Shown here: positions 1 to 64,000 of the stretch, in pieces | Position numbering within the stretch: the stretch's first letter is position 1 | How the letters are laid out: every line of letters starts with the position of its first letter | From: Cepaea nemoralis | Taxonomy: Eukaryota > Mollusca > Gastropoda > Stylommatophora > Helicidae | Reading direction: 5' to 3' | Length of the DNA stretch: 64,000 nt | Assembly (NCBI GenBank): GCA_014155875.1 | Contig: JACEFZ010011691.1 | Span: 1,104,501-1,168,500 of the forward strand | Translations under genes and position numbers: made by a program | Notes under the pieces: generated by a model | Database searches by the model: none | What the model saw: only the letters and a program-made list of their open reading frames with translations | What the model was told of the DNA's origin: nothing

Positions 1-676
1 CGAACCACTCACTTGATGCAGCAGAGAGTGGAGTCCATACCACGATCCAGTCAGCACTGACAGCTTACCATCCAGGAGGCTAAGGATTATCAGATGAGTG
101 GCTACCCACCCGTTTGCCACTGCACAGCAATCACCAAATTTGTCTGCTATCGGCTAAGAGTCCATGATTACATCCTCTAGCTGAACATTATCTTGTAGAA
201 ATTTCAGGGATCTGCGTATCTCTTATATGTCAGTGAGTTCCCAGTGGGGCTCACGTAGTGTTCTTTAGGATTAAACGTTATGTTATATTTGTACTTTTAA
301 CAACTGTGTCTGTCATTTTAGAATTAGCATCATCAGATTGTGTGACGAGTGAAAGGACTACATCTATACGTATCATTCTGTCTTATCTCCTGTTGTGTGA
401 GAATACATTAGGCAGTGGGGGCTCATTTTTCTTCCAGGCACGTTAGCAGGAATAACTTGACATACTGTCTTCATGTGTTAGTACAGTTAGTCGTCATAAC
501 TTTCCGCCTGGCACTGTTTAGAAGTAGTGATCCATTCTGGGACTTTGATAATCATTCTTCTAGAATTGCGAGCCATTTGATCGCTTCTTCAGCAGTGGTT
601 AGATTCTCTATTCGTAGAAGTCTATTTAGTATCTACTTTGATCCAATTCCATCCTAGTAGAATACGTTACGCGACA
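1..676 (-). repeat. LTR-like repeat, truncated by the window edge
   Basis: This stretch is the reverse complement of 28967-29649, with scattered substitutions. The shared segment starts, on the minus strand, with TGTCGCG at 676 and runs off the window start. The start with TG, the absence of coding capacity beyond short shadow ORFs, and the poly(A)-signal-like AATAAA just beyond the sister copy (around 29793) fit a solitary LTR. No protein domain or primer-binding site is attached, so the LTR assignment is inference. The inverted duplication itself is directly visible. Confidence 0.5.
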
Positions 677-1332
677 TGAACAGTTACGGAAGATCGCGAC
701 CTTTCCAGTGATATCTGACACGTGCGTGTAGTGTGTTCCTGAGATATCGTTGCTAGGGTTTGAAAACCGTCAATTTCGCAACAATTTTCAATAAGTAGAC
801 AATTTGACACCTAGGGTGGGTTCGGTAAAATATGAATATTGCATTAAAATAAAAGTTTTTAAACAAATACAAGTACCGAATCTGATAGAAGACATGATAA
901 GGTGTCTAAAAACGAACTATTCCAAAAATAGCCAAATTGACCAAAAATCGATGTTTTTACTGCCGCACATCGCCTTAAGGATGTCAAGAGTGTTAAGAAT
1001 GTGACATCATGGTGCAGACAAACACAGTGATGTCATAAGGACAGTTTAAAGATGGCCACACCACTTTTGACATGCACCATAGAGGAGCAGTGTTGTTACC
1101 CATGTTTTGATCAGTGTAGTAGTGAAACCTATAGAAATTCATCGGCGAATGAAGGTCCAGTATGGTGATGCATGTTAGTCCAGCAAGTATATGAGTGGAG
1201 TAGGAAATTTCAAAACATTGTGACTTCTGTGACAAATCTATGCACTTTATCATCACTGGAGGACTTGCACGCAGTGGTGACTACATCAAAAAATGATACA
1301 TTTGTTCTATAATTTTTTCAGAATATATTCAC
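677..1332. other. No recognisable feature
   Basis: AT-rich sequence between the LTR-like repeat and the segmental duplication. Only short ORFs without recognisable motifs are present, and I saw no similarity to other parts of the window. Confidence 0.5.
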
Positions 1333-1649
1333 CCAAAAAATAATTAGGTTTTCATTTGAATCCCCTTGTACTTTACATGGCTAACAGACCTGGCATGAAA
1401 TGAATAATAGAGCAAACATCAAATCACATAAATGATATACAAATGTACAGATTGTAGACTCTGCTATATTTTGCTGCACATAATCTTACCTTGATCTACA
1501 CAGACTTCAGGTTGTTCTATCTTGACACTTGCTGGTATGTTACTGTCCATCTCTTCACAGACTTGTATCTCAGTGAGAATCTCTTTGGCAGAACTGTGAA
1601 CGCAGTCAGTCTGAAAGGATTTGTAAGTTTCTTATTTAGGCAACAATCA

Positions 1650-1745
1650 TTAGCATCGTGTGTCCTGCAAATGGGCGTAGGCATTCATGACTCCACACAA
1701 ATCTCAGTCTTTGGTGTTCTGGATCAACTCTACTGCTGATGACTG
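1650..1745 (-). pseudogene. Family B LINE 3'-end stub
   Basis: About 95 bases match, on the minus strand, the 3' end of the family B non-LTR element seen at 17115-17250 and 60200-60300 (the segment encoding AELIQ and KDRDL). A matching stub sits at 54465-54550 in copy B, so this insertion predates the segmental duplication. Confidence 0.6.
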
Positions 1746-1780
1746 TCCATACCAGAAGTGGCTGTCCTAAGATAGTCATT

Positions 1781-2448
1781 AGACAGTGTTGTCCTGGCGA
1801 TGCGATTATCTATACCGATGGCTCTGTGTTCAGAGGCAAAAAAGTCACTGGCGATTCATAGCAAACGCCAATGTTTAGTAAAGGAAATCTTGGCATAATA
1901 CACCACAAACTAAGTCTAAGAATGAAGATGGAGGCGGTTACTGCAACTTTTCGCTGGTTGGCGAACAAGCTATATACACATGTGGTGATTGTAACTGATT
2001 CACAAAGCATGCTGACAAAGGTGAAGACTGGCATGCTTCGTGGAGAATGGAAAGCATTGATTCAGAGGTGGTGGGTTGTGAGCATTTGCTGGATCTTTTC
2101 TCCAGGATACTCTGGTGTGGATGGAAATGAACAGGCAGACAGATTGGCTGGTGCCATATCATTAAGGGTTGATTTGATGCATGATAAGGCAGATGTGATG
2201 AAGGCCCTCTAGGAGCATGTGAATAAAGCAGAACAGACAGACTATCATGGTCTGGAGTGAATGCAGCAGCAAGGTGTGGTCAGAGGATCTGGTCAACAGT
2301 CGGCACTCAGAGGTAAAGCAAGTCGGACATATAATCAGATTTCAACAGGCATTATTAGTAATGGCTGTTGAAGATTAGAGCTGACCACTTAAGAGGATGC
2401 CCCGAGTGCAATGATATTGGTTCTTGACTCAACTCAACTCAGACAGTG
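1781..2448 (+). mobile_element. 5'-truncated LINE with RNase H domain and TSD
   Basis: The insertion spans 1789-2440, flanked by exact copies of AGACAGTG (1781-1788 and 2441-2448). Copy B of the segmental duplication has the empty site near 54577, with one AGACAGT. The insert encodes the end of a non-LTR pol. IYTDGS near 1810, a METAV-like glutamate at about 1930, TDSQSML near 1996 and GNEQADRLA near 2128 supply the four acidic positions of a type I RNase H. Its 3' tail is a TCAAC-type repeat. Frames are broken and there is no reverse transcriptase, so it is dead. An RNase H after RT is typical of I/Jockey/R1-type LINEs; the exact clade is not determined. Confidence 0.8.
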
Positions 2449-2910
2449 ATTAATATCGTTCTCTGACTCATTTGTGGAAATGCATGAATTCTTAGAAAGA
2501 TATGTGGTCGTTTCCCCTTGACTTCAACATCCACTCTAAGGTATGTAACCACTGCCTTTGACAGCCATTTCTGACTGTCAGAGCAAGTGAGTGCCCAGAT
2601 CTGCTCAGCTGCAGAGTTGTCAACTTACCCTGGTGGATACTCAGTCCCCAGAGCTGTGTTTGCCACACCGTGATGTTTTCTCTATCTTCCACCACGAGGT
2701 GCAGTTGGGATTTTCCCTGTCTAGAGTAATGAGGCCATGATAACATTTCCCCAAACTCTCAAGTACTTTTAGAGTTCCAGCAAAAGGAAACTATTTAAAT
2801 GAATTTGATATTCTGTTTTCATGATGACTAAACATGATATATGAGACACAATGTCTTATGATTACTTCAAGACATAATTTCTGATTTATGATTCCTCATG
2901 TGTTGTAGTC

Positions 2911-2961
2911 GACTGCTAACTTACATGATTAAAGTTATTTTAATAATGTAAGTTAGCAGTC
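2911..2961. repeat. Perfect 16-bp inverted repeat (hairpin)
   Basis: Arms GACTGCTAACTTACAT (2911-2926) and its exact complement (2946-2961) enclose a 19-nt AT-rich loop. In copy B (about 55030-55060) only the right arm is kept. Confidence 0.7.
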
Positions 2962-3499
2962 AATCATAACACAATGGTATTGGTGTATCATGAGAAATAG
3001 TTAGTCGCAGCTCCAACTTCACGGCAACTGGTCATCCTGATTATGCTCCATTCCTGTGCCAGTGAATATCACACAAAATGCTTCTCACTGCCTCATGTGA
3101 AAAGTGGAACAGACAGGAGTCTCGGCAAGCCAACAGCCTGCACAAGTACACTATGCATAATGCTGTTGCCAGAATGCAGACACAAATGTCCTCAACGAAA
3201 AATACAGTTCATCGTTGATGGGATCGGCAGTAACCAGAAAGACTTCACTGACCCGAGTTTTATCCCATATGGCTCGGTCTCTTTCCGCAGGGCGATCCGC
3301 CGATAGCACCGCACATTGACTATTGTCTATCATGATAAACATAACAATAAAAGACAGTTTGGTCATAAATTCTCACTATTTGTATTACATGTCCTGCAAA
3401 CATTAAAACTGGTGATTCACAAGTCAGTGTGATAATTCTTTGTTATATTTTCTTTCATTTACACAGTGCTATAAATGGTCTCCGGTTGGAGAGAATAAC

Positions 3500-3670
3500 A
3501 ATTTGTCGTCACTGTGAGAGAAAAATGAAGAGAAATTGTGGTCACTGAGTGATAAACATAAGGAGAACTTCTGGTCACTGAGAGAAAAACACAAGGAGAA
3601 CTTTAGGTCACTGTGAGAGAAAAATAAGAACTTGTGGTCACTCACTGTGAGAGAAAAATAAGGAGAATGT
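3500..3670 (+). repeat. GGTCACTG minisatellite, leading part
   Basis: Degenerate repeats of roughly 25-31 bp built on TGGTCACTGTGAGAGAAAAA. They start just before the first full tandem unit and are continuous with the minisatellite that opens each unit. Confidence 0.8.
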
Positions 3671-5560
3671 GTGGTCACTGTGAGAGAAAACTAAGAAGAA
3701 CGTGTGGTCATTGTGAGAGAAAAATGAAGAGAAATGAAGAACTTGTGGTCACTGTGAGAGAAAAATGAAGAGAAATTGTGGTCATTGAGCTATTAAAATA
3801 AGGAGAACTTGTGGTCACTGAGAGAAAAAAAATAAGGAGAATTTGTGGTCACTGAGAGAAAACAATAAGGAGAACTTGAGGTCACTGTGAGAGAAAAATA
3901 AGGAGAATGTGTGGTCACTGTGAGAGAAAACTAAGAAGAACGTGTGGTCATTGTGAGAGAAAAATAAGGAGAATTTGTGGTCACTGTGAGAGAAAAATAA
4001 GAACTACTTGTGGTCACTGTGAGAGAAAAATAAGGAGAATGTGTGGTCAATGTGAGAAAAACATCAAAAGAACTGGTGGTCACTGTGAGGGAAAAACAAG
4101 AAACTTGTGGTCACTGTGAGAGAGAACTGAGTGTCACTGAGAGTAAAACAAGAACTTGTCAGTTCCAGGTAAACTGTGACTTGATGTGAGCAAGTTTGTG
4201 AACCACCAGTATGAAAGTTTTAACAGAGTCCACACCTGACTATTGCCTAAATGTGGTTGCTGTATTGTCTGCTTGTGCACAGAACCAGAAATATATGGAG
4301 TACGAGTATAAACTAAAGCTGTTAGTGCCAGCACACACTAGCACAACTAAGAAGGAACAGCACTCATGGATATACCAGAATCTTGATAACATTAATGAAA
4401 TGACAGCATCTTCACATGTATTTCATTAACAAACAGTACACTCTGTACTGTTATAGAGGCAGGTATTGTGCTTTCAAATGAACAGGTACTAACTGCAGTA
4501 TCCTTCAGTTAGTGTTAAATGCACTTTGGTAAAGATCCAACATGGTAAGGTAGACACTTTGATTTGATGTTGCGATCAGGTATTCATCGTCAAAATAACG
4601 TGACCCAGCAACCATTTTTACTTGCTTCCCAAAATTCAGACAGAAGTGGAGCGTGGTCAATGTTTCTTAAATTCTTGAAAAACGCACAATTTTGATTATC
4701 TACAATTAAGCTAATTGGTCGACCAGGTTTTCAGGTATCTAGCACGTGTGGTGACAGCTCATCATCATCATGTGCCGTGCTGATAAGCGTGGAAGGTCAT
4801 TTTTCACTATCTTACATGATCACCAGATTCGTGGATCAGCTTTGTATTCTTCTCGAACATGCCACGTGGCCAAATTATCCAGATATTTCCTTCTCCCTTG
4901 TTCTTTTCCCCTCAATCTTGCCAGCTGTCACCAAGTTCTCTAGTGTATTTCTTCTCATTGAGTGTCTAAAGAATTTTGACTGTCTACGTCTAATTTCTCT
5001 AATCATTTTATTGTTTTCAGCTGCTTCTTGTAAGATATGGTCACTGGTTTTTCTGTCTGTCCACGGTATTCTTTGCATATTTCACAGAAACCACATCTCC
5101 AATGTCATTAGATGTTTTTCAGCATGTCTGCTCATTGTCCACATTTCACATCAAGTATATATACAAGTACAAGTTCTATGAAATACTTCAACACTCTTTT
5201 TCTCATTGCAATTGACATCTTTTTATTGATCAGTATGTTTTCCATCTTGCAAAAGTCTACCTGTGACATGGCGCTTTTTGTTATAATCTCTTCAAGGCAC
5301 CTCCCATCAGATGTTGTAACTGTCCCGAGATATCTGTACCAATTCATTTGTTTAAGAATACTCCACTTAAAATTAGACTGTGTATGTTATATTATTAATT
5401 ATTACTATTTCTTTCTTCTTAGTGACGACCCTAATCTGTCTTCTTACAATTAGAATGGCACTATGATGAAACAATTATACAAATAAGCAACAACATGATA
5501 TAAAAATAAACAACGATCCTAAAAAGGTATTTAATAAATCATTAAATCTTTTCTTTCTGT
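3671..5560 (+). repeat. Tandem composite unit 1 (about 1.89 kb)
   Basis: Order: GGTCACTG minisatellite (3671-4190), a spacer with a 72-codon ORF at 4211-4429, a non-repetitive stretch holding one copy of the motif that became a 35-bp minisatellite in copy B (4484-4520), the family A LINE 3' end on the minus strand (4761-5450) and an AT-rich tail. The next unit starts without an intervening spacer. Confidence 0.9.
4761..5450 (-). pseudogene. Family A LINE 3' end in unit 1
   Basis: Minus-strand remains of the C-terminal region of a non-LTR reverse transcriptase. Recognisable pieces are RYLGTVTTSDGRCLEE (near 5320), MSIAMRKRVLKYFIE, MQRIPWTDRKT (near 5070) and NLVTAGKIEGKR (near 4910), in order with frameshifts. 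The 3' end has an ATG-repeat tail at 4761-4772. Unlike units 2-5, this copy lacks the eight bases around 4894 that encode part of GMQRR. Confidence 0.8.
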
Positions 5561-7458
5561 GTGGTCACTGTGAGAGAAAACTAAGAAGAACGTGTGGTCA
5601 TTGTGAGAGAAAAATGAAGAGAAATGAAGAACTTGTGGTCACTGTGAGAGAAAAATGAAGAGAAATTGTGGTCACTGAGCTATTAAAATAAGGAGAACTT
5701 GTGGTCACTGAGAGAAAAAAAATAAGGAGAATTTGTGGTCACTGAGAGAAAACAATAAGGAGAACTTGAGGTCACTGTGAGAGAAAAATAAGGAGAATGT
5801 GTGGTCACTGTGAGAGAAAACTAAGAAGAACGTGTGGTCATTGTGAGAGAAAAATAAGGAGAATTTGTGGTCACTGTGAGAGAAAATAAGAACTACTTGT
5901 GGTCACTGTGAGAGAAAAATAAGGAGAATGTGTGGTCAATGTGAGAAAAACATCAAAAGAACTGGTGGTCACTGTGAGGGAAAAACAAGAAACTTGTGGT
6001 CACTGTGAGAGAGAACTGAGTGTCACTGAGAGTAAAACAAGAACTTGTCAGTTCCAGGTAAACTGTGACTTGATGTGAGCAAGTTTGTGAACCACCAGTA
6101 TGAAAGTTTTAACAGAGTCCACACCTGACTATTGCCTAAATGTGGTTGCTGTATTGTCTGCTTGTGCACAGAACCAGAAATATATGGAGTACGAGTATAA
6201 ACTAAAGCTGTTAGTGCCAGCACACACTAGCACAACTAAGAAGGAACAGCACTCATGGATATACCAGAATCTTGATAACATTAATGAAATGACAGCATCT
6301 TCACATGTATTTCATTAACAAACAGTACACTCTGTACTGTTATAGAGGCAGGTATTGTGCTTTCAAATGAACAGGTACTAACTGCAGTATCCTTCAGTTA
6401 GTGTTAAATGCACTTTGGTAAAGATCCAACATGGTAAGGTAGACACTTTGATTTGATGTTGCGATCAGGTATTCATCGTCAAAATAACGTGACCCAGCAA
6501 CCATTTTTACTTGCTTCCCAAAATTCAGACAGAAGTGGAGCGTGGTCAATGTTTCTTAAATTCTTGAAAAACGCACAATTTTGATTATCTACAATTAAGC
6601 TAATTGGTCGACCAGGTTTTCAGGTATCTAGCACGTGTGGTGACAGCTCATCATCATCATGTGCCGTGCTGATAAGCGTGGAAGGTCATTTTTCACTATC
6701 TTACATGATCACCAGATTCGTGGATCAGCTTTGTATTCTTCTCGAACATGCCACGTGGCCAAATTATCCAGATATTTCCTTCTCTGCATTCCCCTTGTTC
6801 TTTTCCCCTCAATCTTGCCAGCTGTCACCAAGTTCTCTAGTGTATTTCTTCTCATTGAGTGTCTAAAGAATTTTGACTGTCTACGTCTAATTTCTCTAAT
6901 CATTTTATTGTTTTCAGCTGCTTCTTGTAAGATATGGTCACTGGTTTTTCTGTCTGTCCACGGTATTCTTTGCATATTTCACAGAAACCACATCTCCAAT
7001 GTCATTAGATGTTTTTCAGCATGTCTGCTCATTGTCCACATTTCACATCAAGTATATATACAAGTACAAGTTCTATGAAATACTTCAACACTCTTTTTCT
7101 CATTGCAATTGACATCTTTTTATTGATCAGTATGTTTTCCATCTTGCAAAAGTCTACCTGTGACATGGCGCTTTTTGTTATAATCTCTTCAAGGCACCTC
7201 CCATCAGATGTTGTAACTGTCCCGAGATATCTGTACCAATTCATTTGTTTAAGAATACTCCCACTTAAAATTAGACTGTGTATGTTATATTATTAATTAT
7301 TACTATTTCTTTCTTCTTAGTGACGACCCTAATCTGTCTTCTTACAATTAGAATGGCACTATGATGAAACAATTATACAAATAAGCAACAACATGATATA
7401 AAAATAAACAACGATCCTAAAAAGGTATTTAATAAATCATTAAATCTTTTCTTTCTGT
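5561..7458 (+). repeat. Tandem composite unit 2 (about 1.90 kb)
   Basis: Same order as unit 1 and almost identical to it: minisatellite 5561-6080, spacer ORF 6100-6318, LINE 3' end 6650-7350, AT-rich tail. The repeat anchor GTGGTCACTG lies at 5561 and 7459. Confidence 0.9.
6650..7350 (-). pseudogene. Family A LINE 3' end in unit 2
   Basis: Same fragment as in unit 1. The stretch from MQRIPWTDRKT to DNLATWHVREE stays open for 88 codons (6709-6975). No RT catalytic motif is included. Confidence 0.8.
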
Positions 7459-9225
7459 GTGGTCACTGTGAGAGAAAACTAAGAAGAACGTGTGGTCATT
7501 GTGAGAGAAAAATGAAGAGAAATGAAGAACTTGTGGTCACTGTGAGAGAAAAATGAAGAGAAATTGTGGTCACTGAGCTATTAAAAATAAGGAGAACTTG
7601 TGGTCACTGAGAGAAAAAAAATAAGGAGAATTTGTGGTCACTGAGAGAAAACAATAAGGAGAACTTGAGGTCACTGTGAGAGAAAAATAAGGAGAATGTG
7701 TGGTCAATGTGAGAAAAACATCAAAAGAACTGGTGGTCACTGTGAGGGAAAAACAAGAAACTTGTGGTCACTGTGAGAGAGAACTGAGTGTCACTGAGAG
7801 TAAAACAAGAACTTGTCAGTTCCAGGTAAACTGTGACTTGATGTGAGCAAGTTTGTGAACCACCAGTATGAAAGTTTTAACAGAGTCCACACCTGACTAT
7901 TGCCTAAATGTGGTTGCTGTATTGTCTGCTTGTGCACATGAACCAGAAATATATGGAGTACGAGTATAAACTAAAGCTGTTAGTGCCAGCACACACTAGC
8001 ACAACTAAGAAGGAACAGCACTCATGGATATACCAGAATCTTGATAACATTAATGAAATGACAGCATCTTCCACATGTATTTCATTAACAAACAGTACAC
8101 TCTGTACTGTTATAGAGGCAGGTATTGTGCTTTCAAATGAACAGGTACTAACTGCAGTATCCTTCAGTTAGTGTTAAATGCACTTTGGTAAAGATCCAAC
8201 ATGGTAAGGTAGACACTTTGATTTGATGTTGCGATCAGGTATTCATCGTCAAAATAACGTGACCCAGCAACCATTTTTACTTGCTTCCCAAAATTCAGAC
8301 AGAAGTGGAGCGTGGTCAATGTTTCTTAAATTCTTGAAAAACGCACAATTTTGATTATCTACAATTAAGCTAATTGGTCGACCAGGTTTTCAGGTATCTA
8401 GCACGTGTGGTGACAGCTCATCATCATCATGTGCCGTGCTGATAAGCGTGGAAGGTCATTTTCACTATCTTACATGATCACCAGATTCGTGGATCAGCTT
8501 TGTATTCTTCTCGAACATGGCCACGTGGCCAAATTATCCAGATATTTCCTTCTCTGCATTCCCCTTGTTCTTTTCCCCTCAATCTTGCCAGCTGTCACCA
8601 AGTTCTCTAGTGTATTTCTTCTCATTGAGTGTCTAAAGAATTTTGACTGTCTACGTCTAATTTCTCTAATCATTTTATTGTTTTCAGCTGCTTCTTGTAA
8701 GATATGGTCACTGGTTTTTCTGTCTGTCCACGGTATTCTTTGCATATTTCACAGAAACCACATCTCCAATGTCATTAGATGTTTTTCAGCATGTCTGCTC
8801 ATTGTCCACATTTCACATCAAGTATATATACAAGTACAAGTTCTATGAAATACTTCAACACTCTTTTCTCATTGCAATTGACATCTTTTTATTGATCAGT
8901 ATGTTTTCCATCTTGCAAAAGTCTACCTGTGACATGGCGCTTTTGTTATAATCTCTTCAAGGCACCTCCCATCAGATGTTGTAAACTGTCCCCGAGATAT
9001 CTGTACCAATTCATTTGTTTAAGAATACTCCCACTTAAATTAGACTGTGTATGTATATTATTAATTATTACTATTTCTTTCTTCTTAGTGACGACCCTAA
9101 TCTGTCTTCTTACAATTAGAATGGCAATATGATGAAACAATTATACAAATAAGCCAACAACATGATATAAAATAAACAACGATCCTAAAAGGTATTTAAT
9201 AAATCATTAAATCTTTTCTTTCTGT
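7459..9225 (+). repeat. Tandem composite unit 3 (about 1.77 kb, short form)
   Basis: Lacks about 130 bp of the minisatellite present in units 1, 2 and 5. The spacer ORF is frameshifted by one inserted base near 7938. Single-base differences in homopolymers accumulate toward the end, after about 8450. Confidence 0.9.
8420..9120 (-). pseudogene. Family A LINE 3' end in unit 3
   Basis: As in units 1 and 2, with extra one-base indels that break the frames (for example near 8460, 8518 and 8984). Confidence 0.75.
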
Positions 9226-11002
9226 GTGGTCACTGTGAGAGAAAACTAAGAAGAACGTGTGGTCATTGTGAGAGAAAATGAAGAGAAATGAAGAACTTGT
9301 GGTCACTGTGAGAGAAAAATGAAGAGAAATTGTGGTCACTGAGCTATTAAATAAGGAGAACTTGTGGTCACTGAGAGAAAAAAATAAGGAGAATTTGTGG
9401 TCACTGAGAGAAAACAATAAGGAGAACTTGAGGTCACTGTGAGAGAAAAAAATTAAGGAGGAATGTGTCGGTCAATGTGAGAAATAACATCAAAAGAACT
9501 CTGGTGGTCACTGTGAGGGAAAAACAGAAACTTGTGGTCACTGTGATAGAGAACTGAGTGGTCACTGAGATGGTAAAACAAGAACTTGTCCAGTTTCCTA
9601 GGTAAACCGTGACTTGATCGGTGAGCAAGTTCTGTGAACCACCAGTATGAAGTTTACACAGAGTCCACACCTGACTATTGCCTAAATGTGGTTGCTGTAT
9701 TGTCTGCTTGTGCACAGAACCAGAAATATATGGAGTACGAGTATAAACCTAAAGCTGTTAGTGCCAGCACACACTAGCACAACTAAGAAGGAACAGCACT
9801 CATGGATATACCAGAATCTGATAACATTAATGAAATGACAGCATCTTCACATGTATTTCATTAACAAACAGTACACTCTGTACTGTTATAGAGGCAGGTA
9901 TTGTGCTTCAAATGAACAGGTACTAACTGCAGTATCCTTCAGTTAGTTGTTAAATGCACTTTGGTAAGATCCAACATGGTAAGGTAGACACTTTGATTTG
10001 ATGTTGCGATCAGGTATTCATCGTCAAAATAACGTGACCCAGCAACCATTTTACTTGCTTCCCAAAATTCAGACAGAAGTGGAGCGTGGTCAATGTTTCT
10101 TAAATTCTTGAAAAACGCACAATTTTGATTATCTACAATTAAGCTAATTGGTCGACCAGGTTTTCAGGTATCTAGCACGTGTGGTGACAGCTCATCATCA
10201 TCATGTGCCGTGCTGATAAGCGTGGAAGGTCATTTTTCACTATCTTACATGATCACCAGATTCGTGGATCAGCTTTGTATTCTTCTCGAACATGCCACGT
10301 GGCCAAATTATCCAGATATTTCCTTCTCTGCATTCCCCTTGTTCTTTTCCCCTCAATCTTGCCAGCTGTCACCAAGTTCTCTAGTGTATTGTCTTCTCAT
10401 TGAGTGTCTAAAGAATTTTGACTGTCTACGTCTAATTTCTCTAATCATTTTATTGTTTTCAGCTGCTTCTTGTAAGATATGGTCACTGGTTTTTCTGTCT
10501 GTCCACGGTATTCTTTGCATATTTCACAGAAACCACATCTCCAATGTCATTAGATGTTTTTCAGCATGTCTGCTCATTGTCCACATTTCACATCAAGTAT
10601 ATATACAAGTACAAGTTCTATGAAATACTTCAACACTCTTTTTCTCATTGCAATTGACATCTTTTTATTGATCAGTATGTTTTCCATCTTGCAAAAGTCT
10701 ACCTGTGACATGGCGCTTTTTGTTATAATCTCTTCAAGGCACCTCCCATCAGATGTTGTAACTGTCCCGAGATATCTGTACCAATTCATTTGTTTAAGAA
10801 TACTCCCACTTAAAATTAGACTGTGTATGTTATATTATTAATTATTACTATTTCTTTCTTCTTAGTGACGACCCTAATCTGTCTTCTTACAATTAGAATG
10901 GCAATATGATGAAACAATTATACAAATAAGCAACAACATGATATAAAAATAAACAACGATCCTAAAAGGTATTTAATAAATCATTAAATCTTTTCTTTCT
11001 GT
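9226..11002 (+). repeat. Tandem composite unit 4 (about 1.78 kb, short form, indel-rich)
   Basis: Same short minisatellite form as unit 3. Between about 9440 and 9970 there are many one- to two-base insertions and deletions relative to the other units, while the second half is nearly identical to them. Confidence 0.9.
10193..10897 (-). pseudogene. Family A LINE 3' end in unit 4
   Basis: Same fragment as in the other units. The C-terminal RT-associated segment with TSDGRCLEE (10574-10789) stays open. Confidence 0.75.
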
Positions 11003-12908
11003 GTGGTCACTGTGAGAGAAAACTAAGAAGAACGTGTGGTCATTGTGAGAGAAAAATGAAGAGAAATGAAGAACTTGTGGTCACTGTGAGAGAAAAATGA
11101 AGAGAAATTGTGGTCACTGAGCTATTAAAATAAGGAGAACTTGTGGTCACTGAGAGAAAAAAAATAAGGAGAATTTGTGGTCACTGAGAGAAAACAATAA
11201 GGAGAACTTGAGGTCACTGTGAGGAGAAAAATAAGGAGAATGTGTGGTCACTGTGAGAGAAAACTAAGAAGAACGTGTGGTCATTGTGAGAGAAAAATAA
11301 GGAGAATTTGTGGTCACTGTGAGAGAAAAATAAGAACTACTTGTGGTCACTGTGAGAGAAAAATAAGGAGAATGTGTGGTCAATGTGAGAAAAACATCAA
11401 AAGAACTGGTGGTCACTGTGAGGGAAAAACAAGAAACTTGTGGTCACTGTGAGAGAGAACTGAGTGTCACTGAGAGTAAAACAAGAACTTGTCAGTTCCA
11501 GGTAAACTGTGACTTGATGTGAGCAAACATGTTAGTTTGTGAACCACCAGTATGAAAGTTTTAACAGAGTCCACACCTGACTATTGCCTAAATGTGGTTG
11601 CTGTATTGTCTGCTTGTGCACAGAACCAGAAATATATGGAGTACGAGTATAAACTAAAGCTGTTAGTGCCAGCACACACTAGCACAACTAAGAAGGAACA
11701 GCACTCATGGATATACCAGAATCTTGATAACATTAATGAAATGACAGCATCTTCACATGTATTTCATTAACAAACAGTACACTTTGTACTGTTATAGAGG
11801 CAGGTATTGTGCTTTCAAATGAACAGGTACTAACTGCAGTATCCTTCAGTTAGTGTTAAATGCACTTTGGTAAAGATCCAACATGGTAAGGTAGCCACTT
11901 TGATTTGATGTTGCGATCAGGTATTCATCGTCAAAATAACGTGACCCAGCAACCATTTTTACTTGCTTCCCAAAATTCAGACAGAAGTGGAGCGTGGTCA
12001 ATGTTTCTTAAATTCTTGAAAAACGCACAATTTTGATTATCTACAATTAAGCTAATTGGTCGACCAGGTTTTCAGGTATCTAGCACGTGTGGTGACAGCT
12101 CATCATCATCATGTGCCGTGCTGATAAGCGTGGAAGGTCATTTTTCACTATCTTACATGATCACCAGATTCGTGGATCAGCTTTGTATTCTTCTCGAACA
12201 TGCCACGTGGCCAAATTATCCAGATATTTCCTTCTCTGCATTCCCCTTGTTCTTTTCCCCTCAATCTTGCCAGCTGTCACCAAGTTCTCTAGTGTATTTC
12301 TTCTCATTGAGTGTCTAAAGAATTTTGACTGTCTACGTCTAATTTCTCTAATCATTTTATTGTTTCAGCTGCTTCTTGTAAGATATGGTCACTGGTTTTT
12401 CTGTCTGTCCACGGTATTCTTTGCATATTTCACAGAAACCACATCTCCAATGTCATTAGATGTTTTTCAGCATGTCTGCTCATTGTCCACATTTCACATC
12501 AAGTATATATACAAGTACAAGTTCTATGAAATACTTCAACACTCTTTTTCTCATTGCAATTGACATCTTTTTATTGATCAGTATGTTTTCCATCTTGCAA
12601 AAGTCTACCTGTGACATGGCGCTTTTTGTTATAATCTCTTCAAGGCACCTCCCATCAGATGTTGTAACTGTCCCGAGATATCTGTACCAATTCATTTGTT
12701 TAAGAATACTCCCACTTAAAATTAGACTGTGTATGTTATATTATTAATTATTACTATTTCTTTCTTCTTAGTGACGACCCTAATCTGTCTTCTTACAATT
12801 AGAATGGCACTATGATGAAACAATTATACAAATAAGCAACAACATGATATAAAAATAAACAACGATCCTAAAAAGGTATTTAATAAATCATTAAATCTTT
12901 TCTTTCTG
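11003..12908 (+). repeat. Tandem composite unit 5 (about 1.91 kb)
   Basis: Long form of the minisatellite, with a seven-base AACATGT-type difference near 11526. It then has the spacer ORF 11552-11770 and LINE 3' end 12100-12803. The array ends at CTTTCTGTC (about 12903), where sequence matching copy B's right flank begins. Confidence 0.9.
12100..12803 (-). pseudogene. Family A LINE 3' end in unit 5
   Basis: Same fragment as in the other units. One base is missing in the TTTT run near 12362, shifting the frame between the two halves. Confidence 0.75.
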
Positions 12909-13189
12909 TCTTCCTGCTCAATACTCAATGTTTTACCAGGTTCACTGTCTTCCGTAACCTGATCCAAAACTGGAAACCGCACCTGCACAGAAGGATCCAT
13001 TGGGTCCCCAAAATACAGCTATGAAACAACCCTGCATGCTTCTGACATCATTCATTCATTCAAATATCATGAGAAAATAAACACACACCATCTAACTTTC
13101 TGCAGAATAGGTCAGTCTAATATTCTGTGCATAACGACTGGATTAAATTGTGACTTTGAAATAAATTAAATTATTTGGCACAATGTAAG

Positions 13190-13440
13190 TAATTTTATTT
13201 TCTAGAGCTTGCTAAAATTAATCTGTACTTATTTTTAGATGGATTTTTAAATTATGCATCCATTTTTACATATATTTGTAGAGTTTCATAGCCAACTGTC
13301 TTCCACGAGTGGTAGAAAAAAATATTTCTGCGGACTTGTTGTTTCATCTTTGTGAATGGAAATCCAAAATGGAGGTGCTACGGATATCGATCGGACTAGG
13401 CTGCATATAGGTTTTATGTTCAAAACATGCAATTTGAACT
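13190..13440 (+). repeat. Non-coding module, copy 1
   Basis: First of four related stretches (see 14700-15510), marked by a TAGATGGATTTT segment, a GCATCCA segment, a GTTTCAT segment and a GATCGGA segment in the same order. The module is part of the segmental duplication and also appears, shortened, near 59110-59215. Confidence 0.6.
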
Positions 13441-13802
13441 ACTAAAGTTAAAGAGAATATCAGTTTAAAGATTATTAGAGTAACATTTATTATTTATTAT
13501 TTTAGAATTAACTGTTAATAAGAAAATACTGTTAGATGGGTATTTTTTAATCTGCAGCTTTTGTCTTGTATTTTTGCATCTCTGATTATTGTTCTTCAAT
13601 GGTAGTGTCTGTCGTTGGAGACATTTTCAATTTTGTTGGAGACACTCCGATTGGGACACAAAGGAGAGCTGCACAGAGGGTGGATCCTGATGTTTTTGTT
13701 CAAGATCCTGACACTCAAATGTGAATATCCCCGCTTAGAATTGACATACAGACATCTTTGAGGTACTGCTAGATTTGGTTTTAAAAGGCCCATCTATCTG
13801 TC

Positions 13803-14361
13803 TGGGAGATGCCTTGAAGAGATTAGAACAAGAATCGCCATGGCGAAAGTAGCCTTTAGCAAGATGAAAAACATTCTGACCAATAAAAAGATGTCAATTG
13901 AAACGAGAAAGAGAGTGTTGAGGGGATACATAGAGCCTGTTCTTTTGTATGGATGTGAAACTTGGACAATGAGCAGTCAAGCTGAAAAGCATCCGATGGC
14001 TGCAGAAATGTGGTTTCTGAGGAAAAATGCAAAGAATACCATGGACAGACAGAAAAACCAATGACCAAGTACTACAGGAGACAAATGAACATCGTAAACT
14101 GATTAGAGAAATTAGACGTAGACAGTCAAAATTTGTTGGACATGTTATGAGAAGAAATGGATTGGAGAACTTAGTGACAACTGGCAAGATCGAGGGAACA
14201 GACCAAGAGGAAGACCGAGAGGAAAATACCTGGATGGCTTGGCCACATGGCATGGACGAGACAGGAACACTGAGCTGATCCACGACATTGGTGATCGAGT
14301 GAAATGGTGAGTCATGACCGCCCACGCTTTCCGGCATGGCACATGATTGATTGATTGATTG
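13803..14361 (+). mobile_element. Family A LINE 3' end with exact 11-bp TSD
   Basis: A 559-bp insertion flanked by ATCTATCTGTC at 13792-13802 and 14362-14372. It encodes the C-terminal region only: CLEEIRTRIAMAKVAF, IEPVLLYGCETW (near 13935), MQRIPWTDRKTNDQVLQET (14027 onward), RRRQSKFVGHVMRRN and NLVTTGKIEG (near 14175), with frame breaks. The tail is (GATT)n. The left end lies in the DGRCLEE codons, so the RT catalytic domain is absent. Confidence 0.85.
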
Positions 14362-14429
14362 ATCTATCTGTCATGAAAGAAACAATAATATAAAATACCC
14401 AATTTGAAAATCATTACCAAATCTGCTAT

Positions 14430-15510
14430 GTTCTATTGACCGTATTGACGTAATAATAGGATTTTCAATCATGCCTTGACCCAAACTGAAAAGGAAGTGA
14501 TATACCGCACCACCCCACAATAATCCACTGTATCCCAAAAAACATCGCTATGTCATTCATTCATTCAAATATCATGTGAGAATAACAGTCATTTTGGCTT
14601 CAGCAGAAAAGATCCCCCTAATATTCTGTGCATAGCGATTGGTTGAAATTATCATGACATTAAAATAAATTAAAATTATAATTTTTTTGCTCACTGTATT
14701 TAATTTTTTCTAGTGCTGTTCACAGAAAACCATCAATTTTAGATGGATTTTCGAATTCTGCATCCAAGTTCATATACATTTGGAAAGTTTCATCGCTAAA
14801 CTTGCTTGAATTGTGGATGAAAACAAAACTGTCTGCAAAGATGTGCCTTTGTTCTTTGGGCACATCGATTGGACCGGCATTTACACTTTGTAACACTATT
14901 ATGGCACTGTTCATAGAAAACCATCAATTGTAGATGAATTTTCTAATTCTGCGTCCATCCAATTATACATACATTTGGAAAGTTTCATTGCTAAACTTGC
15001 TCGAATTGTGGCTGAAAACTAAATTTTCTGTGAAGATGTGCCTTTGTGAATGGGGAAACCCATGGGCCATAGCGGCCTCACATGCACATATCGATCGGAT
15101 TGGCATGTACACTTTCAATTTGTAACACTCAAAACACTAAAGTTAAAGAAAATACAAGTTTAAAGATTAATAATAATTTATTTGTATACTTGTAGTATTT
15201 TTTAATCCTTTAACATGACGAAACATATGTTTGAAGTCAGTTTTTCATATCCGTCTATGACCCATTTGAGACAAATCAAATAATCTGAATCTCTCGCACA
15301 GACTGATAGGTAGCATCTGTAATTATTTTTTTTTTTCTGGTGCTTTTAAAAGAAAACCATCAATTGTAGATGGATTTTCAAATTCTGCATCCAATTGTAC
15401 AGATATTGTTTGCTTTAATTCTGGTTGAAAAACAGATTTTCTGGGAAGTAAGATGTTATGACCATGAGTGCCTTTGTGAATGGGAAACCCAAAATGGCTG
15501 CCGATGTTTT
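14430..15510 (+). repeat. Non-coding module, three further copies
   Basis: Copies at about 14700-14895, 14900-15125 and 15330-15510 share with 13190-13440 the ordered segments AGAAAACCATCAATT, TAGATGGATTTTC, TTCTGCATCCA, TTTGGAAAGTTTCAT and GTGCCTTTG. The stretch 14430-14700 also resembles 12960-13190, so part of this is a larger direct duplication. There is no coding potential. A further shared block (GAAGTCAGTTTTTCATATCC) occurs near 15230 and 15960. Confidence 0.65.
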
Positions 15511-15545
15511 ACTACATTATTAATTTTTGTCAAACTATTATTGTG

Positions 15546-15617
15546 TCCTCACTAGTATAGTGGTAATTATCCCCGCTTGTCACGAGGGAGACCGGGGTTC
15601 TATTCCCCGCCGGGTAG
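15546..15617 (+). tRNA. tRNA-Asp(GTC)-like gene, probably a pseudogene
   Basis: The 72-nt length and body match a eukaryotic tRNA-Asp. TAGTATAGTGG forms the D arm/box A region, TTGTCAC is the anticodon loop with GTC, and CGGGGTTCTATTCCCCG is the T arm. A run of ten T (15621-15630) follows, as a pol III terminator would. Against function: the 7-bp acceptor stem pairs poorly (TCCTCAC against CCGGGTA, several mismatches), the anticodon stem has one mismatch, and the T loop is TTCTATT where TTCGATT is usual. A tRNA pseudogene or SINE-related copy is more likely than a working gene. Confidence 0.6.
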
Positions 15618-15630
15618 GCATTTTTTTTTT

Positions 15631-16500
15631 CCAGAAATTTATTAGGTGATATAATAAAACATATTACACATGACGATCTAAAATATTATATAGAACCGAG
15701 AAACTCAAAGCTTGTGAATAAAGTGTGCTCTATGGATCTGCAGAAGCTGCCGATACTTTTTACAATAAATAATTTGGGACCGTTATTCGGAAGAATGCCC
15801 AGCATTTTTTTATCACGGTGATACGATACCGTCGATTGGTTGCTCTGTGAATAACATTCAATATTATTTGCAGCTGCGAATAACACGACCCTAATAATAA
15901 TTTATTTGTATTTTTGTACTTTTGTTTTTCATCATTTAATATGACGGAACTTATTTTGAAGTCAGTTTTTCATATCCGTCTATGACCCGTTTAAGACCGG
16001 ACTGGTTCACATTCTAAGGGACGAAAAAATTAACATCCTTAAAGATATGTCAAGAACAGAGGACTTTGATGCCAGTGAATCCACATTGCTGTCCAGGAGG
16101 AAAGACTTGGGAGTAAGAATTGGCACGGCCAGACATGAGGTATATCGGGAAAACAAGGTGCCTCGTCAACCAACACAGAACTGGCACTATTAGCCACCGG
16201 ACAGTGATGCATAAGCTGCAGGGAGGATCTGAGCACCAATGGACCTGTCCGGACTGATAACTGATAACTGGTTCACATGTCTACATGAAGGTAATCATAT
16301 GATGGCTGGTATTGAGTCCCAGTATTTCTACAAGTCAGTTTGGGTAGTTTGTGTGTTGACATGTGGTGGGAGTGTTCCCGAGCTTCTAAAGTCGCGCTAG
16401 TGTGTGAGCACTTTCACTGAGAGCTGTATGTTGTCAAACAATACATGCCCTGACTATAGATGTGACGTGACATTTGACTTAACAGCCCGCTACAGCCAGT
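15631..16500. other. No gene recognised; weak repeat similarity
   Basis: AT-rich stretch. 15890-15995 resembles 15160-15270, an extension of the non-coding module. A possible decayed plus-strand coding segment at 16030-16190 (ILKDMSRTEDF near 16040) has no family I can name. Confidence 0.4.
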
Positions 16501-16506
16501 GTTCAG

Positions 16507-16525
16507 CCCCCCCCCCCCCCCCCCC
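16507..16525. repeat. Poly(C) run
   Basis: Nineteen consecutive C. Similar runs occur at 26286-26302 (C), about 31974-31984 (C), 30661-30676 (G) and 41425-41442 (G). Confidence 0.95.
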
Positions 16526-17110
16526 ATACCCAGGCAGCGACCAGTCGGCTATAGGGATCGTGACATTTCCATTATTTTACTCATTGATAACGTAAAGGCA
16601 ATGGACACACTGGACTTCCAAAGTCACCACAAATATGTGATACATACAGTACACCTTCACAAAAATGTGAATATCTTCACTTAGAATTGACATACAGACA
16701 TCAATGAGGCACCATTAGATTTGGTTTTTCAAGGCTAATATATTTGTGGTGATCTCATTAGTAAAACTTCAATTGAAAATTGATCGAAAATGCAAAGAAT
16801 AACTTAAGTAAGGTATGTCTGTGTTTGCAGCCGTTTCTTTCTACTTAGTTATCTTCTGTATATTTACCTTGGTTACATTCGAGCAAACCAATACAGCTAC
16901 CGAAGACTTTTGCCAATGGTAGATAAAGGTAAAGGTCTGTGAGATATTAAGATGATAGTCAACATAAATAAATTGTGAATGATGTAGTGCAATATTCAAC
17001 ATTTACCAAATTAAATGTTGTATCCGACATTCAACACAGACAAGCCGCCATGTTTCAGGTAACTGGGAAAGCGTATACAAAAACTAAGGGAACGGAACTC
17101 TGTAATGGCC
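16526..17110. other. No gene; one short duplicated segment
   Basis: 16666-16735 repeats 13720-13790 (shared GCTTAGAATTGACATACAGA-type text with a few changes). Nothing else is recognised. Confidence 0.4.
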
Positions 17111-17114
17111 AGTG

Positions 17115-17480
17115 GCATTCATCATCATCAAGTGCCATGCCGACTGGCGTAGCGGTCATGACTCCCCACAGATCTCGGTCTTTGGTTTTCTGGATCAACT
17201 CTGTCGTTGATATTCTTCCATGCCACCGTCGCAATCCAGCATCATTTCTCTTGGTCTGTCTCTGTCCCTTTTCCCCTCGATCTTTCCGGTTGTCACGATG
17301 TTCTCCAATGCCTCTCTTAGCATAACATGACCAAAGAAAACCGTTTGTCTCTCTCTTATTGTTGTATATAATAATAATGTTCTAGTTTCATTAGCCTCTT
17401 TCATGCATTCGTTGTTAGTTACTTTGGCAGTCCAAGGAATTCGCAACATTCGTCCCAGGAGGCCATCTCTGTTACTTCCA
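17115..17480 (-). pseudogene. Family B LINE 3' end
   Basis: Minus-strand remains: MLRIPWTAKVTNNECMKEAN (near 17440), RQTVFFGHVMLREALENIV and TTGKIEGKRDRDRPREMMLD (near 17280), then an (ATG)n-type tail at 17119-17130. It continues beyond the MITE into 17755-18127, so MITE and LINE fragments are interleaved. Confidence 0.75.
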
Positions 17481-17490
17481 ATCTCTTCCT

Positions 17491-17754
17491 AATTTGAATA
17501 ACGAAGACACAAACCATATATTGTACGATTTATTGCCTGGCACATTTCGCTGAATCTAGTCGTGTACATATTGCAGAAGTCACACAACATAGAGTAAAAC
17601 GAACATGTGTATATTTCAGCTTGAACGATGTATCTAATTATTTTATACAATATTGTGTGACTTCTGCAGAAGAGTATGTGCCTGGTGAGATGCAGCAAAA
17701 TGTGCTAGGCAATAAATCGTACAATCTATGGGTTGTGTCTTCGTTATTCAAATT
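17491..17754. mobile_element. Fold-back MITE, 256 bp, inside a LINE fragment
   Basis: The element spans 17495-17750. Its ends are TGAATAACGAAGACACAA and the exact complement, and the inverted similarity extends imperfectly to about 100 bp per arm, leaving a short AT-rich centre. AATT flanks it on both sides (17491-17494 and 17751-17754), a plausible 4-bp target-site duplication. There is no coding capacity. The TSD could be read one base longer because flank and terminus share T/A bases. The superfamily is not determined. Confidence 0.75.
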
Positions 17755-18127
17755 CACTACGGGAATACATTGTTTTGATCTTCCTAATTTGTTCATTTAC
17801 ATTCCAAGATTCACAGTCATACAGCAAAACAGGTTCTATATAGCACCTCAACACTCTCTTTCTTACATTGAATGATATTGACTTATTGCATAAGATACTC
17901 TTCATTTTCTGAAATGCTGCTTTTGCTTGCCCTATTCTGCTCTTAATCTCTGTTGTGCATCTTCCATCTGATGTTATAAATGTTCCTAGATATTTAAAAC
18001 TATCTACTTGGTGAAGAATTTGCCCTTCTATCTCTATCTCACATTTGGGTGTCACCTGTTTCTGTGATATAAACGTTGTTACTGTTTTATTGATATTCAG
18101 AGAGTGTCCTTTCTTTGCACTCTCTGT
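17755..18127 (-). pseudogene. Family B LINE, RT C-terminal part
   Basis: Minus-strand ORF with SLNINKTVTTFIS (near 18080), FKYLGTFITSDGRC (near 17990), KSILCNKSISFNVRKRVL and IEPVLLYDCESWNVNEQI (near 17800). It is the upstream neighbour of the fragment at 17115-17480, interrupted by the MITE. Truncation at about 18127 removes the catalytic motifs. Confidence 0.75.
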
Positions 18128-18159
18128 CACCGAAACAATATATAATATATTATAATCGT

Positions 18160-18620
18160 CATCACCACCATCATCATCATCTCCCACATTTGCCTTCAAA
18201 CATCGTGATGAGATATAGTTGACGTTCCAGCACCTGACGGGTGACACTGGATAGTAACTATCATTTCATGTGATTGTACAACTTCTTTGATGTCGTCAAT
18301 CCATTGTCTTCTCGGGCGTCCTCTTGCTCTTGTATCAGATATTCTTTGATGAAGCACCAGTGCTGGTAGTTGATGGTCTTGCCTTGCATATTTTTATTAT
18401 TATCGAGATGGTCTAACCATCGCCCGCCATTCAATATATCTGGCACAAGGTGTTTATCCCACCCTGTGTCTGATAGCATCATTTCTTACTGGGTCTCGGA
18501 GAGTTAAGTTGGTGAATCTTTTCAGGCATCTCATCTCACAGGTGTTGATTTTGCGTCAGTGTCATTTGATACATATGCATCACTTTTGTTGTGACCGGGA
18601 TGTTCTGATTTTTACCTGGT
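18160..18620 (-). pseudogene. Family D LINE 3' end
   Basis: The terminal 80 bases, read on the minus strand, resemble 28470-28540: a GTGCTGGAACG segment followed by the (GAT)n tail at 18166-18182. Upstream codons (INYQHWCFIKEY, EQEDARED) match the decayed end of family D at 28340-28400. Confidence 0.6.
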
Positions 18621-18689
18621 TCTTCCTATAATACTATTCTTCTTCCCCTCTACAACCTCCTGCTTCTTCTACTTCTTCTCCGTGTCAAA

Positions 18690-19330
18690 TGATGTAATTT
18701 TTACACGGACGGCTCTGTGCTAAGAACCAAAAGAGGTGCCTAGGGGCTCATTTTTTATTTTTTTTTTGCATACCCTATTTACAGGAAATCGCTGTCAACA
18801 CCAGCATTGCTGTTGTTAATGTCTTGGCAAGTTTACGTTCAGTAGTTTGCCATTGCTTTCTGAACGACCGGCTTCCATACCAACACGTTAAAACCAAGCG
18901 CTAACTACAGGGTCTGCTACCAAATCGGTCGCAGCTGTGTTTCGAACATAGGATAGGTAAGCGGGATTACGAACCGCGTCCGTAACGCCTTTACCACGGA
19001 GACTGGCTAGGCCGTAACTCCTAGCCGCTATGGGTTCGTAGCAAAGGTTAATAGACAGTGTTTATTGCAGGAGAGCCTGGCATTTGATATCAAACACAAT
19101 TTAGAATATGAGGATGGAGGCAGTCACTGCGGCGTATCACTAGCTGGGGAATTAACAGCACACACGTGTCGTGATTGTAACGGACTAACATGCATGCTCA
19201 GCAGGGTGAAGACAGGTATGCTTCGTGTAGAGTGGTAGGCGTCAATTAAGAAGTCTACGGTGGGGAGTACCCGTTGGATAGCTTCCTCCGGGGTATGCTG
19301 GTGTGTTTGTAAATTTGTTCGTTTGAAATT
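18690..19330 (+). pseudogene. RNase H-bearing LINE fragment split by a SINE
   Basis: 18700-18745 encodes YTDGSVLR, the first catalytic aspartate segment of RNase H. The sequence resumes at about 19060-19310 with text parallel to 1880-2110 of the 1789-2440 insertion (the METAV glutamate region, the CNG-T-H-AQQG equivalent of TDSQSML, then the FSGVCWCV region). It has many stops and is clearly dead. Confidence 0.6.
18750..19056 (-). mobile_element. tRNA-derived SINE
   Basis: On the minus strand the head reads GTCTCCGTGGTAAAGGCG (box A-like), followed by GGTTCGTAATCCCGC (box B-like). A middle domain containing CAGAAAGCAATGGCAAACTA and an A-rich tail (18751-18773 as T on the plus strand) follow. 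The middle domain and tail recur at 42610-42770, 58652-58895 and 60495-60585. It interrupts the RNase H fragment around it. Confidence 0.75.
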
Positions 19331-19385
19331 TGTCTCTATCTACAATTTTGTCTCTTGTATGAACTCCACTTTTGTTTTAGTGCAC

Positions 19386-20035
19386 TCAGTGATCCATAGA
19401 GTTTACCTTCCACTGTTGTTTCTCTAGGCCAGAAGATTTGCCTAGAGACGTATTTTGAGCAGACGTGGAATATGTGACCTGCCGTCTACGGCGCCCATTC
19501 GCATGTGCACATGGATGATTCACCAATCTTGAATTTGTATACATGTGGTTGCGTAATCTAGTGTGTCCTGTTCTGATGCGCAGAATAATGATTTGTTCAG
19601 GTCTGTCCGTAAAGTGGCAATTGTCTTGAGCTAGTGTTGGTGGCTTTCTGATTGATTTGATCATTATTTTCTGTTGGTGGTATGTAACAGGCACATCAGG
19701 TTGTTGTTATAGTGCTCCTTCCTCCCTTAGCTAGCCGATCAGCTCTCTCGTTTCCGGGTACTCTACAATGAGATGGTATCCATTGTAAGCTCGTATGGTG
19801 ACCTTTCGCTGGCTGCCTAGTTCAGAAAGTAATGTCCATAGTAATGGTAATTTCCCAGACAGGAGAACCTCGAGTACTAATTTTGCATCTGTCAATAGCA
19901 CCACAGGTTGTGTACCATGATCGGTATTTAATCATTTCTATGTTGCTATCTTGATTGCCTGGATTTCTGCATCATAGGTATGGCAGTAAGCTCCTTTTTG
20001 GTGATCTGGCCGTGTTCCGAGTATTGTAGCACTGC
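19386..20035 (-). pseudogene. LINE RNase H and C-terminal region
   Basis: On the minus strand: YDAEIQAIKIA (near 19960), LQWIPSHCRVPGNERADRLAK (19720-19795, with the C-terminal RNase H aspartate), then ILRIRTGHTRLRNHMYT (near 19560), the usual segment after RNase H in Jockey/I-type elements. One or more frame breaks. It ends where a family A fragment begins. Confidence 0.75.
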
Positions 20036-20360
20036 TACATAGAACCTGTACTTTTGAATGGATGTGAAGCGTGGACAATGAGCAGTCAAGCTGAAAAACA
20101 TCTGATGGCTGTGGAAAATGCAAAGAATACCATGGACAGACAGAAACACCAATGAATAAGTCCTTCAAGAAACAAATGAAGATTGTAAACTGATTAGAGA
20201 CATTAGACGTAATCAGTCACAATTTTTTGGCATGTTATGAGAAGAAGTGACTTGGAGAACTTGATGACGACTGGCAAGATCGGGGGGAAGAGACCAAGGG
20301 GAAGACCGAGAAGTAAATACCAGGATGGCTTGGTCACGTGGCACGGTCAAGACAAGAACA
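20036..20360 (+). pseudogene. Family A LINE 3' end
   Basis: Plus-strand remains: EPVLLNGCEAWTMSSQAEKH (near 20045), then MQRIPWTDRNTN, RSDLENLMTTGKI and GKRPRGRPRSKYQDGLVTWH (near 20290). The left boundary coincides with the end of the RNase H fragment. There is an internal deletion of about 20 bases near 20117. Confidence 0.7.
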
Positions 20361-20687
20361 CTGATAGACTTAGAGGACTTAGTGGTTCAGAATATCGACT
20401 CCGCTGATATTAATGGAATCGAAGTGCGGCATTATCTCACTTGTATTCCCGATGTCATGCCACAAGTTCCAGACATTCTACACGAAGTTACGTTCAGGTT
20501 GTACTTATTTACCTACTTTATGTGAATGTTGTAATTGTTGTATCATAGTACTTATCATCATACCACCTTACATCATGTTGTAAATAATCTTGATTGATAA
20601 TAAATTTGAATGTAGTTTATTTTAACGCATAGTTCAATCATTTATTATTTTTTTTCCCCCCAAGGGAAACAATTGTGATGCATACCT

Positions 20688-20795
20688 TCAATTAATCAAT
20701 CATGTGCCATGCCGGAAAGCGTGGGCGCTCATGACTCGCCATTTCACTCGATCACCGGAGTCGTGGATCAGATCAGTGTTCCTGTCCACCTTGGT
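20688..20795 (-). pseudogene. Family A LINE 3'-end stub
   Basis: About 100 bases equal to the 3' end at 22240-22340 on the minus strand, with an (ATTG)n-like tail at its left (AATTAATCAATCATGTGCC). Confidence 0.7.
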
Positions 20796-21934
20796 GGGGG
20801 ATTAATTGTAACCAAGGAAGGGGTATTTTCAGAGAGGAAACTCGCCTTGCCTAGTAGTCCATTAGTAGACATAAATTTGGGCATCTAACCTTATCTTTTC
20901 CACTCCTCTGGGATATCAAGACCAGCTACTCATACCTAGTAACGAGCCATTCTCAGCTGTATGCTTGGATATCCAGGAACTTGGTCTGTCTTCAGCCTAT
21001 AACATACAAGTGTCGCTAGTTTCTCTCTGGGATCTGGAGTGTAAGGGATCTGATCCGGCACCCATAGTGAAACGCCAGTGTAAAAAACAGTTACTGCTGA
21101 CATATTGGACGGCACGTCTGGAATCTAATTAGTCAACTGACATATTTGACTTTATTTCAGCAAATCAATCTAAGTCACGTATGGCAAATTGTCGACAGCA
21201 CCCGTGAATTCTGACAGATTGGTTGCCTGTCAGGTGTCAAAAATAGTCACTTGATGACAAATTGGGTATTCGCTCGGCAGCGTTCGGGATAGTACTTCAT
21301 CCTCTCTATGAAAGTAAATGGTCAGATGTATATTTGTACTGTGTGTAAGTTTAAGAATCTGATACCCAGCCCCTTCCGTGTATACTTCAATATGGGAAGC
21401 AGTGATATTAATGTTATTCTTTACAGGAGTCAGTATCCCATCCTTTTGCCTGTCTATTTCGCAAGTTCAGAAGCACTGGTAGCTTCTGATTTCGGAGGCT
21501 ATATTTTTGTTGTGGTGAATTTCTTGCAAGCAACATACATTTACGTACTATTCAAACAATATGTTTTCTACCTGTTTTTTTTTTTTTTTTTTGTAGCTGC
21601 CTCCCTCTGCATTCCACTATATTATTTTTTATTCTGTGTATGGCATGACCAGAAGCGCTCTATTCTCAGATCCATTGGCTCCACAGAACATCTGAGAAAG
21701 ACCTCCAGTCATTGTGGTTGGACACTTTCAGGCACAGAGTCCAGTAGTGCTCCTGTCTTGGGGACTATGGCAGGGCGAGCACAATAAACTGTTGTAGTAA
21801 TAGATAACTTTTATGGCGTGTTTACATGGTATCTTGATGGCTGCTGTACACATCCAGGCTGGTTACCTCCGTCTTCAGCACCTTACATTTGCTAGGGTTG
21901 ACTGTGGTCTTACCTGAGTTTAGGTATGTATGCA
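20796..21934. other. No gene recognised
   Basis: One 159-codon open stretch at 21308-21787 starts at ATG, but runs through a poly(T) tract (21578-21592) that reads as a poly-Phe segment, and has no recognisable domain. I treat it as chance. A T-run followed by new text (21593-21787) could be a retroposed tail in inverted orientation, which is inference. Confidence 0.35.
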
Positions 21935-22232
21935 TGAGGGTCGTTCAGAAAGAAATGCACCACATTGTTTTTTTCCCTCGGGAGTTGTTAGTTCAAAAAA
22001 GCATGACATTTATACATAATATACATGGATATGGCATGTAAACATCGGTATTATTCAACAAAATCCCCATTAACGTGGACGGCTTTATGCCAGCGCGAAA
22101 CAAGTGCATGTGTTTGTTGCTCATACCAGATTTTGTCTTGATCGTGTAGCAATTTCTTCGCTGCATGAATCACTCCTTGATCATCTTCAAACCTTGACCC
22201 ACCGAGTACAATGTGGACCAAATATATAAAAG
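21935..22232 (-). mobile_element. mariner transposase C-terminus and terminal repeat
   Basis: Minus-strand codons LGGSRFEDDQGVIHAAKKLL (near 22190) through ALVSRWHKAVHVNGDFVE and a stop (22051) match the usual C-terminal end of mariner transposases. After about 90 bases comes TGAGGGTCGTTCAGAAAG on the plus strand at 21935, a mariner-type terminal inverted repeat. The rest of the gene is at 25515-26220, beyond the LINE inserted at 22233-25507. Confidence 0.8.
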
Positions 22233-23313
22233 TCCATCCATCCATCATGTGCCATGCCGGTAAGCGTGGGCGGTCATGTTCTGCCATCTCACTCGATCAC
22301 CAGAGTCGTGGATCAGCTCAGTGTTCCTGTCTCGACCATGCCATGCGGCCAAGCCATCCAGGTATTTACTTCTCGGTCTTCCCCTTGGTCTCTTCCCTTC
22401 GATCTTGCCAGTCGTCACCAAGTTCTCCAAGTCATTTCTTCTCATAATGTGCCCAAAAACTTTTGACTGTCTACGTCTAATGACTCTAATCAGTTTACGA
22501 TCTTCATTTGTTTCTTGAAGGACTTGTTCATTGGTTTTTCTGTCTGTCCATGGTATTCTTTGCATTTTCCTCAGAAACCACATTTCTACAGCCATCAGCT
22601 GTTTTTCAGCTTGACTGCTTATTGTCCAAGCTTCACATCCATACAAAAGTATAGGTTCTATGTAGCACTTCAACACTCTTTTTCTCGTTTTAATTGATAT
22701 CTTTTTATTGGTCTGTATGCTTTTCATCTTGCAAAAGGCTTCCTTCGCAATGACAATTCTTGTTCTAATCTCTTCAAGGCATCTCCCATCAGATGTTATG
22801 ACTGTGGCGAGATAACTATATCGATTCACTTGGTTAAGAATATGCCCATTTACTCGTATATCACATTGTGGTATTTCCTTCTTCCCAGTGACGACCATAA
22901 TCTGTGTCTTCTTAATATTCAGTTTCTAACCCTAGTTGTTTCACTGTGTGCAACAACCGCGACTAAGTAAATTTTGCAGGTCCTGTTCATTGTCTGCAAT
23001 CAAGACTGTATCATCTGCATATCTAATGTTATTGATGTATCGTCCCACAATGTTGATTCCTTCCATATCCTCTATATTTCTGAAAATATTTTCATTGTAC
23101 AGGGGAAAAAAGATCTGGAGACATTACACATCCCTGTCTCACACCTCTCTTAATAGGCTGATATTGACCTACATCGTTATCAATTCTGATGGCAGCTTGT
23201 TGTTTCCAATATATGTGTTTTACAAGTCTAAGATCTTTTCCATCCATTTGTAGATCTTCAAGCATCCTATCATGTCGACATGTCTCACTTTATCGAAAGC
23301 CTTTGTGTCTATA

Positions 23314-24407
23314 TCTATAAAAGAGACTGTATGTATGTCCGTTCTTTATGCTTTTGCGAACGGTCCATCCGATTGAGATGAAATTTTCTACACGTTTTCT
23401 TTTCATTCCTGTGCAACTTTCTGTCATAGTTTTTTAGTTTTTTTTTTCCGACTTCTTACTTACTAAAATTTAATATTTCATTTTTCATTATAATTTCTTT
23501 ATAGCAAGGGGACTTAACTCTAGAAAAGTTATCTCAAGGGGCATAACTTTTAATACCATTTATATATACTTTATAGTCATATTGTTGCATCGTTTTCAAA
23601 GATTTATAAACTCTTTGTCTATAGTTATTTACAGGCATATGAGTTATAATAAATAATTATATAATCTTTAAGGCATTTTCAAAGTTTTCATAAAATAATG
23701 CATAATGCATAACATTGTAACTAATCTTTTTATGCTTAAAGAAGTTATCTACAGTCATATAGGTGATTAAAAACAGTTTTCATTAAAAATAATGGATGGT
23801 GTGTGGACGGACATTCTGTTAAGTTACTGTGTGAATTTATTGAGACGCTCCCCGCCAGGAGCTGGTCGAAGCCACGCCGGGTCAGATAGATAGACAGACA
23901 GACAGACAGATAGTAGGGAACGGGAGCTTATATGACTACTTATATGCATTAAATTAGATGCTCCCCACCAGGGACTGGGTGAAGCCGAGCCGGCTCAGAC
24001 AGACAGACAGACAGATAGTCGGCAACGGGAGCTTATATGACTACGTATATGAATTAAATGAAATGCTCCCCAACAGGGACTGGGTGAAGCCGGGCCGGGT
24101 CAGACAGACAGATAGTCGGGAACGGGAGCTTAAATGACTACGTATATGAATTAAATGAGATGCTTCCCACCAGGGACTAGGTGAAGCCGGGCCGGGTCAG
24201 ACAGATAGACAGACAGACAGACAGATAGTCGGGAACGGGAGCTTATATGACTACTTATATGAATTAAATGAGATGCTCTCCACCAGGGACTGGGTGAAGT
24301 CGGGCCGGGTCAGCCAGACAGACAGATAAACAAGCAGACAGACAAACAGACTGATAGATAGATAGATCCCCTCCAGGGAGTGGGCGAAGCCGGGCCGGGT
24401 CAGCTAG
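23314..24407 (+). mobile_element. Helitron-like element, copy 1
   Basis: Starts with TCTATAAAAGAGAC after an A (23313) and ends with CTAG (24404-24407) before a T. That is the TC...CTAG structure and A/T insertion site typical of Helitrons. A GGGCGAAGCCGGGCC segment, able to form a small hairpin, lies about 10 bases before CTAG. There is no Rep/helicase gene, so it is non-autonomous. The right half consists of about six tandem units of around 100 bp, each a variant of the terminal segment followed by a (CAGA)n run. A second copy is at 60804-61726. Removing it rejoins the LINE RT between DLYL and DTKAFD, though not necessarily to the exact base. Confidence 0.8.
23838..24407 (+). repeat. Tandem units inside Helitron copy 1
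   Basis: Iterations begin near 23838, 23949, 24060, 24160, 24270 and 24367. Each carries CTCCCC-ACCAGGGACTGGG, then GCCGGGCCGGGTCAG and a (CAGA)n/(GATA)n run. Only the last has GTCAGCTAG. Confidence 0.85.
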
Positions 24408-25514
24408 TAGTAAATAAATCAAAGATACAGATCTTTGTTTACTTCTATAGAACGTTAAATTACTGTTCTCAGTATATACACAGCATTTACTGTGCCTTTG
24501 CCTTCTACAAACCCACATTGTTCATCTCCTATTTCGGGTTGTATTTTCTTCCTAACTCTTTCCATGATAATTCTCAGCAGAATCTTCGTGATGTGGCTCA
24601 TTATACTAATTGTTCGATGTTGATCGCATTCTAAGGCTCCTGACTTCTTTGGGATTGCAATAAATATAGAATTACACAATTCAGGAGGTATATCTCCAGT
24701 ATCGTATATTGTGTTCAACAGTCTGGTGACTTCCTATTCCATATTCTTCTAAGGCATTGATCATTTCTATTGTGATGTTATCTGTACCTGGGGTCTTGCC
24801 AGTTTCCTTATGGTTAAGAACATTCTGAACTTCCATCTTCAAAATTGATGGTCCTTCATTATTATTCCGATGATAATATTGTTCTTCTCTTGTATCATCA
24901 TAAAGGTCTTTCACATAATCTGACCACGCATATAAAATCTGATCTTTTTCTATTATGAATTTGCCATCTTTGGTTTCTAGGAAACCCGTTAATGTGTGTG
25001 TTCTTTTGTTAGTGATGTAATTAATTCTTTTGTGCATTAATTTGGTATTCCGGGTGTTGTGTTGGTTTTCAATTTCCTTGCAATTTTCATCAAGCCATGT
25101 TTCTTTTGCCTCGTCGCATAGTTTCCTAATTTTCCTGTGAATCCCTTCATATTTTTCCTAGTTGTTTTTGTTACTTCTTCTTACTTTTCTTCTTACTTTC
25201 TTCCTACTTATTTCTTCTAATGAGTTTTAAGATGTCTTCCGTCATCCATTTCTTGCGTCCTTTTATCTTTATTTTTGGAATGGCTGTTTCTGCAGCTTGG
25301 TTGATTGATTTCTTTAATATCTCCCATTGGTCACTGACGTCTTGAAATAATATTTCCATATCGGACATTGCGTCGAATCTGTTCTTTACTTCTACGTTGA
25401 ATTTATCTTTCATTTCCTCACTCTTCAGTGCCTGTAGATCAAATTTTGTGTTTCTTTGTGAATATTTGACTTTCTTTAATTTTACATGTAAATTGCTTAA
25501 GATAAAGATAAAAG

Positions 25515-26220
25515 CCAGAGGGTGTCAAATCAAGACTTTAGGGTGGATGGGGTTAGCTAATCAGTTAGTAAAGTTCAACCCAATTTGGTGATTGCTTCCC
25601 GTTTTGCCAGATTTGTGTGAGACCGCGTATTGTCGAGAAAGGAGAGGCAGGTCTGTTGGATTTTTGTGTGGCGGAACTTACTGTACGCTTTCGAATAGAT
25701 TGTCTCTCCTCTTGGCATAACATTCACAAGAATCACACTTTCAGTGTCCCAAAAGACAGTGATCATTACCTTTCCAGCCGAAGGATTTGTCTTTAATATT
25801 TTTCTTCGTGGTGATTGCGGGTGATGCTACTCCATTGTCTTTTTTGTCTCAGGTTCAAAATCATGTGCCCAGGTTTCATCACCTGTGAGGATCATAGCCA
25901 AATATGTCTCTCCATCGGCACTGAAACGCCCCAACATTTCAGAAGAAATGGTTTTCCTTTGCAATCGGTGGCTATTTGTTGTGTAGTGATTCGCCTTTCA
26001 GTGAGAATACATCCCCCAGCGCATTTCAACATGTCTACACTGGTGGCTGTGGCATGACTTCCACAGCGCGGCCGATCAAACATCAAGCAGCTCAGTATCT
26101 TCGCTTCCAGATTCTTTGATTTTATGAACACATTGACTGACAATACTCCTGTCAACAGCAAACCTTTGATAAACACCACAGAGACGCTTGTGAATGTTCA
26201 CAACAGCTTCCTACACTGCA
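25515..26220 (-). pseudogene. mariner transposase, N-terminal and catalytic part
   Basis: Minus strand, several frames. A DNA-binding region DRPRCGSHATATSVDMLK is followed by ERRITTQQIA (near 26000). Then come MITVFWDTESVILVNVMPRG (near 25750), FLDNTRSHTN (near 25630) with the second catalytic aspartate, and, in another frame, PHPP-SLDLTPSGFYL (25515-25560) carrying the third. This is the DDD layout of mariner transposases; the usual spacing of 34 residues was not counted because the frame is broken. No second terminal repeat was found near 26220-26290. The C-terminus is at 21935-22232. Confidence 0.8.
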
Positions 26221-26302
26221 AAGAGAAAGTATCACAATTCGTTGTTACAACTCAAGTGCTAACACGTTCCATTCCAACGAATTAGCCCCCCCCCCCCCCC
26301 CC

Positions 26303-26884
26303 ATATTATTTCACTCCTTCACCTGTTAATTAAAACAGTTCCGCCACGTGAAGACCAGGAATTGGAATTTTGCTGCCAGAGGCTAGGAATGCACAAGCTA
26401 TGGTTGTCAGATATGTGGGCACCAAAAGAAGGACATAAGATCAAAAAGAGGACAAATGAGGACATATTTAATGTTTCATTTGAATCGTTTAAGATTAAAC
26501 TCACAATAAGTACAATTTTATTACAATAACTGCTAATAAGTGTATCTTACTCTTAATGAATCGACCAAAAAACATTCATGTTACAAAATGAATATAAATT
26601 CAATGGAGGCCTTTTTCAAAATGCTAAAAATAAAACATTATTTAAACAGCCGATTGTACCATTATTATTGCGTCCTTCAACGAAGCATGGAAACTTATTT
26701 TTCATAGTGTTCGATAATTTGCATTTTATCTTTGTAGAAGTAATTTTCATAAACATAGACGGCAAAAATTACAAATAAAAAACAAAAACAATTTTAATTT
26801 GCGTCTAGGCCAGGGAGCCCGACTAGTTCGCAGAAATGCATAGACTTTGTACATTTTAACAATGTATACCAATATTTAATCCAC
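26303..26884. other. No gene recognised
   Basis: AT-rich stretch after the poly(C) run at 26286-26302. Short ORFs without motifs. Confidence 0.4.
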
Positions 26885-28535
26885 AACAAAGACTAGCAAG
26901 GTGGGCAGAATACTTTCAAGAACTACTTAACCCCACACATAACATAGAAAACCTCACTTTTGTGCCTAAATGTCTTGGACAACAGGAACCAAATTATATA
27001 CCCGTAGAAGTCAAAGCAGTTATACAGAAAAGTCCTAAAAACAAATCACCAGGTCCAGATGGAATAACCACAGAGACTATTCAGGTCTGTGGGGAAACAG
27101 GAGTTAAATGGCTAACAAGACTTTTCAATATAGCATGGGAAGAAAGAAAAGTCCCAGATGATTGGTAACAGGCAATAATAGTACCAATATGGAAAAAGAA
27201 AGGCAATATGAGAGAATATGAAACATACAGAGGTATATCACTCCTGAGCTATATAGGGAAAATGTACGCAAAACTATTGGAACAAAGAGCTAGACCCATT
27301 GTGGAACAACAGTTAAGCAAAGTACAATTCGGTTTTCGGAAAGGTAAAAGTTGCACTGATGCACTATTTACACTTAGACAAATATGTGAAAAAACTATCG
27401 AATATAGTGACCAGCAGAATATTGTGTTTGTAGATCAGGAAAAGGCTTTCGATAGAGTAGACAGATACAAATTATGGACCATCCTTGAAGACTATGGGAT
27501 ACAAGGGCAACTGCTAGAAAACATCATAGCCATGTACCACTCGAGCCGAAGTGCAATAAGAACACAAGAAGGAGTATCAGATATGTTCACAGTCAATACA
27601 GGAGTGAGGCAGGGATGTGTGCTCTCTCCTCTGCTATTTAATGCCTACATGGACAGAATATCCACAGAAGCAAGTCTTATCAGAACAGATTAAGAAGATT
27701 TAGATCTCCTTACTCCAGATGAAACAACTGATCCACAAGAAATAAATGAACTTTTATTTGCAGACGATCAGTGCCTGTTTTACAGTAATGAGGGCAGACT
27801 ACAAAATCATATTAATAACCTGAGTTCAACCTGCAGAAGATACAGTATGCGAATAAACACAGTCAAAACCGAAGTTAGCAGATATGCAATTTAGCAGATC
27901 GCCGGGCGCATTAAGTATACAGATAAATAGCACAACTCTGAAACAAATTAAAGAATTCAAATATCTTGGAAGTATGATCACAGAAGATGGCAGATTGGAC
28001 AGAGAAATCGAAATCAGATGTCAAAAAGATAGTGCACTTACATATCAACTATCACCCTTACTGAAACATCCAAATATACCCATGTCCGCAAAACGACAGA
28101 TAATAAACATCATATTCACACCAACCCTATGCTACCAATGTCAAACCTGGCTTTATCCAAATCACACCTTCGCAAAATCAACACCTGTGAGATGAGATGC
28201 CTGAGAAGAGCTGCCAACCTAACAATCCAAGACCGAGTAAGAAATGCTGTTATCAGACAGACTGTGTGATCAACACCTTGTGCCACATTTATTGAAAGAC
28301 AGAAGATCATTCAAGTGATTTGGCCATGTCGTTAGAATGCAACACCATCAACTACCATCACTGCCCTTACATCAAAGATCATCTGCGACAAGACCAAGAG
28401 GACGTCCAAGATGAAAATAGACTGACGACATCAAAGACATTGTACATTCACTCTGAATGATACTATACAGTGCCACCCACCGGGTGCTGGAACGCAAATT
28501 TTTCCTCCCCACGGCGCTTGACGGAAGAAGTGGAA

Positions 28536-28598
<63 letters not shown>
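26885..28598 (+). pseudogene. Family D non-LTR reverse transcriptase, broken
   Basis: The plus-strand order is that of a LINE RT. LARWAEYFQELL is at about 26897, SPGPDGITTETIQ near 27050, YRGISLLSYIGKMYAKLLE near 27228, FGFRKGKSCTDALFTLRQ near 27330, VFVDQEKAFDRVDRYKLW near 27428 (first catalytic aspartate), TGVRQGCVLSPLLFN near 27600, LLFADD near 27750 (catalytic pair, with Q following), and FKYLGSMITEDGR near 27957. Stops at about 27166, 27691 and 27892 and a frame break near 28195 make it non-functional. The endonuclease is absent (5' truncated). The 3' end passes a GTGCTGGAACGC segment and terminates in a (GAT)n tail expanded to about 21 repeats (28535-28597). Confidence 0.9.
28535..28597 (+). 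repeat. (GAT)n microsatellite grown from a LINE tail
   Basis: About 21 uninterrupted GAT/ATG repeats directly at the 3' end of family D. The same tail in the short relative at 18166-18182 is only a few units long. Confidence 0.9.
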
Positions 28599-28599
28599 A

Positions 28600-28966
28600 A
28601 ACGTACGGTAGAGTTTAGATACATTGTAAGTTGTAACAACAATACATTAAAAAAAATTATAACATAAAATATAAGAAAAGCCGGACATTTTAACAGTTTT
28701 TAGCTTTGCCTGCCGAACGGAGAATATTAGGCTAAAAAGGAGGTAATGTCCTCTTTTTGCCGGACGTCTGGCAACCCTACATGGGGGTTCTTTGACAAGT
28801 TGGGCATTCACTATCAACTACGCATCCTCGGTGGCTATAACGGCAAGTGGGAACCAGATGTACGGATGAAATAAATACTATTGACTCAACCTTAACAATT
28901 AAAACTCAATCTGCAGGTCCGCACGGCCGAATGAATAAGAACTGTCAGTTAACTGTCATTTACTGC
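28600..28966. other. No gene recognised
   Basis: AT-rich, then mixed sequence between the family D tail and the LTR-like repeat. No motif seen. Confidence 0.4.
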
Positions 28967-29649
28967 TGTCGCGTTGTGTATTCTACTAGGATGGAATTGG
29001 ATCAAAGTAGATACTAAATAGACTTCTACGAATAGAGAATCTAACCACTGCTGAAGAAGCGATCAAATGGCTCGCAATTCTAGAAGAATGATTATCAAAG
29101 TCCCAGAATAGATCACTACTTCTAAACAGTGCCAGGCGGAAAGTTATGACGTCTAACTGTACTAACAAATGAAGACAGTATGTCAAGTGATTCCTGCTAA
29201 CGTGCCTGGATGAATAATGAGCCCCCACTGCCTAATGTATTCTCACACAACAGGAGATAAGACAGATTTATTTATATAGAGATAGTCCTTTCACTCGTCA
29301 AACAATCTGATGATGCTATAATCTAATTCTAAATGACAGACGCAGTTGTTAAAATTACAAATATAACATAACGTTTAATCCTAAAGAACACTACGTGAGC
29401 CCCACTGGGAACTCACTGACACATAAGAGATACGCAGATCCCTGAAATTTCTACAAGATAATGTTCAGCTAGAGGATATAATCATAGACTCCTAGCCACT
29501 AGCGGACAAATTTTGTGATTGCTGTGCAGTGGCAAACGGGTGGGTAGCCACTCATCTGATAATCTTTAGCCTCCTGGATGGTAAGGTGGCAGTGCTGACT
29601 GGATCGTGGTATGGACTCCACTCTCTGCTGCATCAAGTGAGTGGTTCGT
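28967..29649 (+). repeat. LTR-like repeat, inverted partner of 1-676
   Basis: Starts TGTCGCG and matches the reverse complement of 1-676 throughout, with a few percent differences by eye. The element may continue to the right: an AATAAA at about 29793 would fit an LTR polyadenylation signal. The window start cuts the partner, so the true right end cannot be placed here. Confidence 0.55.
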
Positions 29650-30185
29650 AGCTCAATCACCGGTCGTGACTACGGCTACAGATGATCAGGGTGCAGGCTC
29701 CTGCAACTAGATTTTGACTGGCCTATCGGGAGTGGAGACTATCATTGGCTTTTCTATGTTTTAGAAGGTTGTTCGGCTTAACAAGAGCCAGCAATAAAAT
29801 ATGTTTAAACACAGACAGGTGTTCAATTTTAGCCAATTGACGTGATAGCTCCTTCTCCCTCCAGCCTGCTGTCAGAAAATCGCAGAGGTTAGGGTGCTAC
29901 CGGAAGTTAACTTATCATCCAGGAGAGTTCCCTTCCTGTGGCCAAATTATTATTCACAGCCAAACCTGAATATAAAATTCAGCCTGACTTGATTTCTTGG
30001 CTTGTAAACGAACTCTACCCTACATCTACTTCTAACTATTAGAAGAAATCGTATTTAACTCTCTCTATAGTTTTATGTATATAAATACACTAACCAAAGA
30101 CGATTTTATCTAATATATGGATATATAGATAATAATAACAAATAATACAGACTACATAGAGGGCTTTACTGAGGGCTATCTCCAT
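29650..30185. other. No gene; possible continuation of the LTR-like repeat
   Basis: Includes GCCAGCAATAAAATATG (about 29788), resembling an LTR polyadenylation region. The rest is unassigned, and no primer-binding site was recognised after it. Confidence 0.35.
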
Positions 30186-30189
30186 CTAA

Positions 30190-30445
30190 TAACAAAACGA
30201 TCTGAGAGGTGGGCCAACCTGTCACAACTGCCAATATAATACCTTGCGGTGTATGGCAGAGGGGGTCTTTGAGCCTGAGGAATTAAGGCCGCCTGGCTAG
30301 TGCAGTCGCCGCGAACTGTGCAGGTTATGATTTTCTTTTTGCCCCAGACAGAAAAAAAATCCAACACCTTACCGAGGATTCGAACCTGGGTATCCAGAAG
30401 GAGAATTCGGCGTTCTAGCCACTCGGCCAGCCGCTCCTCTCCATG
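30190..30445 (-). mobile_element. tRNA-derived SINE (serine/leucine-like head)
   Basis: On the minus strand the head reads GGCTGGCCGAGTGGCTAGAA (box A-like TGGCCGAGTGG) and GGTTCGAATCC (box B consensus), spaced as in a class II tRNA. An unrelated body without coding capacity follows, ending near 30190. It lacks the middle domain seen at 18750-19056, so it is a different SINE family. Confidence 0.65.
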
Positions 30446-30660
30446 AATAAGAACGCTTGTTCTTAAACATCCGGTGTGCTGATGCTGAGGTAAGCGGTTC
30501 AACCCCTACACCGCACAGCTGGACTAAAATATTCACATGTAGTCCTTGACTTGGGGACGTAAATTACAAGCACCTCTGAATTCGGAGTGGGTTAGCTTGA
30601 TGGCGAGGGACACTGTTAATAGAGAAAACTAATCCACACGCAAAATTCAGTCCATTCAAA

Positions 30661-30765
30661 TGGGGGGGGGGGGGGGTGGGGGGGGCTGAGTGGTCTCGAG
30701 ATATGGTGTCCGCCTCGAGTGCTGGAGGTACCAGGTTCAAGCCCCTGTGATCTTTTTCATGTGGA
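30661..30765 (+). mobile_element. tRNA-like SINE head after a poly(G) run
   Basis: After a G-rich run (30661-30686) comes GGCTGAGTGGTCTCGAGATA (box A-like), and 40 bases later GGTACCAGGTTCAAGCCCC (box B-like). The spacing resembles a serine-type tRNA. No clear tail was found. Confidence 0.5.
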
Positions 30766-31144
30766 CTTCTAGTATCAAAATTACTAATCTAAACTAAAAT
30801 TTGCTTTGCTTGAGACGAATGGCCCATTTCAACTTTCGAGTGTATCGACTTGGTTGTAATTGGGGCCTTTATGGTGTATCTGACTTCTTCTTTCGGAAAT
30901 ATAGATGCGTTTGTCTGCTTCCTTGAGATGTTTGAGTTACTTCAATGTGTTCATTTCATCCTTGTGGCTTTACATGTCTGGTAAGAGTCGCGCACTTGTT
31001 AAGGCCCAGAGTAATTGTGGTCCCACCCATCATATGCTGCTGTTTCCTTCGGGGAGCTTTACAAGTTGTAGTCTCTCCTGGTGTACCTCCTATTTCCCGG
31101 CTTGGGTTGCCTTCGAATCTTCTCTGTGTTCACAAGTTCGATCT

Positions 31145-31400
31145 TGGTGGTGAGCGATATCGTTCTTCCTCTGTTGCTTCTTCTGTCTGTGTTCTTGCAT
31201 CTTCTGGTTCGGGTGTGGCTGCCTTGGTCTTGAGCAGTTCTAATATCTGTTGTAGAGTTTCTTCTGTCTTTTCTATCACTTTTTGTATTTTTGATATCTG
31301 TTCTTCAGTCTGTCTTTATAGCAGCCATTAGCGCGACATCCTGCTCAATCTTCTGCTGAACTTGCTTCATTTCGTCAAGGATGCTCTCTATCACTACTAT
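31145..31400 (-). pseudogene. Decayed coiled-coil ORF, gag/ORF1-like
   Basis: Minus-strand reading gives KQVQQKIEQDVALMAAIKTD, a one-base shift, then EEQISKIQKVIEKTEETLQQ, an ILELLKTKAA continuation, an acidic PEPEDARTQTEEATEEE stretch and RSPPRSNL before a stop at about 31148. A heptad-like coiled coil followed by acidic and basic tails resembles the start of retroelement ORF1/Gag proteins. The family is not recognised. A host gene remnant is possible. Confidence 0.4.
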
Positions 31401-33960
31401 AAAAAGTGTGTATGGACTAGGCTTGATGCTGAAGAGTGTCTTAACGAACTTCAATCAAAACTATTTAACAGATAAGGTGTCCAGGGTGTGACACTCTTTC
31501 AACAAACTTGAAGCAGGAAAACTTAACGGCAATCAAAAGGACTGAAGATCGGCAAATAAATTATTTCTCGTGTAATTTTCAAACGTAAACATGATGATGA
31601 CATACGAGTAATCAATCGTCGAAACACTAGCCCTTCTAATTTGACCTTGCCGTAATATATCTTGTCTCGTTTGGATCTGTTGCTTTCGTTCTATTCTTTT
31701 CAGGCTCCTATATCCTTCTTACTTTGGACGTTGTCCTTTGCCATCTATATTGGCCATAATGATGTCGTCCTGCTCTTCAATATTCTTTTCAAGGTCTGGA
31801 CAATTTCAATGTGCCGTTTCCCTGTTGGAATCCATGATCCGACTGCCGTAACTATTGATAAACGAAACTGACGTGATCCGCTAGTTTCTTAGTTATATCT
31901 ACATTTCTGACCGAGAGTTTTGCTCCTTCTGTTTTTCGCGTCATGAACTTCAGTCATGACTTGGCAGCATGGCCCCCCCCCCCCTTTTTTTGAAATGGCA
32001 CCTACCATTTTAGCTTATCTATTAGATTGACAAGTGTAGCAGAATGAGTACCATCTCTGTTATTAGCTTCGATGTGCAAACTTAGGGCACGGTTGAGCAT
32101 CCTAGAAGAAGATCACTAAGGATGCTCAAGCCGTGACGTAGGTTGGTTGGGAAGAGGAGTTACAGCTAAAGTCGAGAGAATGCAACATCATATCTCGTGG
32201 TCTCTGTATTATTATCGGCCTATTATGATTAAAGTTCATGTGTCATACTTATATCATTTATTACTACTGTGAAGGAATGGTCTCCTATCAACCACCTACA
32301 GCCCTAGAATTAAATTTTAACAGGGCACGACTTCCTATCTACGCACTACGGTAAATGTCGTGTAGTACCAGCTCATGAAAAAGCTAGGCTAAATAAACTA
32401 TAAGTTTAATCCCTCAAATGCCCCAATGGGCATATATCGCCATCCAAATTTTCAAAACCCGACTAAGGGGATGTATGTGATTGCTTGGATCATATCCTTC
32501 TATATTAGTTTTGACATATAAATATTTCTTTATTCCTCTATGTCCTGTCCCATTCGGCTATAATGTGACGCTTGTTCTTGTCCCATTTGTTCCGAGAGGT
32601 CTTTTGCTTTTGTCACTGACGCCTTATATATGTGAGCTACAAAGACTGGCGAATCATATCATATAAGCAGCTTATGTCATTACCAATGTAACTGATACTG
32701 GTACATTAGACATTTTTTTCTGGTGTTTCATTATTATTAGGTCTGTGTAGATTGACATACTCGTTTATACCTGGTGTACTAGAAATTCTGAATTAAAACA
32801 TGCAAATACGTCAACAACTTAACCATTTATCTAATTAATCTAACTTGAAATAGACAACATATAATACATAATTTATATCTTTCGTTCTGACATGCGATTC
32901 ATCCTTTGTATATGTCTGTACTGTTATTCGTAATTGTATGTCTGAGGTGTAAAAGTTAATCACTTTATATTTCCTTTCTCTCCGTGATTTATGTATGATA
33001 ATGTATGGAATGTTAAAATTTATGTGACTATATGAGTATCATGACTCTCTCATCGTTTTCGAGATGAATGAATCATGATTTACAATAACCAGGTGAATGA
33101 TCATTGCGTCATGATGTAGCCACATGTATGTTTCGTATGAATGGTATCATTACATATGTAAACAATTGAATGAATGATCACGTCATGATGTGTATACACA
33201 AATGAATGAATGATCAAGTTATGACGTACATTTGCGTTTCCACCATTATGCAATGTATGTGATGTGTGAACTGATGATTTATATGGAGTACGCGCATAAT
33301 TTAAATACATTTAATTAATAACCGTATTTCCTTATAGATCCAGTCTGTTATGTTCCTCTGAAATAGATAACTGGTTTGCCATCGAAATGTTCGGAGCACA
33401 GAAATCACAAGTTCATAGTCCCAGTATTCATAGTGACACAATACGATTTCGCGAAACGTGACTAGTCCGTCCATTTCACCTATGTCCTCTGAGAATGCCG
33501 ATTTTCTTCATTTAATCTGTCAATTACATCAGGCAATATGTACATACATCTAACATAATTAATATATCATAAATATGAACTGTTTGTGTGAATATTTTTC
33601 TGGGGCGTATCAAAACAAATAGATATTTGGCCTGCTGTATTTTATATCTCACTACGACACTTATCATACGACCTAACCATTATAAATGAACACTATCATA
33701 CAAACACAATATATACTAATTCTAAACCTACTTTTTTTCGCGGACACAAGTCATCATGACAAGGCAGAACGATAGATGATGTCTGGAAACTTGAAGTCGT
33801 GTTGTTAAGAACTCAACAAAACGGAATCAGCAAGTTTTTTACGATGGAGTTGGCTGACGTTCGTTAAAATTTGAAAACAACCGCCACACAAAGTACAATT
33901 TGCTGAGACAGAACTGCCATTGTCATGCTACACCCTTGAGAACCTGGGGGACTGCTAAAA
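31401..33960. other. No gene recognised
   Basis: AT-rich sequence with only short ORFs. About 33085-33230 contains three imperfect copies of a GAATGATCA...CGTCATGATG motif. Confidence 0.4.
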
Positions 33961-34875
33961 GTCAGGTGGGGAGTCTGACGATAGTGCACGCTTTACACAG
34001 GTCCGGACACTTGTGATCGACAGATGTGCGCGCCCTCATGGTCCGGGCTTGTACAAGGTCCTCACCTATGGGACATGGCTGAACGCCTCTAAGCCGGGTC
34101 CCTTGGGTGTCAGGGTCTGGCCATAACTCGCCACCGGCTCGTGGTGGTGAGGTCTCGGTGGATTGACGCTGAGCCACCAGCGTCTGCAGCCTACCTTGTG
34201 CCAGACGTATTGGTTACCCATTCCTCTGGAATACACAAGACTAGGCCGAGATAGGGGTCATGTCGTTTGGGCGCCACATGATTCTCTGAAGCTCTGCCCA
34301 GACATTGTGATGGAATATTGGCCACATTCCAACTCACATACTTTGGTCTGTCAAGACTGCAAGGTGTCAACTATACATGTACAGAGAACTAAAGTGGGAG
34401 GTCAGCCAACACATAGACCCATATGTCCTATAGAAGGACAACAGCTTGCTAGAGGTCTATGGTTACTTGATCTGTTCTCTGCCTTGTTCTTCAGGAGGGT
34501 AGTCTTATTATTGTAGGGTGGGCTGGGATCCATTACTGTTCAGTCCAAATCCTTACATCCCTAGAACAAAGCTACTCTATATTCCTGGAGACTTCTACCA
34601 AAGAAAGGACTCGAACAAATGTCTTATAGTGTGTATCCGGGCACTTTACCCCGAGACCTTTATTCAATTACCATTTACATTTAATAACCCCACAATCAGG
34701 ATGGTGGTATATACATTCACTCATGCTGATGGTGGCCTCTACAATGCTCAGAGATTGAAGGCCAATACCACAATTAGGAGGGTACTGATCAGAGAGGTAC
34801 AGCATGGAAAAACATATGAGCCAGGCACCGTGTCACCATCAGGCATAATTCGAACAGTGGCTATGGTATGAGTTG
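33961..34875 (+). other. Two adjacent unidentified ORFs
   Basis: ORFs of 117 codons at 34163-34516 and 34518-34871 lie in different frames, in a stretch noticeably richer in G and C than its surroundings. The first contains CQDCKVSTIH, the second FTHADGGLYNAQRLK. I recognise no family. They could be pieces of one decayed retroelement protein with a frameshift at the junction. Function unknown. Confidence 0.3.
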
Positions 34876-36490
34876 GACTGTTCACGTTTCGATGATGGCA
34901 ATGGTCGTTCATTGAGTCACCCTTTTTGGTTAGTTATTTAAGTCCGGTTGTAACTGAACGTTAGTGTGACAGTTCATTAGCTTGTAAGAAGTATATATGA
35001 AACCTGTGAAAAAAGAAAGAAATTAAACATAGAAAAATTAACCCACCTTGTATGTTAATTGGACTTGGAGTTTGTGGATGTGGTGTAACGAGAAAATATA
35101 ATGTCGCTTTTAGATTCACATTCCTACAACAATATCTTGTGTGCAGTCATATTATGATGGCCAGCGCAGCTAGCAGATCATGACAACTATATAACACTAC
35201 CAATGACATAGCCCACCCCTATATGGGTTATGTCAACATGGGGAGCTCACCAAATGAATATCGGGACCACACATTTAGTGTCCAATGACATTTTTTAGCC
35301 TAATATCAACATGAACACTTGGAACCACACATTTTGAATAGTTTGAATGACTTGCAGTGGTTAGAACTTGAAATCCTTGACAAAGGACTTTCTAAAGTAT
35401 GTATGACAATTGAAAGTCCTATGGTTATTAATGGAAACAGCCTTATTTAAGACAAAGTCTAAGTAAAATTATCCTCAACTTTAACAGAAAGAGACCTTCT
35501 CAAATGAGAGAAACATGGAATATAGAAATACACAAGGAAGCAAACAAAATTATTAATAATATGCAACAGCACACAGGAAATCCCCCATTACATCACATCA
35601 AGAATGGGATTTTGACCTAACGATGAGAAAAACACTATCGTGAAGAATTTGGTGTGTGTCAACCCGTATTGTGTATTTGATAGGCACATGTCAACTCCCA
35701 CATAGCGTTTGAGGCAAGAGTCAATGATTAGTATTGAATAAGAAAATTGTGGCAGAAAAATAAAGTGAGTCACCGTATGGCGCAAGAATACGATAGTACT
35801 ATATGATGTCACAGGGACTACATTAGGTTACCATAGGGGAGAGAAAGTTTGACAACATTCAGTGAAAGGGTTTTGAGAACATGAAAGGAGAAGCACGTCC
35901 AGAATGATAACACCGGGATTTCAAAATCAGTAGTTAAATGAAAGACTTTAGTAATATGGCAAGGGATGATACAACAAGAGGAGGAAAACAAGGGCACGAT
36001 TGATAGTAGAGAAGGACGTCGCATTCTGCCGCAATAAGAAAATGGAATGGTGTCATAACTGGTCGGTTCAATGTCAATTCAAAGTAATGAAAATCAGCTG
36101 CACGCAGGATCGTGTAAGTTACATTGTTAGCAAACGAGGAACATTAGATAGCGATGGAGCGATGAATAAGGTAATGTTAATGCGCCATTGATTTACATAT
36201 ATAATGGGATCGAGCTTAGCCACTAAAGGAATTATATATAAATTATTATTTGTCAATATATTTTGACTGCCCTTCCCGGCGATTTGGGAACTGTCAATTA
36301 TTGTTATTAATATTAGTATTAGCATGTGCTGCCGATCGACATTAATAAAGTACAAGTTTGACATGGAACATTATCGTTGCTGCAAATCATTTGTATTGGA
36401 GTTTTAAGTTGCTTCTCATTTGGATCTGCTAGTTTGGTTTCAAGGGACAGTGAGCATCAATTTACATATATAGCACAGGACCATTCTCAG
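34876..36490. other. No gene; possible LTR remnant at the right end
   Basis: AT-rich. 36230-36496 has an ATTAATAAAG segment (about 36340) and ends in ...GACA directly before the tRNA-Pro complement, which would suit the end of an LTR. This is inference; no partner LTR was found. Confidence 0.35.
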
Positions 36491-36496
36491 CAGACA

Positions 36497-36536
36497 TGGG
36501 GGGCTCATCCGGGATTTGAACCCGGGACCTCTCGCA
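36497..36536 (-). other. 40-nt complement of tRNA-Pro including CCA
   Basis: The plus strand starts TGG (complement of the added CCA), then the complement of the acceptor 3' strand, T arm (CCGGGATTTGAACCCGGG), variable loop and part of the anticodon stem of a eukaryotic tRNA-Pro, with one extra G. Similarity stops at GACCTCTCGCA. The first 18 nt correspond to a tRNA-Pro primer-binding site of the kind used by some LTR elements and retroviruses. The match continues well past a normal primer-binding site. Confidence 0.65.
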
Positions 36537-37310
36537 TCAACAAAGAAGAACATTTTACTTAAGTAACCGTTAATCTAAAGTTTCAAGAGAACTTTCAAAA
36601 ACTGGAACCATGAAAATAGAAAGATAAACTTTGATGAATACAAAATTCCAAATGCCACAAATCACACAGGGAAACACTGAATACTCCAGACCACATGAGG
36701 AAAACACCCAACTTGAGACATGTGTGGACAAATTAAAGAGGTTCCTTAGTCAACACAGGAAAATGTTGAAACAGAACTGTGTGATTGTGTAGGCAGACAA
36801 GCGAACAAAAAATATTCTATTAATTAACTTCAGATTTAAAGTAGTATTGCGATTGCTAAAAACTGTTACAGCCTAATTAGAAAATAAATAGCACCGAGAA
36901 ATGTGTGGAATAGATTACAAGGAACTGTGAAGACACTTTATGAGATGTGTAACAAGGCAATGTGTAATTGTTGATTGTTTAGTGCAAACGTAATAGAACT
37001 GTGCTGGTAGATTAACTGTGTTAGAACTTATAACTGTGATTAATTATTAAATTGTCGAGTGGAACATTATTTTAGGAAATGTGCAAATGATAGCTTAGCA
37101 TAATTGCGCGAAATCAGTTGCTATAAATTAATTGTTGTTAAAACATATATAGAAAACGTTTGTTGCACTAAAATAGAACTATAATTAATAGGTTAGTGAA
37201 TTTATTTTGATTCATTGATTTGGATAAATTGATTTTATATTAACAAGAAATAACAGAAAGAGAAATATAATAGATGCAAGGGCAGTGCCCAATTTCAGTA
37301 TAAACACAGA
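36537..37310. other. No gene; 3' flank of the zinc-finger gene
   Basis: AT-rich. On the minus strand an AATAAA (complement of TTTATT at 37201-37206) lies about 105 bases after the zinc-finger stop codon and could be its polyadenylation signal. Confidence 0.45.
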
Positions 37311-39865
37311 TCATAAAGCAGTCGTTACCACAACTCCTGTATGTATTCTCTTATGAGTCTTCAGGTGGCCAACTTGAGTAAAAGAAGCACCACAAACATC
37401 ACACTTGTAAGGTTTTTCTCCTGTATGTGTTCCAATGTGGTACTTCAAACTGCCAACATAAGTAAAATCAGCACCACAATCAACACACTTGTAAGGTTTT
37501 TCTCCAGTATGTGTTCTCTTGTGAGTCTTCAGATTGTCAGTTCGAGTAAAAGAAGCACCACAAACATCACACTTGTAAGGTTTTTCTCCTGTATGTGTTC
37601 TCTTGTGAGTCTTCAGACTGCCAGCTTCAGTAAAAGAAGCACCACAATCATCACACTTGTAAGGTTTTTCTCCTGTATGTGTTCTCTTATGTTTCGTCAG
37701 ATTGCTAGCTGTAGTAAAAGAAGCACCACAATCATCACACTTGTAAGGTTTTTCTCCTGTATGTGTTCTCTTGTGAGTCTTCAGACTGCCAGCTTCAGTA
37801 AAAGAAGCACCACAATCATCACACTTGTAAGGTTTTTCTCCTGTATGTGTTCTCTTGTGAGTCTTCAGACTGCCAACTTCAGTGAAAGAAGCACCACAAT
37901 CATCACACTTGTAAGGTTTTTCTCCAGTATGTGTTCTTTTATGTTTCCTCAGATTTCCTGATTGAGTAAAAGTAAGCACCACAATCATCACACTTGTAAG
38001 GTTTTTCTCCTGTATGTGTTCTTTTATGAGTCTTCAGTTGGCCAACTTGAGCAAAAGAAGCACCACAATCATCACACTTGTAAGGTTTTTCTCCTGTATG
38101 TGTTCTCTTGTGAGTCTTCAGGCGGCCAGCTTCAGTGAAAGAAGCACCACAATTATCACACTTGTAAGGTTTTTCTCCAGTATGTGTTTTTTTATGTTTC
38201 CTCAGATTTCCTGATTGAGTAAAAGTAGCACCACAAATGTCACACTTGTAAGGTTTTTCTCCTGTATGTGTTCTCTTGTGAGTCTTCAGACAGTCAGTTC
38301 GAGTAAAAGCAGCACCACAAACATCACACTTGTAAGGTTTTTCTCCAGTATGTGTTCTCTTGTGAGTCTTCAGATAGTCAGTTCGAGTAAAAGTAGCACC
38401 ACAAATATCACACATGTAAGGTGTTTCTCCTGTATGTATTCTCTTGTGAGGTTTCAGGTAACCAGCTTGAGTAAAAGAAGCACCACAAACATCACACTTG
38501 TAAGGTTTTTCTCCTGTATGTGTTCCAATGTGGTACTTCAAACTGCCAACATAAGTAAAATCAGCACCACAATCAACACACTTGTAAGGTTTTTCTCCAG
38601 TATGTGTTCTCTTGTGAGTCTTCAGATTGTCAGTTCGAGTAAAGAAGCACCACAAACATCACACTTGTAAGGTTTTTCTCCTGTATGTGTTCTCTTGTGA
38701 AGTTTCAGGTGGCCAACTTGAGTAAAAGAAGCACCACAAACATCACACTTGGAAGGTTTTTCTCCTGTATGTGTTCTCTTATGATTCCTTAGACTGCCAG
38801 CTATAATAAAAGAAGCACCACAAACATCACACTTGCAAGGTTTTTCTCCTGTATGTGTTCTCTTATGATTCTTTAGACTGCCAGCTATAATAAAAGAAGC
38901 ACCACAAACATCACACTTGCAAGGTTTTTCTCCTGTATGTGTTCCAATGTGGTACTTCAAACTGCCAACATGAGTAAAATCAGCACCACAAACATCACAC
39001 TTGTAAGGTTTTTCTCCTGTATGTGTTCTCATGTGGTACTTCAAATTGCTAACATGAGTAAAATCAGCACCACAATCATCACACTTGTAAGGTTTTTCTC
39101 CTGTATGTGTTCTCATGTGGTACTTCAAACTGCCAACTTTAGTAAAATCAGCACCACAATCATCACACTTGTAAGGTTTTTCTCCTGTATGTGTTCTCAT
39201 GTGGTACTTCAAACTGCCAACATGAGTAAAATCAGCACCACAATCATCACACTTGTAAGGTTTCTCTAATGTATGTATCATCTTACTACTCATGTTCTTT
39301 TGACACTCTAGATGGTCATCTTGAATCAAAAGACTATCCCATTCATTACATTTGTTTGGCATCCCTTCAGTATGTGTTCTCTTATATCTGTCTTTACAAA
39401 CATTTGGACAAGAAACATCAAACAAGTCTCCTGTGTCAGTTCCTTGAAAACTATAGTTTACATAATCCAAAATGTCATCAAAAGACTTCGCAAAGCTCTG
39501 TGTATGTTTTTCTTTTGTTTCCTTACTTTGCTGCTGACAATTCTCAATAGAGTAAGATAGTTTATTGTTTGTAACAATCACAGAAGACACATTTTCTGAC
39601 ATGTGACAACAGTTTTCATGTGTTACTGATGCCTTACAACTGTTCTCAACCATTCTTGATTCTGAGTTGCTGTGTTCTGTCATTTCTTGTATGATGCTAC
39701 CACCAGCTATGTCTACCATTTTACTGAATCTGTGCCTCCTGTCCTCACACAGAACATCTGATACTTCTTGTTTCACAACCTTCATGTCTATGCTGTCATA
39801 TGTCCACTTTTGTGAATGCTCTTGTATGGCGTGGTAAGGAATACTTGGAGATCTTGAGTGTGTTT
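37311..39865 (-). CDS. C2H2 zinc-finger protein, last exon, about 23 fingers, two frameshifts
   Basis: Probably a nuclear DNA-binding protein. On the minus strand a splice acceptor (TGTGTTTCAG) precedes 39865. The frame is open from there through an internal ATG at 39785, so translation may begin in an earlier exon. About 170 residues of acidic/Ser-rich N-terminus (MKVVKQEVSDVL...) hold a decayed finger, then C2H2 fingers run from about 39262 to the stop at 37311. Each is of type YKCDVCGASFTxxxxLKTHKRTH with TGEKP linkers; I count 23. Two one-base errors disturb the frame: a missing A near 38642 (AAAG where other fingers have AAAAG) and an extra A near 37973. They compensate, so the first and last blocks share a frame. 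No KRAB or BTB domain is visible. The tandem fingers have homogenised: the run at 38655-38480 recurs at 37560-37345. Errors in homopolymers could be assembly artefacts; otherwise this is a pseudogene. Confidence 0.8.
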
Positions 39866-40059
39866 CTGAAACACACCAAAGTAAATAAATAATATTCTCA
39901 TGAATAAATCAAGTATTGATTATGAACAGATGTGTATGTGTAATCAATCAGGCACACATTGCAGCTATAGCCAATCAATTTCATATGAACGAAAGATGGA
40001 GAAGAATGAATAATAAGCTAATGTATGATCTATGCTGATGCATGGGCAAATAGATGGTG
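39866..40059. other. Intron or upstream sequence of the zinc-finger gene
   Basis: Non-coding AT-rich stretch immediately 5' of the splice acceptor on the minus strand. Earlier exons of the gene were not recognised in the window. Confidence 0.4.
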
Positions 40060-40188
40060 TGTCACATATAGTTTATCTTCCACTGTTGTTGTGTCTCCAG
40101 GCCAGAAAGTTTGCTATTATATGTCAGCATAAACACTGACAAGTGCAACACCACCCTCTCTCCAAAACAAAAGGCAGGGATTGATTGA
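40060..40188 (-). pseudogene. Short LINE fragment with (ATTG)n
   Basis: 40066-40130 matches 19388-19440 (the segment ending GLEKQQWKVN on the minus strand). A (GATT)n stretch at 40177-40190 adjoins it. Confidence 0.5.
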
Positions 40189-40304
40189 TTGATTCCGAGG
40201 AAGGCTAACCTCATTAAAAAATGCCCGCCAGAAGCCGGAAGTGTCGTCCTACGGGTGGCAAACTAAAAATTGACACTACGCAATTACGTCCGAGTGAAAT
40301 GTCT

Positions 40305-40435
40305 CGTCCGAATGTCTCTCGTGCTAGGAACAGCTCTGACTACCTAGTTTCCGAATGCCGCTCTTGTTCGGAACAGCTCTGACTAGGTAGTTTTCCGAAT
40401 GTCTGTCGTGCCTGGAACAGCTCTGACGGGCACAA
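40305..40435 (+). repeat. About 56-bp imperfect tandem repeat, three copies
   Basis: Three copies of CGAATGTC...GGAACAGCTCTGACTA, beginning near 40310, 40353 and 40396, with small length differences. Confidence 0.65.
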
Positions 40436-40559
40436 CGACAAGCACATGTCAGAAAACTTGCTGAGTGGATACCGTCTGCAAACCTGTCTGGTTTGTGCGG
40501 GAATGGCCCGGAGCAAACGAAATGACCAATATATTGAAGTGAGGATTTAAAGCAGCCAT

Positions 40560-40905
40560 GAGCAGGACGTGACGATTCCCTCGATGAGCCCAGAACCAGG
40601 GCGCTATGTGTCGGCCCTGCAACTATGGAAGCATCCTTGGGTGGCGGAAAATGCTATGGACTGTCCCTGCCTTCCTTTGAGGGATGACCGTTGTCTTCGA
40701 CCGTTCAACCTTGGCCAGCTGGGTTGTAGATGGCACCACAAAAGTGAGAGTCTCCCAGGAATGCTACCTGGTCAAAAAAGCACGCTGTAGTCGGATGTGT
40801 TGGCCTACGGGTTTCGGCTCAAGGGCGCATAACAGACACACCGCAATCACATCTGAAAAAACACTCCGGATGAACGAAAAGAAGAAGAAGAACTACATTC
40901 AGGTT
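40560..40905 (+). repeat. Dispersed repeat family C, copy 1
   Basis: Matches 41260-41620: shared blocks near GACGTGACGATTCC, CTATGTGTCGGC and CTCCGGATGAA(C/T), ending in a GAA-type trinucleotide tail (40877-40891). Probably the 3' end of a non-LTR element. No protein motif recognised. Confidence 0.55.
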
Positions 40906-41049
40906 GACATCTAAAGGTGCATGAAGAAGTACTTAGATTGCTACACTTCACACCACAGGTATGTCGGTAGCAAAAGTGTCCCAGAGGCATGAAATGGAAT
41001 ATTGCTTAGCTAGCAAATCCATTATGTGGAAGATCTGAATCAAAAACTC

Positions 41050-41620
41050 ATTGTGTGGGCGTCATCAAAGGTGGAAAAAGTGTTCCAGTGGCATGAAATG
41101 GAATATTGCTTGGATAGAAAAACCATTATGTGGAAGATCTGAATCGAAAGCTCACTGTGTGGATGTCATCTGCAGACTGCATCCTGCTGGTTTCCGGAGG
41201 AACAGCCTGTGGTGTACTGAAGGCCCGATATACGGAAGTGAGGCTAAGCAGCCATGTGCAGGACGTGACGATTCCTTGCGTGAGCCCAGTACCAGAGCAC
41301 TATGTGTCGGCTCTGCAATAATGGAAGCCTTCTTGAATGGTGGGGAATGCCCATGGTCTGCCCCTGCCTTCCCTTGACTGCTGACCAGGATGTCTTCGGC
41401 TGTTCTAAATGGGCCAATTGGGATGGGGGGGGGGGGGGGGGGTAACACCACAACAGTGAGAGTCAAACGTCCTACGAAACCCCTGGGAAGGTTAATCCGG
41501 TTAACATATGCCCGCAGAAGTTGGATGTTTCGGCGCAAGAGCGCAGCTCTGCTGTAAACAGGCACAACGCAATTACGTCTGAAAAAACTCTCCGGATAAA
41601 TGCAGAAGAAGAAGAAGATA
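41050..41620 (+). repeat. Dispersed repeat family C, copy 2
   Basis: Longer copy of the repeat at 40560-40905, containing an 18-base poly(G) run (41425-41442) and the same (AAG)n-type end at 41606-41618. Some shared text near 40195-40280 suggests a third partial copy. Confidence 0.55.
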
Positions 41621-41882
41621 TACAACAATAAGAAAGAGAGAAAATACTTGTTTTTGGTCATGTGATGAGAAGCAAGGCATTGGAAAATGTCCTGACAACT
41701 GAAAAGATCAAGGGGAAGAGAGTCAGGAGCAGACCAAGAGAAATGATGCTGGATGGATTGAGATGGTTGTATGGAGGAATATCATCAGCAGAGTTGATCC
41801 AGAACACCAAAGACCAAGATCTACGGAGAGCCATGAATACCTACGCCAGCTGGCAGGGCACTTGGTGATGATGATGATGATC
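41621..41882 (+). pseudogene. Family B LINE 3' end
   Basis: Plus-strand codons HVMRSKALENVLTTEKIKGK and RSRPREMMLDGLRW (41650-41780), then AELIQNTKDQDLRRAMNTYA, stop, and a (GAT)n tail (41868-41882). The left end abuts the (AAG)n end of family C, so one inserted beside the other. Confidence 0.8.
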
Positions 41883-42605
41883 TTCTGAAAAAAGTACAAA
41901 TGCATCATGTTTCAATGTAGTCACCACTGTGTTCAATGCAAGTCCTTCAGTGCTGATAAAATACTGTGGACATAAATCTGCACAACTGGCAATTTAATAG
42001 CAATCTGAGGTGAGAGTGAGGGGTGAGTGTAGAAGTGGACATCTGGAAGACAGTACCAACTGGCTTTTCTGTGTGCTTCAAATATTCTATTTTTAATCCA
42101 GAGTCTTGTCCACTTGTCTAAAAAAATTAGCAACTGCGCTACAGATCAGGATGTGAACAAAGATGAAGGATGCTTTTGGAGACAGTGAAGAATGCTGGAA
42201 ATAATTGTCTGCTGGGTGAAATAAGGTCTAAGCTCATCATTGCCCCCTAACACTCGGCATTTACCTTCCATGTCTCTTACCTTCTCTCTGTGGAAATACT
42301 TGAATGAGAGCAGACAAGGCTCAAACTGGTAGCAGAATATGACAGTTCATTCACTCATTGTTTATCTGAGAGGCCAGAGTTATGATTGGATACATCTCTC
42401 AGTGGCAGAAAGATCTGATCCAATCCAACAGCTCAAAAGGCAACAGCGAATCATTGGCTGTTTACTTCAGACATTGTTCACTTGCCTTGAACTCAACCAT
42501 AGTCCACACTGGACTGACTTTTGTGTGTGGGCTAGATTTTCATATTAACCTCACCATCAGACGAATCAACTCCGACTTCTGGATTAATTAGTTGCAAATC
42601 ATTTA
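41883..42605. other. No gene recognised
   Basis: Mixed sequence with short ORFs only, no motif or repeat seen. Confidence 0.4.
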
Positions 42606-42609
42606 CAGG

Positions 42610-42768
42610 ACATGGCAGTCAATCCCAGCATTTTTGGCTATTTGTGATTTCTTGACAAGTTTATGTTTAGTCATTTGCCATTGCTTTCTGAATGACCGGT
42701 ACTCATATCTTTATATGGGAAGCAATGCAAGGCAGTCTGCTTCCAAATACCAGCAGCTGTACTTCTGA
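42610..42768 (-). mobile_element. SINE fragment, same middle domain as 18750-19056
   Basis: The plus strand has TCATTTGCCATTGCTTTCTGA, the complement of the shared middle domain, preceded by the CAATCCCAGCATTTT end region. The tRNA-like head is not preserved. Confidence 0.65.
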
Positions 42769-43043
42769 GTTACACCTAATAAATGACCATGTTAAACTAC
42801 TTGCCCATCTGTATCATGTTAAAGTTACACCTAAGAAATGGCCATGTTAGACTGCTTGCCCATCTGTATCATGTTAAAGTTACACCTAAGAAATGACCAT
42901 GTTAAACTACTTGCCCGTCTGTATCATGTTAAAGTTACACCTAAGAAATGGCCATGTTAGACTGCTTGCCCATCTGTATCATGTTAAAGTTACACCTAAG
43001 AAATGACCATGTTCAACTGCTTGCCCATCTGTATCATGTTAGA
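42769..43043 (+). repeat. 55-bp tandem repeat, five copies
   Basis: GTTACACCTAA starts at 42769, 42824, 42879, 42934 and 42989, giving a regular 55-bp period. Units alternate between two variants (GACCATGTTAAACTAC and GGCCATGTTAGACTGC), suggesting duplication of a two-unit block. Confidence 0.9.
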
Positions 43044-43565
43044 GTCCCCTTACACTGATGAATGATAACATTTGAACTAGAACACATAACACTATCAGAT
43101 TCACCAAGAACACCCAGCTTATGGTGATCTATGTTACCGGACATGAACAGAGCATGCAAATCTTAGACAAAAGCTCAGAGTCTGCAGCAGAGGCCTGGAG
43201 AAGGTGATGATGGGCCTGGTTCTTGTGATAAGGCTGTCCATACAACAGATAAGTGTAGCACCATTGAAGATGTTTCTGTAAGAGAAATGCTTGACCCTCA
43301 CATATATTAGATCACTAAATAATGGGGTAGTTTGGCAAGTTCCCTCCCCCTCTACCATGAGAAAGAAATCTCTGCTACTGATTTGATTACACTGGGCCAC
43401 AGGCCAATTGTGCTGATCAGATCAACATGTGATTAGACTGGGCCACATGTCAGTTGTACTGATCAGATCAACATGTGATCATGATTGCCACTGCTGGACT
43501 TGAGCCCTGAATCATTGTGTTGATAGGCAAGATTCAGTTTTCTTTGTCATGCCACCTTTAACTGT

Positions 43566-43820
43566 GTAGTGCCATATATCATTGCGTCCGGGGCGGCAAG
43601 GCCTAACTTGACGTATTATTTATTTTTCGATAGGATGTGCCGTGACCTAATTAACAATTTAAAATGGCTGCCAATTGTGTATTATGTGCCTTTTATTACT
43701 GTGGCTTGTTTATTTTTAAATGGACAACGTAGTGCCATATATCATTGCGTCCGGGGAGGCGAGGCCTAACTTGACGTAATATTTATTTTTCGATAGGATG
43801 TGCTGTGACCTAATTAATAG
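43566..43820 (+). repeat. Direct repeat of about 90 bp, 165 bp apart
   Basis: 43566-43656 and 43731-43820 share GTAGTGCCATATATCATTGC through GTGACCTAATTAA with few changes. The spacer is unrelated. Confidence 0.85.
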
Positions 43821-44244
43821 CTGCCCATTTATTATATTAATTAAATGTCATGTGAAATGTTCGTCGTTAGGGAAAGAACAATTCATGAAAATATATCATA
43901 TTGTCTTAATGCACTAACTGCATTGTGCAGCTTTCTTTTGTTGATTAAATATCATGCATTATTGTAAGTAAGTAAGTTTGTAAGTGCTGCATAAATTAAG
44001 CAGCAGTTAATTAATTATTAAGATATTAAATAATAAAAAATAAAAATATTAAATAATTAAATATTCACTAAAAATAAAAATTGATTTCTACTTCTGCTCT
44101 ATAATTACACTGTTCTGTATCTAATAGTGAGCAATTAATAATTAAATACTAACCTATTTAAAACATATAACTTATTTTACAGTACTGTATTTAAATTTAA
44201 ATAATTATGTACTGCTGCGCAGCTTAGAAAAAAAGTACTCATTA
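43821..44244. other. AT-rich stretch without features
   Basis: Very AT-rich, with no coding potential. It is the left flank of the LTR element. Confidence 0.5.
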
Positions 44245-44249
44245 CTTAC

Positions 44250-44860
44250 TGTCAAAGACTTAGGTAGGCAGTAGTGAAGACCACCCTGAACGAGTGGTCT
44301 ACCTCAAGTAGATTAGAGGTAACTCAGTGCCCCTACATGAGGGCAGGGTAGGTGATAGGAAGGGGAACTATTAAATAGTTCTCTCATGAGACACGAAGGT
44401 GTCAACCAGAGAGTCAGCACTCTGGTCACGGCGCTATCACGCCTACGTGATAGACACGAAGAAGTGGAATACCACTCAAGAAGAGACGGCTGCTCTAAGC
44501 GTGCTGAGTGATACAGCACGCACAAGCCGAAGGGCACACAAGGTCCTTCCGCGTGGTGTGTAGCCACGCGAGGAATAGAGTCAGACTGGGGACTGACTTC
44601 ATAGTGAGCGCATCGCTTAGCGTCGATGCGTGTTTCTTTAGCCAAGTAGATAGAGTAGAAGTAGGGTTAGGATAACGACTAGTGATAGGCCATTCTGTGT
44701 CTTAGTGTGTGATTTATTAGCGACCGTTTTGTGTATTGATGTAGTGTAAAGAGCCAGCGGCAATAAAATGTGTAATCCATGCCTCTCGTACGACTTGCAA
44801 TCTTTTTGTGTGGTGCGAGAGAAGTTTATCCCGTGATGCCTGACACATCGGTTGGTGACA
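44250..44860 (+). repeat. 5' LTR (611 bp)
   Basis: Begins TGTCAAAG and ends GGTGACA, i.e. TG...CA. It differs from the 3' LTR at about eleven positions by eye (about 2%). AATAAA at about 44763 is a probable polyadenylation signal within it. Confidence 0.95.
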
Positions 44861-44874
44861 GGCAAGGATAAAAG

Positions 44875-44888
44875 TGGTGTCAGAAGTG
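44875..44888 (+). other. Candidate primer-binding site, tRNA-Leu type
   Basis: TGGTGTCAGAAGTG is the form expected for priming by a leucine tRNA 3' end. It lies 14 bases after the LTR end, further than usual. Confidence 0.55.
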
Positions 44889-46039
44889 TGGCTTGAACAA
44901 TTGTTCAAGCTAAAACACTCACCCACGGCTCTAAAATAGCATTACTATCAGTTAATAGCAGGGTTTAATTTGTGTTAGTGAATAATGACGTGTGCAGACT
45001 AGTACAAGTTGCGAGCGAGCTGTGCCCATCGTGTTCAATCGTGTTTAGTTATGCTTATTGATAGGTTTTGTGATCTATGAACATGTTTTCTGATTTGTAA
45101 GTATTATTATTATAGTTTTCTATCATTTATTGTTATAATTACTTATTTATTTATGAATATTTGTCAAATATGATTCATGGCGGAGCGATACACAAAGAAA
45201 AGTGAGCCGGCGACAATATTGATTTTTCCAATCTAAAAATAGCGCTGCGCCTGTGACGTAGCGTGACTGACAAACAGCTGCGTTACGCCATTGGCATTCA
45301 GCGACAGATTGTTGACAAATCGCAAAGCGGCTGCTCGCCTGAATCTTTGCTTTATATCATATATTATTGGTTTATATAAGTTATAGATTGAATATATTTA
45401 TTTATTTCAACAATATTATTACGTTTATATTTATTTTAAAGCATTTATTTAATGATTTCTTTAGCTTTTCTATTTGTTATTGTCACGATGGCACTACTTT
45501 TGCTAGGCAAATAAAACTCGGTCTGCACAACACTTCCATAGATTAAACAAGATTAGGTAAGGAAGGCAGAAGACGTTAGAACGAAGACAGGACATTGACA
45601 TTTAATATTAATTAATCTATATTGTTTTGTCCGGGGGCATGTGATTGTATACATTGTCTAAAGATATATGTCGTTTACAATTTGTTAATTGTTGATGCTC
45701 TTGTAAACCAGGGAGAACAACAGCTGTTTAGAAGTGTAACACAAGGTGTTTGTCGTAGTGCCAAACGATTGGACCTGAGGTGCCAAACGATTGTACCTGA
45801 TTGATCTGGATGGTTAAGATGAGTATACCCAAAGTATTTTGAATGCAATATGATTAATAATGCATCTCTTTTTCAGCGTGTGATGTATTAGTATATTTTT
45901 TTGGTTGTGATCCATTTGTCGAGGCATAATCTAAGAGTGTATTTTGTTGTACACAGGGAGTTAAAAACTTAACATATATAATATAAATAAGTGAATAAAT
46001 AATTAAGTGCCTGTTAGCTCTAGCTACTTACCCAACATC
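44889..46039 (+). other. Untranslated leader of the LTR element
   Basis: About 1.1 kb without a convincing ORF. It may contain packaging signals, not identifiable by eye. Confidence 0.6.
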
Positions 46040-49000
46040 ATGTCAACTTTAGCTGATTTTATAGAAGCAGGCAAGGCATTACAATACACAGGAAAGGAAT
46101 TAGAGCAATATGCTGAGAAAAAATTTAGCGAAGCAAAAGATGCTGAGAGAGATGAACATGCACGAGAAAGACAACACCAGAAAGAACTAGCTGAAATAAC
46201 AAAACAAAAGGAATTAGAAATAAAACACAAAGAATTAGAAATAAAACACAAAGAGGCACAACTAGTTGAAGAAACGAAACAGAAACAGTTAGAACAAGAT
46301 AAGGAAATTAAACAAAAGCAGTTAGAACAGGATAAGGAGATTAAACAAAAAGAATTAGAAATAAAGCAAAAACAATTAGATCAAGAGAAGGAAATGAAAC
46401 AGAAGGAATTAGAGATAAAACAAAAAGAGATAGATGAAATGGCAAGAGTTAAGGAAAAACAAATACAGGTTGAATCAGAGACACAGTTAAAGATGAAAGG
46501 TATGGATGTAGATTCACACTTAGAGATCTCCGCTACAAAACTAAAGAGTCAGCAAGAAGGAAATAAATTTAATAAGTATAAAAACATTATTAAACCATTC
46601 TGTAAAGAAGACTCCATATCAGCCTGGACAGAAAATGTCGAATATCAGTTTAAATACCACCAAGTACCAATCGATATGTGGGCTATGATTTACATGAAGA
46701 ACCTGAGTGGGGAGCCCCTTAAAGTAATTGAATCAATACCAACTGATCTTAGATCTAACTATCAGTACATCCATGATAGGATAATGCAACATTTCTTACT
46801 TGATGCCCCTGGGTATCAAGTACAGTTTTCAAATTTAAAACCAAAACCAAGTGAGACTTTCATCGATTATGTCTCGAATGTCCAAAGCGTACTAAATAGA
46901 TGGCTTAATGCAGCAAACATAGGTAAAGACTATGAGAAACTTAAAAACTTAATAGCCATGGATAAAGTCATATCCACTATACCATCTCCTTTCGCTAAAT
47001 TCCTTCAGCAGTCAGACATCGAGACCATAGAACAATTTGAAAAGAAAGGCTCGGCATATTTTTCCTCGAATAGGGATATTTTTAAAACATCTAATATCGA
47101 CTCTGAAATAGTCTCTTTTGTTAAGGACCAACCTAAAAGCTATCGTAGCAATAAAAAACCATTTCAGAGAGTCGAGAAGAAAGACCAAAAATTACCTAAA
47201 TGTGTGTATTGCCAACTATTTCATGATACTTATTCTATGTGTGATAAATCACCAAACTATCCTGCACATCTTGAGACGGTCATTAAGAAGCAACAAAACA
47301 AGAGAACTGCATACAGGCGTGCAGTCAAATGCTTCTTCTGTTCCAGCTACGGGCATTATTCAAATAAGTGCCTGGGACGCCAACGTATGAAGGCCAACAG
47401 TGCAGTGTTAATTGATACATCTTCTGATAGCGGTAGTGAGACTGAGTGTGAGGTCGAGAATGTGTTACCATTCAACCAATGTGAAGATGTGTGTTGTGTA
47501 AACGATATTTTAAACTTTGATAATTGTGAGCAATGTCACCAATTTCATGCAGACGGCAAACTTACATGTGGACATATTGTAACATCCTCCTTTGAGAATG
47601 CAAACGCAGCTGTAGCCTCCAGAGGCAATCTATTGTTTCACTCTGCATTGGTCAATGATAAGCCATGCCGATGTTTGCTTGACAGTGGGAGCTCTATTAT
47701 TGGTATTAAAAGGGAACTTATTAATCCAAAGGATTATACTGGTGACTCTGTAAAGTGCCGTACGTTTTCTGGTAATATAGAAACCTATCCTCTGGCAAGA
47801 GCCCGTATAAACACCCCGTTCCTTTCTGGTACCTTTACATGTGCAATATTAGACAACCCTTGTACCGATTTAATTCTTGGGTGTCTACCCCAGCTAAGGC
47901 ACCGTACTGATGAAGAAATATCTGTCTGGGAGGAGAAAAATGGACTAACTCCAGTGAACAGTGCAGACATCCTCAAATATCACAGTCCTAACAAAAGTGC
48001 TAGACCCATAATACTTGAAACTGATCAAGACGTAATGGTGTTACTACCAGACAAGCATAATAAAATGATAACTTATTGGCAAGGGCCATTCAAGGTGATA
48101 CAAATACTTTCGGATGTCGAGTATGAAATATCGATAAACGGACACTTAGAGATATTTCATATCAACATGTTGAAACCCTATTTTTCACGACAAGAGACAG
48201 AATTAGAGACAGACGAACACATTGCACCCACACCTATTGATCAGACGACAGACATACATAACGCAACTACACTAGTTAGCGAGACTGGCAAAGCCGACGA
48301 GATGCACACACCTAGTGAGTTTACAGAAAATGCACTTAGCACCACAACCATACTGAATCAGATAGACGACGACGGGATGGAACTACCCGTACCAATTGTA
48401 GACAAGACTGCTACATTAGAGTGCATACGGTTAGAAACGGAACTAACAGACGAGCAACGACGACAGACAATAGAATTAGTGACGGAATATAAAGACATAT
48501 TTTCCGACATTCCAGGTAGGACGGACAGGATCGAGCACTCCATCCTTCTTTCAGACTCTAAGCCTATCAAATGCAGGCCGTACTCTATCCCACTCAGCTA
48601 TAGGGAAAATCTAAATAAGGAAATTCTTAATTTAGAAGCTAGTGGGATCATTCAGAAATCTACATCTGAGTACTCCTTTCCAATCGTCCTAGTCAAGAAA
48701 AAAGACTCCACAATTCGTCTTTGTGTGGACTATACGAAACTTAACAATGTCACTAAGATCGACGCAGAACCAATTCCTTCCTGTGAAGATCTTATTCTAG
48801 ATATGTCCACCTCCAAAATCTTCTCTAAATTAGATCTTACTAAGGGATATTGGCAGGTCCCTATGCAGGCTGAATCCATCCATCTTACTGCTTTCTCAAC
48901 ACCTTTAGGTCTGTACGAGTGGCGGTTTCTTCCTTTCGGACTTCGTAACGCTCCTGCCACTTTCGTACGCTTAACTAGAGATTTACTACATGGAGTGACG

Positions 49001-49843
49001 AATACAGTGACCTATATAGATGATATTTGTGTCCATACAGACGACTGGACAACACACTTACTGAAACTCAGACATGTCTTCGATAGGTTGCGACTCTTCG
49101 GTCTCACGGTCAAACCGAGCAAAGTTGAATTGGGCCTAAAAGAAATTGATTTTTTGGGTCATGTCATTTCACAAGGTCAACTAACAACTGACAATAGAAT
49201 TATTACAAAAATTATGAACCTGACCATGCCTACAACAAAGAAGCAGGTCAGGAGCCTTTTGGGTTTAGTAAATTATTACAGTAAGTTCATACCGAACTTA
49301 GCTGAAATTACCAGTGTATTTTCAAATGTGTTAAAAGCATCAGTAAAATTAGATGTTAAAGATGCATTATTAATTTCTGCATTGTCAAAATTGAAACTCC
49401 TATTTAGCAATGTACCAATCCTCCGTTTGCCTAATCCTAGGCTCGTTTATTATCTTAGGACAGATGCCAGCAGGATCTCCATCGCTGCAGTACTAGGCCA
49501 GTTTTATGATGGCATCTTCCATCTGATTTGCTACGTGAGCCGCAAGATCACACCTGCTGAGTCCAGATATTTCATATCAGAGTTGGAAGCCCTAAGCGTT
49601 ATCTATTCGGTGAGAAAGTTACATCGATTTCTAGCGGGTGTTCACTTTGTGGTCCAGACCGACAACTCCCCGATCACGGTCATACAAAGTGGGGTGCATC
49701 GTAATGACCGCATTTACAGGTGGTCATTAATATTGCAGAATTATACTTTTAGTATAGAGCATATTAAGGGTAAGGACAACATTCTTGCTGATACCCTTAG
49801 TCGACCATCTGAGGTAGAAATACCTGATATGCCACATGAATAG
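46040..49843 (+). CDS. Gag-Pol polyprotein (Gag, protease, GPY/F module, RT, RNase H)
   Basis: An open frame of 1267 codons from ATG 46040; the frame is open further upstream but without an earlier ATG. Domains by approximate residue: 30-160 Lys/Glu/Gln-rich coiled coil of near-repeats; 180-350 Gag core (ISAWTENVEYQFKYH...); 390-440 zinc-binding pair, the second CFFCSSYGHYSNKC being a CX2CX4HX4C knuckle; about 547 aspartic protease motif LLDSGSS; 655-720 GPY/F-type module (VMVLLPDKHNK, WQGPFKV, HINMLKPY), normally the C-terminus of integrase; 800-1060 RT with LDLTKGYWQ and YIDDI (about 992); 1130-1260 RNase H with TDAS, ELEA, QTDNSP and ADTLSRP. The zinc-binding N-domain and DDE core of integrase are absent: protease runs almost directly into GPY/F near residue 650, in frame. 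All other catalytic residues I can check are present. Single-frame gag-pol without frameshift. Confidence 0.93.
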   Translation: MSTLADFIEAGKALQYTGKELEQYAEKKFSEAKDAERDEHARERQHQKELAEITKQKELEIKHKELEIKHKEAQLVEETKQKQLEQDKEIKQKQLEQDKEIKQKELEIKQKQLDQEKEMKQKELEIKQKEIDEMARVKEKQIQVESETQLKMKGMDVDSHLEISATKLKSQQEGNKFNKYKNIIKPFCKEDSISAWTENVEYQFKYHQVPIDMWAMIYMKNLSGEPLKVIESIPTDLRSNYQYIHDRIMQHFLLDAPGYQVQFSNLKPKPSETFIDYVSNVQSVLNRWLNAANIGKDYEKLKNLIAMDKVISTIPSPFAKFLQQSDIETIEQFEKKGSAYFSSNRDIFKTSNIDSEIVSFVKDQPKSYRSNKKPFQRVEKKDQKLPKCVYCQLFHDTYSMCDKSPNYPAHLETVIKKQQNKRTAYRRAVKCFFCSSYGHYSNKCLGRQRMKANSAVLIDTSSDSGSETECEVENVLPFNQCEDVCCVNDILNFDNCEQCHQFHADGKLTCGHIVTSSFENANAAVASRGNLLFHSALVNDKPCRCLLDSGSSIIGIKRELINPKDYTGDSVKCRTFSGNIETYPLARARINTPFLSGTFTCAILDNPCTDLILGCLPQLRHRTDEEISVWEEKNGLTPVNSADILKYHSPNKSARPIILETDQDVMVLLPDKHNKMITYWQGPFKVIQILSDVEYEISINGHLEIFHINMLKPYFSRQETELETDEHIAPTPIDQTTDIHNATTLVSETGKADEMHTPSEFTENALSTTTILNQIDDDGMELPVPIVDKTATLECIRLETELTDEQRRQTIELVTEYKDIFSDIPGRTDRIEHSILLSDSKPIKCRPYSIPLSYRENLNKEILNLEASGIIQKSTSEYSFPIVLVKKKDSTIRLCVDYTKLNNVTKIDAEPIPSCEDLILDMSTSKIFSKLDLTKGYWQVPMQAESIHLTAFSTPLGLYEWRFLPFGLRNAPATFVRLTRDLLHGVTNTVTYIDDICVHTDDWTTHLLKLRHVFDRLRLFGLTVKPSKVELGLKEIDFLGHVISQGQLTTDNRIITKIMNLTMPTTKKQVRSLLGLVNYYSKFIPNLAEITSVFSNVLKASVKLDVKDALLISALSKLKLLFSNVPILRLPNPRLVYYLRTDASRISIAAVLGQFYDGIFHLICYVSRKITPAESRYFISELEALSVIYSVRKLHRFLAGVHFVVQTDNSPITVIQSGVHRNDRIYRWSLILQNYTFSIEHIKGKDNILADTLSRPSEVEIPDMPHE

Positions 49844-51959
49844 GTAGTTTAATGAATGGTTAGTTAGTACACTTAGAGTATCCTATGTAAATACATAGAC
49901 ATCATGTTCAGAACTGTGTGCTAAGAACAGTGAACTACCATGTGTCCGTAGACAACAGAACGAGAACTGTGCTCCAAGAACAAGTGAATCACCGTGTGTA
50001 CATAGACAGCTCATTATTTACTATGCTCCATTTCTGTTCCGGTGAATCAGCTATGTTAATCAGTGAAGAACAGTGTCAGAACAATACATATATAACAGAC
50101 ACGAATATACCTGTCTACGACACCAGCGGAATCTACGAGTGTGATAATACCCATAAGACACATGTATGACGGTGTAGTGTATTTAGTATACCCAGTAGAA
50201 GTGTGTATATATAAACTATGCCAACGAGAGGAATTTCTAAACGTGACGGCAACAACTAACCTGGGGTACTTGAATACTATGTATATATATTGAGTTAATG
50301 TGATATGTAATATAACGATTTTAATATAGTGATAACGTATAGTTAGATTAGTTACTTTAATATAGAGTTAGATTAGATTTAGGGAATATAATTTATTTTT
50401 TTTTGTAGTTTAGATAAATCATTAATCTACCCACTTATTTAGCTTAAAAGTAGATTAGTAGAGTACTTTAAACTTAATAACATCTAATTAAAGACTAGGA
50501 TTTAGTGTAGGAAAAGAACACCACCATTTAGTTCATTTCATTTAACTTTGTTTCATTCCATCTTAATGAACACTTTAACAACCTCATCATTTAGGATTAA
50601 AAGTAGTTTATACCTTATAGGATTATACAGATAAACATACATCATTTATATCATTTAGATTATAAATATCAATCATATATGTTTTCATTTAAACATTAAA
50701 ACATTATCTAGAATTTTGTTGCATTTCACATCACCCATTTCAGTAAGGTATATAACTCATCTCACATTAATGTCATTCTTTTTAGATAGTTAGATTACTC
50801 CCCTTAGATGCCCTTAGAATAGAGTAAAGTGGTGTAACAACTTTAATATATGTAGTAGTACTAAGTAGTATTAGGATTTCAATAGAACATACCATTTAAG
50901 AATATCAGGGTACAAAACATCAATCCGTTTTTTCTTGCCTGTAAATATTTTGTAAATACATGACTCGTGCAGCAAGTTACGCACAGTCATTAAGCTCAAC
51001 TTTTTTTTCAAACTGAGCCAAACTTGTACAGTGTCACTTCAAGGTTTTTAAATAAATGTGAGGATAAAAGATGTGTGACAGAAGTGTGAAAGTGAGAGTA
51101 AATGGAAAATGTACAAGGGAGAGTGAGGACAACCAGTGGATTTTTTTCTGCCTCTCAACGCGACTTTTTAATTTTTGTCTGCGTCAAGCGTTTGCTTTCA
51201 ATGTTGAAAATGTACTGTCTTGAGTGTGTTATGTGTAGTTTAGTGTAGATCTTAGATAAAGTATTTTAAGTCTCATAAGACGGAAACGTAGTCACGAATT
51301 AGTGTTATACACTTGTTTGCGGCCGCATTTAACCGAATTATGGCACTTGAAAACTAACTTACAGACATAATGTAGACAGACACACATGTTAGGCATTAAA
51401 TTATATTATAGGTTACATCCAAACACGCAAACAACCAGAAAAACAAACATATAAAGTACATACATTTTTCAGAACAAAGGGAGATAACTCCGGGTCAGGG
51501 GACACAATAGACAACGAAACACTAACTTAACAGTGAAAGATAACTTTACACGCGGAAGCGAGATAGGTAAAGCCTGTCGCACACAGCTTGTGTAAGGGGT
51601 GTTTAATATTATATGGGGGACATGAAGCAATTCATGTGTTGACCCTAAGAAAGTCAACGTTGTATGGGTAGTGAGTTAATTTACTATTTGAGGGCAGGTC
51701 TATAAGACAATGGTCCGGTTCAGACAAACCTCTAATTAATATAATATTGCGATTGAGAAGAGGGCTCACGCCAACCATACAAGTTTGTGGCGATCACCAG
51801 TAGCCAAGTAAAGTGATACTACATTGTGACAATAGTCAGTAGAAGTCTATTGGGTTACCCAGAACCAGGTTATCAGTAGTCTTTGACAAAAATTAGATAC
51901 ACTAATTTTTTAGATACCTCTTGAGTCACAACCATGAGTCAAAGTTTGTAACGCAACAC
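49844..51959 (+). other. 2.1-kb non-coding trailer of the LTR element
   Basis: AT-rich and without domains. 49911-49950 and 49964-50010 are an imperfect tandem pair (AGAACTGTG...AAGAACA...GTG). A short ORF at 49918-50169 has no similarity I can name. There is no env-like signal peptide or transmembrane pattern. Confidence 0.6.
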
Positions 51960-51971
51960 AGGAGGGGAAGG
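51960..51971 (+). other. Polypurine tract
   Basis: AGGAGGGGAAGG, four bases before the 3' LTR, the expected position of the plus-strand primer. Confidence 0.75.
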
Positions 51972-51975
51972 TGTG

Positions 51976-52586
51976 TGTCAAAGACTTAGGTAGGCAGTAG
52001 TGAAGACCACCCTGAACGAGTGGTCTACCTCAAGTAGATTAGAGGTAACTCAGTGCCCCTACATGAGGGCAGGGTAGGTGATAGGAAGGGGAACTATTAA
52101 ATAGTTCTCCCATGAGACACGAAGGTGTCAACCAGAGAGTCAGCACTCTGGTCACGGCGCTATCACGCCTACGAGATAGACACGGAGAAGTGGAATACCA
52201 CTCAAGAAGAGACGGCTACTCTAAGCGTGCTGAGTGATACAGCACACACAAGCCGAAGGGCACACAAGGTCCTTCCGCGTGGTGTGTAGCCACGTGAGGA
52301 ATAGAGTCAGACTGGGGACTGACTTCATAGTGAGCGCATCGCTTAGCGTCGATGCATGTTTCTTTAGCCAAGTAGATAGAGTAGAAGTAGGGTTAGGATA
52401 ACGACTAGTGATAGGCCATTCTGTGTCTTAGTGTGTGATTTATTAGCGACCGTTTTGTGTATTGATGTAGTGTAAAGAGCCAGCGGCAATAAAATGTGTA
52501 ATCCATGCCTCTCGTACGACTTACAATCTTTTTGTGTGGTGCGAGAGAAGTTTATCCCGTAATTCCTGACCCATCGGTTGGTGACA
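51976..52586 (+). repeat. 3' LTR (611 bp)
   Basis: Same length and termini as the 5' LTR. Differences are mostly transitions, several of them G to A from the 5' to the 3' copy. Confidence 0.95.
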
Positions 52587-52591
52587 CTTAC

Positions 52592-53210
52592 ACTACTTAC
52601 AAGTTTACAGACAGGTCTGAAAACTGGCTTTCAAAATTATTTTCAGTCATGTCAAATGCTGAAATATTATGCAAGTACACAGATACATTACTGCTACAAA
52701 TGACACTTGTATTCTGTTTAATTTTAGTAGTTAAAATACCAGTTCTAATCATAAATAAATACAGGTCCGCTATAGTTTATTGTATGGGCACTGCAATCTT
52801 GAATTTTGTGTTATGACGGCCTTGGCCATGTCACTAAATATTTTTTCCTGAACGCCCGCAAACACCTGCAATGTTGCAACTCTTCACATTTATGTAAAAT
52901 TTAACGGGCAATTAACAAATGCAACAAAAAGTTAAGGATTCTTTTAAATGCAGGAGTTATAAGACACATTAGCCTACTATTCATGAATAGACTCCAAGAA
53001 ATTCAAGAAAAAACAGTTTCTCAGCCTCAAAATTTTGCAAGTTAGCAGAAGGACCTATACTGCAAATGCCAGAGTAGATTCCCCTTTCATTGTAACATGC
53101 TGCTTTCGTTTAATTCATTCCTAGCCGGACATGGTAACAACCGGAAGTGAATCGTTGGTCTCAAGAAAAAGTACGGGATATAAAAAAAACAAAGAAAAAT
53201 GTTTGGCCTG
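52592..53210. other. No gene recognised
   Basis: Right flank of the LTR element. One 103-codon ORF (52505-52816) starts inside the LTR and is chance. Confidence 0.4.
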
Positions 53211-53214
53211 ATAT

Positions 53215-53365
53215 CCTCTGACTGATAACCTGCAATTGGCATTGAGGTGTGTCTCTTGAATGCATGCCACAACTATTCTATCTTTATGAAGACGAATTGT
53301 TAGGGAGACTTTCTTGTTAGAAACTCCTTCGGCATTCCACTGTAGTATGTTGAGTGTCCAGGGTG
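53215..53365 (-). pseudogene. LINE AP-endonuclease fragment
   Basis: Minus-strand reading gives LNILQWNAEGVSNKKVSL, a short link, then VACIQETHLNANCRLSVRGY. The WNAEG start and IQETHL (catalytic glutamate) are the opening motifs of the apurinic-type endonuclease of non-LTR elements. Upstream text at 53370-53815 may be the 5' region of the same element and is unassigned. Confidence 0.65.
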
Positions 53366-53819
53366 TTTTGACAGCTCTTAACCTACTCCTCTGTGCCTTG
53401 ACTCCACAGCACAGGGGAAAGTGAACACCAGTAGTATAGGTGGACTCCCTCGAGGCAGAGGGCCCGGCACTATCACCACCTAATGGGACTTCACGGGATT
53501 AGCACCATACTGATTAATTTGAAACTGTGGCATCATGGATTGATTAAATTACGTTGCACAGCTTTGTCAAGCCTGTGGCTCAGTACATCCAATTTTGACA
53601 AGCATTTTTCGGGGAGCTTTCCCTAGCCTTTGACTGTCCCCAGTCTATCTACAAGGCAGCAGGTTTGTGTGTCTCTTCGGCTGGTTCCTCTCACTTGACC
53701 TGTCCGACATGGGAGGCCCTACCAGTAGCTGTGCTACCGTTGGCATAGCTCTTGGGGTCATTGGAACATGCAAGCCCCTCGACCTCGTCATGGTGGACAC
53801 ATGGCAGAGGGGTAATTGT

Positions 53820-54135
53820 ATATAATGTTCTAGTTTCATTTCAATTTTCAATATCTGTCTCAGGAATTACATCTCTGTTGCTTCCAAGTTCATCCTAATT
53901 TGTTCATTTATATTCAAAGACTCACAGCCATACAGGAAAACTGGCTCTGTATAGCATTTCAGCACTCTTATTCTTACTTTCAATGATAGTGACATATTGC
54001 ATAAGGTACTCTATTTCTGGAATGCAGCTCTTCCTTGCCCTATTCTGCTCTTAATCTCTGCTTTGCATCTTCCGTCTGATGTTATAAATACCCCTAGGTA
54101 AAATTATCCACTTGCTTCTATTTCCATTTCACATT
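53820..54135 (-). pseudogene. Family B LINE fragment, RT C-terminal part
   Basis: Parallel to 17755-18050: codons for NEQIR, the ESWLNVNE-like region, KVRIRVLKCYTEPVFLYG, and TSDGRC-like text in several frames on the minus strand. It abuts the left edge of segmental duplication copy B. Confidence 0.65.
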
Positions 54136-55385
54136 TTGGTGCCAGAAAAAACAAATTAAGGTTTTAATTTGAACTCCCTTGTACTTTACATGGCTAACAG
54201 ACCTGGCATGAAATGAATAATAGAGCAAACTTTCAAATCACATAAATGATATAAAATTGTACAAATTATAGATTCTGCTATGTTTTGTTGCAATACTTTT
54301 ACCTTGATCCACACAGACTTCAGGTTGTTCTATCTTGACACTTGCTGGTATTTCACTGTCCATCTCCTCACAGACTTGTATCTCAGTGAGAATCTTTTTG
54401 GCAGAACTGTGAGCACAGTCAGTCTGAAAGGATTTGTAAGTTTCTTATTTAGGCAACAATCATCATCATGTGTCTCGCACACTGGCGTGATCATTCATGT
54501 CTCCCCACAGATCTCAGTCTTTGGTGTTCTGGATCAACTCTACATCTGATACCAGAAGCGGCTGTCCTAAGACAGTCATAAATATTGTTTTCTCTGATTT
54601 GTGGAAATTTATGAATTCTTCTGAAGATATGTGATGGTTGTCAATTGTCTTTTACATCCACTCTGAGGTATTTAACCACTGCCTTTGACAGCCATTTCAG
54701 TCAGTCATGACAAAACGTGTGCCCAGATCTGCACAGCTACAGAGTTGTTGACTTACCCCAGTGGATACTATCCCCAGAGCTGTGTTTGCCACACCGTGAT
54801 GTTTTCTCTATCTTCCACCACGAGGTGCAGTTGGGATTTTCCCTTTCTAGAGTTATGAGGCCATGATAACATTTCCCCAAATTCCCCAGTACTTTTAGAG
54901 TTCCAGCAAAAAAAAAAAAAACTGTTTAAATGAATTTGAAATTGTATTTTCATGATGACTAAACAAGATATTTGAGAATGTTTTATAGTTACTTCAAAAC
55001 ATAATTTATAATATGTGATTCCTCATGGTCACTTTAAGAATGTGAGTTAGCAGTCAATCATAGCACAATGGTATTGGTGTATCATGACAAATATAACAAG
55101 ATAGTTTGGTCATAAATTCTCAGTATTTGTATTATGTCATACAAACAATAAAGTTGGTGATTCAGAAGCCAGCGTGATAATTATGATGGCAGTCATTCTT
55201 TCTTTGTTATATTTTCTTTAATTTACATAATGCTATAACATGCCTCCAGCTGGAGGGAAAAAAAAAACTACTTGTGGTCACTGTGAGAGAAAAATAAGGA
55301 GAACCTAAGGTCACTGTGAGAGATAAATAAGGATAACTTGTGGTCACTGAGAGAAAAACAGAAACTTTTCACAGTTCCCTCTCAA

Positions 55386-55485
55386 CTGTGACTTGATTGA
55401 TTGATTGATTTAGGAACCGACATCACAGCATTCGGGACATTCCCATAAGCGCTCCGTCCCCATCCTCAGCAGCCTGTGACTTGAT
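55386..55485 (-). mobile_element. 76-bp LINE 3' end with 12-bp TSD
   Basis: The insertion at 55398-55473 is flanked by exact CTGTGACTTGAT (55386-55397 and 55474-55485). The array units show the uninterrupted site (near 4171). The insert is the extreme 3' end of the RNase H-type LINE, with its (ATTG)n tail at the left; the same end is at 58939-59093. Confidence 0.85.
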
Positions 55486-55792
55486 GTGAGCAAACATGCC
55501 AATTTGTGAACCACCAGCATGAAAGTTGTAACCAAGTTGACACCTGACTATTGCCTAAATGTGGTTTCTGTATTGTCTGCTTGTGCACAGAACCAGAAAT
55601 ATATTGAGTATGAGCATAAACTACAACTGTTAGTGCCAGCACACACTAGCACAACTAAGAAGGAACAGCACTCATGGATATACCAGAAAGGTGATAACAT
55701 TAATGAAATGACAGCATCTTCACACATATTTCATTAATAAAAAGTTCCCTGTGTACTGTGCTAGAGGCATGTATTGTGCTTTCAAATGAACA

Positions 55793-57370
55793 GGTACTAA
55801 GAGCAGTATCCTTCAGTTAGTGTTAGATGTACTAACAGCAGTATCCTTCAGTGAGTGTTAGATGTACTAACAGCAGTATCCTTCAGTGAGTGTTAGATGT
55901 ACTAACAGCAGTATCCTTCAGTTAGTGTTAGATGTACTAACAGCAGTATCCTTCAGTTAGTGTTAGATGTACTAACAGCAGTATCCTTCAGTTAGTGTTA
56001 GATGTACTAACAGCAGTATCCTTCAGTTAGTGTTAGATGTACTAACAGCAGTATCCTTCAGTTAGTGTTAGATGTACTAACAGCAGTACCCTTCAGTTAG
56101 TGTTAGATGTACTAACAGCAGTATCCTTCAGTTAGTCTTAGATGTACTAACAGCAGTACCCTTCAGTTAGTGTTAGATGTACTAACAGCAGTACCCTTCA
56201 GTTTGTGTTAGATGTACTAACAGCAGTACCCTTCAGTTAGTGTTAGATGTACTAACAGCAGTATCCTTCAGTGAGTGTTAGATGTACTAACAGCAGTATC
56301 CTTCAGTGAGTGTTAGATGTACTAACAGCGGTATCCTTCAGTTAGTGTTAGATGTACTAACAGTGGTATCCTTCAGTTAGTGTTAGATGTACTAACAGCG
56401 GTATCCTTCAGTTAGTCTTAGATGTACTAACAGCGGTATCCTTCAGTTAGTGTTAGATGTACTAACAGCAGTATCCTTCAGTTAGTGTTAGATGTACTAA
56501 CAGCGGTATCCTTCAGTTAGTGTTAGATGTACTAACAGCAGTATCCTTCAGTTAGTGTTAGATGTACTAACAGCAGTATCCTTCAGTTAGTGTTAGGTGT
56601 ACTTACAGCAGTATCCTTCAGTTAGTGTTAGATGTACTAACAGCAGTATCCTTCAGTTAGTGTTAGGTGTACTAACAGAGAATCCTTCAGTTAGTGTTAG
56701 ATGTACTAACAGCAGTATCCTTCAGTTAGTCTTAGATGTACTAACAGCAGTATCCTTCAGTTAGTGTTAGATGTACTAACAGCAGTATCCTTCAGTTAGT
56801 CTTAGATGTACTAACAGCAGTATCCTTCAGTTAGTGTTAGATGTACTAACAACAGTATCCTTCAGTTAGTGTTAGATGTACTAACAGCAGTATCCTTCAG
56901 TTAGTGTTAGATGCACTAACAGCAGTATCCTTCAGTTAGTGTTAGATGCACTAACAGCAGTATCCTTCAGTTAGGTTAGATGCACTAACAGCAGTATCCT
57001 TCAGTTAGTGTTAGATGCACTAACAGCAGTATCCTTCAGTTAGTGCTGGATGCACTAACAGCAGTATCCTTCAGTTAGTGTTAGATGCACTAACAGCAGT
57101 ATCCTTCAGTTAGTGTTAGATATACCAACAGCAGTATCCTTCAGTTAGTGTTAGATGCACCAACAGCGGTATCCTTCAGTTAGTGTTAGATGCACTAACA
57201 GCAGTATCCTTCAGTTAGTGTTAGATGTACTAACAGCAGTATCCTTCAGTTTGTGTTAGATGTACCAACAGCAGTATCCAAAAGTTAGTGTTAGATGTAC
57301 TAAGAGCAGTATCCTACAGTTAGTGTTAGATGTACTAACAGCAGTATCCTACAGTTGGTGTTAGATGCAG
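55793..57370 (+). repeat. 35-bp minisatellite, about 45 copies
   Basis: Units contain ACTAACAGCAGTATCCTTCA followed by GTTAGTGTTAGATGT. Variants are clustered (GCGGTATCC near 56330-56510, GATGCACT near 56905-57180), showing local spreading. Units 1-5 of copy A hold exactly one motif at the same position (4484-4520 in unit 1), where it reads as ordinary unique sequence. Confidence 0.95.
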
Positions 57371-57604
57371 TTTGATAAAGATCCAACACTGTACAGTAGA
57401 CACTTTGATCCAATGTTGCAACCCGATATTTGCAGTCAAGATGTGACACTGCAAACATTATTACTTGCTCCCCAAAATTCAGATGGAAGTGGAGAGTGGT
57501 CAATGCTTCTTAAATTCTTTTAGAAATGCAGGACTATGATTAGATAAAAATACACTAAATGACAGACCAGTATTTCAGGTATCTACCACATGTGTGGTGA
57601 CAGC

Positions 57605-58260
57605 TCATCATCATCATGTGCCGTGCTGATAAGCCTGGTCTTTTTTCACCATCTTACATGATCACCAGAGATGTGGATCATGTGTTCTTCTCGGACATGC
57701 CATGTGTCCAAACCATCCGGATATTTACTTTTCTGCATTCCCCTTGTTCTTTTCCCCTCAGTCTTGCCAGTTGCCACCAAGTTCTCTAGTGTATTTCTTC
57801 TCATAGTGTGTCTAAAGAATTTTGACTGTTTACATCTAATTTCTCTAATCAATTTATTATTTTCAGTTGCTTCTTATAAGACATGCTCATTGGTTTTTCT
57901 GTCTGTCCATGGTATTCTTTGCCTATTTCACAGAAACCACATTTTCACTGCAATTAGATGTTTTTCAGCATGTCTGCTCATTGTCCATGTTTCACATCCA
58001 TATACAAGTACAAGTTCTATCTCTTTACTTGACATCTGTTTATTCGTCAGTATGTTTTCCATCTTGCAAAAGACTACCTTTGATATGGCGCTTTTTGTTC
58101 TAATCTCTTCAAAGCACCTCCCATCAGATGTTATGACCTTCCCAAGATATCTGCACCAATTCATTTGTTTAAGAATACTCCAACTTAAAATGAGACTCTG
58201 TATGTTATATTAATAATTATTACATTGTGTTATTTCAAATACAATTTCTTTCTTCTTACA
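57605..58260 (-). pseudogene. Family A LINE 3' end in the diverged unit
   Basis: Same fragment as in units 1-5: RYLGKVITSDGRC near 58150, and RNTLENLVATGKTEGKR near 57790. About 30 bases are missing around 58020, which removes part of the MRKRVLKYF segment. Confidence 0.75.
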
Positions 58261-58651
58261 ATTAGAATGACACTATGATGAAAAAACAATACAAATAAGC
58301 AACACTGTATAAAAAAAAATCCTAAAAAGGGATTCAATAAATCATTAAATCTTTTCTTTCTCTCTGATAGCTCAATATTCAATGTTTTAGCAGGTTCACT
58401 GTCTTCCACAACCCGATACAAAACCGGAAACCAGAAACCGTGAATGTGCAGAAGGATCCATTGGTCCCCAAAATATGGCTATGAAATGACCATGATTCCA
58501 ACATCATTCATTCATTCAACTATCATGTGAAAATACCAAAAACGCCATCTTAGTTTCTGCAGAATAGATCAGCCTAACATTCCGTGCAAAGCTATTTGTT
58601 GAAATTATTGTGATTTTGAAATAAATTAAATTATTTGGCACACTGTAAGTC

Positions 58652-58898
58652 TCCCTGGCCTAGGAGTTAATGTCTTTCTCCGTAATCCTGTATATTCTTG
58701 TGAGTAACATAACCTGCGCTAGAATCAGTAGCAGTTGTCACCATGTTAGTAACTTACGGGGTATGTGAGCCAGCCGCTCAGAAAGCAATGGCAAACTACT
58801 GAGCGTAATCTAGTACTGCCTAGTATATCAACAGCAGCTGCAAAATGCTGGTGTTGACTGGAACGTCCTGTAAGGGATATGCAACATTTTAAAAAAAA
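58652..58898 (+). mobile_element. SINE with tRNA-like head, plus orientation
   Basis: Inserted in segmental duplication copy B between GTAAGT and GGTAATTTTATT (copy A reads GTAAGTAATTTTATT at about 13186). The head TCCCTGGCCTAGGAGTTAAT is box A-like. The middle domain CAGAAAGCAATGGCAAACTA is shared with 18750-19056, and the A-rich tail is at 58888-58897. A short GTAA repeat may be the target-site duplication. Confidence 0.75.
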
Positions 58899-58930
58899 GG
58901 TAATTTTATTTTCTAGAGCTTGTTAAGATT

Positions 58931-59101
58931 AATCTTACGCTCAGAGGAAAGGCGAGACAGACATATAATCAGATTGCTACTGGAACTATTAGTGTTGGAA
59001 CTCTTCGCTGGCTACTGAGGATTTGGTTGGAGCGCTTATGGGAATTTCCCGAATGCTGTGATGTCGGTTCCTAAATCAATCAATCAATCAATCAATCTTA
59101 C
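58931..59101 (+). mobile_element. 155-bp LINE 3' end with 8-bp TSD
   Basis: The insertion at 58939-59093 is flanked by AATCTTAC (58931-58938 and 59094-59101). It ends in (CAAT)n. The body matches 2310-2425 of the RNase H-type LINE (GACATATAATCAGATT segment). Copy A has the empty site near 13215. Confidence 0.85.
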
Positions 59102-59213
59102 TTATTTGTATATGGATTTTCGAATTATGCATCCATTTTTACATATATTTGGAGAGTAACATAGCCACCATCTTCCACGTTCAAAACATGCAATTTGAAC
59201 TACTAAAATTAAG

Positions 59214-59752
59214 TGATTCTCTGCCATGCACCACTATAATGGTGAAATGATGACCGTTAGTTAATTGCTTCAGTAATTTTAATGCCCAGTAAATGACGTT
59301 TTACATCGAAACAAGGTCTCTCATTCGAAAAACACTGAATGCGAGGTAGCAAGCATCTCAACTTCGAGAAGAATTTATAGTTAAATTGTGGTTACTTTTC
59401 TGATTTTAGAAATGAGTACACCCTCTGGTTTTCAGCCTCGTTTATTCACATTAGATAACAGTTTTAAACAATTTTACATTATAGTTATTCTGATTTAAAG
59501 GACTTTGTGAAAGATTCTAAACTGATAGCATGTGGTTAATGTGGTTATTCAGTTAAAATAAATTATGTAGCAGACAGTCATAATGGAAAACAAAACTCAA
59601 CTGAAAGTTTGTCATCATGTTGAATTAGGCTTGCTCTAATGGGCAACACTTGCGCCCCTATGTTTGCTTTGCCTATCACAAAGTATTTAAAGAGTATTTA
59701 AATAATTAAATGTAAAAGAATAATAATTATAACTAAATAGAAAATTATAACT
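59214..59752. other. No gene recognised
   Basis: AT-rich stretch between segmental duplication copy B and the family B insertion. Confidence 0.45.
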
Positions 59753-60320
59753 AAATAGAAAATACAACAGAGATTAGGAGCAGAATAGGGCAGGCAAAAG
59801 CCGCATTTCATAAAATGAAGAGTATCTTATGCAATAAGTCACTGTCACTGAATGTAAGAAAGAGAGTGCTGAAATGCTATGTAGAACCAGTTTTGCTGTA
59901 TGGCAGTGAATCTTGGAATGTAAATGAACAAATTAAGAAGAAATTAGAAGCAACAGAGATGTGGTTCCTGAGACGAATGTTGCGAATTCCTTGGACTGCC
60001 AGAGTAACTAACGACGACTGCCTGAAACAGGCTAATGAAACTAGAACATTATATACAACAATAAGACAGAGACAAACAGCTTTCCTCGGTCATGTGATGA
60101 GAAGAGAGGCATTGGAGAACATCGTAACAACTGGAAAGATCGAGGGGAAGAGAGGCAGAGGTAGACCAAGAGAAGTGATGCTGGATGGATTGAGACGGTG
60201 GCATGGAGGAATATCAGCAGCAGAGTTGATCCAGAAAACCAAAGACCGAGATCTATGGAGAGCCATGAACGCCTACGCCAGCCGGCACGGCACTTGATGA
60301 TGATGATGAAATAGAAAATA
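59753..60320 (+). mobile_element. Family B LINE 3' end, intact ORF fragment, 12-bp TSD
   Basis: The insertion at 59765-60308 is flanked by exact AAATAGAAAATA (59753-59764 and 60309-60320). It encodes an unbroken 160-codon C-terminal segment (59815-60297): LNVRKRVLKCYVEPVLLYGS, EMWFLRRMLRIPWTARVTND, RQTAFLGHVMRREALENIV, TTGKIEGKRGRGRPREVMLD, ending NAYASRHGT and a stop, then (GAT)n. The intact frame and exact TSD indicate a recent insertion. The left end lies within the TSDGRC-TEI region, as in the family A insertion at 13803. Confidence 0.9.
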
Positions 60321-60494
60321 GTGTATATATTTTGTCTCAGTACAATCTGCCTCTTTTGTTCCTGGCATTTTCCATCTTGCGTGAAAATGGTGTACTTCAC
60401 AAATATGTATTTTATTGTGTTTTTTTGGTGTTATGCAGCAGTTCTTGTGATATTGGTGAAAAAAAGTGGTGTTTATCATCATCTATTATTCTAT

Positions 60495-60585
60495 ATTATA
60501 TTACAGGACATCACTGTCAACACCAGTATTCTACCACTGTTGATTTCTTGGCAAGATTACACTCAGTAGTCGCTAACTTCTAGGC
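60495..60585 (-). mobile_element. SINE 3'-end fragment
   Basis: The plus strand reads ATCACTGTCAACACCAGTATT then TTGGCAAGATTACACTCAGT, the complement of the SINE end seen at 18785-18845 and 58820-58880. Head missing. Confidence 0.6.
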
Positions 60586-60721
60586 CCGGGAGACCGGCGT
60601 GTTTATCATTATTCAGTCAATTTAACACGATTATTTTCAAAGTATAAGAAATAACGCCTTGGTAAGTGGAAATTTTAAATAATTTTCACCCCTTTATTTT
60701 AAATTATTGTTACATAATATA

Positions 60722-60725
60722 TCAT

Positions 60726-60803
<78 letters not shown>
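60722..60803. repeat. (AT)n microsatellite
   Basis: About 80 bases of TA repeats with one interruption, directly before Helitron copy 2. A shorter TA run (61727-61742) follows that element. Confidence 0.95.
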
Positions 60804-60809
<6 letters not shown>

Positions 60810-61726
60810 GAGTGTATGTTTGTTTGTGTGTGGGGATTTATGTATTGGATGCGTTCGATAACGGTACATCCGATTGAGATGAAATTTTCTACACGTCTTC
60901 CTTTCATTCATTTGCAACCGACTATAATAATTTCTTAATGTAAAATCTTCGACTTATTTAATAACATTTACTTTTCCATTTTCATTATATAATGTCTATA
61001 TAACAGGGGGACTTCACTCTAGAAAAGTTATTTCAAGGGGCATAACTTTTAATAACATTTCTATATACTTTATAGTCATATTGTTGGACTTACTTGCACT
61101 ATTGTTAAACTCTTTATCTATAGTTATTTTCAGGCATATGAGTTATAATAAATAATGATATAATCTTTAAGGCATTTTCAAAGTTTTCATAAAAATAATG
61201 CATAATGCATAACATTGTAATCCATCTTTTTCTACAGTTTTCATTGAATGGTGTGTGGAAGGACATTCTTTTAAGTTACTGTGCGCCAAGAGCTGGGCGA
61301 AACCACGCCGGTCAGACAGATAGACAGACAGACAGTCGGGAACGGGAGAGCTTATATGACTACTTATATGAATTAAATTAGATGCTCCCCACCAGGGACT
61401 GGGTGAAGCCGGGCCGGGACAGACAGACAGACAGACAAACAGATAGTCAGGAACGGGAGAGCTTATATGACTACGTATATGAATTAAATGAGATGCTCCC
61501 CACCAGGGACTGGGTGAAGCCGGGCCCGGTCAGACAGACAGACAGACAGATAGTCGGGAACGGGAGAGCTTATATGACTACTTATATGAATTAAATGAGA
61601 TGCTCCCCACCAGGGACTGGGTGAAGCCGGGCCGGGTCAGCCAGACAGACAGACAAACAAGCAGACAGACTGATAGATAGATAGATCCCCTCCAGGGCCT
61701 GGGCGAAGCCGGGCCGGGTCAGCTAG
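60804..61726 (+). mobile_element. Helitron-like element, copy 2
   Basis: Parallel to 23314-24407: starts AAAACAGAGTGTATGT (first bases merged into the TA run), contains CATCCGATTGAGATGAAATT and the same internal order, and ends GGTCAGCTAG (CTAG 61723-61726) before T. It has five terminal-segment iterations where copy 1 has six. Flanking TA repeats suggest insertion into a microsatellite. Confidence 0.8.
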
Positions 61727-61744
61727 TATATATATATATATATC

Positions 61745-62320
61745 TTGTAACACAAAAATCACAATATACAAAACACTGATCAGACCAGTTGTGCTGTATG
61801 GCTCTGAAACCTGGAGTACAATGAAAGGAGATGAAGCCTAGTTACAAACCTTTGAGAACAAAGTTTTAAGATGCATCTTTGTACCCATTAGGGATACACA
61901 AAGTGGAGAGTGGAAAAGAAGAAGTAACAAAGACATTTATGATCTGTTTAAGTCCCCGCTAATCACTGGTATCACGAAGGCTAATAGACTACAATGGCTG
62001 GGGCATATAGAGAGAATGGAAGATAATAGGGAAACAAAACTCGCTTACACTCAGGAAATCAATTGCCATAGACCCCAAGGTAGACAAGAAGACGGTTGAG
62101 AGATAATACATATACAGACCTACAAGCACTTGGAATCAACGACTGGCAAGAGAAGGTCCACCAGAGAGACGAATGGAGACGAATTGTATCTGCAGCAAAG
62201 AACCTCAACGGCTCGGAACACTGTAGAAGAAGAAGAAGAAGAAGAAGAAGAAGAAGAAGAAGAAGAAGAAGAAGAAGAAGAAGAAGAAGAAGAAGAAGAA
62301 GAAGAAGAAGAAGAAGAATA
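61745..62320 (+). pseudogene. Family E LINE 3' end with (AAG)n tail
   Basis: Plus strand: IYKTLIRPVVLYGSETWSTM (near 61760), ITKANRLQWLGHIERMEDNR (near 61975), then in another frame LGINDWQEKVHQRDEWRRIV and AAKNLNGSE (62125-62215). A stop near 61840 and a frame break near 62095 make it dead. Similar C-terminal segments close RTE-like LINE proteins. The tail is a GAA repeat of about 97 bases (62222-62318). Confidence 0.8.
62222..62318 (+). repeat. (AAG)n microsatellite at a LINE tail
   Basis: About 32 trinucleotide repeats without interruption, contiguous with the family E 3' end. Confidence 0.95.
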
Positions 62321-62588
62321 TATCATTATTGTTACAATTTTTCTAACATCTCACATTATTAGTAACACTGTCATGTTCCTTGTGCAATCTTCTTTAATTT
62401 GATATATAATACAATATATCTATCATTCTAACAATTTTTAAAGCATTATTGTGACACACCACTACTTTCAATTTTCTGCCATCAATTTCTGTTTGGTCAG
62501 GACCCACGTTTTGTTTGGCAGAAAAACAGTTAACCAGAATACAAGTTTAAAGATTTATAAAGATACTATTATTAATATTATGGGAGAG

Positions 62589-62722
62589 TTTATACATAGT
62601 GCGCTATGAATAAACAGATACTTTATACATAGTGAAGTATGAATAAACAGATACTTTATACATAGTGAAGTATGAATAAACAGATACTTTATACATAGTG
62701 AAGTATGAATAAACGGATATTT
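62589..62722 (+). repeat. 33-bp tandem repeat, four copies
   Basis: TTTATACATAGTGAAGTATG-type units, the first and last slightly diverged. Confidence 0.9.
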
Positions 62723-63155
62723 TATATATATAGTTGTAGTAGTATGGCGTTTAAATATCAAGAATAATTTTCCAGATTGGTATCTCCAACACAAATAATT
62801 GTGTCCCCAGGCGAGTTCAAGAATTGTTAACTTGTGTTTCTGTACACTTATGTTTACAGGCATCCATCTTTGTTTACATTACCGACCTAATATTTCCTAC
62901 TATTTATGTCCTGATAATTCTGGTCCAAGCTGACGGTAATATGCGTCACCTCAGAGAGATATGATTAGGCAAATCACCAGGCTTTCGATTGACTGGCCTC
63001 ATGAATTAACAAATAAACAAGAAAATTCCATGCATATAAAGTGCAGGAAAACCTGGTATATGTGAAGCAGGTTGAAAAGAGAGAGGGGAGAGATAGATAA
63101 CGAAGATAGTGTGAGAGACAGAGATACGAGAAAGATGTGTTGAAAGACATAAAAA
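62723..63155. other. No gene recognised
   Basis: AT-rich to mixed sequence, passing into purine-rich text at about 63080. Confidence 0.4.
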
Positions 63156-63356
<201 letters not shown>

Positions 63357-63564
63357 TCGTGTTCGGATGGCTAAGCGCCTATCCCAAAGCAACAAAGACA
63401 GGACAGATAAAAAAAGAAAGGCAAGTGTGCAGGTTCTTGTGCAGCAAGGTAAAGACACAGGTAACCAACACCTAAAACACGAAAACCCTTGGAAAGATTG
63501 TTTGTTGCCTAAAGCGAGATCATCAGACTAGCATTGGTTGATATAAACTTATTTGTCCTTCATT

Positions 63565-64000
63565 GACCAGGTATCTGTTATGTGGTTACTTCAGTGCACT
63601 CTCCAAAGAGTGGGACAGGTCGGGAGATAAACAGTTATCAGTTGGGGTATCTTCATTGACTGGGTTCTACTCAAAATGCTCCCATCCATTCTTACTGCTG
63701 GCAGGTCTGTGTTCACAATATGGTTGTTTAGGGAGAACCATGTAACCGATGCCTTTGCAGGGTTGACAGGGGCACTGGCTTCAGCACACCATGAGGAAAT
63801 CCAATCTAGTTTGCCCTGCATGTCATTGGCAAACGCATGTCTTTCTTGACCCTGTCGATACACGAGAATGTCGTCAGCAAATGACAGAGTCGTACCACTC
63901 CCGTCCAACTGTTCTTCATTGATCGGCACCGTATACACGTTGAATAGTACTGGTGACAGTGGTGAACCCTGCGGCAATCCTGGACATATCGTTATCGGCT
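63565..64000 (-). pseudogene. Non-LTR reverse transcriptase fragment (continues beyond the window)
   Basis: Minus strand: GLPQGSPLSPVLFNVYTVPI (63915-63980) and LSFADDILVYRQGQERHAF (near 63870, catalytic pair), then DWISSWCAEA and NPAKASVTWFSL (near 63770). This is the RT core style of Jockey/I/CR1-type elements, possibly the same family as the RNase H fragments. The open frame ends at 63591 with unrelated codons, so there is a frame break. The upstream part lies outside the window. Confidence 0.8.

Follow-up and report, generated by a model that had tools for sequence, protein, structure and literature searches.

How does an LTR retrotransposon without the core of its integrase come to lie, flanked by target site duplications (TSDs), in a genome? 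The window, that is, the whole 64,000-nucleotide stretch of Cepaea nemoralis DNA analysed here, contains such an element (Table 1). Its domains follow one another in frame in the order gag, protease, GPY/F, reverse transcriptase (RT) and RNase H, and this frame is free of stops from 46007 to 49843 (1,278 codons, with the first ATG at 46040). An earlier note had proposed the order from protease to RNase H, with the integrase zinc and DDE domains gone and the frame kept from protease into GPY/F. Pfam bears this out, placing all four domains in the one frame and giving no match to rve or Integrase_H2C2 in that frame at E up to 1. No integrase was found elsewhere in the element, where the other frames listed (at least 60 aa) do not exceed 118 aa; the longest between pol and the polypurine tract (PPT) has 103 aa. 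The sole integrase part of the window copy is the GPY/F end, and it lies upstream of RT. The two LTRs differ at 12 of 612 columns (K80 0.020, 98% identical).

Table 1. Features of the window element (positions in the window; aa, residues of the open frame)
Feature	Position	Strand	Basis or remark
TSD CTTAC	left 44245..44249, right 52587..52591	.	identical on both sides
5' LTR (TG...CA)	44250..44860	+	
Putative primer-binding site (PBS) TGGTGTCAGAAGTG	44875..44888	+	position (14 bases after LTR) and TGG start
gag-pol single frame without integrase core	46040..49843	+	ORF list and Pfam
gag zinc knuckle (CCHC)	47327..47371	+	weak Pfam match zf-CCHC, aa 441-455, E 0.29
INT-minus module	47500..48110, approximate limits	+	bin-wise divergence, INT-less vs INT+
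Aspartic protease	47645..47881	+	weak Pfam match, aa 547-625, E 0.03-0.07; DSG motif present
Deletion junction	47976..48009	+	alignment to INT+ relatives; ~1.19 kb absent (integrase zinc and DDE core)
GPY/F remnant (integrase C-terminal, SH3-like), WQGPFKV...HINMLKPY	48044..48181	+	Pfam SH3_Tf2-1/Integrase_p58_C, aa 680-725, E 4e-5, below curated cut-offs
Reverse transcriptase	48692..49168	+	Pfam RVT_1, aa 896-1054, 1e-28
RNase H	49379..49744	+	Pfam, aa 1125-1246, 1e-20 to 1e-24
2.1 kb without long frame, pol to PPT	49844..51959	+	same stretch in INT+ copies L031, L039
Polypurine tract AGGAGGGGAAGGTGTG	51960..51975	+	assigned by position
3' LTR	51976..52586	+	

Relatives that retain the missing part (INT+) occur in the same genome, with the integrase core at the place that the earlier note had predicted. 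Two of them, L031 and L039, can be aligned with the window copy on either side of the junction, and between window positions 47892 and 47993/48009 they have some 1.19 kb of additional sequence. The extra stretch of L039 matches Integrase_H2C2 (4e-17) and rve (4e-15) and is followed by the same GPY/F module. Since these relatives carry the integrase domains between protease and GPY/F, the family has the order of the Gmr1-like clade of Ty3/gypsy, for which excerpts of PMC6238403 and PMC8220671 give integrase upstream of RT. Integrase precedes RT in L031, L039 and P0001, and the HHCC and DDE motifs typical of Gmr1-like elements are present in the INT+ relatives but absent from the window copy. 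Thus, full-length relatives have the Gmr1-like order of protease, integrase, RT and RNase H, whereas the window copy, without the integrase zinc and catalytic core, is an INT-less derivative rather than a complete member. Open INT+ frames also exist: of the 60 matches scored in this genome, the best of 69,187 candidates, 53 have no stop, and open frames reach 1,687 aa.

The RT sequence supports the Gmr1-like placement made in the earlier note. In a tree of 43 of 314 proteins, which included no named Gmr1 reference, 39 rows of families with integrase before RT, the window family among them, are split from five other gypsy proteins at a 100/100 branch. Three of these five (P0225, P0235 and P0251) have integrase-type motifs after RT; P0214 and P0237 have none there, and their RT is almost identical to that of P0235. 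A further tree of integrase-first RTs omits the short P0001 and, from the P0118 family, 15 of 20 rows. The nearest named protein is from Bradybaena similaris.

The junction is common in the genome. A 34-nt junction probe matches at 414 places, an integrase probe at 1,195 and a shared RT probe at 2,136, and backward-read control probes have 0 matches; because the assembly contains duplicate contigs (for example, L034/L035), these copy numbers lean high. Probes for INT-less-type flanks match 647 times on the protease side and 517 times on the GPY/F side. Among the matches listed, 40 contigs carry both flank probes: 39 of them hold 40 pairs lying 143-145 bases apart, in the last contig the two sites are unrelated and separated by 132 kb, and no pair shows INT+ spacing. 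Duplicate contigs in a draft assembly could have invited the explanation that the deletion is an assembly error or an artefact confined to the window copy, but the 414 junction places, the differing TSDs of the insertions and the spacing of the flank probes rule this out.

INT-less copies are mobile. Of nine elements fetched, seven lack the integrase core and two have it, and 5-bp TSDs flank all nine copies checked (seven INT-less, including the window copy, and two INT+; L034 and L035 are one insertion, leaving eight distinct ones, and L037 is outside this sample). The window element therefore lacks an essential function yet shows the marks of transposition, namely a TSD, LTRs that are 98% identical and a junction present at 414 places. 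Copies with the junction are 90-97% identical to the window, and differences of up to about 10% indicate that the INT-less form has been copied for a long time. The earlier note's recently copied deletion derivative is thus correct for the window insertion, which is young, but not for the deletion itself.

A partner with matching ends is available. LTR ends, PBS and PPT of L031 and L039 agree with those of the window, L032 and L036, the putative PBS stretch being identical in all five. INT-less DNA might instead be inserted by host recombination or by the integrase of another family. The cDNA of some LTR elements is known to be inserted without integrase, and other gypsy families are probably present in such a genome. 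However, this route is quite improbable given that both forms have like LTR ends and 5-bp TSDs in 9/9 copies checked, and that INT-less copies have exchanged sequence with INT+ members.

This exchange becomes apparent when divergence is followed along the element. Within 47500-48110, INT-less and INT+ copies diverge by 11-50% in bins of 30 or 100 bases. Outside this module, the distance between INT-less copies and six sampled INT+ copies is about that found among INT-less copies themselves, a likeness that upstream of the module rests on L031 and L039; from the other 8 of 14 INT+ copies (L070-L077), INT-less copies differ by 6-23%. Silent divergence between the window and L031 follows the same pattern (protease 0.72 and GPY/F 0.64, vs gag 0.08 and RT 0.05); relative to L076, RT reaches 0.48, close to the module value.

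Segment trees disagree in a corresponding manner. The GPY/F-segment tree unites all 14 sampled INT+ copies with support 1.0, together with one INT-less copy, L052. In the RT-segment tree, six of the 14 fall among INT-less copies at five places, one of them common to L031 and L039; for example, L081 is 99.5% identical to L058, and L078 99.1% to L042. L070-L077 form a separate clade. The latter were picked as nearest to P0001, whereas the six mixed copies were chosen by LTR likeness (L031/L039), for carrying both probes (L078/L079) or for the integrase probe alone (L080/L081). These trees omit L033 and seven partial copies (L045, L046, L047, L054, L062, L065 and L067) of the 29 junction loci L041-L069; L062 is also outside the allele counts described below. 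Association of integrase status with linked sites has a mean r2 of 0.49 at 48020-48110 and 0.03-0.04 per later bin for six INT+ and 29 INT-less copies, but falls only to 0.135-0.193 when all 14 INT+ copies are used. In some of the sampled copies (six INT+), RT sequence has thus been exchanged between the two forms, and integrase status behaves as a short divergent module at about 47,500-48,110. A simple monophyletic INT-less lineage is ruled out by the disagreement of the two trees. Of the stable non-autonomous lineage that the earlier note envisaged, the mobile INT-less copies with TSDs stand, but 'lineage' is too simple a term for a short divergent module in a recombining family. In the points examined, its main inference about the element is supported.

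The reading that we favour, at a probability of roughly 0.78, is that the INT-less window element, of Gmr1-like Ty3/gypsy type, borrows the integrase of INT+ members of its own family through co-packaging and template switching. The INT-less member would keep LTRs, PBS, PPT, gag, protease, RT and RNase H, and full-length members would make the integrase. The same particles would take in both RNAs, and template switching by RT would turn gag and RT into a largely shared pool while the short module at the site of the integrase loss stayed distinct. The partner's integrase would then insert INT-less DNA, leaving the same 5-bp duplication. Mixing between the forms points to template switching, and template switching to co-packaging of their RNAs, which makes supply of same-family integrase in trans the preferred reading. 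Any advantage of the INT-less form might lie in a shorter genome, or in more RT and Gag per integrase.

A dead copy might also have been amplified passively, its open frame a functionless leftover. Only seven of 30 junction loci, including the window, are open over all 3 kb, but the window copy is open throughout. Changes found in single copies are less constrained (omega 0.41 overall; 0.67 for protease, p 0.17), whereas alleles common to at least two INT-less copies are mostly silent despite divergence of up to 10% from the window. For these shared alleles, omega is about 0.07 in gag and 0.06 from RT to RNase H. Selection on these regions may have acted via the INT+ copies of the shared pool, and hence could be borrowed from them by recombination. 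Only the tests within the module (protease, 0.29, p 0.0014; junction stretch, 0.23, p 0.0076) are free of such borrowing, and the constraint that they detect is modest. Constraint on the GPY/F remnant is weak, with none that is significant in its N half in INT-less copies (omega 0.54, p 0.14). Strong GPY/F conservation is therefore unsupported as proof of function for this half, and the INT-less proteins P0250 and P0228 have no GPY/F motif. Passive amplification of dead copies is unlikely on balance, also in view of a second family with 103 INT-less clusters.

The same pairing recurs in that second family, which is also Gmr1-like: its predicted proteins form 103 INT-less and two INT+ clusters. 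Three rarer INT-less proteins sit at other positions of the RT tree. P0233 and P0290, likewise without integrase domains, were kept out of the count; they have two RT motifs and probably reflect merging of gene models. On the RT tree, five changes are needed to account for integrase loss among five INT-less rows. Holding these rows together lowers the log-likelihood by 804, but an AU test (p-AU 0.068) does not formally reject a single origin. Tentatively, the pairing might be a balanced dimorphism of long standing: the shorter form would bear more of the Gag and RT load, and the longer one would supply integrase. Elements with Gmr1 order might repeatedly lose an integrase that is excisable in frame from the middle of the polyprotein, and GPY/F, kept in two high-copy systems, could serve as a dock for the partner's enzyme.

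Similar dependence is familiar from defective interfering genomes, shorter derivatives that keep cis signals and rely on a full-length helper virus; the derivative described here differs in having nearly all enzymes and in being inherited as genomic copies. Coding non-autonomous LTR elements are already known from plants, according to excerpts of the papers cited here (PMC2410132, PMC11302176, PMC5738225). As described there, Athila families of Arabidopsis are coding and non-autonomous, evolve under purifying selection, are presumed to be mobilised in trans and recombine with autonomous members (PMC2410132). They resemble the present system in all these respects, but lack pol and keep gag/env, whereas the present element, in an animal host and another clade, has lost integrase alone and retains protease, RT and RNase H. 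In the cereal excerpts, autonomous and non-autonomous partners (RLG_Quinta with RLG_Cereba in wheat; RLG_Sabrina, RLG_WHAM and others in barley) share LTR ends and PBS, as here, and the non-autonomous form may contribute Gag (PMC11302176, PMC5738225). These non-autonomous partners retain no more than gag or parts of proteins, not protease, RT and RNase H; RLG_Quinta also has a domain of unknown function. ONSEN of Arabidopsis likewise recombines across its family during transposition, which is likened to recombinant retroviruses (PMC5668417), but its abstract mentions neither loss of a single enzyme nor a dimorphism. LARD/TRIM-type elements, described as lacking coding capacity (in part PMC3286476), differ from the window element with its 1,278-codon frame. 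Among the open-access PMC papers listed, we found no description of a Gmr1-like element with integrase alone deleted, or of an animal clade in which integrase-only loss is kept as a dimorphism that recombines.

The non-autonomous LTR elements described in the excerpts either are without most of their coding capacity or keep gag (and env, in Athila). Here, one enzyme is missing and the rest is readable, such that presence or absence of integrase is a marker that can be followed through a recombining family. Co-packaging, template switching and use of integrase in trans can thereby be measured with nothing more than genome sequence. That a similar system occurs in another Gmr1-like family suggests that evolution can take this route repeatedly. 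An INT-less element with several hundred copies that has exchanged sequence with its INT+ sister form suggests life on borrowed integrase, and the two forms together would offer a natural test of how much of this enzyme a retrotransposon population needs.

The window contains a complete LTR retrotransposon whose two LTRs show 12 differences in 612 columns (K80 0.020). A single stop-free frame encodes gag (with CCHC), protease (PR), the GPY/F module, RT and RNase H in that order, and no second frame longer than 118 aa occurs among the frames listed. The GPY/F module, ordinarily the C-terminal part of integrase, scores under the Pfam cut-offs, and no integrase zinc or catalytic domain appears among domain matches at E up to 1. 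The order PR-GPY/F-RT-RNase H without zinc and DDE domains, which an earlier note had read from the sequence, is thus seen in both the frame and the domain search. Copies lacking this core are called INT-less here, and copies carrying it INT+.

Features of the window element and its neighbourhood
Feature	Position	Strand	Remark
tRNA-Thr (CGT)	18927-19003	minus	predicted by ARAGORN
Short direct repeats	43381-43472		just upstream of element; 46-nt pair, adjacent
Short direct repeats	43566-43817		just upstream of element; 89-nt pair, starts 163 apart
LTR retrotransposon	44250-52586		CTTAC flanks both ends
Stop-free frame	46007-49843		gag to RNase H
Lysine/glutamine-rich repeats	46186-46416		near gag start; apparent length variation among copies; BLAST alignments interrupted here in several fetched elements
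Deletion junction	47976-48009		place of the missing integrase core
Region between pol and PPT	49844-51959		2.1 kb without long frame; in INT-less and INT+ copies
LINE-like frame	53121-53498	minus	125 aa; resembles endonuclease N-terminus, judged by eye

The genome (3.47 Gb in 26,579 contigs) was searched with the LTR, and 40 of 4,119 candidates were scored. Nine elements, chosen for visible LTR pairs, were fetched. The core is absent, as from the window copy, in seven of them (L032-L038); the other two, L031 and L039, are longer by about 1.19 kb at the junction, where the earlier note had suggested looking for relatives with an integrase core. Because the extra stretch of L039 matches Integrase_H2C2 and rve, the family order is PR-INT-RT-RNase H, which is described as the Gmr1-like order (PMC6238403, PMC8220671). 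Many INT+ frames are open: no stop interrupts 53 of the best 60 matches to the INT+ protein P0001, and the longest open frames reach 1,687 aa. INT-less L037 has an insertion of about 2.6 kb in its leader (window position ~45545).

Elements with the INT-less anatomy have been mobile. Target site duplications of 5 bp, read once an overlap of one base at the LTR border had been shifted by eye, flank all nine copies checked (INT-less window copy, L032-L036 and L038; INT+ L031 and L039), which represent eight distinct insertions. LTR divergence ranges from 0.003 (L037, through L020/L023) to 0.028. Since 28 other junction loci align to the window at 90-97% identity, INT-less copying has extended over a long time rather than a single recent burst.

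Copies were counted with 34-nt probes allowing up to three mismatches. The junction probe gave 414 matches, so that the deletion is indeed repeated in the genome, the integrase catalytic region 1,195 and a shared RT stretch 2,136; backward-read pattern controls for all probes gave none. Flank probes of INT-less type gave 647 matches on the protease side, a count of flank type and not of loci proven INT-less, and 517 on the GPY/F side. Each figure is a rough count only, because probes of one form give differing numbers, and duplicate contigs inflate them somewhat, as L034 and L035 (one insertion) show. Among the matches listed, 40 flank pairs are spaced as in the window copy, by 143-145 bases, and INT+ spacing does not occur.

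Integrase status is a module in this family. A tree built on the GPY/F segment unites all 14 sampled INT+ copies (support 1.0), and next to them stands a single INT-less copy, L052. L052 combines an INT-less junction with a GPY/F segment of INT+ type, a recombinant very near the junction. In the RT tree, six of these INT+ copies are interspersed with INT-less ones at five positions. The remaining eight, which were selected for closeness to P0001, make up a separate clade, and outside the module their divergence from INT-less copies is 6-23%. For the six mixed INT+ copies against 29 INT-less copies, mean r2 of integrase status with single sites drops from 0.49 at 48020-48110 to 0.03-0.04 in each of the bins that follow, as far as 49507; including all 14 INT+ copies gives 0.46 and then 0.135-0.193.

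INT-less copies diverge from L031/L039 or the six mixed copies by 11-50% from ~47,575 to 48,110, and by 12.8% in the 100-base bin just before. Beyond the module (upstream, for L031 and L039 only), divergence is about that among INT-less copies. Silent divergence between window and L031 reaches 0.72 (PR) and 0.64 (GPY/F) but stays at 0.08 for gag and 0.05 for RT; the corresponding RT values are 0.18 against INT+ L081 and 0.48 against INT+ L076. Sequence has thus been exchanged between the two forms in part of the sample. L031 and L039 have RT 97-99% identical to young INT-less copies, yet a different protease-GPY/F module. This pattern suggests that integrase entered an INT-less background or that the exchange ran the other way. 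Such mosaics are usually explained by template switching between co-packaged RNAs; recombination is described in ONSEN (PMC5668417) and Athila (PMC2410132).

Selection was measured by simple allele counts in 28 INT-less copies against the window, using alleles in at least two copies and an assumed transition bias of 2. Shared-allele omega is ~0.07 for gag, 0.06 for RT-RNase H, 0.29 for PR (p 0.0014), 0.23 for the junction stretch (p 0.0076), and 0.54 (p 0.14) and 0.20 (p 0.0033) for the N and C halves of GPY/F. Gag and RT are exchanged with INT+ copies, so evidence on the INT-less form by itself comes only from PR, the junction stretch and the N half of GPY/F. Of these, PR and the junction stretch are constrained, the N half not clearly so.

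Among 120 listed relatives of 1,336 found, 20 are INT-less, all of one family typified by P0118 (1,187 aa, 35% identity to the window pol), whose deletion ends differ from those of the window element. Listed relatives at least 95% identical to P0118 fall into 103 clusters of INT-less type, with 694 member sequences, and two INT+ clusters with 135 (for example P0188, 1,559 aa). The junction follows the strict expression in 94 of the 103, with a point change in seven more and two not resolved; HANMLK of GPY/F is retained in 101. A further listing of 120 gave three proteins without integrase that may be isolated deletion copies: P0269 (one member, GPY/F retained, INT+ sister P0272 at 99%), P0250 (predicted, Diadema antillarum, two members) and P0228 (six members), the latter two also lacking the GPY/F motif. 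An RT tree of 44 rows needs five changes for the five INT-less types, with INT+ neighbours beside each; an AU test of these types as one clade gave p 0.068.

Our search of open-access PMC literature found no report of integrase-only loss in Gmr1-like elements; plants are already known to have both coding non-autonomous families and pairs of partner elements. We propose as the most likely course that INT-less RNA, transcribed from an LTR type common to the INT+ form, codes for Gag, PR and RT. It would be packaged together with INT+ RNA and copied with strand exchange, and the partner's integrase, supplied in trans, would insert the INT-less DNA.
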